Source of the DNA: Caldisericota bacterium
Lineage (GTDB): Bacteria; Caldisericota; Caldisericia; Caldisericales; Caldisericaceae
Direction of reading: 5' to 3'
NCBI GenBank assembly: GCA_034717215.1
Contig: JAYELD010000078.1
Span: forward strand, 1-37,713
DNA: 37,713 bases
In this document: positions 1 through 37,713 of the stretch, piece by piece
Position numbering within the stretch: position 1 is the stretch's first letter
Layout of the letters: each line of letters begins with the position of its first letter
Made by a program: the position numbers and the translations under genes
Notes under the pieces: model-generated
The model's input: only the letters and a program-made list of their open reading frames with translations
The model's database searches: none
What the model was told of the DNA's origin: nothing

Positions 1-626
1 ATTTCTTCCCATGTTTTTCCGTATTTTTCTTTTAGCTTTTTTTCTGCTTCCTTAAACAATCCAGGATGCCAATCTTTTAAAATAGTATTCATAGGATGGT
101 CTGCACTGCCACAATCAACACCAATCCATTTGAATTTCATATCCAATGCCCAATCTGCAAATTCAGGACTTGGACCAGGATGTTTAACCATATAACGCAC
201 CTCATCAGATGCCGGCTGATCCCATGCATAACGATGATATCCAGTGTTAATAATAAGAATATCACCTTTTCTAATATCAGCTTTTTTCATCAGCATTTCT
301 GGCGTATATAAATCATAATCTCCTACCTCGTCAGAAATATCTACTACCACTCCAGGTCCTACCCATTCATTAAGAGGCACTTTACCAATTGGGCGGCCAG
401 AGCTAAAGAAATGTATTTCACCATCCATATGTGTGCCTACATGGTTGCTCGAAGTAATAATCTGCCCATTTGCACCCTGCCCCATATGTGCACCTGCTAT
501 TCTTTTAAAATACTGTATGCCAAGCGGCATGTAACTTGGCCACGGTGGAGTATGAATACTGAGAGGCTGTGTTAAATCATACATTTTTGCTTCGGCTAAT
601 AATTTGATAAATTCTTCTTTATTCAT
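1..626 (-). CDS. Cyclase-family metal-dependent hydrolase (partial, 3' end outside window)
   Basis: The frame is open from an ATG at 626 to the window edge, giving 208 residues without the C-terminus. It contains the cyclase/kynurenine-formamidase family (PF04199) signature HVGTHMDGEIHF, with likely metal ligands H62, H66, D68 and H72. Members hydrolyse amide bonds of cyclic or N-acyl substrates using a divalent metal; the substrate cannot be read from sequence. It is the last visible gene of a minus-strand operon behind an FdrA-like protein and a 59-residue protein, which suggests a catabolic step that yields or uses a carbamoyl or amide group. An SD-like GGGAGCG lies just upstream of the start. 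The family call is firm; the role is inferred. Confidence 0.85.
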   Translation of the reverse strand, partial: MNKEEFIKLLAEAKMYDLTQPLSIHTPPWPSYMPLGIQYFKRIAGAHMGQGANGQIITSSNHVGTHMDGEIHFFSSGRPIGKVPLNEWVGPGVVVDISDEVGDYDLYTPEMLMKKADIRKGDILIINTGYHRYAWDQPASDEVRYMVKHPGPSPEFADWALDMKFKWIGVDCGSADHPMNTILKDWHPGLFKEAEKKLKEKYGKTWEE

Positions 627-649
627 CTTTTTTCGCTCCCTTTATTATT

Positions 650-829
650 TTATTTTGAGCCCAATAACTTCTGAAGGGCATCCTTTGTTTCATCATCCGT
701 AGCTGCAGACGGTCTCCAGTCAACCTGAATAACTTTGACTCCCACATCTTCTAAACTTTCTTTAAAAGAAACAAGGCCAATATTAATTACCTGTAATTCC
801 TGTTTAAAGAGATCCGAAATTTTTCTCAT
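650..829 (-). CDS. 59-residue protein matching the C-terminal module of FdrA / N-terminus of DUF1116
   Basis: A small ORF starting MRKISDLFKQ starts in an ATGA overlap with the end of the fdrA-like gene, so translation is probably coupled. Its core VINIGLVSF...V...DWRP matches from memory the last ~50 residues of E. coli FdrA (VINIGLRSF...W.P) and the first residues of DUF1116 (YahG/YlbE) proteins. The neighbouring FdrA lacks that tail, so a normally fused module is free-standing here. No signal peptide or membrane segment is visible. It may be a subunit of an AllFGH-type carbamoyltransferase complex. Function is unproven; the gene itself is well supported by coupling, an SD for the upstream gene set and the conserved core. 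Confidence 0.75.
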   Translation of the reverse strand: MRKISDLFKQELQVINIGLVSFKESLEDVGVKVIQVDWRPSAATDDETKDALQKLLGSK

Positions 830-2403
830 TTTACACCTCCAAGGTTTTTGACAATATATGAAGCAAGCTTTGACGCTGCCGCATTAGATGGCATAATAAG
901 AGCCCCAGCATCCTCAAGTTGCTGTTTTACCTTTCCTCTTCCCTGTGGATCTTTATCTGTTCCCGTAATAGTGCACACGAATGTGATGTTCCTACCTTCT
1001 TTTTCTGCAATTTCTTTTGCTTGTTTAATAATTGGATTTAGTTCATCGCCTGGTTGCATATTAGAACCATAACCTAACACAACATCAAGGAGTATCACTG
1101 CGACTTCTTTATCATTTACCTCCTCAAGAATTTTCTTGTTACGCAAGGTAAAATCAATCATAGGATGAGGACGTCCAACAGTAAATTCATCTTCACCTAA
1201 ATCGACAAATGTGTTCTCCTTACTGCGCCATGAATCCTCCAGCTTAAATTGCGGATTAAGCGGAGCATTGCCGTAAACTTCCCCTATAATTGTACGAGAT
1301 ATAAGCATTGCCTCGTCACACAGCGTCCCTCCAGTATAAAGACCTCTTACAAACTTTTGAGTAGCTGTTTTATTTTTTGATTCTTTTTCAGCAAGGTTTA
1401 AAAGCTCCTTCTCCCTTGCCTCTAATAATTGTTTGAATTCATCCATTGATTTTCCTTTTGAGAAAGAGGCTGCTATAAGACCAGCTTCCTCAAGAGTATT
1501 TGCTGGAATCGCTCCTGCTTCCTCAACTATCTTTGGGTCACCACCAAGAAAAATTCCTACGACAGGTTTTTTTATCTCTGTCTTAATAAGAGATGCCACT
1601 TTTTCTAATACTCCAGGATGTGGCGGCTTAGAAACGAGTGCTATGTATTTTGTTTCAGGATCTTCTTCCAGTGCTTTAATTCCTTCAATAAACATAATCC
1701 CACCGACATCTTTCTTTACATCTCTTCCGCCAGTTCCTATCGCTTGGGATACTCCAGCCCCCTCGTTCGAAATGACAGCACTTACTTCCTGGAGTCCCGT
1801 GCCAGATGCAGCAACTATCCCAATATCACCCCGATTAACCACATTTGCAAAACATAGAGGAGCTCCATTTATAATTGCAGTACCGCAATCAGGACCCATA
1901 ACTAAAAGACCATGTTCTTTTCCGTATTGTTTTAACTCAATTTCTGTCTCAATTGATACATTGTCTGAGAACAGCATTACGTGAAGACCTTTCTTGAGAG
2001 CTTTCATGGCCTCATCACTTGCATATTTCCCCGCTAACGAAATAATAACCATATTCGCATCAGGCAGAAAATCCACAGCACCCTCAAGGCTTTTTGGCAT
2101 ATACTCGCCGGTTTCCTGCATTTTTGAATGCCTTGATATAAGAAGTTCCTTTGCTTTCTGAATTGCAGCATCGCATATTGCCTCATCCTTCGCTTTTACT
2201 GCTATCAATAAATCTGAATCTATTGCATTCTTAAACATATCGAGAAGAATCCCAGATGTCTCAAGAATTGATTTATTTTGCTCAGTTCCCATTACAACAG
2301 CAGCATCTTCTACCCCTTCCAGTGCTAACACGTCCCTTGCAACAAGCATAAGCGTAACAGAATCATAATATTCCCCTTCTTTAAGAATTCCTTTTACTAC
2401 CAT
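826..2403 (-). CDS. fdrA: FdrA-family (AllF-like) acyl-CoA synthetase-type protein
   Basis: This 525-residue protein aligns along its length with E. coli FdrA: YYDSVTLML near residue 13, an MGT-EQNK segment near 39, FSDNV at 145, GPDCGT at 170-175, a GTG nucleotide-type loop at 201-203, and GRPHPMID in the C-terminal half. The family resembles succinyl-CoA synthetase alpha subunits. In E. coli the family is linked to allantoin/oxamate metabolism (AllF of oxamate carbamoyltransferase). The start ATG has GGAGGTG about 7 nt upstream and overlaps the end of the DUF2877 gene. The last ~50 residues of E. coli FdrA are absent and occur in the next small gene. Physiological substrate unknown. Confidence 0.9.
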   Translation of the reverse strand: MVVKGILKEGEYYDSVTLMLVARDVLALEGVEDAAVVMGTEQNKSILETSGILLDMFKNAIDSDLLIAVKAKDEAICDAAIQKAKELLISRHSKMQETGEYMPKSLEGAVDFLPDANMVIISLAGKYASDEAMKALKKGLHVMLFSDNVSIETEIELKQYGKEHGLLVMGPDCGTAIINGAPLCFANVVNRGDIGIVAASGTGLQEVSAVISNEGAGVSQAIGTGGRDVKKDVGGIMFIEGIKALEEDPETKYIALVSKPPHPGVLEKVASLIKTEIKKPVVGIFLGGDPKIVEEAGAIPANTLEEAGLIAASFSKGKSMDEFKQLLEAREKELLNLAEKESKNKTATQKFVRGLYTGGTLCDEAMLISRTIIGEVYGNAPLNPQFKLEDSWRSKENTFVDLGEDEFTVGRPHPMIDFTLRNKKILEEVNDKEVAVILLDVVLGYGSNMQPGDELNPIIKQAKEIAEKEGRNITFVCTITGTDKDPQGRGKVKQQLEDAGALIMPSNAAASKLASYIVKNLGGVK

Positions 2404-3266
2404 ATTAATACACCTCCATTTGTAGATTTTTTAAATGCCTCTTTGCTCGCCAGGATAAATCCAGTTCCAATATCTGCTCCAGATGTTTCTCCAATGGCAA
2501 GTAATCGCATAGTGGCGTTAATAACTGATTCCTTATCTTGAAAAAATGCATGGATAAGATTTTTAAACCGTTCGAAAAATTCTCCCTTAGCTGAAAAATA
2601 CAAAAATGTATCGGAAATAACATTTTTACTCCTTGCAAGACGATATATTCCCTCGCGTATATGAGCAGTAGAATAATCTGTCAAAAGCTGATACACATAC
2701 ATAGCAAGAAGCATACCATTGATGAGATCGTCGCCTTGAGGAGTAAAACCAAGACCTATCCCCTTCAGTTTGCTTACGGAAGATAGTTTACCGTTTAATA
2801 TCTCAGTAACTCCTGCATCAAGTTGATTTCTTAAATTCTTTTCAAACGGAGTAATAAAGAAACTTTTTCGCCTGTCATCCAATAAAAATACACTACTCAA
2901 TGGATGTGCGTGTTTTACCAAAATTCTTTCAAAAATTTGCAACCCAGACAAAAAAGTCGTTTTCTTTGAAGCGTCAAGCTTAACCGTAGAATCATACTTA
3001 GAGACTTGTAATAAAGGTATTTTTGTATTATTTAAGATAAGCTCATCGTTGATAATCTGCGCTTCTTTCAGATTTAGAAAATTAAATCCATTTATAACGA
3101 TATTGTTAGGCCCTCCGCCAATATCTTCCGTCACAGCAGATACAATACCGCCAGAATATAAAAGATTGGCAACCCGTTCAAACGTTGAATGAATAGTAAA
3201 AACAGTATCACGCAAAGGAACACTACTTCCTATCGAAACAATTTGTGCATGCGTTGCTATCACCAC
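2397..3266 (-). CDS. DUF2877 protein (AllH/YlbF-like)
   Basis: 289 residues from one of two adjacent GTG codons (3266 or 3263), with GGGAGG just upstream. The family hallmark GLGFTPQGDD lies at about 171-180, followed by a hydrophobic helix and a GETSGADIGTGF segment near the C-terminus. DUF2877 proteins neighbour FdrA and DUF1116 in many genomes and in E. coli correspond to AllH of the oxamate carbamoyltransferase set. It overlaps the fdrA start by 7 nt, so the two products are probably made together. Not membrane-bound or secreted as far as visible. The assignment is by family and context; the reaction here is not known. Confidence 0.8.
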   Translation of the reverse strand: MVIATHAQIVSIGSSVPLRDTVFTIHSTFERVANLLYSGGIVSAVTEDIGGGPNNIVINGFNFLNLKEAQIINDELILNNTKIPLLQVSKYDSTVKLDASKKTTFLSGLQIFERILVKHAHPLSSVFLLDDRRKSFFITPFEKNLRNQLDAGVTEILNGKLSSVSKLKGIGLGFTPQGDDLINGMLLAMYVYQLLTDYSTAHIREGIYRLARSKNVISDTFLYFSAKGEFFERFKNLIHAFFQDKESVINATMRLLAIGETSGADIGTGFILASKEAFKKSTNGGVLIW

Positions 3267-3329
3267 TTTTGCCTCCCTAAAAATAAACAGGCCAAGAATT
3301 AATTCTCGGTCTGTAGTTCAACAACACTT

Positions 3330-4055
3330 TTATACATTGGGTTCAGAAGGAATCTTAAAATTCTCAGCAGATTTTAAGAGGTCTTCTGGTACTGGTGATT
3401 TAAATGTAGTACCGAGATAATCTTCAAGATATTTTTTAATCGAAGTGTCCCAGTATTTCTTTGTTATATAAAATACTTTTGCGCCACCTAATTCATGCTG
3501 ATATTCCGGCCATGGGTAAGATGGTTGCGCCATTCCAATTCCCCATCTCTTAAATCCATTATAACTTTCGTATGTTGCCCAGAATTCATTTTGTTCAAGG
3601 ACTTCAAAAGCATAGTAGCATTTTGCATAATACATGGCAGCACCTGCTTTTACCCCTCTTTTAAATGCCATTGTATGAAGACTTATATTAATCTCTTCAT
3701 CCATAACTCTTCCATTTGCTATTGCAGCAAGTTCTCCGTCAACTATACCAACAAACATATAGGGATCTTTTAACCTGTTACGATACCATCCCAAAATCTC
3801 TGCATAAACTCTTGCTCCGACAATGTCATAAAAATCATGATCTACTTCCATAAATTTTTTAATGAATGGCAGTAGGGCAGGAGCTTCTTCTTTTCTCATC
3901 TGTCTTATCACTAATTTTGATCCGTTTTTTAGTTCAAGATACATTGGAGTCCACGGTTTTAAATCCATTGGTGGTGGACTTAATAAGGGCTCTAATTCTT
4001 CAACCTTAAAGATAATTTCATTCTGTGATACTCTTTCTGGTGGTTGTTTTTTCAT
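3330..4055 (-). CDS. GNAT-like N-acetyltransferase
   Basis: 241 residues from the ATG at 4055, chosen because AAGGAGG lies just upstream and because a promoter at 4087-4114 would exclude the farther in-frame ATG at 4109. The protein has a GNAT-type order: LVIRQMRKEEAPALLPFI (strand 1/helix 1), MFVGIVDGELAAIANGRV (strands 2-4), then an alpha/beta C-terminal half with an aromatic-rich YESYNGFKRWG region. The acetyl-CoA pyrophosphate loop is poorly conserved, so the exact donor or acceptor is uncertain. It is the first gene of the operon leading into DUF2877, FdrA, the small module and the cyclase, and may modify an intermediate of that pathway. Confidence 0.6.
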   Translation of the reverse strand: MKKQPPERVSQNEIIFKVEELEPLLSPPPMDLKPWTPMYLELKNGSKLVIRQMRKEEAPALLPFIKKFMEVDHDFYDIVGARVYAEILGWYRNRLKDPYMFVGIVDGELAAIANGRVMDEEINISLHTMAFKRGVKAGAAMYYAKCYYAFEVLEQNEFWATYESYNGFKRWGIGMAQPSYPWPEYQHELGGAKVFYITKKYWDTSIKKYLEDYLGTTFKSPVPEDLLKSAENFKIPSEPNV

Positions 4056-4086
4056 AAAATCCTCCTTGTTTAAAATATGATGTTTA

Positions 4087-4114
4087 ATGATAGCAATTTT
4101 GCAATTCATGTCAA
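4087..4114 (-). promoter_or_regulatory. Sigma-A-type promoter for the GNAT-DUF2877-fdrA operon
   Basis: On the minus strand TTGACA (4114-4109) is followed after 16 nt by TATCAT (4092-4087). The predicted start is near 4080, about 25 nt before the SD-preceded ATG at 4055. Confidence 0.65.
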
Positions 4115-4197
4115 GTGTTTTCCCGTATATTTGCTGTATTTCAAAATTCGAGTAGTCATATTAGGCAGAGTAAATAACAGACAATGAGCGATGAGAA

Positions 4198-4225
4198 TTG
4201 ACAGAATTTTATATAAAATTATAAT
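4198..4225 (+). promoter_or_regulatory. Consensus promoter for plsY-rlmN
   Basis: TTGACA (4198-4203) and TATAAT (4220-4225) with a 16-nt spacer, about 26 nt before the plsY ATG. It is divergent from the promoter at 4087-4114. Confidence 0.75.
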
Positions 4226-4251
4226 AAACAAGAAGAAAGGATGTAAATAAG

Positions 4252-4869
4252 ATGGCAAAAATAGTGTTATTAAGTATCGTTGCTTACTTACTTGGTTCTA
4301 TACCCAATGGGTATATTATATGTAAAAAATTTTACCACATTGATATTACTAAGTACGGCAGCAAAAACATTGGAATGACAAATGTACAGCGAGTAGTAGG
4401 AAATAAAGCGGCTATTGCCGTGTTTTTATTAGATTTTGCAAAAGGGTTTTTGGCTGTGATTATAGGAAAATATTTTTTGAATTCTCCATCACTTGCAATA
4501 ACCTTAGGGATTATGGCCATAATAGGGCATGATTATTCTCTTTTTATGCCTCACTTTAAAGGGGGAAAGGGAGTAGCAACAGCATATGGTATCATCGGGG
4601 CCATATCGATCTATACTGGATTACTATCCGGAGGCGTATTTTTCCTTATAATACTCCTGACACGATATGTTTCACTAGCTTCGATTGTTTCTGTCTGCTT
4701 TTTTCCTATATTTCTTATTCTGTTCCATGCAGACAAAACGATTATATTGTCTAGTTTAATAATTGTATTACTTGTCAAAATTTCGCACCGCGAAAACATT
4801 AAAAGACTCTTAAAAGGGAATGAACGAAAAATTGGAGAAAAAATAAAGTTTGATAAGGATAAAAATTGA
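4252..4869 (+). CDS. plsY: Acyl-phosphate:glycerol-3-phosphate acyltransferase PlsY
   Basis: A 205-residue polytopic inner-membrane protein that transfers an acyl group from acyl-phosphate to glycerol-3-phosphate, the first step of phospholipid synthesis. Family motifs are in order: LGSIPNGYI near the N-terminus, GSKNIGMTN (usual GSGNxGxTN), and KGGKGVAT in the cytoplasmic loop after a GHDYSLFMPHF segment. About five hydrophobic segments and a basic tail are visible, and the length is normal for the family. The tail is Lys/Arg-rich and slightly longer than usual. It overlaps rlmN by the bases TTGA, so translation is probably coupled. Confidence 0.95.
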   Translation: MAKIVLLSIVAYLLGSIPNGYIICKKFYHIDITKYGSKNIGMTNVQRVVGNKAAIAVFLLDFAKGFLAVIIGKYFLNSPSLAITLGIMAIIGHDYSLFMPHFKGGKGVATAYGIIGAISIYTGLLSGGVFFLIILLTRYVSLASIVSVCFFPIFLILFHADKTIILSSLIIVLLVKISHRENIKRLLKGNERKIGEKIKFDKDKN

Positions 4870-5897
4870 AGAAAGATATAAAAAATTTGAATTTAGATGA
4901 ATTGAAAGAATACTTTCTTTCAATTCATGAGCCTGAATACCGCGCTAATGAGCTATTTCATTCAATATACAGAGAAAAAAAGGAGAGTTTCCATGACATT
5001 ACAACTCTGCCAAAATCTTTAAGAAAAACGCTGACCAATACCTTTTATATTTATTCATTTAAAATCATTTCAAAATATGAATCTAAAGATGGAAGCACAA
5101 AATACTTATTCCAATTACCCGATAAAAGCCTTGTAGAAACTGTTTTCATGCACGAAAGTAATCAATATGGTAAAATGAGAAACACCCTGTGTATTTCCTC
5201 ATCAATAGGGTGCCCGCTAGGATGTAAATTTTGCGCCACAGGTCAAATGGGACTGCTAAGAAACATGACGACGGAAGAAATCGTTGAACAATTTCTTCAG
5301 ATCGATAAAATAACCAAAATAAACAATGTTGTATTTATGGGAATGGGAGAGCCACTTCTCAACTATGATAATGTTAAAAAAGCAATTGAAATTATTTCTG
5401 ACAAAAATGGGAGAACACTCGGAAGAAGAAAAATAGTAATTTCCACCTCTGGCATTCCTGGGAAAATTTATCAGCTCACAGATCAAATAGCATCTATACG
5501 TCTTGCAATTTCCTTACATGCAGGCGAACAAAGCAAAAGAGATTTTCTAATGCCAGGACTAAAAGAATATACCTTAACAGAATTAAGAAAGGCCATTAAT
5601 TACTATACTCGCAAGACAGGTAATACCATTACGATTGAATATCTATTATTAAAGGAAGTGAATGATACCATCAGCGATGTACAAAGCTTAGTCAATTTTT
5701 TGAAAAAGCTTAAATTTGTAAAAGTAAATCTAATTCGATACAATCCAGTTCCGCACGTTAAATTTAAAGTATCAAAAAAAGAGAATATGTTTCTTAGATA
5801 CCTGCAAAAAAATAGTATACGGGCTACACTGAGAAAATCAAAGGGGCCAGATATTTCTGCTGCCTGCGGTCAACTTGCCACAAAACTCCGAAAATAA
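4866..5897 (+). CDS. rlmN: Dual-specificity 23S rRNA/tRNA adenine-C2 methyltransferase RlmN
   Basis: 343 residues starting at TTG, which overlaps the plsY stop codon; no ATG is nearby and AAGGAT lies upstream. This is a radical SAM enzyme making m2A2503 in 23S rRNA and m2A37 in some tRNAs. The 4Fe-4S motif CxxxCxxC is at C116, C120 and C123, followed by the SAM-binding MGMGEPL. The C-terminal methyl-carrier Cys is C334 (SAACGQL). The N-terminal accessory domain and the total length fit the family. It ends 32 nt from the convergent YggS-like gene with no obvious terminator between them. Confidence 0.95.
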   Translation: MKKDIKNLNLDELKEYFLSIHEPEYRANELFHSIYREKKESFHDITTLPKSLRKTLTNTFYIYSFKIISKYESKDGSTKYLFQLPDKSLVETVFMHESNQYGKMRNTLCISSSIGCPLGCKFCATGQMGLLRNMTTEEIVEQFLQIDKITKINNVVFMGMGEPLLNYDNVKKAIEIISDKNGRTLGRRKIVISTSGIPGKIYQLTDQIASIRLAISLHAGEQSKRDFLMPGLKEYTLTELRKAINYYTRKTGNTITIEYLLLKEVNDTISDVQSLVNFLKKLKFVKVNLIRYNPVPHVKFKVSKKENMFLRYLQKNSIRATLRKSKGPDISAACGQLATKLRK

Positions 5898-5929
5898 CCA
5901 TATTTCAAAATATTTACTAAAACTGCGCT

Positions 5930-6589
5930 TTATCTGTCATGTCTTGGTCCAAAGATCAATGTGCCAATTCGCACAATATTTGCTCCTTCCTGTATTGCTA
6001 TCTTATATGAATCCGACATCCCCATTGATAGATATTTCATTTGAGCATTTTTCGTTTCACGCGCCTTGAGACAGTCAAAAAGCTCTTTTGTAAGCTTAAA
6101 ATAAGGGCGCAATTTTTCTGGATCGTTTACAAATGGCCCCATTGTCATGAGCCCTTGAATTAACACATTTTTAAATGGAGCAGCTGCATCTATCAATTGT
6201 CCGGCTTGTTCTGGGTATACACCGCTTTTCTGCTCCTCCTTACCACTGTTTACTTCAATAAGAACCGGCATTATTTTGCCTATGCCTTTTGCCCGCCTAT
6301 CGATTCCCCGGAGAACATCAACAGAGTCAACTGTTTCTATCATATCGAAAATTTCAACAATTTTTTTTATCTTATTTTTTTGAATAGAGCCAATATAATG
6401 CCATTTAACAATATGCCCAATGTATGGAAACAATTTTTCCGTTTCCTGCAGATAATTTTCCCCGATAATTTTTACACCGGCATCGACTGCTTCTTTGATT
6501 TCCTTAATAGAACGCGATTTGACAGCTGCGACAAGCAATGCATCTTCTGGTATTTCCTTAAAGATTTTTTGAACGTTTTCCTTAATCAC
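5930..6589 (-). CDS. YggS/PROSC-family PLP homeostasis protein
   Basis: 219 residues from a GTG at 6589, preferred because GGAGG lies 5-6 nt upstream; a TTG at 6601 would overlap that SD. The single-domain alanine-racemase-like barrel shows AAVKSRS with the PLP lysine at about residue 24, GENYLQE, WHYIGSIQKNK, KSGVYPEQ, GLMTMGPF, SLGMSDSYKIAI and VRIGTLIFGPR at the C-terminus. Family members bind and buffer pyridoxal phosphate and affect amino-acid and keto-acid balance. The gene stands alone behind its own promoter. A PLP carrier fits a genome with two cysteine desulfurases and CysK, but no direct link is visible. Confidence 0.92.
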   Translation of the reverse strand: MIKENVQKIFKEIPEDALLVAAVKSRSIKEIKEAVDAGVKIIGENYLQETEKLFPYIGHIVKWHYIGSIQKNKIKKIVEIFDMIETVDSVDVLRGIDRRAKGIGKIMPVLIEVNSGKEEQKSGVYPEQAGQLIDAAAPFKNVLIQGLMTMGPFVNDPEKLRPYFKLTKELFDCLKARETKNAQMKYLSMGMSDSYKIAIQEGANIVRIGTLIFGPRHDR

Positions 6590-6604
6590 ATTTTCCTCCA
6601 AAAA

Positions 6605-6632
6605 ATTATAGTGTTTTGCAAAATTTTTTCAA
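6605..6632 (-). promoter_or_regulatory. Promoter for the YggS-like gene
   Basis: Minus strand TTGAAA (6632-6627), 16-nt spacer, TATAAT (6610-6605). The SD of the gene follows immediately, so the leader is very short. Confidence 0.65.
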
Positions 6633-6758
6633 ATAATAACATTTGTTTCGTCTCACCTCCCCAACCTAAGAGGTAGATCATACTTCAGCAAACTGCCGAG
6701 GGAATAACTCCAACAAAAATACTTTTTAGCATGCTATTCCATTTTTTTTTAATCTCTT

Positions 6759-6771
6759 TATACTGGATGCA
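6759..6771 (+). promoter_or_regulatory. Possible -10 element giving a leaderless pantothenate-operon mRNA
   Basis: TATACT at 6759-6764 lies 6 nt before the ATG at 6771. No SD precedes that ATG and no good -35 is visible. If this is the -10, transcription would start at or next to the start codon. Confidence 0.35.
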
Positions 6772-7607
6772 TGAATATAGGAATTATTGGAGCAGGAAAA
6801 GTAGGAACTACACTTGCAATTGCGTTTAAAAAAGCAGGCTTCAATGTTTTTATTGCAAGTAGAAGCATGCAGAGCGCAGAAAAAGCAGCAACAATTTCTG
6901 GGGGTATTTCTACATCAATACAGCGATGTGCAGAACAAAGTGATGTAATTTTTCTCTCAGTTCCAGACTCAGAGATAGAGAATGTGGCAAAGAACATCAA
7001 AAATGTAGTAAGTAAGGAGAAAATAGTTGCCCACTTAAGCGGTGCATTTCCTTCTTCAATTCTGGAGTTTCTCGAGGCAAGAACATGCTCGGTACATCCG
7101 CTTAAACCATTTGCAGACCCTTTGCTTTCTGTAAAAACTCTCTCAAAAACACTCTTTGCGGTAGAGGGAGATAAAACTGCTGTAAATGAAATAGAAAAAA
7201 TCATACAAAAAATTAATGGAACACTTATCAGAATTAAAACAGCAGATAAACCAATATATCATCTTGCTGCAACAATTACAGCAAATTATACCGTGACACT
7301 CTTTAACCTTTCAGAAAATCTTCTTCGCCCCATTGGATTTAGCGAAATAGAAGCAAAAAATGCGCTTCTTTCGCTGCTTCAAGGCGTTTTGAACAATGTA
7401 AAGGAAAAGGGAAGCACTCAGGCACTTACAGGACCGATTCTCAGAGGAGACATAAAAACTATACAACTCCATCTAAAAAATATCAAAGATCCCCTGCTAA
7501 AAGATATTTACAAAAGTCTCGCTTTTGCTACACTAAAGATAGCAAAAGAAAGAGGATTGGATAACGAAAAAATTGAAGGAATAAGGAAGGTATTAAACGA
7601 TGGATAA
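6771..7607 (+). CDS. Rossmann/DUF2520 protein, likely PanG-type ketopantoate reductase
   Basis: A 278-residue NADP-type dehydrogenase: Rossmann loop GAGKVGTTLA at about 7-16, DVIFLSVPD near 58-66, HLSGA at 88-92, SVHPLKPFAD at 107-116, and a helical C-terminal half with NYTVTLFNLSE and ALTGPILRGD, as in DUF2520 proteins. It overlaps panB by 8 nt and heads a panB-panC-panD operon that has no classical PanE. The simplest reading is that it reduces ketopantoate to pantoate, as reported for the PanG type of ketopantoate reductase. The family call is strong; the reaction is inferred from position. It could also act on another 2-oxo acid. Confidence 0.8.
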   Translation: MNIGIIGAGKVGTTLAIAFKKAGFNVFIASRSMQSAEKAATISGGISTSIQRCAEQSDVIFLSVPDSEIENVAKNIKNVVSKEKIVAHLSGAFPSSILEFLEARTCSVHPLKPFADPLLSVKTLSKTLFAVEGDKTAVNEIEKIIQKINGTLIRIKTADKPIYHLAATITANYTVTLFNLSENLLRPIGFSEIEAKNALLSLLQGVLNNVKEKGSTQALTGPILRGDIKTIQLHLKNIKDPLLKDIYKSLAFATLKIAKERGLDNEKIEGIRKVLNDG

Positions 7608-8412
7608 AATTACCGTTCCAAAATTAAAACACTTTAAAGGAATGAAAGCAATAACTGCTCTTACAGCATATGATTTTCTCACTGCAAGAATACTGGATGA
7701 AGCAGGAATTGATATTATCCTTGTGGGAGATTCTGTAGGTACAACCATCCAGGGGCTGAGTTCAACAATACCTGTAAAAATGGAAGAGATGTTGTATCAT
7801 ACAAGAATTGTGAAAAGAGGAGCAAAAAGAGCACTTGTTGTTGGGGATATGCCCTTCCTCTCATATCAAACATCTCAAGAAGATGCAATAAGAAATGCAG
7901 GATTATTCTTAAAAGAAGGGGCAGAAGCAATAAAACTCGAAGGTGGAGAAAATATTGCTCCTCTTATAGAAAAACTTGTTTTCTACGGTATCCCTGTGAT
8001 GGGACACATTGGGCTCACTCCTCAATCCGTAAATCTATTTGGCGGATACAAAATACAAGGAAAAACGGAAAAGAAAAAGGAACGGCTGATAACTGATGCG
8101 AAAGCACTGGAAGAAGCAGGTGCTTTTAGTATCATACTTGAAGGAATGCCAGAAGAAGTTGGAAAAGAAATTACAGAATCGGTTTCAATTCCTACAATAG
8201 GAATTGGGGCAGGCAGATTTTGTGATGGACAGATTCTTGTAGTAACTGATATACTTGGAATGGATCCTACGTTTACCCCGCGCTTTGTAAAAAAATATAG
8301 AGATCTATATGAAGAAATTAAAAATGCTGTAAGCGAATATATAGAAGACATAAAAACACAAAAGTTCCCATCTGAAGAACATGTTTTTCACGCAAAGAAA
8401 AAGGAAGAATAG
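7600..8412 (+). CDS. panB: Ketopantoate hydroxymethyltransferase PanB
   Basis: A 270-residue cytoplasmic enzyme that moves a hydroxymethyl group from 5,10-methylene-THF onto alpha-ketoisovalerate to form ketopantoate. Mg-binding Asp residues appear in LVGDSVGT (D44) and VGDMPFLSYQ (D83), the substrate lysine in AIKLEGG (K112) and the catalytic Glu at E181 (ILEGMPEE), close to E. coli numbering. GHIGLTPQSVN and IGIGAGRFCDGQ are also conserved. The start overlaps the upstream reductase gene, and panC begins one base after the stop codon. Confidence 0.97.
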   Translation: MDKITVPKLKHFKGMKAITALTAYDFLTARILDEAGIDIILVGDSVGTTIQGLSSTIPVKMEEMLYHTRIVKRGAKRALVVGDMPFLSYQTSQEDAIRNAGLFLKEGAEAIKLEGGENIAPLIEKLVFYGIPVMGHIGLTPQSVNLFGGYKIQGKTEKKKERLITDAKALEEAGAFSIILEGMPEEVGKEITESVSIPTIGIGAGRFCDGQILVVTDILGMDPTFTPRFVKKYRDLYEEIKNAVSEYIEDIKTQKFPSEEHVFHAKKKEE

Positions 8413-8413
8413 T

Positions 8414-9280
8414 ATGCAAATTATAAGAACAATAGAAGAAATGAAAGAATTCTCTAAAAAAATAAAAGAAAACGGAAAGTCAATAGGTTTTGTACCAACA
8501 ATGGGGTATCTGCACGAAGGGCATCTCTCACTTGTAAGAAAAGCAAAAGAAGAAAATGATACGGTAGTTACAAGTATTTTTGTAAATCCTACGCAGTTTG
8601 CACCAACAGAAGACCTGGATCAATACCCACGTGATGAAAAAGGGGATTCTGCAAAACTTAAGAAAGAAGGAGTTACAGTAATATTTATTCCCACAATAAA
8701 GGAAATATATCCAGCAGAGTATCAAACCTATGTAGAAGTTGCAGAGCTTACAAAAAACCTCTGCGGAAAGTCTCGACCAACACATTTTAGAGGTGTAACA
8801 ACTATTGTTTTAAAACTCTTCAAAATTGTAAATCCCGATAGGGCATACTTTGGAAAAAAGGACTATCAGCAGTTTAGAGTAATCGAAAAGATGTGTAGAG
8901 ATTTGAATTTTGATGTAAAAATTGTATCCTGCCCAATTGTGCGTGAAAAGGATGGGATTGCAATGAGTTCAAGAAATAAACATCTCACAGAAGAGGAAAG
9001 AAGAGACGCAATAGTTCTTTATCAAGCCTTAGAAAAAGGAAAAGAAATAATCTTAAATGGAGAAAAGAACAGCAGCAAAATCATCCAGACAATGAAAAAC
9101 ATGATTCAAAGTAAAAAAAAGTTGAAAAAAATTGATTACGTATCAATTGTAGACCTGTACACGCTTAAAGACCTCTACTATGTGGATAGAAATATACTCA
9201 TCGCAGTTGCTGCATATTTTGGAAAGGTAAGACTTATTGACAATATAGAGGTGATTATAGATGCAAAGAATAATGCTTAA
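8414..9280 (+). CDS. panC: Pantothenate synthetase PanC
   Basis: 288 residues from the ATG at 8414, which follows the panB stop by one base and has AAGGAAG upstream; an in-frame ATG at 8381 inside panB gives a non-homologous extension and was discarded. It condenses pantoate and beta-alanine using ATP. Motifs: PTMGYLHEGH (HIGH-type ATP site, H34 and H37), FVNPTQFAP, FGKKDYQQF, and REKDGIAMSSRN (KMSKS equivalent). The length matches the family. It overlaps panD by 20 nt, so the last two enzymes are probably co-translated. Confidence 0.97.
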   Translation: MQIIRTIEEMKEFSKKIKENGKSIGFVPTMGYLHEGHLSLVRKAKEENDTVVTSIFVNPTQFAPTEDLDQYPRDEKGDSAKLKKEGVTVIFIPTIKEIYPAEYQTYVEVAELTKNLCGKSRPTHFRGVTTIVLKLFKIVNPDRAYFGKKDYQQFRVIEKMCRDLNFDVKIVSCPIVREKDGIAMSSRNKHLTEEERRDAIVLYQALEKGKEIILNGEKNSSKIIQTMKNMIQSKKKLKKIDYVSIVDLYTLKDLYYVDRNILIAVAAYFGKVRLIDNIEVIIDAKNNA

Positions 9281-9635
9281 ATCAAAAATACACCGGGCAT
9301 GCATTACAAGAAAAGATTTAAACTACGAGGGAAGTATCACAATAGATAGAGATCTTGCAGAACAGGCGAACCTGAAAGAATTTGAAAAAGTTGACATATA
9401 CAATATTTTCAATGGCGAGCGTTTCTCTACATATGTGCTGTACGGAGAAAAAGGCTCCGGTTGTATAGAATTAAACGGTGCTGCAGCAAGAAAAGGAGAA
9501 ACAGGTGATATTATTATAATAGTATCCTATGCAATGATAGATGAAAAAGAGCTAGAAAGCTTCAGGCCCACCATAATATTTGTTGACAAGAAAAATAGAA
9601 TAAAGGAAAGGAAACTGCCCGATGCCGGAAATTAG
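9261..9635 (+). CDS. panD: Aspartate 1-decarboxylase PanD (pyruvoyl enzyme)
   Basis: A 124-residue precursor that makes beta-alanine for PanC. Self-cleavage occurs at Gly24-Ser25 (YEGS), exactly as in E. coli, to form the pyruvoyl cofactor. LNGAAARKGETGD and IIIVSYAMI are the conserved core. The start at 9261 (MQRIMLKSK) matches the E. coli N-terminus (MIRTMLQGK) better than the internal ATG at 9273. It is the last gene of the pantothenate operon; the 81-nt gap to the convergent nfo gene shows no clear hairpin terminator. Confidence 0.96.
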   Translation: MQRIMLKSKIHRACITRKDLNYEGSITIDRDLAEQANLKEFEKVDIYNIFNGERFSTYVLYGEKGSGCIELNGAAARKGETGDIIIIVSYAMIDEKELESFRPTIIFVDKKNRIKERKLPDAGN

Positions 9636-9716
9636 TCTGCACACATTTGCATAACCTCTTGCTCTGATATTATAAAAAGTAGAGTAGATGAAAATACCGT
9701 TAGAGCACACAAATAA

Positions 9717-10556
9717 TTATTTTATTAAACTCCTCAGTATTTGAAGATTTTTTTTATATCCCGATTCATCGCCAGGCACCTCTAAAATTCCCAATATTTC
9801 TTTCAGACGTTCATCGTTTACAAAAAACTCAAAGGCCTTTAACCCGATTTCTCCCATCCCGATCTCTGCATGTCTATCGACACGCGAGGCTAATTTTCTT
9901 TCAGAATCATTAAGGTGTATTGCTTTTAATCGATTTAATCCGATAATCTCTTCAATTGCATTAATTGTTTCGTTATAAGCACTTTTATCTCTTATATCAT
10001 ACCCTGCAGCAAATATGTGGCAGGTATCAACACAAATACCAATTCTCTCCGGAATGCCAGAGTGCTGCATGATATATGCAAGATGTTCAAATTTGTATCC
10101 GATATTTGTTCCCTCTCCTGCGGTTGTTTCGAGGAGAAGCATTGTAGTTTTAGCTTTGCTTAGCCCAAAAATCTTATCGATACTATTAATAATCTTGTCC
10201 AGCGCATATTTTTCGCCTTTACCTTTATGAGCACCAGGATGAAAAACAACATATGGAATACCAAGGATCTCAGCTCGTTCCAATTCTTTTGACAAATCTA
10301 ATATTGATTTTTGATGTGTTGTATCATCGGGAGCTGCAAGGTTTACAAGATACGAAGAATGCACTGTTCCGGGGATAATTTTTGTTGCTTTAATATTGCT
10401 ATGAAATTTTTCAATCTCACTTTTGTCCAGAGGTGGAATATGCCACCGCATTTGATTTTTTGAAAAGATCTGCATTGTATCGCACCCAATATGTTTTGCA
10501 CGTAGTGGTGCATTTGAAACCCCACCTGCAATCGAAACATGTGCTCCTAAAATCAT
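9717..10556 (-). CDS. nfo: Deoxyribonuclease IV (AP endonuclease)
   Basis: A 279-residue TIM-barrel AP endonuclease of base-excision repair with three zinc ions. All usual ligands are visible: H66, H106 (VFHPGAH), E143 (LLETTAGEGT), D177 and H180 (VDTCH), H214 (IHLND), D227 and H229 (DRHAEIG), and E259 (LEVPGDE). The N-terminus MILGAHVSIAGG is typical. A weak SD (GAGGG) precedes the start. The gene lies 43 nt downstream of the ABC exporter genes and may be the end of their transcript. Confidence 0.96.
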   Translation of the reverse strand: MILGAHVSIAGGVSNAPLRAKHIGCDTMQIFSKNQMRWHIPPLDKSEIEKFHSNIKATKIIPGTVHSSYLVNLAAPDDTTHQKSILDLSKELERAEILGIPYVVFHPGAHKGKGEKYALDKIINSIDKIFGLSKAKTTMLLLETTAGEGTNIGYKFEHLAYIMQHSGIPERIGICVDTCHIFAAGYDIRDKSAYNETINAIEEIIGLNRLKAIHLNDSERKLASRVDRHAEIGMGEIGLKAFEFFVNDERLKEILGILEVPGDESGYKKNLQILRSLIK

Positions 10557-10599
10557 TTAGCCCTCGCTTTCATATTCAAAGCAAATAAACAAAAATATC

Positions 10600-12327
10600 C
10601 TAAACTTTCTCAAATTGCGTGGTATACAGTTCAAAATATAAACCTTTTTGTTTCATTAATTCTTGATGTGTACCTTGTTCTGCTACTTTCCCTCTATTAA
10701 TCACATATATCCTGTCAGAATTTATTATAGTAGACAATCTATGAGCAATAACGATAGATGTTCTACCTTCCATTATTTCCTTAATTCCTCTCTCAATAAG
10801 CTCTTCTGTCGCAGTATCAATAGATGCTGTAGCTTCGTCCAAAAGTAAAATGCGTGGATTATACACAAGTGCGCGAGTAAAGGATATAAGTTGCCGCTCT
10901 CCTTGCGAGATGTTTCCTCCTTCTGTTGAAAGTTCTGTATCATAACCGTTAGCAAATTTCATGATGAAATCGTGTACTCCAATTTTCTTTGCAGCAGCAA
11001 TAAGTTGCTCCTCTGTTATATCATGATTGCCCAGAGTAATATTATCCCTGACAGTCCCTTTGAAAATGAAAACATGCTGTAAAACCATTGCCATACGGGA
11101 ACGTAACTGTCTTATGTCATATCGCTGCACATTTATCTTATCCACCATTACTGTCCCACTGTCTGCATCATAGAATCGTAGCACGAGGTTTGCAATTGTT
11201 GACTTGCCTGCGCCAGTTAACCCTACGAGGGCAACCTTTTCTCCTGCTTTTGTCTGTAAATTAATATCTCTTAAAGTAGGTGTCTTTTTGTCATAAGAGA
11301 AGTTGACATCTTTGAACACCAAATCACCTCTAATCTCATGCTGTACTGGGTTTTTGCAGGCCTTTATGATTTCTTTCTCCTCAAAAAAATCATTTAGTTT
11401 GTTCATAGAAGCAATTGCATTTTGAAGAATAGAAAATTTCTCCGCAATGCCTCTGAGAGGACGATAAAGATAATCAACGTATACAAGAAATGCCATGATT
11501 GTACCAATTGTAGCTGCACCTTTCAATGTAAAAATACCTCCGGCTATTATCACAATGGCAATGGATATGTAGGAAAGTATGTTTATAACCTGCCTGAGTT
11601 GTATGCTTGTCATTTGAGCTATATGAAATGTTCTTCGATATCCCGCTGCAATGTTGCCAAACTTTTTACGGCTTCTTTGCTCCACGTTGAATGCCTGTAC
11701 CAATATAATACCGGATAAATTTTCTTGCATCTCTATATTCATTTTTACTACATAATCTCTCACCTTCTCATACAACCTTTCCAGTTTGTTTCCTAAAAAT
11801 AATGCCGATACAATTGCTATAGGAAGCGGTATAATAACCAGAAGCGCAAACTTTACGTTAATAAAGAATATAAAGACGATAACAAATAGCAAGGTCGCAA
11901 AATCTCCAAATAGAGCAACGACTCCCGCAGAAAGTAGTTCATTCATATTTTCGACATCATTTGTAATTCTTGTTATTATCTTGCCTGATGGTTCTCTAGA
12001 AAAAAATGAAACAGCAAAAGACTCTAAGTGCTTAAATAGATCTATCCTTAAATCCCGCATTACTCTCTGCCCGGTAAGATTTGTAAAATAAATTTGAATC
12101 ATTTTAGAGACAAAACGTATTCCACTTATACCAAGAAATAAAGCAGAAATTCGTACCAAACCCAAAAAATCCTTTGCAGCAACAAATTCATCTATTGATT
12201 GTTTTAATAGATACGGAAGTACTGCAGCAGAAACAGTGGCAATAAATAGCATAACAAACGAGACAGATAAAAACAGTTTATACTTCAATATGTATGGAAG
12301 GAACCTCTTTAAAATTTTTCTATTCAT
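10600..12327 (-). CDS. Heterodimeric ABC exporter, catalytic-site subunit
   Basis: A 575-residue half-transporter with six TM helices (1-300) and an ATPase domain (335-575). Walker A GLTGAGKST (369-377), Walker B ILLLDE with catalytic Glu at 498, and switch His at 529 (IAHR) are intact. Its signature is ISQGE (473-477) rather than LSGGQ. It starts in an ATGA overlap with the partner gene. This matches the TM287/288 and BmrCD type, where one of the two ATP sites is degenerate: this signature would complete the partner's degenerate site. Substrate (drug, lipid or peptide) unknown. Confidence 0.92.
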   Translation of the reverse strand: MNRKILKRFLPYILKYKLFLSVSFVMLFIATVSAAVLPYLLKQSIDEFVAAKDFLGLVRISALFLGISGIRFVSKMIQIYFTNLTGQRVMRDLRIDLFKHLESFAVSFFSREPSGKIITRITNDVENMNELLSAGVVALFGDFATLLFVIVFIFFINVKFALLVIIPLPIAIVSALFLGNKLERLYEKVRDYVVKMNIEMQENLSGIILVQAFNVEQRSRKKFGNIAAGYRRTFHIAQMTSIQLRQVINILSYISIAIVIIAGGIFTLKGAATIGTIMAFLVYVDYLYRPLRGIAEKFSILQNAIASMNKLNDFFEEKEIIKACKNPVQHEIRGDLVFKDVNFSYDKKTPTLRDINLQTKAGEKVALVGLTGAGKSTIANLVLRFYDADSGTVMVDKINVQRYDIRQLRSRMAMVLQHVFIFKGTVRDNITLGNHDITEEQLIAAAKKIGVHDFIMKFANGYDTELSTEGGNISQGERQLISFTRALVYNPRILLLDEATASIDTATEELIERGIKEIMEGRTSIVIAHRLSTIINSDRIYVINRGKVAEQGTHQELMKQKGLYFELYTTQFEKV

Positions 12328-14054
12328 ACTCCCATCCCTTCCAAAAGCTGCTTTCTATACAGGTGAAAATAGTATCCTTTTTCATCAAATAATTTCTCAG
12401 GTGCCCCTTCTTCTAAAATTTTTCCATGCGATAGAACCACAACTCGATCCATAATAGTAAGAGCGCTCACTCTCTGAGATACTAATAATGTTGTGATATG
12501 GTTTGTTTCTAAGTATGTCTTGAGATTTCTGATAATTGCTTTTTCTGTATCTGTATCAACAGCCGAGAGCGGGTCATCAAAAAGCATAAGAGGCCTCTTT
12601 GTAAGAATAGCACGCGCAACAGCTACCCGCTGCCTTTCTCCGCCAGAAAGTGTTATCCCTTTTTCTCCAACAATTGTATCAAATCTATTAGGCAATTTCA
12701 TAATGTCTTCATAAATAGATGCAATTTTCGCTGCCTCTTCAACATCCTCAATTGTAGAGTCCTGTTTACCTATTTTTATATTCTCAAGCAAAGTATCGCC
12801 AAATAGAAACGGTGCTTGAGGCACATACCCAATATTCTTTCTTAAAGCTTGCAAGGGAATTTTTAGTATATCCGTTTCGCCAAAAAAAATTGTATCAGGT
12901 AGGGGATTATATACTCTCAGAAGCAGAGACAGCAAAGTACTTTTGCTTCCTGCCGTTGGCCCGGTAATACCGATAAGTTCCCCCTCATGTATAGACAAAG
13001 AAATATTTTTTAGAATAAAACGATCATCATCAGGATATGAAAATGAAAGATTTTTGATATTGATATTCCGCTCAATGTGCTCAATATGAATAGGTTCTAT
13101 ATCTCTTACTTCGGGTATAGTTTGAAGCACATTCTGTATTCGCTCCATTGATGCTCGTGCCCGCTGAAAAAGCGATATAGTAAAACCAATAGCCATCATA
13201 GGCCAGGCTAATATTTCTATATATTGTATAAACGCAACGAGTGTTCCCATAGAAATGCGTCCTTTGATGATAAAGCTTCCCCCAAGTAGCATTAGTATAA
13301 ACAGAGAAATATGAATGAGAAAATCGATTATCGGATCAAAAAATTCGTCTAATTTTACAAGTTTCATATTTTCTCGAATATATTCTTCGTTCACATTTTT
13401 AAAAAGTTTTAGGTAAAACCCCTCGCGGGTAAAAGCTTTTATAACTCGGATTCCACTTATTACTTCCCGGACCCGTACTGTTATTTCGCCAAATATTCTC
13501 TGAGCATTTTTAAAATATATATGAATTTTTCTTCCAAAGTTTAGTGCAAGAGGAATAAGCAGAACAAGGGGAATTGAAACAATTATGGCAAGTGTAGGAT
13601 TCATTACGAACATCATGATAAAAGTAGTAACGCCCAAAAGCAACACGTCTAGCCCGCCAAGAAAACCCATTATCAAGAAAAAACGTATCGCCCTTGTATC
13701 ATTTGTGACACGAGCCATAAGATCGCCAATTTCTTCTCTTTCAAAATAAGATTTTGGCAATGTAAGATATTTATTAAAAAGAGAGGTCTTCAAGTCGTAA
13801 TCCAATTGCAATACAAGCTTTCTCAGGATATAATTGTATGTATACCGCATTATTATAATAAAAAGAGCAATCGCAAGTACATACGACCCATATTTCACAA
13901 CAAGCGAGATATCTGCTTGGGCACTTATTGCGTCTACAGCCCTTTTTGTCAAAATCGGGATAGCGACCTGTGCGCTATCCACAAGAACAAGCATAAACAC
14001 AATAAGAATATACCATTTTTTTTCTTGCCTAAAAAATTGCCAGAGATCTTTCAT
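12324..14054 (-). CDS. Heterodimeric ABC exporter, degenerate-site subunit
   Basis: 576 residues: six TM helices, then an ATPase domain from about 330. Walker A reads GPTAGSKST (365-373), with the usual GxGKS glycine before lysine changed to serine. Walker B ends in Asp 494 instead of the catalytic Glu (LMLFDD), and the switch His is Gln 527 (SQR). Its own signature LSGGERQ (469-475) is intact and would serve the partner's active site. All deviations therefore fall in one composite ATP site, as known for asymmetric exporters. It overlaps both the methyltransferase gene upstream and the partner gene downstream by 4 nt. Confidence 0.92.
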   Translation of the reverse strand: MKDLWQFFRQEKKWYILIVFMLVLVDSAQVAIPILTKRAVDAISAQADISLVVKYGSYVLAIALFIIIMRYTYNYILRKLVLQLDYDLKTSLFNKYLTLPKSYFEREEIGDLMARVTNDTRAIRFFLIMGFLGGLDVLLLGVTTFIMMFVMNPTLAIIVSIPLVLLIPLALNFGRKIHIYFKNAQRIFGEITVRVREVISGIRVIKAFTREGFYLKLFKNVNEEYIRENMKLVKLDEFFDPIIDFLIHISLFILMLLGGSFIIKGRISMGTLVAFIQYIEILAWPMMAIGFTISLFQRARASMERIQNVLQTIPEVRDIEPIHIEHIERNINIKNLSFSYPDDDRFILKNISLSIHEGELIGITGPTAGSKSTLLSLLLRVYNPLPDTIFFGETDILKIPLQALRKNIGYVPQAPFLFGDTLLENIKIGKQDSTIEDVEEAAKIASIYEDIMKLPNRFDTIVGEKGITLSGGERQRVAVARAILTKRPLMLFDDPLSAVDTDTEKAIIRNLKTYLETNHITTLLVSQRVSALTIMDRVVVLSHGKILEEGAPEKLFDEKGYYFHLYRKQLLEGMGV

Positions 14055-14722
14055 CTTTTTTTACACATTTCTAATCTCACATATCCTTTTAAATGAAATT
14101 TCTCTCTGAAACCGGAAAACCCGATTTTAAAAAGAACTTCTTTCAAATTAATCTGCATAAATTTCTCGGCAAGCGGACACTCCACTTTTCTAATAAGAAA
14201 TTTTATAATAGGTGATGCCCTATCTACATCTTTTTCTGCATAGTCAAGTATAATAAGCTTTCCTCCTGTTCTCAACCGTTTATAAGCATTCCTTATGATC
14301 TTTATGCGATTTTCCTGTGTAAATCCATGCAATACAAAAGATATAAATACTTTATCAAAATATTCCGTTAATGATAATTCTTCCTCTATTCTTCCAAAAA
14401 GAAAACGGATATTTTTAAAATCTTCACACCGCTTTCTTGCCTGTTGTACCATTATTCTCGAAAGATCAATACCAACATACTTGCCGTCTTCGCCAATATA
14501 TTTTCTTATAAGACAGGCAAATCTTCCAGTTCCTGACCCCAAATCTAGCACTGAATCACCCTTTCTGAAGTTTGCCTCTTTTACTACCTTAGTAGTAAAA
14601 TGAGGATAGATGCCAAATGAAAAAATATTGAGAAGTGCATTATAGTGTTTTGCAACAAATGGTGTTAATTCTACTTTTGTTTCTTTTGCATTTTTTATTT
14701 TAACATCACCTCCACATTTCAA
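14051..14722 (-). CDS. Class I SAM-dependent methyltransferase
   Basis: A 223-residue protein with the Rossmann SAM motif VLDLGSGTGRFA at about 59-70, the acidic strand-2 end YVGIDLS, FVLHGFTQEN (motif post-II region) and RLRTGGKLIILDYAEKD (motif III), resembling UbiE/Erg6-type small-molecule methyltransferases. The ATG at 14722 has no SD; a perfect GGAGGTG lies inside codons 4-6, so the true start may be a few codons later at a non-standard codon. It overlaps the ABC exporter gene by 4 nt and probably forms an operon with it. Substrate unknown, possibly a lipid or the exported compound. Confidence 0.85.
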   Translation of the reverse strand: MKCGGDVKIKNAKETKVELTPFVAKHYNALLNIFSFGIYPHFTTKVVKEANFRKGDSVLDLGSGTGRFACLIRKYIGEDGKYVGIDLSRIMVQQARKRCEDFKNIRFLFGRIEEELSLTEYFDKVFISFVLHGFTQENRIKIIRNAYKRLRTGGKLIILDYAEKDVDRASPIIKFLIRKVECPLAEKFMQINLKEVLFKIGFSGFREKFHLKGYVRLEMCKKR

Positions 14723-14877
14723 TACATAAATATATGCAATTATTAAACTACATATCTGCTTTTACTAACAAATCTATTTCAACTTAGTATATCTATCAAA
14801 AACTCAGTATACCAAAAATTTTGAATGTTTCAAACTTCTTATATAATTGAATGCAATGGAACTAAATAGGAGGTAGC

Positions 14878-15450
14878 ATGAAAAACATATTGAAAAAGGC
14901 TTTAATAGTCATTATAGTTGCGCTTGCTCTTTATGGTGCATATTCTGCCACTAAAGATTTAAAATCCTACTTGAGTTTTAAAATAAAATATTCAAGCATA
15001 GCAAAAAAGGAAAATATTAGAACTGGAATAGTTAAAATACCCAAATTAAAGCTAATCGATACAGACGGAAATGCCTTAACCCTCTATGATGAAATTAAAT
15101 CTCATAAATACGTTATCCTTTCATTCGGAAGCATTTACTGCGAAAATTGTTATGAAGAATACGAGATACTTCAGGAAAAAAACAGTATTAGCAACCTCGG
15201 GGGAAACATTGCTTTTTATCTATGTGTTCCAGAAGGAAGTAATTATATAAAGGTCTTCAAAGAAGACACCGGGATAACACTACCAATCTATACTGTTGAT
15301 AAAGATGAAATTGACCTATGTGGTATAGTGGATATACCTGCCACTGCTCTCATAGGAAGCGACTATAAAATCAAATTACTTCTTACGGGATTTAAAGAAA
15401 ACACAATTGAACAGATTTTAGAATTTATAGAAACCTGCAATTGCGATTGA
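14878..15450 (+). CDS. Membrane-anchored thioredoxin-like (TlpA/redoxin) protein
   Basis: 190 residues with an N-terminal signal anchor (residues 7-24) and an extracytoplasmic thioredoxin fold. The CENC redox motif is at C88 and C91 (SIYCENCYEEY), and the cis-proline is P154 (DIPATAL). A second Cys pair sits near the C-terminus (CNC). Such proteins reduce or exchange disulfides outside the membrane, often for cytochrome maturation or peroxide defence. AGGAGGT lies 5 nt before the ATG, and TATAAT at 14842-14847 is a possible -10 with a weak -35. It is a single gene, divergent from the methyltransferase-ABC operon. Confidence 0.8.
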   Translation: MKNILKKALIVIIVALALYGAYSATKDLKSYLSFKIKYSSIAKKENIRTGIVKIPKLKLIDTDGNALTLYDEIKSHKYVILSFGSIYCENCYEEYEILQEKNSISNLGGNIAFYLCVPEGSNYIKVFKEDTGITLPIYTVDKDEIDLCGIVDIPATALIGSDYKIKLLLTGFKENTIEQILEFIETCNCD

Positions 15451-15532
15451 CATTTTTGTTCCTTAAGCATAACAAGCGTTCTTAAAATTTGTTTAAATAA
15501 ATGTCCGGTATGTTTTCAAAAATAAGCCATTC

Positions 15533-15565
15533 GACCTAAAGAATTAATAAGCACATTCTTAGGTC
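15533..15565 (-). repeat. Inverted repeat overlapping the diguanylate-cyclase stop codon
   Basis: Arms at 15533-15543 and 15556-15565 pair over 10 bp (with one bulged A), loop 12 nt. On the minus strand a T-rich stretch follows about 11 nt later. It may act as a weak terminator for the gene ending at 15564. Confidence 0.45.
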
Positions 15566-18500
15566 ATTCCGCTTTTAGGACTATATCTGACTGATAATAT
15601 TGATAAGTGCTCACCCCATGCTCTTTGACATTATACATTGCATTATCTACTTTTTTTAGCAGCGTAACACTATCCGTTCCGTCATCAGGAAATATAACTC
15701 CCCCTATGCTTAAACTGACATTAATTTTATGGTCTTCCACGATAAACGGCTCCTTAAAAGTCTTAAAGAATTTTTTGACAATTTTGTGTATCTCCTTCTC
15801 TTTTGTAATTTCCGGAAGTAGCAATACAAATTCATCTCCTCCCATACGCGCAACTACGTCACTCTTTCTGAGAAGTTCAGTAAATCGGTCAGCAACCTGC
15901 TTCAGTAAAACATCTCCCACTGCATGTCCAAGCTCGTCATTTACCTTCTTAAATTCGTTCAAATCAATATATAGTAGAGCAAACTTCTGATTGTTACGCC
16001 GAGAAAGCTCGACTTCTAATGCAAAACGATTTTCAAAATAAACTCTATTAGGTAAACCAGTTAAAGCATCATGCGTAGCAATATAACTAAGCTGTCTTTC
16101 TCTTTTTTTATGCTCTGTAATATCGATATAAATTGCGTAGATTCCATGCATCACAGGACCTAACATAATCGGATAAGCGAATATAGACACATTCACCAAA
16201 CTACCGCCTTTTCGCTGTCTAATTGATTCTAAAGCGACTACTTTTCCTTGCTCTACTTCAAACTCTACACGCTTTGTCTTTTCTTTAAGTTCATTAGGAA
16301 CAATGAAATCATCAATAAATTGCCCTCTTATTTCGTTAATAGAATACCGGAAAAGCTTTTGAAAGCCTTCATTTGCATCAATCACCCGTTCTTCTTTGTC
16401 AAGCATTGCAATCGCAATTGGCGCACCTTCAAAAAGAGTTTCTAAACGAGATTTTTGAAGAAGCATTAGTTCTTCGTTTTTCTTTCGTTCAATAGCTAAA
16501 GCGATTTGGTCAGAAACAAATGACAGGACCTTTTTATCATCCTCTGTGTACTTAACTCCCTCAGTATAACTTTGCACAGCTAACACTCCAACTGTTTTAT
16601 TCTGTACTTTAAGCGGCACACCAAGCCAGGACACAGGTAGAGTGTCATGAATTTCTGTTTTACCTTCGTTTTGCATTACCTTAATAACTTCTGGATCGGC
16701 AATTAGTGACTTTCCTGTATTAAATACATACTCTGTAATGCCTTTCCTGAGTTCTCTCGGTTTGGGTTTCGGGTCAGTTTCGTCTACCCAATATTTAAAG
16801 CTCAGCATTTTGGAAAATTCATCATACATTGCAATGTAGAAATTATTCGCGTGCATAAGAACTGAAACATTTTGGTGTATTATGTCGTATAACTCATCAA
16901 GAGTATTAGTAGAGTAAACTGCTTCGGAAATCTTAGAAATTACATCCTTTATTCTTTCTGATTTCTTTCGTTCAGTAATGTCAACATACGCACCCATTAC
17001 CCCTTTTATCTCGCCATTGACTACAATAGGCAAACCCGATACGAGTACAGGAAACAACGTTCCGTTTTTTCTCTTTCGGACAGTCTCATAATTCAAATAG
17101 CCTTCACTTAAAGCCTTTTCGTCCAAATTTTTCCCCTCATCTTTTTTTTCCTCAGGATGAATCATGCCGTCATTAATATTTCTCCCTCGAACTTCGTCTA
17201 TTGAATAGCCAAAAAGTTTTTCAAAAGCAGGATTTGCATCGAGAATATGACTATCATTGTCCATGTTAACTAAGGCTGCCGGATAATTGTAAAATAAACT
17301 TGAAAGTTTTTCGTTACTCTCTTGAAGTTCAGTAATAGTCCGTTTCCGCTCGGTAATATCTTCATACATCACAACGATTTGTTTATCCTTCAGTGTATCT
17401 CCTATCCTTGAAGCAGATACCCGGCATAGTATATCTTTCCCGTCTTTCCGCTTGCAGGGAAACTCTTCCCCACAATATTTATGGTTTTCAAGTGTGGAGT
17501 AAAAATCATTTCCAATTTGCTCAAATTCTTTATCGGAACGATAAAAAAGTCTTGTTGTTTTTCCAATTAGCTCTTCTCTTTCCCACCCAAATACGCTTTT
17601 TACATTTTTATTTGCAAACACAATATGATGGTCGCGTAAGCCAATTACTGCATGGGGAACAGCTTCAAGCATGGAAGATATTAATGCCCCTTCTTCTTTA
17701 AGTTTCTCCTCTACTTTCTTTATATTTGTAATATCCACATAAACTGCATACATTCCAACTACCTTGTTGTCAACAGAAATAGGCACTGCATGAACGTATA
17801 CAGAAACAAGACTCCCGTCTTTGCGTTTCCTAACTGATTCTTTTTTAGGTTTTTTCCCCTTCATTCCACTTGAAAAGAAAAACTCGCTCTCACTACCTAA
17901 CGATTCAGGTACAACTAATTCTATAAGCCGTTTCCCAACTACTTCTTCGCTTGAATATTGAAATAATGTTGTAAAACCTTCATTAATAGCGATGATTTTG
18001 TTGTCAGTATCCAGTTGTGCTACAGCCATACTGCTATTCTCAAACAGTTCCTGAAAATATTTTTTCTGGATAAGAAGTTCTTTTTCGAGCTGTTTACGTT
18101 TACTAATATCTTGCTTCAGTTGCTTGTTAACATCTTTCAATTGTTTGGTTCGTTTCTTTACCATATTTTCAAGAAATTCCTGGTACTGCTCTACATCATC
18201 TTTTAGCTGTTCATACTCGGTAATATCATTCAGCATAAACATAACCTCAGTCACTTCACCTAATCTATTTGCAACCGGGAGTGTAGTAAGATTGATGCGC
18301 TTTGCAGGCTCTATATACTCAATCTGTGTATTAATTACCTGGCTGGGATCAGTTTTGACCTGTTTTAGCAGCATTTGAAATTGTTCTTGGTCCACCAATT
18401 TGCAACTACTGGAACAAAAATATTCTGAAACATCCTTATGAAGAATAGAATCTGATTGAACATTCATCAGCTTTTCAGCAACAGAGTTAATATGAATAAT

Positions 18501-19256
18501 TTTGCCATTAGAGTTAACAGCAATAACACCATCTGAGACACTGTTTAATGCTAAATACGGCAAAGATTCTCGGTATTTTCCTATAGAATACCACTGAATT
18601 ATTGCAAATATTAAAATAGTAATATATCCAAACGGATAAACCTCAAAGCCAAAAGCAGGCAAAATATCTACCAGAGTAACACAACCCACCAAGTAACTGA
18701 ATAAAAACAGTTTTCTTTGAGTTTTGCTGATCAAAACAGCTCTGTTTACTCGAACATAATAATATAAAGTCAGAAGTAAAAGAAAAGCAAAAACAACCAA
18801 AAGGTAAAGCCCAGCCCGGTCATACTGAATAGAATATCCCCAGAAATGTTTCCTCACACCAATAAACATTAAATCTGTCGTATTTGCTATAAAATAAAAA
18901 AGAAGCATTATAATATAATTTACCAAAACCAGCCACTTTTTCTTCCTTAACTTGTGAAAAAGTGATAAAATTAGCAAATAAGCACTGGGAGGAATCAGAA
19001 CTAAGCCCAAAAAAGTATAACGTTTATAAAAAAATAGAGCAAGTTCTGGATTTTGAGTTACATACAATATAGATGTTCCGGAAACCCATATAAAAAGAGT
19101 CAAAGCAACAAGAAAAAAAGAAGAATTCGTCTTACTCCTTACACCCAGAAACAAAGAAACTACTCCAAATATGAACAAAATAACGGCAGTGACCATTACC
19201 GGAATGGCATATGGATTAAAATAATAATTCGAACTAGCAAATATTTGAGCTATCAT
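15564..19256 (-). CDS. 7TM-multi-PAS-GAF diguanylate cyclase
   Basis: A 1230-residue membrane sensor that should make c-di-GMP. Residues 1-225 hold about seven hydrophobic helices, like the histidine-kinase N-terminal 7TM sensor domain. PAS1 is at about 228-345 and a Lys/Gln-rich coiled coil at 350-400. PAS2 (398-515), PAS3 (520-640) and PAS4 (645-765) follow, then GAF (768-925), PAS5 (932-1048) and GGDEF (1053-1225). The active motif GGDEF is intact at 1139-1143, and RKSD at 1130-1133 ends five residues before it, the right place for an inhibitory I-site. No EAL or kinase domain is present. GGAGGTGGGG precedes the ATG. The gene stands alone with a long leader. Confidence 0.93.
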   Translation of the reverse strand: MIAQIFASSNYYFNPYAIPVMVTAVILFIFGVVSLFLGVRSKTNSSFFLVALTLFIWVSGTSILYVTQNPELALFFYKRYTFLGLVLIPPSAYLLILSLFHKLRKKKWLVLVNYIIMLLFYFIANTTDLMFIGVRKHFWGYSIQYDRAGLYLLVVFAFLLLLTLYYYVRVNRAVLISKTQRKLFLFSYLVGCVTLVDILPAFGFEVYPFGYITILIFAIIQWYSIGKYRESLPYLALNSVSDGVIAVNSNGKIIHINSVAEKLMNVQSDSILHKDVSEYFCSSSCKLVDQEQFQMLLKQVKTDPSQVINTQIEYIEPAKRINLTTLPVANRLGEVTEVMFMLNDITEYEQLKDDVEQYQEFLENMVKKRTKQLKDVNKQLKQDISKRKQLEKELLIQKKYFQELFENSSMAVAQLDTDNKIIAINEGFTTLFQYSSEEVVGKRLIELVVPESLGSESEFFFSSGMKGKKPKKESVRKRKDGSLVSVYVHAVPISVDNKVVGMYAVYVDITNIKKVEEKLKEEGALISSMLEAVPHAVIGLRDHHIVFANKNVKSVFGWEREELIGKTTRLFYRSDKEFEQIGNDFYSTLENHKYCGEEFPCKRKDGKDILCRVSASRIGDTLKDKQIVVMYEDITERKRTITELQESNEKLSSLFYNYPAALVNMDNDSHILDANPAFEKLFGYSIDEVRGRNINDGMIHPEEKKDEGKNLDEKALSEGYLNYETVRKRKNGTLFPVLVSGLPIVVNGEIKGVMGAYVDITERKKSERIKDVISKISEAVYSTNTLDELYDIIHQNVSVLMHANNFYIAMYDEFSKMLSFKYWVDETDPKPKPRELRKGITEYVFNTGKSLIADPEVIKVMQNEGKTEIHDTLPVSWLGVPLKVQNKTVGVLAVQSYTEGVKYTEDDKKVLSFVSDQIALAIERKKNEELMLLQKSRLETLFEGAPIAIAMLDKEERVIDANEGFQKLFRYSINEIRGQFIDDFIVPNELKEKTKRVEFEVEQGKVVALESIRQRKGGSLVNVSIFAYPIMLGPVMHGIYAIYIDITEHKKRERQLSYIATHDALTGLPNRVYFENRFALEVELSRRNNQKFALLYIDLNEFKKVNDELGHAVGDVLLKQVADRFTELLRKSDVVARMGGDEFVLLLPEITKEKEIHKIVKKFFKTFKEPFIVEDHKINVSLSIGGVIFPDDGTDSVTLLKKVDNAMYNVKEHGVSTYQYYQSDIVLKAE

Positions 19257-19650
19257 GCCGTATTTTCCCCACCTCCATGTCTATCTAATTCTCTTATCAT
19301 TCTTTTCGCGCTTCTTTAAACATTTATTTATGTTAATTTATCACACTATCTTAACAGTAAATTTTAAAATAGTCAAACACGAAACAGATGATTTAATCAT
19401 ACTCACAAAACCCTTCATTACATGTACCCACCTGCTGTACAGGTGCTCGCGTTTTTTCTTTAAAATTACTGGTTCATTATAATAATCTGCGCACATTAAA
19501 AAATTGTCAATTTTCAAAAAAAACTTACTTCACACTTTGCCATGGCAAACAAAATATTATACTTTATTATTCAAATAATTCTGCGTTTTGCCTCAAGCGA
19601 TTTGCTGCAAATTGAACTTCTAAACTATATAAATACTGCTTAAGAAGAAA
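19257..19650. other. 394-nt intergenic region between cysK and the diguanylate cyclase gene
   Basis: No credible gene on either strand. On the minus strand it holds a promoter (19482-19510), a long leader for the cyclase gene and one clear hairpin with arms CACCTG (19429-19434) and CAGGTG (19440-19445), loop 5 nt. A short A/T-rich inverted repeat at 19645-19665 overlaps the cysK stop codon. Confidence 0.6.
19482..19510 (-). promoter_or_regulatory. Candidate promoter for the diguanylate cyclase gene
   Basis: Minus strand TTGACA (19510-19505), 17-nt spacer, GATTAT (19487-19482); a better TATAAT six bases on would need a 23-nt spacer. The leader would be about 220 nt long and contain the CACCTG/CAGGTG hairpin. 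Confidence 0.45.
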
Positions 19651-20535
19651 TCAAAATAATTTCTTAGAAAAATATCGCTCGCCTCGGTCCGGGGCAATTG
19701 TCACGACTCGTTTAAGATTATATCTTTTAAAAATTATTTTTGCAGCTAGTACATTTGCGCCAGTTGATGGACCTGCAAAAATTCCTTCTTCACTGGCAAG
19801 CCTCCGTGCCTCTTCTCTTGCATCGTCCTGATCAACTGTGATAATTTCATCAAGTATGTCTCTATCAAGCAAATCAGGTACAAAACCAGCGCCAATACCC
19901 TCTATCGTGTGCGTGTACGGTTTTCCTCCTGAAAGAACCGCCGATTGAATAGGTTCTACCGCGACGATCCTAATATTTTTATTAAATTTTTTCAGCGCTC
20001 TTCCCACTCCGGTAATTGTCCCACCAGTGCCCACTCCTGCAACAAATGCATCTACTTTATACCTCATTTCTTTGAGAATTTCGGGAGCAGTAGTCATCTC
20101 ATGCGCTAAGGCATTGGCTGGATTTTTAAACTGATCGAGCATTAAAGCCCCTTCCCTGATAAACTCTTCTGCTTTTTCTATTGCGCCTTTCATCCCTTTT
20201 GATTTTTCAGTCAAGAAAAGTTTTGCTCCCAGCGCACTCATAATTTTTTGCCGTTCAATGCTCATTGAATCCGGCATTGTTAAAATAACATTCAAATCAT
20301 AAAATCTTCCAACAAATGCCAGACCAATACCCGTATTCCCTGAGGTAGGCTCAACAATTGTGCTACCTGCCTTTATGAGATTTTTCTGCAAAGCATCACA
20401 GATCATAAAAAAAGCAATTCTATCCTTTATACTACCCATTGGATTTAAAAACTCGAGCTTTAAAAATATACTTGAGGCATTTTTAAGCTGAATTATCGGA
20501 GTATTTCCTATACTGTTTAATATTGTTTTATACAT
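19651..20535 (-). CDS. cysK: Cysteine synthase (O-acetylserine sulfhydrylase)
   Basis: A 294-residue fold-type II PLP enzyme that makes cysteine from O-acetylserine and sulfide. The PLP lysine is K37 in GSIKDRIA, the substrate loop is PTSGNTGIG near 63-71, the phosphate loop is GTGGTITG, and GPSTGAN sits near the PLP ring. IEGIGAGFVPD is also conserved. It overlaps cysE by 8 nt, so the two enzymes of cysteine synthesis are co-translated. It is the last gene of the sulfur operon and provides substrate for the desulfurases encoded upstream. Confidence 0.95.
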   Translation of the reverse strand: MYKTILNSIGNTPIIQLKNASSIFLKLEFLNPMGSIKDRIAFFMICDALQKNLIKAGSTIVEPTSGNTGIGLAFVGRFYDLNVILTMPDSMSIERQKIMSALGAKLFLTEKSKGMKGAIEKAEEFIREGALMLDQFKNPANALAHEMTTAPEILKEMRYKVDAFVAGVGTGGTITGVGRALKKFNKNIRIVAVEPIQSAVLSGGKPYTHTIEGIGAGFVPDLLDRDILDEIITVDQDDAREEARRLASEEGIFAGPSTGANVLAAKIIFKRYNLKRVVTIAPDRGERYFSKKLF

Positions 20536-21073
20536 TTTTTCCCTCTATTTTTATAACCCTTGCAGGAATTCCCACCACAGTCGCATGAGGAGGTATGTCC
20601 GTTAACACTACGCTATGAGCCCCAATTACGGCATTGTCCCCTACTTTTACACTGCCTAAAATAGATGCCTGATTCCCCACAAATACGTTTCGTCCCACGA
20701 TTGGATGTCTTTTACCTCTTTCTATTTTTTTAGAACCAAGCGTCACTCCGTGGTAAAGAATTGTTCCTTTTCCAACAAAAGCCGTTGACCCAATCACTAC
20801 GCCCATGCCATGGTCAATTATAATACCTGGTTCAATTTTAGCCATTGGGTAAATATCCATTCCATATTTTCTTTTTGCCTGGCAGTACAGATACATTGCG
20901 ATAAATTTATGTCCTTTTTCATATAGACTGTGATATATTCGGTAATATACTAACCCTCGAAATGAGGTAGAAAAAAGAATGATTTCACGTTTTGATTTCG
21001 TGGAAAAATCGTTTTGCATGAACATTTCCAAATCTGCTCTTATTGCGGAAAATAATTCTCTTACAACATGCAT
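20528..21073 (-). CDS. cysE: Serine O-acetyltransferase (EpsC-type)
   Basis: 181 residues from the ATG at 21073, with AAGGTGAT just upstream. A GTG at 21118 would lie inside another SD and adds a Trp-rich stretch not typical of the family, so I reject it. The enzyme acetylates serine to O-acetylserine. The N-terminal helical domain is the short EpsC type, and the left-handed beta-helix has the catalytic D87-H88 pair (IIIDHGMG), LYHGVTLG, HPIVGRNVFVG and VVGIPARVI. It lies between a sulfur carrier gene and cysK. Two hairpins and an out-of-frame upstream ORF precede it. Confidence 0.93.
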   Translation of the reverse strand: MHVVRELFSAIRADLEMFMQNDFSTKSKREIILFSTSFRGLVYYRIYHSLYEKGHKFIAMYLYCQAKRKYGMDIYPMAKIEPGIIIDHGMGVVIGSTAFVGKGTILYHGVTLGSKKIERGKRHPIVGRNVFVGNQASILGSVKVGDNAVIGAHSVVLTDIPPHATVVGIPARVIKIEGKNV

Positions 21074-21107
21074 ATGTATCACCTTCCATTGTTTCCATCT
21101 TTGCCAT
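20985..21107 (-). other. Out-of-frame upstream ORF with Cys-Cys codons overlapping the cysE start
   Basis: ATG at 21107 lies 10 nt after a perfect AGGAGG and opens a 40-codon frame beginning MAKMETMEGDTYACCKR. It runs through the cysE start at 21073 and ends at 20985 in the +1-type overlapping frame. Codons 14-15 are tandem TGT (Cys), a few bases past the cysE ATG. It may be a translated leader peptide or only a chance frame with a strong SD. Confidence 0.3.
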
Positions 21108-21182
21108 ATATATGCCACCTCCTTTTGATTAATTCTTTTTATCGAAAGAATAATGTTTCTTCTATTCTCTATGCAAAGTGTT

Positions 21183-21213
21183 GGATAGCCAAATATAAAT
21201 ATCCAAGCTATCC
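21183..21213 (-). promoter_or_regulatory. Intercistronic hairpin between the MoaD-like gene and cysE
   Basis: Perfect 7-bp arms GGATAGC (21183-21189) and GCTATCC (21207-21213) overlap the stop codon of the MoaD-like gene. A second small hairpin (21133-21150, TTCTTT/AAAGAA) lies before the next SD. These could tune mRNA stability or cysE expression. Confidence 0.45.
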
Positions 21214-21432
21214 TCCTCCAACAGGAGAAAAGATGTGCACAGTGTCGCCGTCTTTAACCCTGTCAGTAAACCAGCTTCTCTTAGTATTTACTAATATCAT
21301 CATGTAGTTTAGCTCCTTAATCCCCAGTTTCTCTACAACTGTCTTTACAGTTGACTTTTCTGGAAGTGTAATATAGCTTTCCTCGGGACCATACTTTAAA
21401 AAATTACCATATAATTTCACTTTCACTTTCAT
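21208..21432 (-). CDS. MoaD/ThiS-like ubiquitin-fold sulfur carrier
   Basis: A 74-residue beta-grasp protein beginning MKVKVKLYGNFLKYG and ending FSPVGGG. The C-terminal Gly-Gly is where sulfur is carried as a thiocarboxylate in MoaD, ThiS and CysO-type proteins; here one extra Gly follows. It sits between the IscU-DUF59 gene and cysE-cysK, which fits a carrier that receives sulfur from the desulfurase for molybdopterin, thiamine, tungsten-cofactor or cysteine synthesis. No activating E1-like (ThiF/MoeB) gene is present in the window. No strong SD precedes the start. Family call good, acceptor unknown. Confidence 0.82.
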   Translation of the reverse strand: MKVKVKLYGNFLKYGPEESYITLPEKSTVKTVVEKLGIKELNYMMILVNTKRSWFTDRVKDGDTVHIFSPVGGG

Positions 21433-21470
21433 TTTTTCTAAAACTTCAAAACAATTTCGCAGTACACTCT

Positions 21471-22106
21471 TTAACCTTCAAAAATTACTTTTACTTCCGT
21501 AACATCCCACAAATGCTCCAGCCTTTCCAAAATTTCTTCTTCTATATTTTTTGCAAATTGATGATCTTTAGGCAAATCGAGAATCACTGTCAGAGCACCA
21601 TCTTTAATGTGAATAGTTTTTATCAGACCCGACCGGACAACATCAATGCCCGTTAGTGGATCTACAACATGTGATAATTTTGACATAACAATTTCTTTTG
21701 TCGTTGGTGTTTTTTTCTTTACAAGTCCTTCTTTCTCCATATAAATTTCCACGGCTGAATGTAAAGCATCAGCAGCTAACACCGAGCAATGAATCTTTAC
21801 AGTTGGTAATCCCCCTAATGCCTCCACAGCATCTTTCCAGGTAATTTTTGCTGCTTCCTCAATTTTTTTACCTTTTACAATATCTGTGAGTATCGACCCT
21901 GTCGCTATATTAGATGCACAACCAAATGACTGAAATTTAATATCTTCTATTCTATGAGTCTCTGGATCCACTTTTAGATAGAGAGTGAGCATATCCCCAC
22001 ACGCCGGACTTCCCTCTGTCACTTTTACATCTGCATTTTTAATCTTCCCAACATTATGTGGGTGTTTAAAATGTTCAATCACTAATTTTGTATACGGAAC
22101 TGGCAC
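21471..22106 (-). CDS. IscU/NifU-type Fe-S scaffold fused to a DUF59 (MIP18-like) domain
   Basis: 211 residues from a GTG at 22106 overlapping the desulfurase stop. Residues 1-128 are an IscU-type scaffold with all ligands: C36 and D38 (SPACGD), C63 (FGCAS) and C107 (IHCS). Residues 138-211 look like a DUF59/MIP18 domain: VMSKLSHVVDPLTGIDVV, GLIKTIHIKDG and a final VTEVKVIFEG strand. The DUF59 part lacks the Cys that SufT-like proteins carry in a PGCPM motif (LPKDHQF here). The scaffold builds Fe-S clusters using sulfur from the desulfurase next door; the extra domain may help transfer them. The C-terminal domain call is by motif only. Confidence 0.85.
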   Translation of the reverse strand: MPVPYTKLVIEHFKHPHNVGKIKNADVKVTEGSPACGDMLTLYLKVDPETHRIEDIKFQSFGCASNIATGSILTDIVKGKKIEEAAKITWKDAVEALGGLPTVKIHCSVLAADALHSAVEIYMEKEGLVKKKTPTTKEIVMSKLSHVVDPLTGIDVVRSGLIKTIHIKDGALTVILDLPKDHQFAKNIEEEILERLEHLWDVTEVKVIFEG

Positions 22107-23272
22107 TATTCTTCATCCTCCTCTCCCAACGGACTAAGTTTCCGCAGGTCGTCAACTACTTCTCTTACTTTCTGAATAGTATAATCGATTTCATCTTCTG
22201 TATTATACTTTGACAGAGAAAACCGAATTGAACCATGGGCTTGTTCATGGTTTTTCCCCATTGCCAGAAGTATGTAGCTGGCCTGTAGATTTCTGCTATA
22301 ACAGGCAGACCCTGTTGTCACAGCGATTCCTTCAAAATCTAAGCGAAGAGAAATAGCCTCGCCTTCAATATATCTAAAAGTTAAATTAACAATATGTGAT
22401 ATGGAATGCTCTTTTGAGCCGTTATATTCTACATCCTTAATGGTCGTTTCTATTCCTGCAATCAAACGTTTTTTGAGTAATAGAATTTTATCAACATCCT
22501 CCCTGCTAAATATCTCTGCTGCTTTTTGCGCACCGATAATTGCAGGTGTATTTTCCGTTCCGGGTCTTAAATTAAATTCATTAAATCCGCCATCCAACAC
22601 TTTTTTAATCTTTGTTCCTTTTCTAACGAACAGTATTCCAATACCTTTTGGACCATAAAATTTATGGGGAGACAACGTAATAAGGTCTATCCCCCAACTA
22701 TACGCATCTATTGACAAATACGGCCAGGCAATTGCAGCATCTGTATGAAATAGTATTCCCTTTTCCTTTGATAGTTTTGCAATTTCCCTGATATCCTGGA
22801 CTGCTCCTGTCTCATGGTTTCCATATTGAACTGAGATTAACGCTGTTTCCTTCTTAATGCAACGCGTTAGTACATCCATGTCAACAATACCATCTTTATT
22901 CACTGGAAGATATGATACCTCAAAGCCTTCTTCTTCCAGCCGCTTAAACGAATTAAGAACAGAATTGTGCTCTACCTGTGTTGTTATGAGGTGTTTCCCT
23001 TTGTCCATATTCGCATAGGCAACTCCCTTAATAGCAAGATTATTTGCTTCAGTTCCACCTGAAGTAAATATAATCTCTTCAGGATACTTTCCTCCTATTC
23101 GTTCAGCAAAAGATGCTCTTGCCTCATCAACTGCATCCTTTACCTCAAGTCCATAGGTGTGAGCAAACTGAGAAGAAGGTACAGCATATTTTTCAAGAAA
23201 AAACGGAATCATAGCTTCTACTACTCGTTTGTCCATTTTTGTAGAAGCTGCATTGTCTAAATAAACTTTCAT
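22106..23272 (-). CDS. Cysteine desulfurase, divergent NifS/IscS family member
   Basis: A 388-residue PLP enzyme that removes sulfur from cysteine as a persulfide. DNAAST starts the fold, H102 stacks on PLP, D178 contacts the ring, K204 (SPHKFYGPKG) binds PLP, and C324 (TGSACYSRNLQ) is the persulfide Cys in a mobile loop. It deviates from IscS: the Gln after the PLP Asp is Ile181 (HTDAAIAW), the loop reads GNHETG instead of NNEIG, and an acidic tail (GEEDEE) ends the protein. It lies between a SufT-like gene and the fused scaffold and is probably specific to that scaffold. Confidence 0.9.
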   Translation of the reverse strand: MKVYLDNAASTKMDKRVVEAMIPFFLEKYAVPSSQFAHTYGLEVKDAVDEARASFAERIGGKYPEEIIFTSGGTEANNLAIKGVAYANMDKGKHLITTQVEHNSVLNSFKRLEEEGFEVSYLPVNKDGIVDMDVLTRCIKKETALISVQYGNHETGAVQDIREIAKLSKEKGILFHTDAAIAWPYLSIDAYSWGIDLITLSPHKFYGPKGIGILFVRKGTKIKKVLDGGFNEFNLRPGTENTPAIIGAQKAAEIFSREDVDKILLLKKRLIAGIETTIKDVEYNGSKEHSISHIVNLTFRYIEGEAISLRLDFEGIAVTTGSACYSRNLQASYILLAMGKNHEQAHGSIRFSLSKYNTEDEIDYTIQKVREVVDDLRKLSPLGEEDEE

Positions 23273-23282
23273 AATTACCTCT

Positions 23283-23588
23283 CTATTCGTACCCTAAATT
23301 TTTCTTTGCATCACTGCTCATCAAATCTGGGCTCCATGGCGGATCATATGTGAGCTCCACTTTAACTTCCTTTACTCCTTCAAGCTCTTGAATAACCATT
23401 TCTACATCTCTTATTATAAAAGACGCCATTGGACACCCCGGAGCGGTAAGTGTCATTTTAACAAATACAGTTCCATTGTCTTCGTCTACTTTAATGTCAT
23501 AAATTAAACCTAAGTCCACAACGCTTACTGGTATTTCCGGGTCATACACATTTTTTAATGCTTCAATAATTTCTTGCTTTTTTGCCAT
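23283..23588 (-). CDS. DUF59/MIP18-family Fe-S assembly protein (SufT-like)
   Basis: 101 residues from the ATG at 23588, preceded by AAGGAGG; an in-frame upstream start at 23627 lies inside the PAS remnant and was rejected. NVYDPEIPVSVVDLGLIYDI is the domain signature and APGCPM holds the conserved Cys 52; the C-terminus DPPWSPDLMS is typical. Such proteins help mature or carry Fe-S clusters. The gene starts 11 nt after the stop of a broken DUF438/PAS gene and ends 10 nt before the desulfurase. DUF59 and DUF438 genes being neighbours is a pattern I recall from other anaerobes. Confidence 0.9.
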   Translation of the reverse strand: MAKKQEIIEALKNVYDPEIPVSVVDLGLIYDIKVDEDNGTVFVKMTLTAPGCPMASFIIRDVEMVIQELEGVKEVKVELTYDPPWSPDLMSSDAKKNLGYE

Positions 23589-23598
23589 ATCAGCCTCC

Positions 23599-23841
23599 TT
23601 ACTCCTCTGAATAAATTCTTTTTTCACTTGAAAGATTTCTCATCTCAGTCACATCACGTGCAACCTCTAATGTACCTAAATACTTTTCTTCTCCATTTCT
23701 CACTGCGTAATATCTAATATATACAAATCTACTATTTATTTCAAGCCAAAAATCTGCATAATTTCTTTTGCCGCTCTTAAAACCAAGAAGTATCTTTTCA
23801 ACAATATAAACACTCTTTGGATGATGACAATTCCTTGCCTT
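23599..23841 (-). pseudogene. Remnant of a DUF438/PAS protein (C-terminal PAS only)
   Basis: An 80-codon open stretch without a start codon encodes CHHPKSVYIVEKILLGFKSG...YADFW...FVYIRYYAV...KYLGTLEVARDVTEMRNL. This is the C-terminal PAS domain of DUF438-type proteins, which normally follows DUF438 and hemerythrin-like domains; those are missing. A TAG stop precedes the stretch at 23842-23844. Upstream a promoter and a perfect SD (AAAGGAGGC) remain, followed by ATA AGC GAA TTT TTA GAA, which would read (M)SEFLE if ATA were ATG. I infer a start-codon loss plus internal deletion. Confidence 0.75.
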
Positions 23842-23881
23842 CTAAAAATTCGCTTATTTTGCCTCCTTTATTTTTTAAAAA

Positions 23882-23909
23882 ATTATAACTATAAAAATAA
23901 TATTTTCAA
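23882..23909 (-). promoter_or_regulatory. Promoter of the second sulfur transcription unit
   Basis: Minus strand TTGAAA (23909-23904), 16-nt spacer, TATAAT (23887-23882). The start would be near 23875, just before the orphan SD of the DUF438/PAS remnant, and would serve the genes from the SufT-like protein to cysK. Confidence 0.65.
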
Positions 23910-23910
23910 G
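23885..23910 (-). repeat. 26-bp promoter repeat, copy 1
   Basis: Identical over 26 bp to 25645-25670. The repeat spans the -35 element, the spacer and most of the -10. Confidence 0.85.
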
Positions 23911-24082
23911 TAATTTATTGTAAGGAGTAAAGACATGCTTGAACGCGTCATTTATGCAGAAAGTTCGTTGGATAAATTGAATTAATACAAATGTAATGAC
24001 TAAAATTTTTAAATATTTTAGCAGCAGTAAGCAGTACTACATAATTCACATATTACGCGAGTTACACTATTTTATGCAATGA

Positions 24083-24430
24083 TTATGCAGCTTTAACTCC
24101 ATCAAGAAAAGCTTTTAAGGACAAATTTATGCATTCTTCCTTCTCCTCAGGAATCTCAAAAAACTGTTCTAATGTCTCTAATTTAATATTTTTAAGCTCT
24201 TCCACATTTTTCTCCTTAGCATATTCACTTAAAATAGAGCATACTGCTATTGCAAAAGGGCAACCTGTGATTTGATATTTAATGTCTTTAATAATCCCGT
24301 CCTCTATGAGAAAATAGAAAATGGCCTTTGCCAAATTTGGCAGTGAATAACTTCCAATTACAGTAGGATTTTTGATTTTTCCGACATTTTTAGGATGAGT
24401 AAAATGTTCTCTTACAATTTTTGGATACAT
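24083..24430 (-). CDS. Degenerate IscU-like scaffold protein
   Basis: 115 residues with the IscU opening YPKIVREHFTHPKNVGKIKNP, then IGSYSLPNLAK where functional scaffolds have a CGD motif, so the first Cys and the Asp are missing. C57 (TGCPFAIAVCSIL, plus C64) and C100 (EECINLSLKAF) match the second and third ligand positions. It starts directly after the stop of the neighbouring desulfurase (TAG-ATG) with GGAGG upstream. It may be a partner or regulator of that desulfurase rather than a standard cluster scaffold. Family membership is clear; function is open. Confidence 0.8.
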   Translation of the reverse strand: MYPKIVREHFTHPKNVGKIKNPTVIGSYSLPNLAKAIFYFLIEDGIIKDIKYQITGCPFAIAVCSILSEYAKEKNVEELKNIKLETLEQFFEIPEEKEECINLSLKAFLDGVKAA

Positions 24431-25603
24431 CTATTTCCTCCAGAATGGACTCAAAGCCCTCAATTGATTTGTTACTTCTTTAATATTTTTCACTACAAAA
24501 TCAATATCTTCTTGTTTATTATCCTTTCCAATTGTAATGCGTACAACACTGAATATATCTTCCTCTGGAATACCAATTGCTTGAAGCACGTGAGAAGGAT
24601 TCGTTTTGCTAGCAGAACAAGCAGATCCGCCACCTGCAATAATTCCCTTCTCATTAAGAATAACAAGAAGAGGTTCATTTCTTATGCCCGGAATAATAAT
24701 ACTGATATTGCCGGGAAGTCTTCTGTCGCCTTCTGGGCCGTTTAAGTAAACAGCTGAAATTTCTTCCAATATCCTTGCCAAAAAAATATCTCTAAGTTTT
24801 GCAATATGATTTTCCCTTTGCTTCTGTTCTTCTTTTCCTAATTTTGCTGCTTCTCCCAATCCAATAATTCCCACCGAGTTGAGAGTTCCTGACCTAAATC
24901 CTCGTTCCTGTCCGCCTCCATCCATATATGGCGCAATTGGGACACCTTCCCGTATATACAATGCACCGACACCTTTTGGGCCATAAAATTTGTGAGAGGA
25001 GAGGCTCAACAGATCAATATTCATCTGCTCGACATCAACAGGGAGATGAGCAATAGTTTGCACTGCATCAGTGTGAAAGAGGACATTTTTTTCTCTGCAT
25101 ATTGCTCCTATCTCACGAATCGGTTCGATAGTTCCAATTTCATTATTTGCATGCATTATAGAAACCAGTATCGTTTTGGATGTAATTAGCTTTTTTACAT
25201 CGTCAGGATCAATAAAACCTTCACGATCCACCGGAACATATTTAATGACAAAACCAAAATCTTGCAAACTCTCTGCGGTTTTTAATACTGCTTCATGCTC
25301 TATTGGTGTTGTTATAATTTCGTTTCCTTTGTCCTTGTTTGCAAATGCAACGCCCTTTAGCGCTGTATTATCTGATTCTGTGCCCCCAGATGTAAAAATA
25401 ATTTCTTCAGGCAATGCATTGATAAGAACAGCAACATTTTTTCGAGCTTCTTCTATTGCTTCGTCCACTTTCTTGCTGATTGAAGAGGTCCACCGTGTTG
25501 CTGGATTTGCAAATAACTCTGTAAAATATGGTTTCATTTTTTTAAATACCCTTTTATCAACCGGGGTAGTCGCCGCATGATCCAAATAAATGATTCTACT
25601 CAT
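24431..25603 (-). CDS. iscS: Cysteine desulfurase IscS/NifS
   Basis: A 390-residue PLP enzyme: DHAATTPVD near the start, H103 stacking on PLP, HANNEIGT, HTDAVQT (Asp and Gln on the ring, both present), K205 (SSHKFYGPKG) binding PLP, and C329 (GGSACSASKTNPSHVL) forming the persulfide. The sequence is canonical, unlike the second desulfurase at 22106-23272. The ATG has AGGAGG a few bases upstream and a promoter at 25642-25669. It is co-transcribed with the degenerate scaffold gene that follows without a gap. Confidence 0.94.
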   Translation of the reverse strand: MSRIIYLDHAATTPVDKRVFKKMKPYFTELFANPATRWTSSISKKVDEAIEEARKNVAVLINALPEEIIFTSGGTESDNTALKGVAFANKDKGNEIITTPIEHEAVLKTAESLQDFGFVIKYVPVDREGFIDPDDVKKLITSKTILVSIMHANNEIGTIEPIREIGAICREKNVLFHTDAVQTIAHLPVDVEQMNIDLLSLSSHKFYGPKGVGALYIREGVPIAPYMDGGGQERGFRSGTLNSVGIIGLGEAAKLGKEEQKQRENHIAKLRDIFLARILEEISAVYLNGPEGDRRLPGNISIIIPGIRNEPLLVILNEKGIIAGGGSACSASKTNPSHVLQAIGIPEEDIFSVVRITIGKDNKQEDIDFVVKNIKEVTNQLRALSPFWRK

Positions 25604-25641
25604 AACATCCTCCTAGCTTACACCAATATTAATTTAATTAT

Positions 25642-25669
25642 ATCATAACTATAAAAATAATATTTTCAA
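25642..25669 (-). promoter_or_regulatory. Promoter of the iscS unit
   Basis: Minus strand TTGAAA (25669-25664), 16-nt spacer, TATGAT (25647-25642); an alternative TATAAT lies 5 bases further on. Confidence 0.6.
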
Positions 25670-25670
25670 G
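25645..25670 (-). repeat. 26-bp promoter repeat, copy 2
   Basis: Identical over 26 bp to 23885-23910, in the same orientation and the same place relative to its operon. Confidence 0.85.
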
Positions 25671-25683
25671 GAATATGTACAAG

Positions 25684-25714
25684 AAAAGAGAACATCGAAA
25701 AGATGTTCTCTTTT
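25684..25714 (-). terminator. Intrinsic terminator of the thiamine transport operon
   Basis: A perfect 13-bp stem (arms 25684-25696 and 25702-25714, outer part AAAAGAGAACATC) with a 5-nt loop. The arm ends in TTTT on either strand, so it can work in both directions. It lies 38 nt after the last gene of the ABC operon. Confidence 0.85.
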
Positions 25715-25751
25715 ACTTTAATTCGCTCCTGCAATCAAATTAATAAAATAT

Positions 25752-26783
25752 TCAGTCACCAATAATCATTTCAATCCATTTTTCCAGCCATATTTGGCTT
25801 TTATTTGCAATATCCTCGGCAGGAAGAGTAATATACTTATCTGCAGTTACTGCGTAGCTATAGCATTCCGGGAGTTGTATTGACGTATCAATAGGAAATG
25901 CCCATTGGTATAATGGAAGGTTTTCTTGAAATTCATTCCTAAGCATAAACTCTATGTACTGTTGGGCAAGTTCTTGATGTTTGCCGCCTTTTACTATTCC
26001 TACAAATTCCAATTGCAGCCAGCCACCTTCTTCCGGGAGCACTGCCTTATATCGTGTCACTTCATCTTCATAATAGAAATATGCCGGATCAACATCGTAA
26101 CTCAACACCATTGGCGCCTCTTTATTTTGAACGAAAGCAGTATCAAAAGCAGAAGTCCAATCAGGATATATATGAAAAATAGTTGGTTTCAGTTTCTCCC
26201 AATAATCTATGTAATAGTCCTCGCCATAAACTGCTATGGTCCAGAGTAAAAATCCCATGCCAGGAGAAGAAGAACGAGGATCTTCCAATATCAGCTTCCC
26301 TTTATATTCCGGCTTGAGCAAATCTTCGAAACTTTGCGGAGGCTTTTTTATCACTTCCGAATCATAAATAATTGCAAGTGAATTCGGGCCATCAAAAGGA
26401 GTGACTCTCCAATTTTTATCAATTCTGTATTCTTCTGGTATCACCTTGTAGTTCTCAGGACGGTATGGAATAAAAATTTCTTCTTTCAATGCCTTCGCTA
26501 AATTATTCATATTTAAACCAACAAATAAATCGGCCTGGGGATTATTCTTTTCCAGAATTAACCTGTTCAATGTTGCCCCAACACCACCAAAAGTTCTATA
26601 TTCTATTTTACAATTATATTTTTCTTCAAATAATTTATTCGTTGCGTCAGGTAATCCATACGAGACAAAACTATCGTAAGAATAAATGGTGAGTGTCTCC
26701 TCTACACTTTCCTTCTGTTTGCATCCGATTAATCCACCTGAAAACAATAAAATAACAAGAAATAAAACAATTATCCTCTTCAT
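25752..26783 (-). CDS. thiB: Thiamine ABC transporter substrate-binding lipoprotein
   Basis: 343 residues with a lipoprotein signal (hydrophobic 4-16, lipobox LIGC, Cys21). The mature part matches ThiB/TbpA-type iron-transporter-superfamily binding proteins: LTIYSYDSFVSYG, GLNMNNLAKAL, DPRSSSPGMGFLLWTIAVYG, DWTSAFDTAFVQNKEAPMV and LSYDVDPAYFYYEDE. It should capture thiamine or its phosphates outside the membrane and pass it to the ThiP-like permease. Last gene of the riboswitch-controlled operon; the terminator follows. Confidence 0.9.
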   Translation of the reverse strand: MKRIIVLFLVILLFSGGLIGCKQKESVEETLTIYSYDSFVSYGLPDATNKLFEEKYNCKIEYRTFGGVGATLNRLILEKNNPQADLFVGLNMNNLAKALKEEIFIPYRPENYKVIPEEYRIDKNWRVTPFDGPNSLAIIYDSEVIKKPPQSFEDLLKPEYKGKLILEDPRSSSPGMGFLLWTIAVYGEDYYIDYWEKLKPTIFHIYPDWTSAFDTAFVQNKEAPMVLSYDVDPAYFYYEDEVTRYKAVLPEEGGWLQLEFVGIVKGGKHQELAQQYIEFMLRNEFQENLPLYQWAFPIDTSIQLPECYSYAVTADKYITLPAEDIANKSQIWLEKWIEMIIGD

Positions 26784-26786
26784 GAA

Positions 26787-27077
26787 TTATGCCTCCTTTC
26801 TGAATTTCTTTACTTTTTCTTTTATTGTAATTCCGCCCTTTTTATCATCAATTTTAATAACTGTAATAACTCGCCCTGATCCTTGTTCTCTTGCAGTTAT
26901 GTGCGCTTGCTTAATCACATCAAGTAATTGCTCTAAATCGCCTTCAACTGTTGTACTATTTGCTTCCACCTCATATTTCAAACCCGAATCAATCACTACC
27001 TGTATTGCTTTTTCGACAATCTCATTTACCTGCTCTTCGGGTATAACAGGTAATACGCTAAACTCGGCAATTGCCAT
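26787..27077 (-). CDS. MTH1187/DUF77-family thiamine-binding protein
   Basis: A 96-residue cytoplasmic ferredoxin-like-fold protein: AIAEFSVLPVIP at the N-terminus, the EANSTTVEGDLEQLLDVIKQAH segment of the Thiamine_BP (PF01910) family, and GSGRVITVIKIDD. Family members bind thiamine or its hydroxymethylpyrimidine part. Its place between the ATPase and the binding protein of a TPP-regulated ABC operon supports that ligand. The ATG follows the ATPase stop directly (TAG-ATG), with AGGAGGTG upstream. It may be an intracellular carrier or sensor for imported thiamine. Confidence 0.88.
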   Translation of the reverse strand: MAIAEFSVLPVIPEEQVNEIVEKAIQVVIDSGLKYEVEANSTTVEGDLEQLLDVIKQAHITAREQGSGRVITVIKIDDKKGGITIKEKVKKFRKEA

Positions 27078-28013
27078 CTAATCACCTCCTTCCAAATCAA
27101 ATCTTATTACATCACCAGGTTTTATTTCCTTTACATTCCTCAAAAATTCTCGTACAAGGATACGGTTATCCTGCATCTTGACATACATTTCAACCCCACT
27201 GTCTAAATACACAATCTTCTCGACAGTTCCTTCAAATTTTCCACTGCGGCTCATAACAATCTCTTCCGGTCGTATATATTTTATTTCCCCGTTAACTACT
27301 AACCGATTTATCTTGCCAATAAACTCCCTTGCAAACACTGTTTTCGGATGCTCATACAAATTCACAGGTGTGTCAGTCTGGTCAATTCTGCCATTATTCA
27401 TTAATACAATTCGCTCGGCAAGATACATAGCTTCTGCCTGATCATGAGTCACGTATATAATAGTGGTGTTAAATCTTTGATGGAACTCTTTTAATTCTTC
27501 CATCAATCTTTCTCTGATCTTTGCATCCAGTGATGAAAGAGGTTCATCCATAAGAAGCACATCAGGTTTAACCACCATTGCTCGAGCAACAGCAACGCGC
27601 TGCTTTTCTCCGCCAGATATCATATCAGGATATTTATTCAATATGTGCGTGATGCCGAATTGCTCTGCTATATTAAATATTGTTTCTTTTATTTTTTTGC
27701 TCTCAAAATGCTTTATTTTCAATCCAAAGGCTATATTGGAATATACAGAAAGGTAAGGGAAAAGTGCATAATCCTGAAAAACTACTCCTATATTCCTATT
27801 GCTAGTTGGTAAAAAAGAAATATCAATCCCATCCTTTAAAATTTTGCCACGGTCCTGGCGGATAAAACCTGCAATAATATGCAAGACTGTAGTTTTCCCG
27901 GAACCTGATGGCCCTAAAATAGATATAAACTCTCCACTCGCCACATCAAAATCTACATTCAAAGAAAATCCCGGGTATCTCTTCTTTATCCCAATTAAAT
28001 CAATTTTTTTCAT
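27078..28013 (-). CDS. thiQ: ABC transporter ATPase, thiamine import (ThiQ-like)
   Basis: 311 residues: Walker A GPSGSGKTT (34-42), Q-loop VFQDYALFPYL, signature SGGEKQRVAVARA, Walker B LLMDEPLSSLDA, switch His in YVTHDQAEAM, then a TOBE-like C-terminal extension of about 80 residues, longer than E. coli ThiQ. Such ATPases also serve iron or spermidine importers, so the substrate comes from the TPP riboswitch, the ThiB-like protein and the DUF77 neighbour. It overlaps the permease gene by an ATGA. Confidence 0.9.
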   Translation of the reverse strand: MKKIDLIGIKKRYPGFSLNVDFDVASGEFISILGPSGSGKTTVLHIIAGFIRQDRGKILKDGIDISFLPTSNRNIGVVFQDYALFPYLSVYSNIAFGLKIKHFESKKIKETIFNIAEQFGITHILNKYPDMISGGEKQRVAVARAMVVKPDVLLMDEPLSSLDAKIRERLMEELKEFHQRFNTTIIYVTHDQAEAMYLAERIVLMNNGRIDQTDTPVNLYEHPKTVFAREFIGKINRLVVNGEIKYIRPEEIVMSRSGKFEGTVEKIVYLDSGVEMYVKMQDNRILVREFLRNVKEIKPGDVIRFDLEGGD

Positions 28014-29695
28014 ATTATCGGTACCTCTTTTTTTAGTTTATCAATGAGAATAAATGCAACTAAGCTGGCAAGTGCAAGTAAAGCCCCCATAGCTGACGCT
28101 ATTCCAAAGTGTCTTCCTGAAAGAAACCTGAACAGTGCGATAGGCATTGTTGTAAAGGATGGTTTATATAACATATATGCGGCACCAAATTCTCCCATTG
28201 AAATTGCAAAAGAAAATACTGCAGAAGCTATCAAAGCAGGACGAATCAAATTCAGATCCACTGAGAAGAATGCTTTCAATCTGCTCATGCCTAAACTTTC
28301 AGCGACAAATACATATGAAGCAGATGTTGTTTCTATCATGGGGAGGAGAGCGCGTACTGTAAATGGCAAAGCAATAAGAGTATGAGCTATCGGTATAATT
28401 ATCCAGCTATTAAGCAAAGCAGGGTGCCCTTGAAAAGAGATGATGTAAGAGAGAGCAATTGTAATAGGTGAAATCGCAAGAGGCAACATAAATAAAGTAA
28501 GAAGAATGTTTTTACCAATAAACTTACCTCGTAACCCATATGTAATAAGTAAAGCAAATATAATTGAAAAAATTACTGTTATGCCCGCAAATATAAGGCT
28601 ATTTCCGATTACATGGATAGGAAGAACTCCGGTAATATAATTATATTTGCTGCTCATAAGCCCTGCAAAATTCGATAAAGTAAACGCACCGGTTAAGGGA
28701 TTGCGAAAAGCAGAAATAAATATCACGGTGATTGGTGCAATGATGAGCATCACTACAAAAATAAGATAAGTCAAAGACAATGATAAAGTTGTTTTATTTT
28801 TAACAATATTCTTCTTTTTAGCTATGCCTCTTTTCAAAGTGCCTTTTTTTATTAAGTTACCACTCCAAAGATACACATACATAAACAATAAAGAAAATAC
28901 TCCTTGAAACAAAGCAAGTGCACTACCCATCTTAAAATCAGAAAACATATTATAGTACGTATATATTGAAACTTCGATCGTTGCAAAACGGGCTCCACCT
29001 ATGGTGAGAATGATGACAAAACTTAAGAAACAAAACACAAAAACAAGAGAAAAACTTGCAATAATTGCCGGAAGAAGTAAAGGAATAATAACTTTAGTAA
29101 AAACAGCAAATCGGGAAGAACCCATGCTTTCTGCAGCAAATTTATATTCTTCCGATATTCCTTCCCAGTCAGCTCCAATAATCCGTACTACAATTGGAAA
29201 ATTATAAAAAACATGCACTAATATAATTCCCGTAAATGAATACAGAAGCGAAATTGGATGGCTTAAATGAAACACTCCCATCAATATTTGATTGACAAAT
29301 CCGCTGGTGCCAAATAAGGTAATAAAACCAAGAGCAACAAGAACGGAAGGAAGCACAAAAGGAACAGTCGTAAGAGAAACAAGAAACCCTTTGCCCTTGA
29401 AATCGTAATGAGAGATAATATACGCACCAGGAAAACCTATAAGCAATGTAAAAAGTGCGCTAATAAAAGCTTCTTTGAACGTAAAAGATAACACTTTTAA
29501 CGTATAGGGCCTTGTAAATATTGTGTAAAAATTATCCAAAGTAAACTTATTAGATTCTGAAAAAAATGCAGTCTTTGTAATATTAAATAAAGGCAGATAA
29601 AAAAATATGGTAAGAAAAACAATAGGTAAACAGAATTTTAATATTCTATTTAATTGAACTCCCTCAAAACTTTTTCTATGTAATGCACTTTTCAT
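28010..29695 (-). CDS. thiP: ABC transporter permease, two fused domains (ThiP-like)
   Basis: A 561-residue polytopic protein with two binding-protein-dependent transport domains in tandem (roughly 60-260 and 340-555), each with about six helices and an EAA-type loop (EYKFAAESMGSSRFAVF and YVFVAESLGMSRLKAFF). This is the ThiP/FbpB layout. With the ThiQ- and ThiB-like proteins it should form a complete thiamine importer. The ATG at 29695 lies 8 nt after GGAGG, which is itself part of the TPP riboswitch 3' strand. Confidence 0.9.
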   Translation of the reverse strand: MKSALHRKSFEGVQLNRILKFCLPIVFLTIFFYLPLFNITKTAFFSESNKFTLDNFYTIFTRPYTLKVLSFTFKEAFISALFTLLIGFPGAYIISHYDFKGKGFLVSLTTVPFVLPSVLVALGFITLFGTSGFVNQILMGVFHLSHPISLLYSFTGIILVHVFYNFPIVVRIIGADWEGISEEYKFAAESMGSSRFAVFTKVIIPLLLPAIIASFSLVFVFCFLSFVIILTIGGARFATIEVSIYTYYNMFSDFKMGSALALFQGVFSLLFMYVYLWSGNLIKKGTLKRGIAKKKNIVKNKTTLSLSLTYLIFVVMLIIAPITVIFISAFRNPLTGAFTLSNFAGLMSSKYNYITGVLPIHVIGNSLIFAGITVIFSIIFALLITYGLRGKFIGKNILLTLFMLPLAISPITIALSYIISFQGHPALLNSWIIIPIAHTLIALPFTVRALLPMIETTSASYVFVAESLGMSRLKAFFSVDLNLIRPALIASAVFSFAISMGEFGAAYMLYKPSFTTMPIALFRFLSGRHFGIASAMGALLALASLVAFILIDKLKKEVPII

Positions 29696-29698
29696 AAC

Positions 29699-29788
29699 GC
29701 TTCCCTCCGGTAGGATTACCTACATCAGGTTCAATGGGTTGAAGTCAAACTTCTCTCAGCCTACTCAAACAATCTTTTCGGCACCCCA
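29699..29788 (-). promoter_or_regulatory. TPP (THI-box) riboswitch
   Basis: The minus strand carries the THI-box core in order: GGGGTGCC (29787-29780), GGCTGAGA, a short GAAG...CTTC hairpin, AACCCATTGAACCTGATG, and a closing part reading CCTACCGGAGGGAAGC. The GGAGG in that closing part is also the SD of the permease gene, so TPP binding can hide it directly with no separate expression platform. This supports a thiamine role for the operon. Confidence 0.95.
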
Positions 29789-29801
29789 AACTATTTTTTA
29801 A

Positions 29802-29829
29802 ATTTTAACAGATTTTAAAGATTTTTCAA
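29802..29829 (-). promoter_or_regulatory. Promoter of the thiamine operon
   Basis: Minus strand TTGAAA (29829-29824), 16-nt spacer, TAAAAT (29807-29802). The predicted start is near 29795, a few bases before the riboswitch. Confidence 0.65.
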
Positions 29830-29834
29830 TGTAT

Positions 29835-30614
29835 TTATTTATTTAATCGCTTATCTTTTTTATAAGATGCATATGCATTATGGTTATGTATGCTTTCAAA
29901 ATTTACTGCTTCCACAGAATAAAATGTAATACGCTGGTCTTGATCTAATCCAATCGAAATGCTTCTTACCAAATCCTCTACAAATCGTGGATGAGCATAA
30001 GCAGTTTCTGTAATATATTTTTCATCTTTTCTCTTCAGGAGCGAATAAACCGGGGCACTTGCTGACTGCTCAGATATTTCGACAACCTCTTCAATCCAAA
30101 CCAGCTTATTCATCCTGATTTGCACTTTTGCAAGTCCCCTCTGATTATGTGCGCTGACATCGCTAATCTCCTTGGAACAAGGACACAAATTGTGCACAGG
30201 AGTATTCACTTCTAACATAAAGTCAAATTTTTCTTTCTTAGACGCAATAAATGCGCAGTCATAATTCATAAAGCTCTTAATTTTTGAAATCGGTGCCTTT
30301 TTGAAAATAAAGTATGGAAATCTTACCTCAATATGCGCTGCATTGGCATCTAATTTAGTTTTCATATCATCCAGGATTTGTTCAAGATTACGTATACTCA
30401 TATTGTTTTGATGTTCATCCAATACTTCTATAAACCTGCTCATATGTGTCCCCCTGAATTCTTTGGGAAGATTCACATACATATTAATTCTTGCGACAGT
30501 GTGCTGATGCTTATTTTCTTTGTCTAAGACTTGTATCGGATAAAAGATACTGTTAACTCCCACCTTATCCAGGGGGATGTTCCTTGTATCCTTCTCATTC
30601 TGTATGTCTTTCAT
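29835..30614 (-). CDS. folE2: GTP cyclohydrolase FolE2 (type IB)
   Basis: 259 residues from the ATG at 30614, preceded by AGGAGATAG; an in-frame start at 30650 lies deep in queD and was rejected. It converts GTP to 7,8-dihydroneopterin triphosphate, the entry to folate and queuosine. Motifs: RGTHMSRF near 54-61, HNLCPCSKEI with the metal Cys (C144/C146), SAHNQRG, EISEQSASAPVYSLLKR and HPRFVEDLVR. The gene overlaps queD by 20 nt, which favours 7-deazapurine (preQ0) synthesis, though dihydroneopterin triphosphate also serves folate. Confidence 0.94.
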   Translation of the reverse strand: MKDIQNEKDTRNIPLDKVGVNSIFYPIQVLDKENKHQHTVARINMYVNLPKEFRGTHMSRFIEVLDEHQNNMSIRNLEQILDDMKTKLDANAAHIEVRFPYFIFKKAPISKIKSFMNYDCAFIASKKEKFDFMLEVNTPVHNLCPCSKEISDVSAHNQRGLAKVQIRMNKLVWIEEVVEISEQSASAPVYSLLKRKDEKYITETAYAHPRFVEDLVRSISIGLDQDQRITFYSVEAVNFESIHNHNAYASYKKDKRLNK

Positions 30615-30975
30615 CACTATCTCCTCTAAATGTAACCGTATTATTTGCACCTTCCGATAGGCTTACCTCGTACATAGTACAGCCATATTTTTTAAACACC
30701 GGTAAAAGCGTTGTATAAATCCAGCGTGTAACAATCTCAGTTGTAGAATTTGGAAACAAATCATTAAGGTAACCATGGTCTAATTTGTCTATAATCATTT
30801 CATTCACAATTTTTTTGATAACCGCAAAGTCGATAACCATTTCGTTATCCCCAAGTTTCCCTACGACTGTTACTTTAAGTCGGTATGTATGCCCGTGCAA
30901 CTTTTCACATTTTCCCTGATAATCTATAATTTTATGTGCCGCATCAAACGTAAATTCTCTTGAAAGATAATACAT
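30595..30975 (-). CDS. queD: 6-carboxy-5,6,7,8-tetrahydropterin synthase QueD
   Basis: 126 residues from the ATG at 30975 with GGAGGT 5 nt upstream; the farther start at 31017 lacks an SD. Zinc ligands are H14 (FDAAHKI), H27 and H29 (HGHTYRL); the catalytic Cys23 in CEKLHGH is the QueD type, and DHGYLND plus the C-terminal SLSEGANNTVTF glutamate complete the active site. It turns dihydroneopterin triphosphate into carboxytetrahydropterin for queuosine. QueC/QueE genes are not in the window. A PTPS-III folate role is less likely because the Cys is kept. Confidence 0.92.
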   Translation of the reverse strand: MYYLSREFTFDAAHKIIDYQGKCEKLHGHTYRLKVTVVGKLGDNEMVIDFAVIKKIVNEMIIDKLDHGYLNDLFPNSTTEIVTRWIYTTLLPVFKKYGCTMYEVSLSEGANNTVTFRGDSDERHTE

Positions 30976-31079
30976 GTTTACCTCCACTAAATAATTTTCA
31001 TAATTCTCAAATAACAAATACTCTTCTTAAAACTATACCTGTCTTTGCGTTTTTAATCTTTTTAACTTTTGCCTGATGT

Positions 31080-31107
31080 ATTATAATCCATTTTTAAATA
31101 TTAGGAA
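31080..31107 (-). promoter_or_regulatory. Candidate promoter of queD-folE2
   Basis: Minus strand TATAAT (31085-31080) with a weak -35 TTCCTA (31107-31102) at 16 nt. The weak -35 together with the palindrome just upstream suggests activator control. Confidence 0.4.
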
Positions 31108-31113
31108 ATCCTT

Positions 31114-31129
31114 TGTCTTGACCAAGACA
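31114..31129. promoter_or_regulatory. Operator-like palindrome upstream of queD
   Basis: TGTCTTGACCAAGACA: 7-bp arms around a 2-nt centre, located about 7 nt upstream of the weak -35 of queD-folE2. The rest of the 323-nt gap (30976-31298) shows no gene. Confidence 0.4.
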
Positions 31130-31206
31130 TCTTTCTTGCCGCGAAATAACTACATGCATATGAACCCCATTCTAATCTATATAGCCTGCCTTTTTTTATG
31201 ATAAGT

Positions 31207-31288
31207 ACTCAACAACCTCAAAAATCATTATAAAACTCCAAAAATAATTTGGAAATATTTATGTTAAGGATAAAATATAAAAAGAGGG
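31207..31288 (+). repeat. Copy 1 of a region-4 sigma gene tail with embedded promoter
   Basis: This stretch is strongly similar to 36715-36797: ACTCAACAACCTCAAAAA, then a run ending AATAATTTGGAAATATTT. In copy 2 it is the coding tail of the region-4 sigma-like gene; here the frame is decayed and no gene body precedes it. It is a remnant of a duplicated locus. Confidence 0.75.
31249..31276 (+). promoter_or_regulatory. Promoter of the stalk-domain gene (31299-32360)
   Basis: TTGGAA (31249-31254), 16-nt spacer, TAAAAT (31271-31276), inside the repeated segment; the same layout is seen at 36759-36786. Confidence 0.55.
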
Positions 31289-31298
31289 GAGGTGCAAA

Positions 31299-32360
31299 AT
31301 GAAAAAAATCTTGGTTGGATTAATCGTCTTTACGATAATGGTATTATCTATTTCGCCTGCTGTTCTCTTTCAAACAAACATTGCTCAAGCAGATTCTTCT
31401 ACCTGTCATTGGGAGGAGATAAATAATGGTTTGTATGGCAGAACGGTTTACTCTCTTACTATTGACTCAAACAATACTATTTATGCAGGAACAAGAGGCG
31501 GTGCTTTTAAATCCATCGATGGTGCAAACTGGGCAGAAATAAACAACGGGCTGACAAATACATATATTAACTCTCTTGTTATTGACTCAAACAATAATGC
31601 TTATGCGGGAACAAGAGGTGGTGGTGTTTTTAAATGTATCTGCTCTCCTTCCAGCCCTCCAAATCTTCAGACAACTGTTTCCTCTTCTTCTATTACTCTC
31701 ACATGGTTTGCTTCTACTCAGAGTACATACCCCATTGCAGGTTATGCAATCTACAAAGGAACAACTTCAAGTAATGAGTTAGCAACGCCAATAGGGATAG
31801 TAGATATTTCTACAACAATCTATGCAGATACAAATGTTATTTCAGGTACAACGTATTACTACTATGTAAAAGCATTTGATAATCAATCGCCTGCAAATTA
31901 CTCTGAACCTTCTAATGAAGTTAGTGCAGTATACAAAAAACTTGCTCCAAAAATTATTATCACGCTTTGGCCTGACAATCCAACGATGACTGTAAACGGT
32001 GTTTCTCAGGGAATAGATCCTGGCAGAGGTACAAAACCTGTTATCATTCCTGAGTGGTCAAGAACGGTTGTACCCATTAGAGTAATAGTTGAAGCTCTTG
32101 GTGGAACAATTGAATGGGATGGAACAGAAAGAAAGGTAACAATCAATTTTAACCATACAACAATAGAACTATGGATAGATAGTCCAAAAGCAAGAATAAA
32201 CGGCAATGAAGTATACATTGACCCAAACAATCATGGTGTGAAACCAATTATAATAAATGATAGAACGATGTTGCCTCTGAGATTTGTTGCAGAATCTCTT
32301 GGCTGTGATGTAGGCTGGGACAACGATACAAGGACAATAACGATTACATACAGGGGATAA
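31299..32360 (+). CDS. Secreted protein: beta-propeller-type repeats, FN3, stalk domain
   Basis: 353 residues with a signal peptide (cleavage after about residue 31, AQA). Two tandem ~43-residue repeats follow (WEEINNGL...SLTIDSNNTIYAGTRGG and WAEINNGL...SLVIDSNNNAYAGTRGG), like blades of ligand-binding propeller proteins. A fibronectin type III domain is at about 120-208 and a copper amine oxidase N-terminal-like stalk domain at 215-353 (TVVPIRVIVEALGG, RTMLPLRFVAESLGC, TRTITITY). It probably sits in or on the cell envelope; no catalytic motif is visible. GGGGAGGTG precedes the ATG. A remnant of a paralogue lies at 37578-37655. Confidence 0.85.
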   Translation: MKKILVGLIVFTIMVLSISPAVLFQTNIAQADSSTCHWEEINNGLYGRTVYSLTIDSNNTIYAGTRGGAFKSIDGANWAEINNGLTNTYINSLVIDSNNNAYAGTRGGGVFKCICSPSSPPNLQTTVSSSSITLTWFASTQSTYPIAGYAIYKGTTSSNELATPIGIVDISTTIYADTNVISGTTYYYYVKAFDNQSPANYSEPSNEVSAVYKKLAPKIIITLWPDNPTMTVNGVSQGIDPGRGTKPVIIPEWSRTVVPIRVIVEALGGTIEWDGTERKVTINFNHTTIELWIDSPKARINGNEVYIDPNNHGVKPIIINDRTMLPLRFVAESLGCDVGWDNDTRTITITYRG

Positions 32361-32476
32361 ATTTTGAAGATAAAAATAGAACTTGACAAAAAGGTTTTAA
32401 GTATTACTACATAACTGAATTAAGTATTTTTCATTAAAGGAGGCAAGAAATAAAAAATTTGAACAGGGATGTAGCA

Positions 32477-32556
32477 TTGGGAAAGAAGAATATCCAAAGT
32501 TTAGCTATAGCACCAAATTGGAAGGATATTCGCAGTTAACTGCGAATATAACCAAG
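32477..32556 (+). repeat. Intergenic element A with a 24-bp perfect palindrome
   Basis: It contains the perfect palindrome 32526-32549 (half-site ATATTCGCAGTT). The element resembles 36833-36902 (shared TTGGGA, AGTTT, CACCAAA, GGATAT and the hairpin position). An orphan SD AAAGGAGGC at about 32440 precedes ATA instead of ATG. The rest of 32361-32630 holds a TTGACA at 32383-32388 without a clear -10. Confidence 0.5.
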
Positions 32557-32630
32557 TTATACGCAATCCTTCGGGACGCCTAAGATAAAAACATAAATAG
32601 AAAATTAATACTAATGAAAGGAGGTAAAAA

Positions 32631-35456
32631 ATGACAAATAAAATTAAAAAAATTTTGATAATAACTTTAGTTATATGTTTCTGTTTAATTTCTTTAGTTC
32701 ATGTATCTGAAACGGCCCAGAGTGGTAATCAGGAGGAGGTCATGGAACAGGTACTGAAGGATGCAGCTGACCAGCTAGCGGGTCAGCGCGAAATAGGTTG
32801 GTACGGCAGCACATATGTCCACCGCGAGTGGTGGTGTGAAGGGGGGTGCTGTCACCAGGGTGTGCAGGAAATTAAGGGAGACTCATTTTGGGAGTATAAG
32901 CTGGAGATATGCCGATGGAGTACAGAGAGCGAAGCAGCAGGTTACCTCGAGACCCAATTAGAGACGGGTTATCGCTCCACAAGCTTTCATGGATATCCTG
33001 TAGGGATATGTACAATGTTTCAACAGGAGCAGGGGCTATCTGCTCTTATATGGCAGTCTGGCCGGTTTACATTTTATGTTGATGCCACTAACAAACCTGT
33101 AAAACTTGGTGCGGAAATACTGTATTCCCGCGCAGTGGGGCGTGGCCTCATAGCTAGGGGAGGTGGGACTACACAAGATTCGGATGGAGATGGAGTTTCA
33201 GACGACATAGACCAGTGCCCCAATACGTCTGCTGGAGTTGCTGTGGATGAAAATGGCTGCGCTATTGTTAAAGAGATGAGTTTAACTGTTTCCACAGACA
33301 AGAAAGCTTATTCTGCTGGGGAAACAATAATCATCCATGGTAGTGTCTCGGATACACAGGGTGAGTTGACTGGTGCTACCGTAGCCATTGACGTCAACGG
33401 CACAAAGCTTACCCCAACTACCGATTCATCGGGAAAGTATAGATGTGAATATCCGCTTCCTGATAACATTTCTCAGGGCATATATACGGTTAAGGCTACG
33501 GCATCTAAATCCGACTATCCCAACACAAGCAAGAACACGAGCTTTGCCGTGGGAGAAATTAGCATTCAGTTAGAAGAAAACCACGTGACCGGGGAACCCT
33601 TTATAGGTATTACTGCAGATGGAGTTAGTTCTCTTCGCATTTCCATTTCCCTGCCGGGATGTAGTGATGTGAAGGTTGGCAGACTAGATGTTGGCGAGCT
33701 TAAGGGAGATGCGATAAACTTCCTGGGCAGTATTACACTGGATTCTGCCGGAATGGCTGAGATTACATATTATCCGCCAGATTATCTCACAAAGAACCAG
33801 CTTACCCAGAACTTAGATGTGCATCAATCAAATTCCAGGACATGGGTCGCTGAAGTTCCACTAACTTTCACCTACACAGATGCCAGCGAGCAGGAAGGGA
33901 AGATAGAGGGGAAGATCCTAGTTTGCCGTCCTCCGGTAATGCTGGTGCATGGATTTCTCGGCGCTTCAACTACATGGGGAAAGATGTCCACTTACTTGCG
34001 CGGGGAGAAGTTCGATCCCTATATGGGTAATTATGGTGCCACAGGCCAGTCTATTGAAGGATTATCACTGATATTAAAGAATGACATTCGAAAGCAACAG
34101 ATTGACTATGCCAACTCCAACATCAAGATGGCGAAGGTAGATGTGGTAGGGCATAGCATGGGAGGTTTAATTGCCCGCTACTATACTCATGGCCTCACGG
34201 ATTATCCCGAGGATGTGAGAAAGCTGATAATGGTTGGTACGCCGAATCATGGTGTTTCCTGGACCAAAAAGGTGATAGGAAATGTTGCTACAGGATGGTA
34301 CGAGACGCACAAGATCCCTGCAGGGCAACTTCATTCCCAGAGTTCGTTTATGAAAACACTCAATAGCGGTGAAAAAACCGGAGCTCAGCTCAATTCTAAT
34401 ATACAATATGGTAATATATATGGATATTCTGATGACTGGGTAGTCAGTGCGGCATCAGCTTATCTGAATGGCGTAGACAGTGTACTTGAATTTGATGTAA
34501 AGCATTCTCCTGATATCCCCGGTGTCCCGGATGTAGCCATCACCGAGTATCTTAAAACATGGGATCGGGTAAAAAGCTGGCTTACCCAGGACATTTACAA
34601 GCCGCCATTGAAAGGTTCGCATGCAGAAGTCTATAAATATGAGGGGGATGTTTACCTAGATGAGACTAAACTGGCTTCCTCCCCCACGAAGATTGATTCC
34701 TGGCAGAGCTTGCGAACCGGTCAGGACTCAAAAGCGATTGTACACCTAACGATAAACGACTCTCCTTGGGGAATCATATTCTTAGACCCGGATAGTGAGA
34801 TATTCCTAGGTTACTTATCTCCCCAACTGGTAGAAGTCCGTCTCTGGAAAGGGAGTGCCACATTCAGAAGCAGGAAGGATGGTCACTTTACCGTGCCCGT
34901 AAATATTAAGAGATCCGAAGATGGGGAATGGTGGAAGTATAGCCCTCAGGCCGTAGTTACCGGACAAGGTACAGAATTTGCTATTACTGCCGGAGAAAAT
35001 ATAGAGGTTCATTGCCTGGAAGGTGAACTTGTTATGGACACTCCTAACACTACTGAAGAAGGAACTATCCTATCCGCTAACGATTCTGTGGCTGTTAAAG
35101 GGAAAACAGTAACTGCAATCAGTCCTGCCTCAAAAGATAACTTCTGGTGGTCAACTGAAGAGGACCATTTCTTGGATTCTACGCCAGGAAGTGAATGGCT
35201 TGATAAATTCAAGGATTTTATAGACAATCCCTTTATTAACTACATTTCAGTGGAAGTCCGTAAAATAACAATAGCTGCAGTAGAAAAATTAAAAAGTATG
35301 TGTCCAATATTATCAGACAATATATATCAAATGTTGCCAGATAATATACGCCAGATGTTGCCAGAAAGTATATCCCGGAATTTACTATACATCATTGTGG
35401 GATTTTTTGTGTTGATATTATTCTTGTTAATTAAAATATTAAGAGGCAGAAGATAG
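32631..35456 (+). CDS. Membrane-anchored secreted lipase-like alpha/beta hydrolase with FecR-like domain
   Basis: A 941-residue extracytoplasmic protein. Signal peptide 1-29; a Cys-rich N-terminal domain; a thrombospondin-3-like calcium repeat at 183-205 (DSDGDGVSDDIDQCPNTSAG); an Ig-like domain near 216-308 (KKAYSAGETIIIHGSV); a lipase/PGAP1-type alpha/beta hydrolase near 434-650 with oxyanion HGFLG and nucleophile S509 in GHSMGG, likely Asp602 and His625; a FecR-like beta domain near 690-810 (VTGQGTEFAI...CLEGELVM); and a C-terminal helix at 918-937 with a basic end. GC is clearly higher than in the housekeeping genes, which suggests transfer. GAAAGGAGG precedes the ATG. Substrate unknown. 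Confidence 0.85.
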   Translation: MTNKIKKILIITLVICFCLISLVHVSETAQSGNQEEVMEQVLKDAADQLAGQREIGWYGSTYVHREWWCEGGCCHQGVQEIKGDSFWEYKLEICRWSTESEAAGYLETQLETGYRSTSFHGYPVGICTMFQQEQGLSALIWQSGRFTFYVDATNKPVKLGAEILYSRAVGRGLIARGGGTTQDSDGDGVSDDIDQCPNTSAGVAVDENGCAIVKEMSLTVSTDKKAYSAGETIIIHGSVSDTQGELTGATVAIDVNGTKLTPTTDSSGKYRCEYPLPDNISQGIYTVKATASKSDYPNTSKNTSFAVGEISIQLEENHVTGEPFIGITADGVSSLRISISLPGCSDVKVGRLDVGELKGDAINFLGSITLDSAGMAEITYYPPDYLTKNQLTQNLDVHQSNSRTWVAEVPLTFTYTDASEQEGKIEGKILVCRPPVMLVHGFLGASTTWGKMSTYLRGEKFDPYMGNYGATGQSIEGLSLILKNDIRKQQIDYANSNIKMAKVDVVGHSMGGLIARYYTHGLTDYPEDVRKLIMVGTPNHGVSWTKKVIGNVATGWYETHKIPAGQLHSQSSFMKTLNSGEKTGAQLNSNIQYGNIYGYSDDWVVSAASAYLNGVDSVLEFDVKHSPDIPGVPDVAITEYLKTWDRVKSWLTQDIYKPPLKGSHAEVYKYEGDVYLDETKLASSPTKIDSWQSLRTGQDSKAIVHLTINDSPWGIIFLDPDSEIFLGYLSPQLVEVRLWKGSATFRSRKDGHFTVPVNIKRSEDGEWWKYSPQAVVTGQGTEFAITAGENIEVHCLEGELVMDTPNTTEEGTILSANDSVAVKGKTVTAISPASKDNFWWSTEEDHFLDSTPGSEWLDKFKDFIDNPFINYISVEVRKITIAAVEKLKSMCPILSDNIYQMLPDNIRQMLPESISRNLLYIIVGFFVLILFLLIKILRGRR

Positions 35457-35490
35457 ATGATTGATTATCCTCCAAGACATCGCAGTGACA

Positions 35491-35539
35491 GAGAAAAAGA
35501 GTCATTTCGGGCTTGATCCGGAATCTCGCCCTTTTTCTC
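35491..35539 (+). repeat. REP-like hairpin element / possible terminator
   Basis: Outer arms GAGAAAAAG (35491-35499) and CTTTTTCTC (35531-35539) enclose a TTCGGGCTTGATCCGGAA hairpin (35505-35522). The inner sequence is a variant of the widespread TTCCGGGCTTGACCCGGAA intergenic palindrome. It lies 35 nt after the hydrolase gene and could end its transcript. Confidence 0.55.
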
Positions 35540-35653
35540 CCCCCTCTGCATATTTATATACAGGGAGAAGACCTTTCTTTCCAAAATATAAAAATGCCAG
35601 TTCCTGAAACGGCATGAACCATAGAGTTTGTATATGCTGACGCGTGTGCTGCA

Positions 35654-35681
35654 TTGACAAAATTAATTTTTTTGCCATAAT
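35654..35681 (+). promoter_or_regulatory. Promoter of the leader RNA / split-sigma cassette
   Basis: TTGACA (35654-35659), 16-nt spacer, CATAAT (35676-35681). Transcription would start near 35688 and run into the structured leader. Confidence 0.55.
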
Positions 35682-35729
35682 ATTTTTTATAAAATATAGA
35701 AAAATTATGCATTAAAGGTGAGGATTTAA

Positions 35730-35820
35730 GCTTCAACTTGCTCCAACCTTTCCGTACGGATAAAATGGATGCTAAAGCGAGGGATATCCCTGTGCTTTAA
35801 GTTGAAGCGCGGGTTTTTTT
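35730..35820 (+). ncRNA. Candidate structured RNA (three-way junction) ending in a terminator
   Basis: P1: GCTTCAACTT (35730-35739) pairs perfectly with AAGTTGAAGC (35799-35808), followed by GCGGG and seven T. Inside are P2, the palindrome TCCGTACGGA (35751-35760), and P3, AAAGC/GCTTT (35774-35778, 35794-35798) around AGGGATATCCCT; P3 abuts P1 directly. I recognise no known riboswitch class. It may be an independent small RNA or the sensing part of an attenuator. Confidence 0.55.
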
Positions 35821-35833
35821 ATTTTAAGGAGTT

Positions 35834-35879
35834 GAAGTCGAAAGACTTCCGCGATGATTTGTGCCCTATTGCGATCGCG
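35834..35879 (+). ncRNA. Two further leader hairpins
   Basis: GAAGTC-GAAA-GACTTC (35834-35849) is a 6-bp stem with a GNRA tetraloop. It is followed at once by CGCGAT (35850-35855) pairing with ATCGCG (35874-35879) across 18 nt. Both are part of the leader before the gene at 35963. Confidence 0.45.
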
Positions 35880-35904
35880 TTAAATAATCGGCTAAAACGG
35901 CATC

Positions 35905-35940
35905 AGTCCGCTATAGTCGATTCGATATAGTGGGCTTTTA
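35905..35940 (+). terminator. Terminator-like hairpin before the split-sigma cassette
   Basis: An 11-bp stem (35905-35915 with 35926-35936, two G-T pairs) and a 10-nt loop, followed by TTTATTTAT. It stands about 10 nt before the SD of the gene at 35963, as expected for leader attenuation. Confidence 0.55.
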
Positions 35941-35962
35941 TTTATAAAAAAGGAGGAAAATT

Positions 35963-36235
35963 ATGGCAAGGAAGCAACAAAGCAGTCTATTTTATCTGTA
36001 TCGCAACGCCTTGAGAGTAGGAAAGCTCAAGGCGTTAATAAATTCTTTAAACAAAAATCATAAGGAGGTAACAATGGAAGAAATGGAAACTATATTAAAG
36101 GAGTGTGAAAACATTATCTCTGCGCTTAATAAGGAGAGGCTCATCCTGGTATCCGACGCAAAGGCAATGAAGAAAGCATCGGTCAAAAGAACGGAAGAAA
36201 AACTGTTCCAAAAGGATAACGACCTTGATGCTTGA
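35963..36235 (+). CDS. Hypothetical 90-residue protein at the head of the split-sigma cassette
   Basis: I do not recognise a family. The ATG at 35963 has AAAGGAGG upstream; the N-terminal part is basic (FYLYRNALRVGKLKALINSLNKNHKEV) and the C-terminal part helical and charged. A second in-frame ATG at 36074 has its own perfect AAGGAGGT, so a 53-residue product (MEEMETILKECENIIS...) may be made separately or instead. A strong hairpin (36005-36036) lies between the two starts. The gene overlaps the start of the next, sigma region-2-like gene. It could be an anti-sigma or accessory subunit; that is a guess from position. Confidence 0.6.
   Translation: MARKQQSSLFYLYRNALRVGKLKALINSLNKNHKEVTMEEMETILKECENIISALNKERLILVSDAKAMKKASVKRTEEKLFQKDNDLDA
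36005..36036 (+). promoter_or_regulatory. Hairpin between two nested starts
   Basis: AACGCCTTGAG (36005-36015) and CTCAAGGCGTT (36026-36036) pair perfectly over 11 bp with a 10-nt loop. It is inside the coding region, 25 nt before the SD of the internal ATG at 36074. Confidence 0.5.
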
Positions 36236-36515
36236 AGAACTGTACTTGGGAGAAAAGGGCAGGGCAAAAAAGCTTGCCATTCGCTACGCTAAAATGTTCA
36301 ATACAGAGCCGAAAGATTTGTTTCAGGAAGGAGCACTCGCCCTTTCAAAAGTTTATGCAAGATACGCCTGCAAACTCACGGACGAGGAACTTCTCAAAGT
36401 GTCCCACGCGTTGATAAACAGAAAGATGTACAAGTACGCCCGGAATGAATACAAGCATAAAATGAGCCTCAGGTGTTATGCGGAAGACGATAAGGAGGAG
36501 CAAATTGAGTTTTAA
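36228..36515 (+). CDS. Sigma-70 region-2-like protein (half of a split sigma factor)
   Basis: 95 residues from the ATG at 36228 (a TTG one codon earlier is less likely), overlapping the previous gene; AAGGAT lies upstream. RAKKLAIRYAKMFNTEPKDLFQEGALALSKVYARY resembles sigma region 2.1-2.2 (DLxQEGxLxLxxA), and ALINRKMYKYARNEYKHK resembles region 2.3-2.4, which melts and reads the -10. No region 3 or 4 follows in this frame; a region-4-like gene comes 24 nt later. This layout recalls the two-protein SigO-RsoA sigma factor of Bacillus. The fold call is by motif only; a phage- or ICE-type regulator is the alternative. GC is higher than in the core genes. Confidence 0.6.
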   Translation: MLEELYLGEKGRAKKLAIRYAKMFNTEPKDLFQEGALALSKVYARYACKLTDEELLKVSHALINRKMYKYARNEYKHKMSLRCYAEDDKEEQIEF

Positions 36516-36539
36516 TAAAGAAAGGGAGGCGATGCAGCG

Positions 36540-36785
36540 ATGGAAACGCTAAATCAGGAACACATTAAAAAACTTTTAAATGGAGGAATGAGCAAACTCG
36601 CAAAGAAGGACTATAAAATCCTTTACGAATTATATTTCAACAACACCTCGGTACATTAACTTTCAAAAAAGCTTGGCGTCGACCGCTCCACACTCAGATA
36701 CCGAAAAGGCAAGGCACTCAACAACCTCAAAAAATTATTACAAAACTCCCAGAATAATTTGGAAATATTTGTAAAGAGGATATAA
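36540..36785 (+). pseudogene. Sigma-70 region-4-like gene interrupted by an in-frame TAA
   Basis: Starting at the ATG at 36540 (GGGAGG upstream), the frame reads METLNQEHIKKLLNGG...KKDYKILYELYFNNTSVH, then TAA at 36657-36659, then continues LSKKLGVDRSTLRYRKGKALNNLKKLL to a stop at 36785. The second part is a region-4 helix-turn-helix and the first part its leading helices. CAA (Gln) to TAA would explain the break, and the frame is otherwise intact, so it is a recent loss or a regulated stop. The tail carries the promoter for the next unit and is duplicated at 31207-31288. Confidence 0.7.
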
Positions 36786-36797
36786 TAAAAAGGGGAA
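36715..36797 (+). repeat. Copy 2 of the region-4 tail with embedded promoter
   Basis: Closely similar to 31207-31288. Here it still encodes the C-terminus of the region-4-like protein. Confidence 0.75.
36759..36786 (+). promoter_or_regulatory. Promoter embedded in the region-4 gene tail
   Basis: TTGGAA (36759-36764), 16-nt spacer, TATAAT (36781-36786), overlapping the stop codon of the region-4-like gene. It would drive element B and the gene at 37015. Confidence 0.6.
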
Positions 36798-36832
36798 TAT
36801 AACATAGAAATGAAGATATGGTTAAATCTGAT

Positions 36833-36902
36833 TTGGGATACAAACAACTGAGTTTCGGATATACACCAAAAGTATGAGGATATCCGTATTGCGGATATAG
36901 TT
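36833..36902 (+). repeat. Intergenic element B with ATATCCG/CGGATAT hairpin
   Basis: The inverted repeat 36880-36898 has 7-bp arms and a 5-nt loop. The element is related to element A at 32477-32556, including an aligned reading frame (KLEGYS in A, KV-stop-GYP in B). No gene is called in 36786-37014. Confidence 0.45.
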
Positions 36903-37014
36903 GTGGATAAACAAAACGGGTTCGGATTATTTCCTATTTTGGAAGAAAAAACGAACCATGTTCGGTTATTTTAAGCTAGACGAAAATTTGTATAAATAGA
37001 GAGGAGGGACAATT

Positions 37015-37452
37015 ATGGCAAATACTAAACATGCCAGTGATCGAGTAACAAAATCGATACGTTTGATTGCGCGAATTTGGAGTATTCCTGTTATTGTATA
37101 TGCTTTAGTGCTGGTCGTCGGCTATACGGTAAATTGGATAACAACCGGAGTAGCAGATCCGTATGCTGTCGAAAATTATCCTTTTATTGAAAATCTGTCT
37201 CCAATTTTCATGCTTCTAGCAATTCTGGGATTAGGTATAGCATGGCGTAAGGAGAAATTAGGAGGAATAATTAATCTTTTTTTCTGCTGCCTTGCAATTA
37301 TACCAATATTCCTAATTCGTTGGCCAATTACTCAAAACATCTACAACATCATCCCTTTCATTTTAATTATAATAGTAGCTTTTCCTGGAATATTATTCCT
37401 TATATATTGGTGGCGATCGAAAAAGAGGATAATTCCTCAAAACAGCGCCTAA
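37015..37452 (+). CDS. Small four-helix membrane protein (cassette-like gene)
   Basis: 145 residues with a basic N-terminus and four hydrophobic segments (about 20-40, 62-77, 83-100 and 110-132), ending in a basic tail (WWRSKKR). The segment order and conserved WRKEKLGGIINL loop resemble small uncharacterised membrane proteins that I associate with Chloroflexi-type gene cassettes; I cannot name a function. GAGGAGGG precedes the ATG. The stop codon lies inside the first arm of an attC-like inverted repeat, the usual position in integron cassettes. It is placed between the region-4 promoter and a broken stalk-domain gene. Confidence 0.75.
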   Translation: MANTKHASDRVTKSIRLIARIWSIPVIVYALVLVVGYTVNWITTGVADPYAVENYPFIENLSPIFMLLAILGLGIAWRKEKLGGIINLFFCCLAIIPIFLIRWPITQNIYNIIPFILIIIVAFPGILFLIYWWRSKKRIIPQNSA

Positions 37453-37537
37453 CACAAGCTATACGGCTCGCTTACGCACGCCCAAATTGCCTTCCCGTTC
37501 GTAGCTACCCTATAAGAGATTGATAGAGATGTTAGGT
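37447..37537 (+). repeat. attC-like inverted repeat (integron cassette recombination site candidate)
   Basis: The ends GCCTAAC (37447-37453) and GTTAGGT (37531-37537) fit the attC core consensus RYYYAAC...GTTRRRY exactly. Inside, CTAT five bases after the first core pairs with ATAG four bases before the second, with a further CTC/GAG match, like L boxes. Length 91 nt is in the attC range. No integron integrase is in the window, so function is unproven. Confidence 0.5.
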
Positions 37538-37577
37538 CTTGAAATAACAGTTTTGAGTTAAGTTATTTGATAATACA

Positions 37578-37655
37578 TTTATAACAGAATCTCTTGGCTA
37601 TGAAGTCGGTTGGAATCCAGATACAAGGACAATAACGATAACATACGGCGGATAA
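37578..37655 (+). pseudogene. C-terminal remnant of a stalk-domain gene
   Basis: 26 codons without a start read FITESLGYEVGWN, then PDTRTITITYGG and stop, matching the end of the intact protein at 31299-32360 (FVAESLGCDVGWDNDTRTITITY). The rest of the gene is gone; the attC-like site ends 40 nt upstream. It is what remains of a paralogue replaced by the 37015-37452 gene. Confidence 0.8.
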
Positions 37656-37681
37656 ATAGATTAAAAATAACTTTTTAAATT

Positions 37682-37707
37682 GGCAGGTGTACACCTGCCC
37701 ATTTTTT
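37682..37707 (+). terminator. Intrinsic terminator after the stalk-domain remnant
   Basis: GGCAGGTGTACACCTGCC (37682-37699) is a perfect palindrome, 7-bp stem with a GTAC loop, followed by CATTTTTTATT. Confidence 0.85.
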
Positions 37708-37713
37708 ATTATT

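Follow-up and report, generated by a model that had tools for sequence, protein, structure and literature searches.

The window analysed here, which is the whole of contig C78 (37,713 nt) and part of a 1.49 Mb draft genome of a Caldisericota bacterium, carries at its right end, in order on the plus strand, a promoter candidate, a structured leader, ORF1, the genes R2 and R4 separated by 24 nt, a DUF7670 gene and a fragment of a stalk-domain gene (Table 1). A region-2-like gene followed by a region-4-like gene, behind a small ORF and a structured leader, had been proposed for this locus in an earlier note, and the arrangement was borne out by the coordinates and by the profiles described below. 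The extra first gene of that proposal, ORF1, is present in the window but has no convincing family or homologue in family searches and in a search of the phylum Caldisericota, so that it is not a general part of the split-sigma system. One flanking gene is also present in a related genome (G021), there without the cassette, which points to a lineage-specific gain or loss of the cassette.

Table 1. Features of the sigma-factor cassette, its leader and the associated repeats, in window positions.
Feature	Position	Strand	Remarks
Second copy of dispersed promoter-like element	31207-31281	+	84% identity; before stalk-domain gene 31299-32360
Sigma-70-type promoter candidate of leader transcript	35654-35683	+	TTGACA, 16-18 nt, CATAAT/TAATAT; consensus scan
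Element A, SAM-II-like aptamer candidate	35714-35785	+	motif order, P1/P2, conserved in G016
Intrinsic terminator of element A	35789-35820	+	terminator scan
Element B, SAM-II (SAM_alpha) riboswitch aptamer	35841-35916	+	Rfam RF00521
Hairpin resembling a terminator, with T-rich tail, 3′ of element B	35906-35945	+	arms 35906-35915/35926-35935; folding, direct reading
ORF1	35963-36235	+	90 aa; AAGGAGG upstream; orphan
R2, sigma region 2 protein	36228-36515	+	95 aa; DLFQEG motif
R4, sigma region 4 protein (helix-turn-helix)	36540-36785	+	in-frame TAA at 36657-36659
Dispersed promoter-like element over R4 3′ end	36715-36794	+	TTGGAA 36759, TATAAT 36786
DUF7670 multi-helix membrane-type protein	37015-37452	+	directly 3′ of cassette; might be a membrane regulator of the pair
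Stalk-domain gene 3′-end fragment	37577-37657	+	81% identity to 32282-32362

Taken by itself, R2 of the window gave weak family matches and no clear Pfam match; its assignment was settled by its relatives: out of nine, eight matched TIGR02937 and six Pfam Sigma70_r2, the best at 2e-6. Sigma factors made up 16 of the 17 PDB matches of an R2 profile, at modest E-values (best 0.0017), and the AlphaFold model of R2 (pLDDT 91) had sigma region 2 structures as its Foldseek neighbours, with weak E-values of 0.4-1 and a probability of up to 0.94. R4, with its in-frame stop read through, matched Sigma70_r4 at 2.5e-4, and its profile found PDB structures of sigma factors with E-values of 1e-6 to 1e-7 (including 3.7e-7 and 4.8e-7). 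The model of R4 with the stop read as Gln (pLDDT 82) was placed by Foldseek next to sigma region 4, with a probability of 1.00 and TM-scores of 0.7-0.8. For both proteins the best profile matches were ECF or SigH-like families. The sigma identity of R2 and R4 stands well above chance. The earlier note had allowed for neither protein resembling a sigma factor; the profile searches it proposed found sigma profiles with both, directly in the case of R4 and mainly through the relatives in that of R2.

The conservation of the pair was followed with an R2 profile over 54 Caldisericota genomes, matches of 65 bits or more being taken as split-type loci. Thirteen such loci were found in 10 of the genomes, every one in the window's own family, and R4 adjoined R2 in all 12 loci whose downstream side lies on the contig. 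The sigma2 gene was 5′ of the sigma4 gene throughout, and no R2-R4 fusion occurred in these loci. Loci scoring 71 bits or more with an R4 profile likewise numbered 13; the remaining matches, at 44 bits or less, were for the most part conventional sigma factors encoded by open frames of 150-200 aa. The two genes mostly overlap, in a frame relation that varies by locus (+1, -1 or 0), and R4 has start codons of its own. Homologous loci were seen in Caldisericum sp. CG2_30_36_11 and Caldiserica bacterium UBA4770; a profile search of genome contigs gave matches in Caldisericota only, with an R2 alignment narrow enough that a wider spread is possible. The dN/dS values by NG86 were 0.09-0.17 for R2 and 0.13-0.34 for R4, and those by YN00, where computable, were higher for the divergent comparisons with the window (0.50 and 0.71); both halves are under purifying selection.

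The genes around the pair differ between lineages. In Caldisericum it leads a run with genes for a PHP-domain protein and a PLP-dependent enzyme, with an M20 peptidase gene opposite, and at one locus (G008:C83) it lies within an island that holds a DNA methyltransferase and a helicase-like gene. Two copies in G018 (L023 and L024), 95% identical over 627 nt and located at different chromosomal places, suggest recent duplication or mobility, and there are genomes of the window's genus without R2. Searches of plasmid and phage collections gave no DNA or protein match to the cassette and thus no evidence for R2 as a phage or plasmid gene. The sole IMG/VR match (L021) was discarded, being a full-length sigma-like protein that is not split.

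The region-4-like gene of the window has the expected sigma region 4 content but is not an intact open reading frame, a fact overlooked in the earlier note: a TAA stop stands at codon 40, which is a Gln codon in the closest relative. Three R2 genes at other loci carry stops too; in two (L027 in G008:C10 and L030 in G012:C72) the stop is a TAG in place of the Gln codon of the DLFQEG motif. The presence of stops in several copies argues that decay of individual copies is common. Unless its stop reflects a sequence error or strain variation, the R4 allele of the window has probably lost its function or is being lost. For the stops in L027, L030 and the window R4, decay, errors or readthrough may all fit. 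An alternative genetic code is not needed, since the stops at Gln positions in three loci are explained by C-to-T decay and the other genes of the window use normal stops.

Transcription of the leader could start at the sigma-70-type candidate upstream, which agrees with the consensus at 10-11 of 12 positions; as shuffles of the region contain 4.0 sites on average, it is the position and context that carry the weight of this promoter call. The presence of an RNA leader, as proposed earlier, was confirmed by element B, which scored 43.5 bits against an Rfam gathering cut-off of 36, together with a second aptamer-like element, A, upstream of it. Element B, in which P1 is formed by 35850-35855/35874-35879 and P2 by 35862-35865/35899-35902 with GCTAAA at 35891-35896, is by this match a SAM-II riboswitch and is predicted to bind SAM. 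The hairpin that follows it was absent from a strict terminator scan, and the test for an antiterminator of element B was not significant.

Element A has the P1 and P2 pseudoknot and the GATTTA/TTGC/GCTAAA core, as judged from two sequences only. Its P1 (35714-35719/35746-35751) has 6 bp and its P2 (35731-35734/35779-35782) 4 bp, and its core motifs follow the SAM-II order, with GATTTA at 35723, TTGC, TAAA and GCTAAA at 35771-35776. It is conserved in one relative, G016, where P2 reads CUUC/GAAG and in the window CUUC/GAGG. The core pattern was absent from reversed controls, and P1 together with P2 was attained in 0.5% of shuffles. Neither this element nor its G016 relative matched any Rfam family, and element A was not found by a covariance model (R1) trained on element B plus five further SAM-II-type elements from the phylum; we therefore call it SAM-II-like, its ligand being unproven. 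An alternative pairing with its intrinsic terminator can be read in the sequence: a strand of the aptamer loop (35730-35739) is complementary to the 3′ arm of the terminator (35799-35808), giving a duplex of -15.5 kcal/mol that none of 2000 shuffles equalled (0.1% for G016). In folding calculations the terminator formed when the loop strand was held unpaired, a wiring that is predicted to act as an OFF switch.

The survey of similar loci proposed in the earlier note showed that R2-R4 pairs recur, but no convincing homologue of ORF1 was found in the phylum and the other R2-R4 loci searched had no detectable SAM-II leader; the link between riboswitch and sigma genes is seen in this genome only. 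SAM-II-type elements do occur elsewhere in the phylum. One, below the Rfam cut-off, lies upstream of a gene of G025 named metK from its sequence, and in G023 and G037, of another genus, tandem SAM-II-type cores, each with a terminator-like hairpin, precede a 245-aa gene; antiterminators tested for these tandem aptamers were not significant. The 245-aa gene itself (L035 in G037, L036 in G023) had no Pfam match. The SAM-II class was first described in alphaproteobacteria (PMC1273637), and the Caldisericota leaders widen its range. Tandem SAM-II elements with terminators have already been described in 44 cases (PMC9481103). The leader of the window resembles these, and tandem SAM-II/SAM-V arrangements, in its two consecutive SAM-II-type aptamers with a terminator after each; unlike in the tandem SAM-II cases, its first element fails the SAM-II models and what lies downstream is a sigma pair in place of genes for sulfur metabolism.

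For the pair itself the closest known analogue is the Bacillus subtilis two-subunit sigma factor SigO-RsoA, also named YvrI-YvrHa (PMC8103513, PMC10028694). This parallel, drawn in the earlier note, holds in so far as sigma2 and sigma4 domains reside on separate proteins encoded by neighbouring genes, a likeness by design, but the order is reversed, with sigma2 first here and sigma4 first in yvrI-yvrHa. R4, of about 60-105 aa, is also far smaller than SigO with its 22.5 kDa (PMC10141391), the phylum is another one, a riboswitch leader replaces the known control, and NCBIfam gave no match specific for RsoA or SigO. With ECF and SigH-like sigma factors the pair shares the restriction to sigma2 and sigma4 domains, which are there on one polypeptide and here in two genes. 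In phage T4, sigma2-like and sigma4-like functions are likewise split over two proteins, gp55 and gp33; gp33 is without sigma4-style DNA binding, whereas R4 keeps the helix-turn-helix. To our knowledge, no characterised cellular sigma factor other than SigO-RsoA is split between two proteins. An apparently independent second example, conserved in another phylum and with several intact copies, would open the questions of why the sigma2 and sigma4 domains are separated and how general such AND-gate control is.

The reading that we favour, at a probability of roughly 60%, is that R2 and R4 form a two-subunit sigma factor of one Caldisericota family, made in this genome when SAM is low, and that the copy in the window is probably decaying. 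R2 would bind core polymerase and the -10 region, R4 would engage the flap and the -35 region, and neither would direct transcription without the other. The ORF1-R2-R4 operon would be transcribed through the leader, passing the SAM-II-like aptamer and then the SAM-II riboswitch, each with its terminator-like hairpin. With plentiful SAM, sensed by element B and perhaps by element A, transcription would stop in the leader; with scarce SAM, read-through would yield the sigma halves, which could then join core polymerase and transcribe their regulon. The R4 stop, the riboswitch link confined to one genome, the failure of element A in the models and the result for the element B antiterminator count against this reading. 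If it is true, a single RNA step, the SAM-II riboswitch before a sigma operon, would couple a regulon to methionine/SAM status. More tentatively, and we would sooner doubt than believe it, R2-R4 could be a conserved ECF-like two-subunit sigma factor of the Caldisericota's own, unrelated in origin to SigO-RsoA and placed here under a pseudo-cooperative pair of SAM-sensing terminators, so that the riboswitch drives the whole sigma regulon and element A represents a new subclass of SAM-II-like aptamers.

We would give even odds to the cassette of the window being a dead remnant of a once mobile or duplicated R2-R4, the intact relatives being real two-subunit sigma factors. The in-frame TAA in R4, the stops in R2 of other copies, the same-genus genomes without R2 and the cassette-free flanking gene of G021 all fit such a history, but R2 and the leader are intact and a single C-to-T change may be recent, polymorphic or an error. 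It seems unlikely that the leader formerly belonged to another gene and was placed by mosaic rearrangement, with no regulatory meaning before the sigma genes: although the arrangement was seen once and the region is mosaic (stalk fragment, dispersed element, orphan ORF1) and lineage-specific, promoter, aptamers, terminators, ribosome site and ORF1 follow each other on one strand in working order and spacing, and no gene lies between leader and ORF1.

Even less probable, in our judgement, is that R2 and R4 are independent regulators, for instance polymerase-binding modulators or a helix-turn-helix regulator. The R2-R4 interaction is indeed a prediction, and R2 is a short protein that lacks a clear Pfam match when taken alone; strict adjacency, overlapping genes and complementary sigma2 and sigma4 content in every resolvable locus speak for two sigma subunits instead. 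The overlap of the genes at most loci and the stops at Gln positions in three of them could also suggest that programmed frameshifting or readthrough of a stop yields one sigma protein containing both halves, a possibility to which we attach hardly any credence. The frame relation differs from locus to locus, which argues against a frameshift fusion and led us to rule it out; moreover, R4 can start on its own and the genes of the window do not overlap but are spaced apart.

The R4 tail, as the earlier note had observed, is repeated before a surface-protein gene: the repeat upstream of the stalk-domain gene is real (62 nt, 82% identity), but belongs to a dispersed promoter-like element that exists in many copies and has the pattern TTGGAA-ATATTTGTAAAG-TATAAT. 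Eleven of the 12 exact sites lay in the window's genus and none occurred in a reversed control. The element precedes restriction, RadC-like, PAS-domain, antirepressor-like and other genes, and it is also upstream of the stalk-gene orthologue of G019, a genome in which R2 was not found. Its position before unrelated genes, and in a genome lacking R2, gives no sign of split-sigma control, and the suggestion that such cassettes control secreted stalk-domain proteins was not supported. With its conserved spacer (TTTGGAAATATTTGTAAAG...TAAAATA), the element was seen upstream of many accessory genes of the window's genus (L078-L096), some copies coming after remnants of R4-like sequence.

Further features were observed upstream of the cassette. 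A TPP riboswitch (69.8 bits) lies at 29685-29798 on the minus strand. A large secreted protein that combines Ig-like with alpha/beta-hydrolase (lipase-like) domains is encoded at 32631-35456; its gene has a GC content of 0.43-0.51 against about 0.34 in the surroundings and a relative in G021 that is 86% identical. Upstream of this gene, at 32529-32552, stands the perfect palindrome ATATTCGCAGTTAACTGCGAATAT, and a similar sequence is carried by both G019 and G021.
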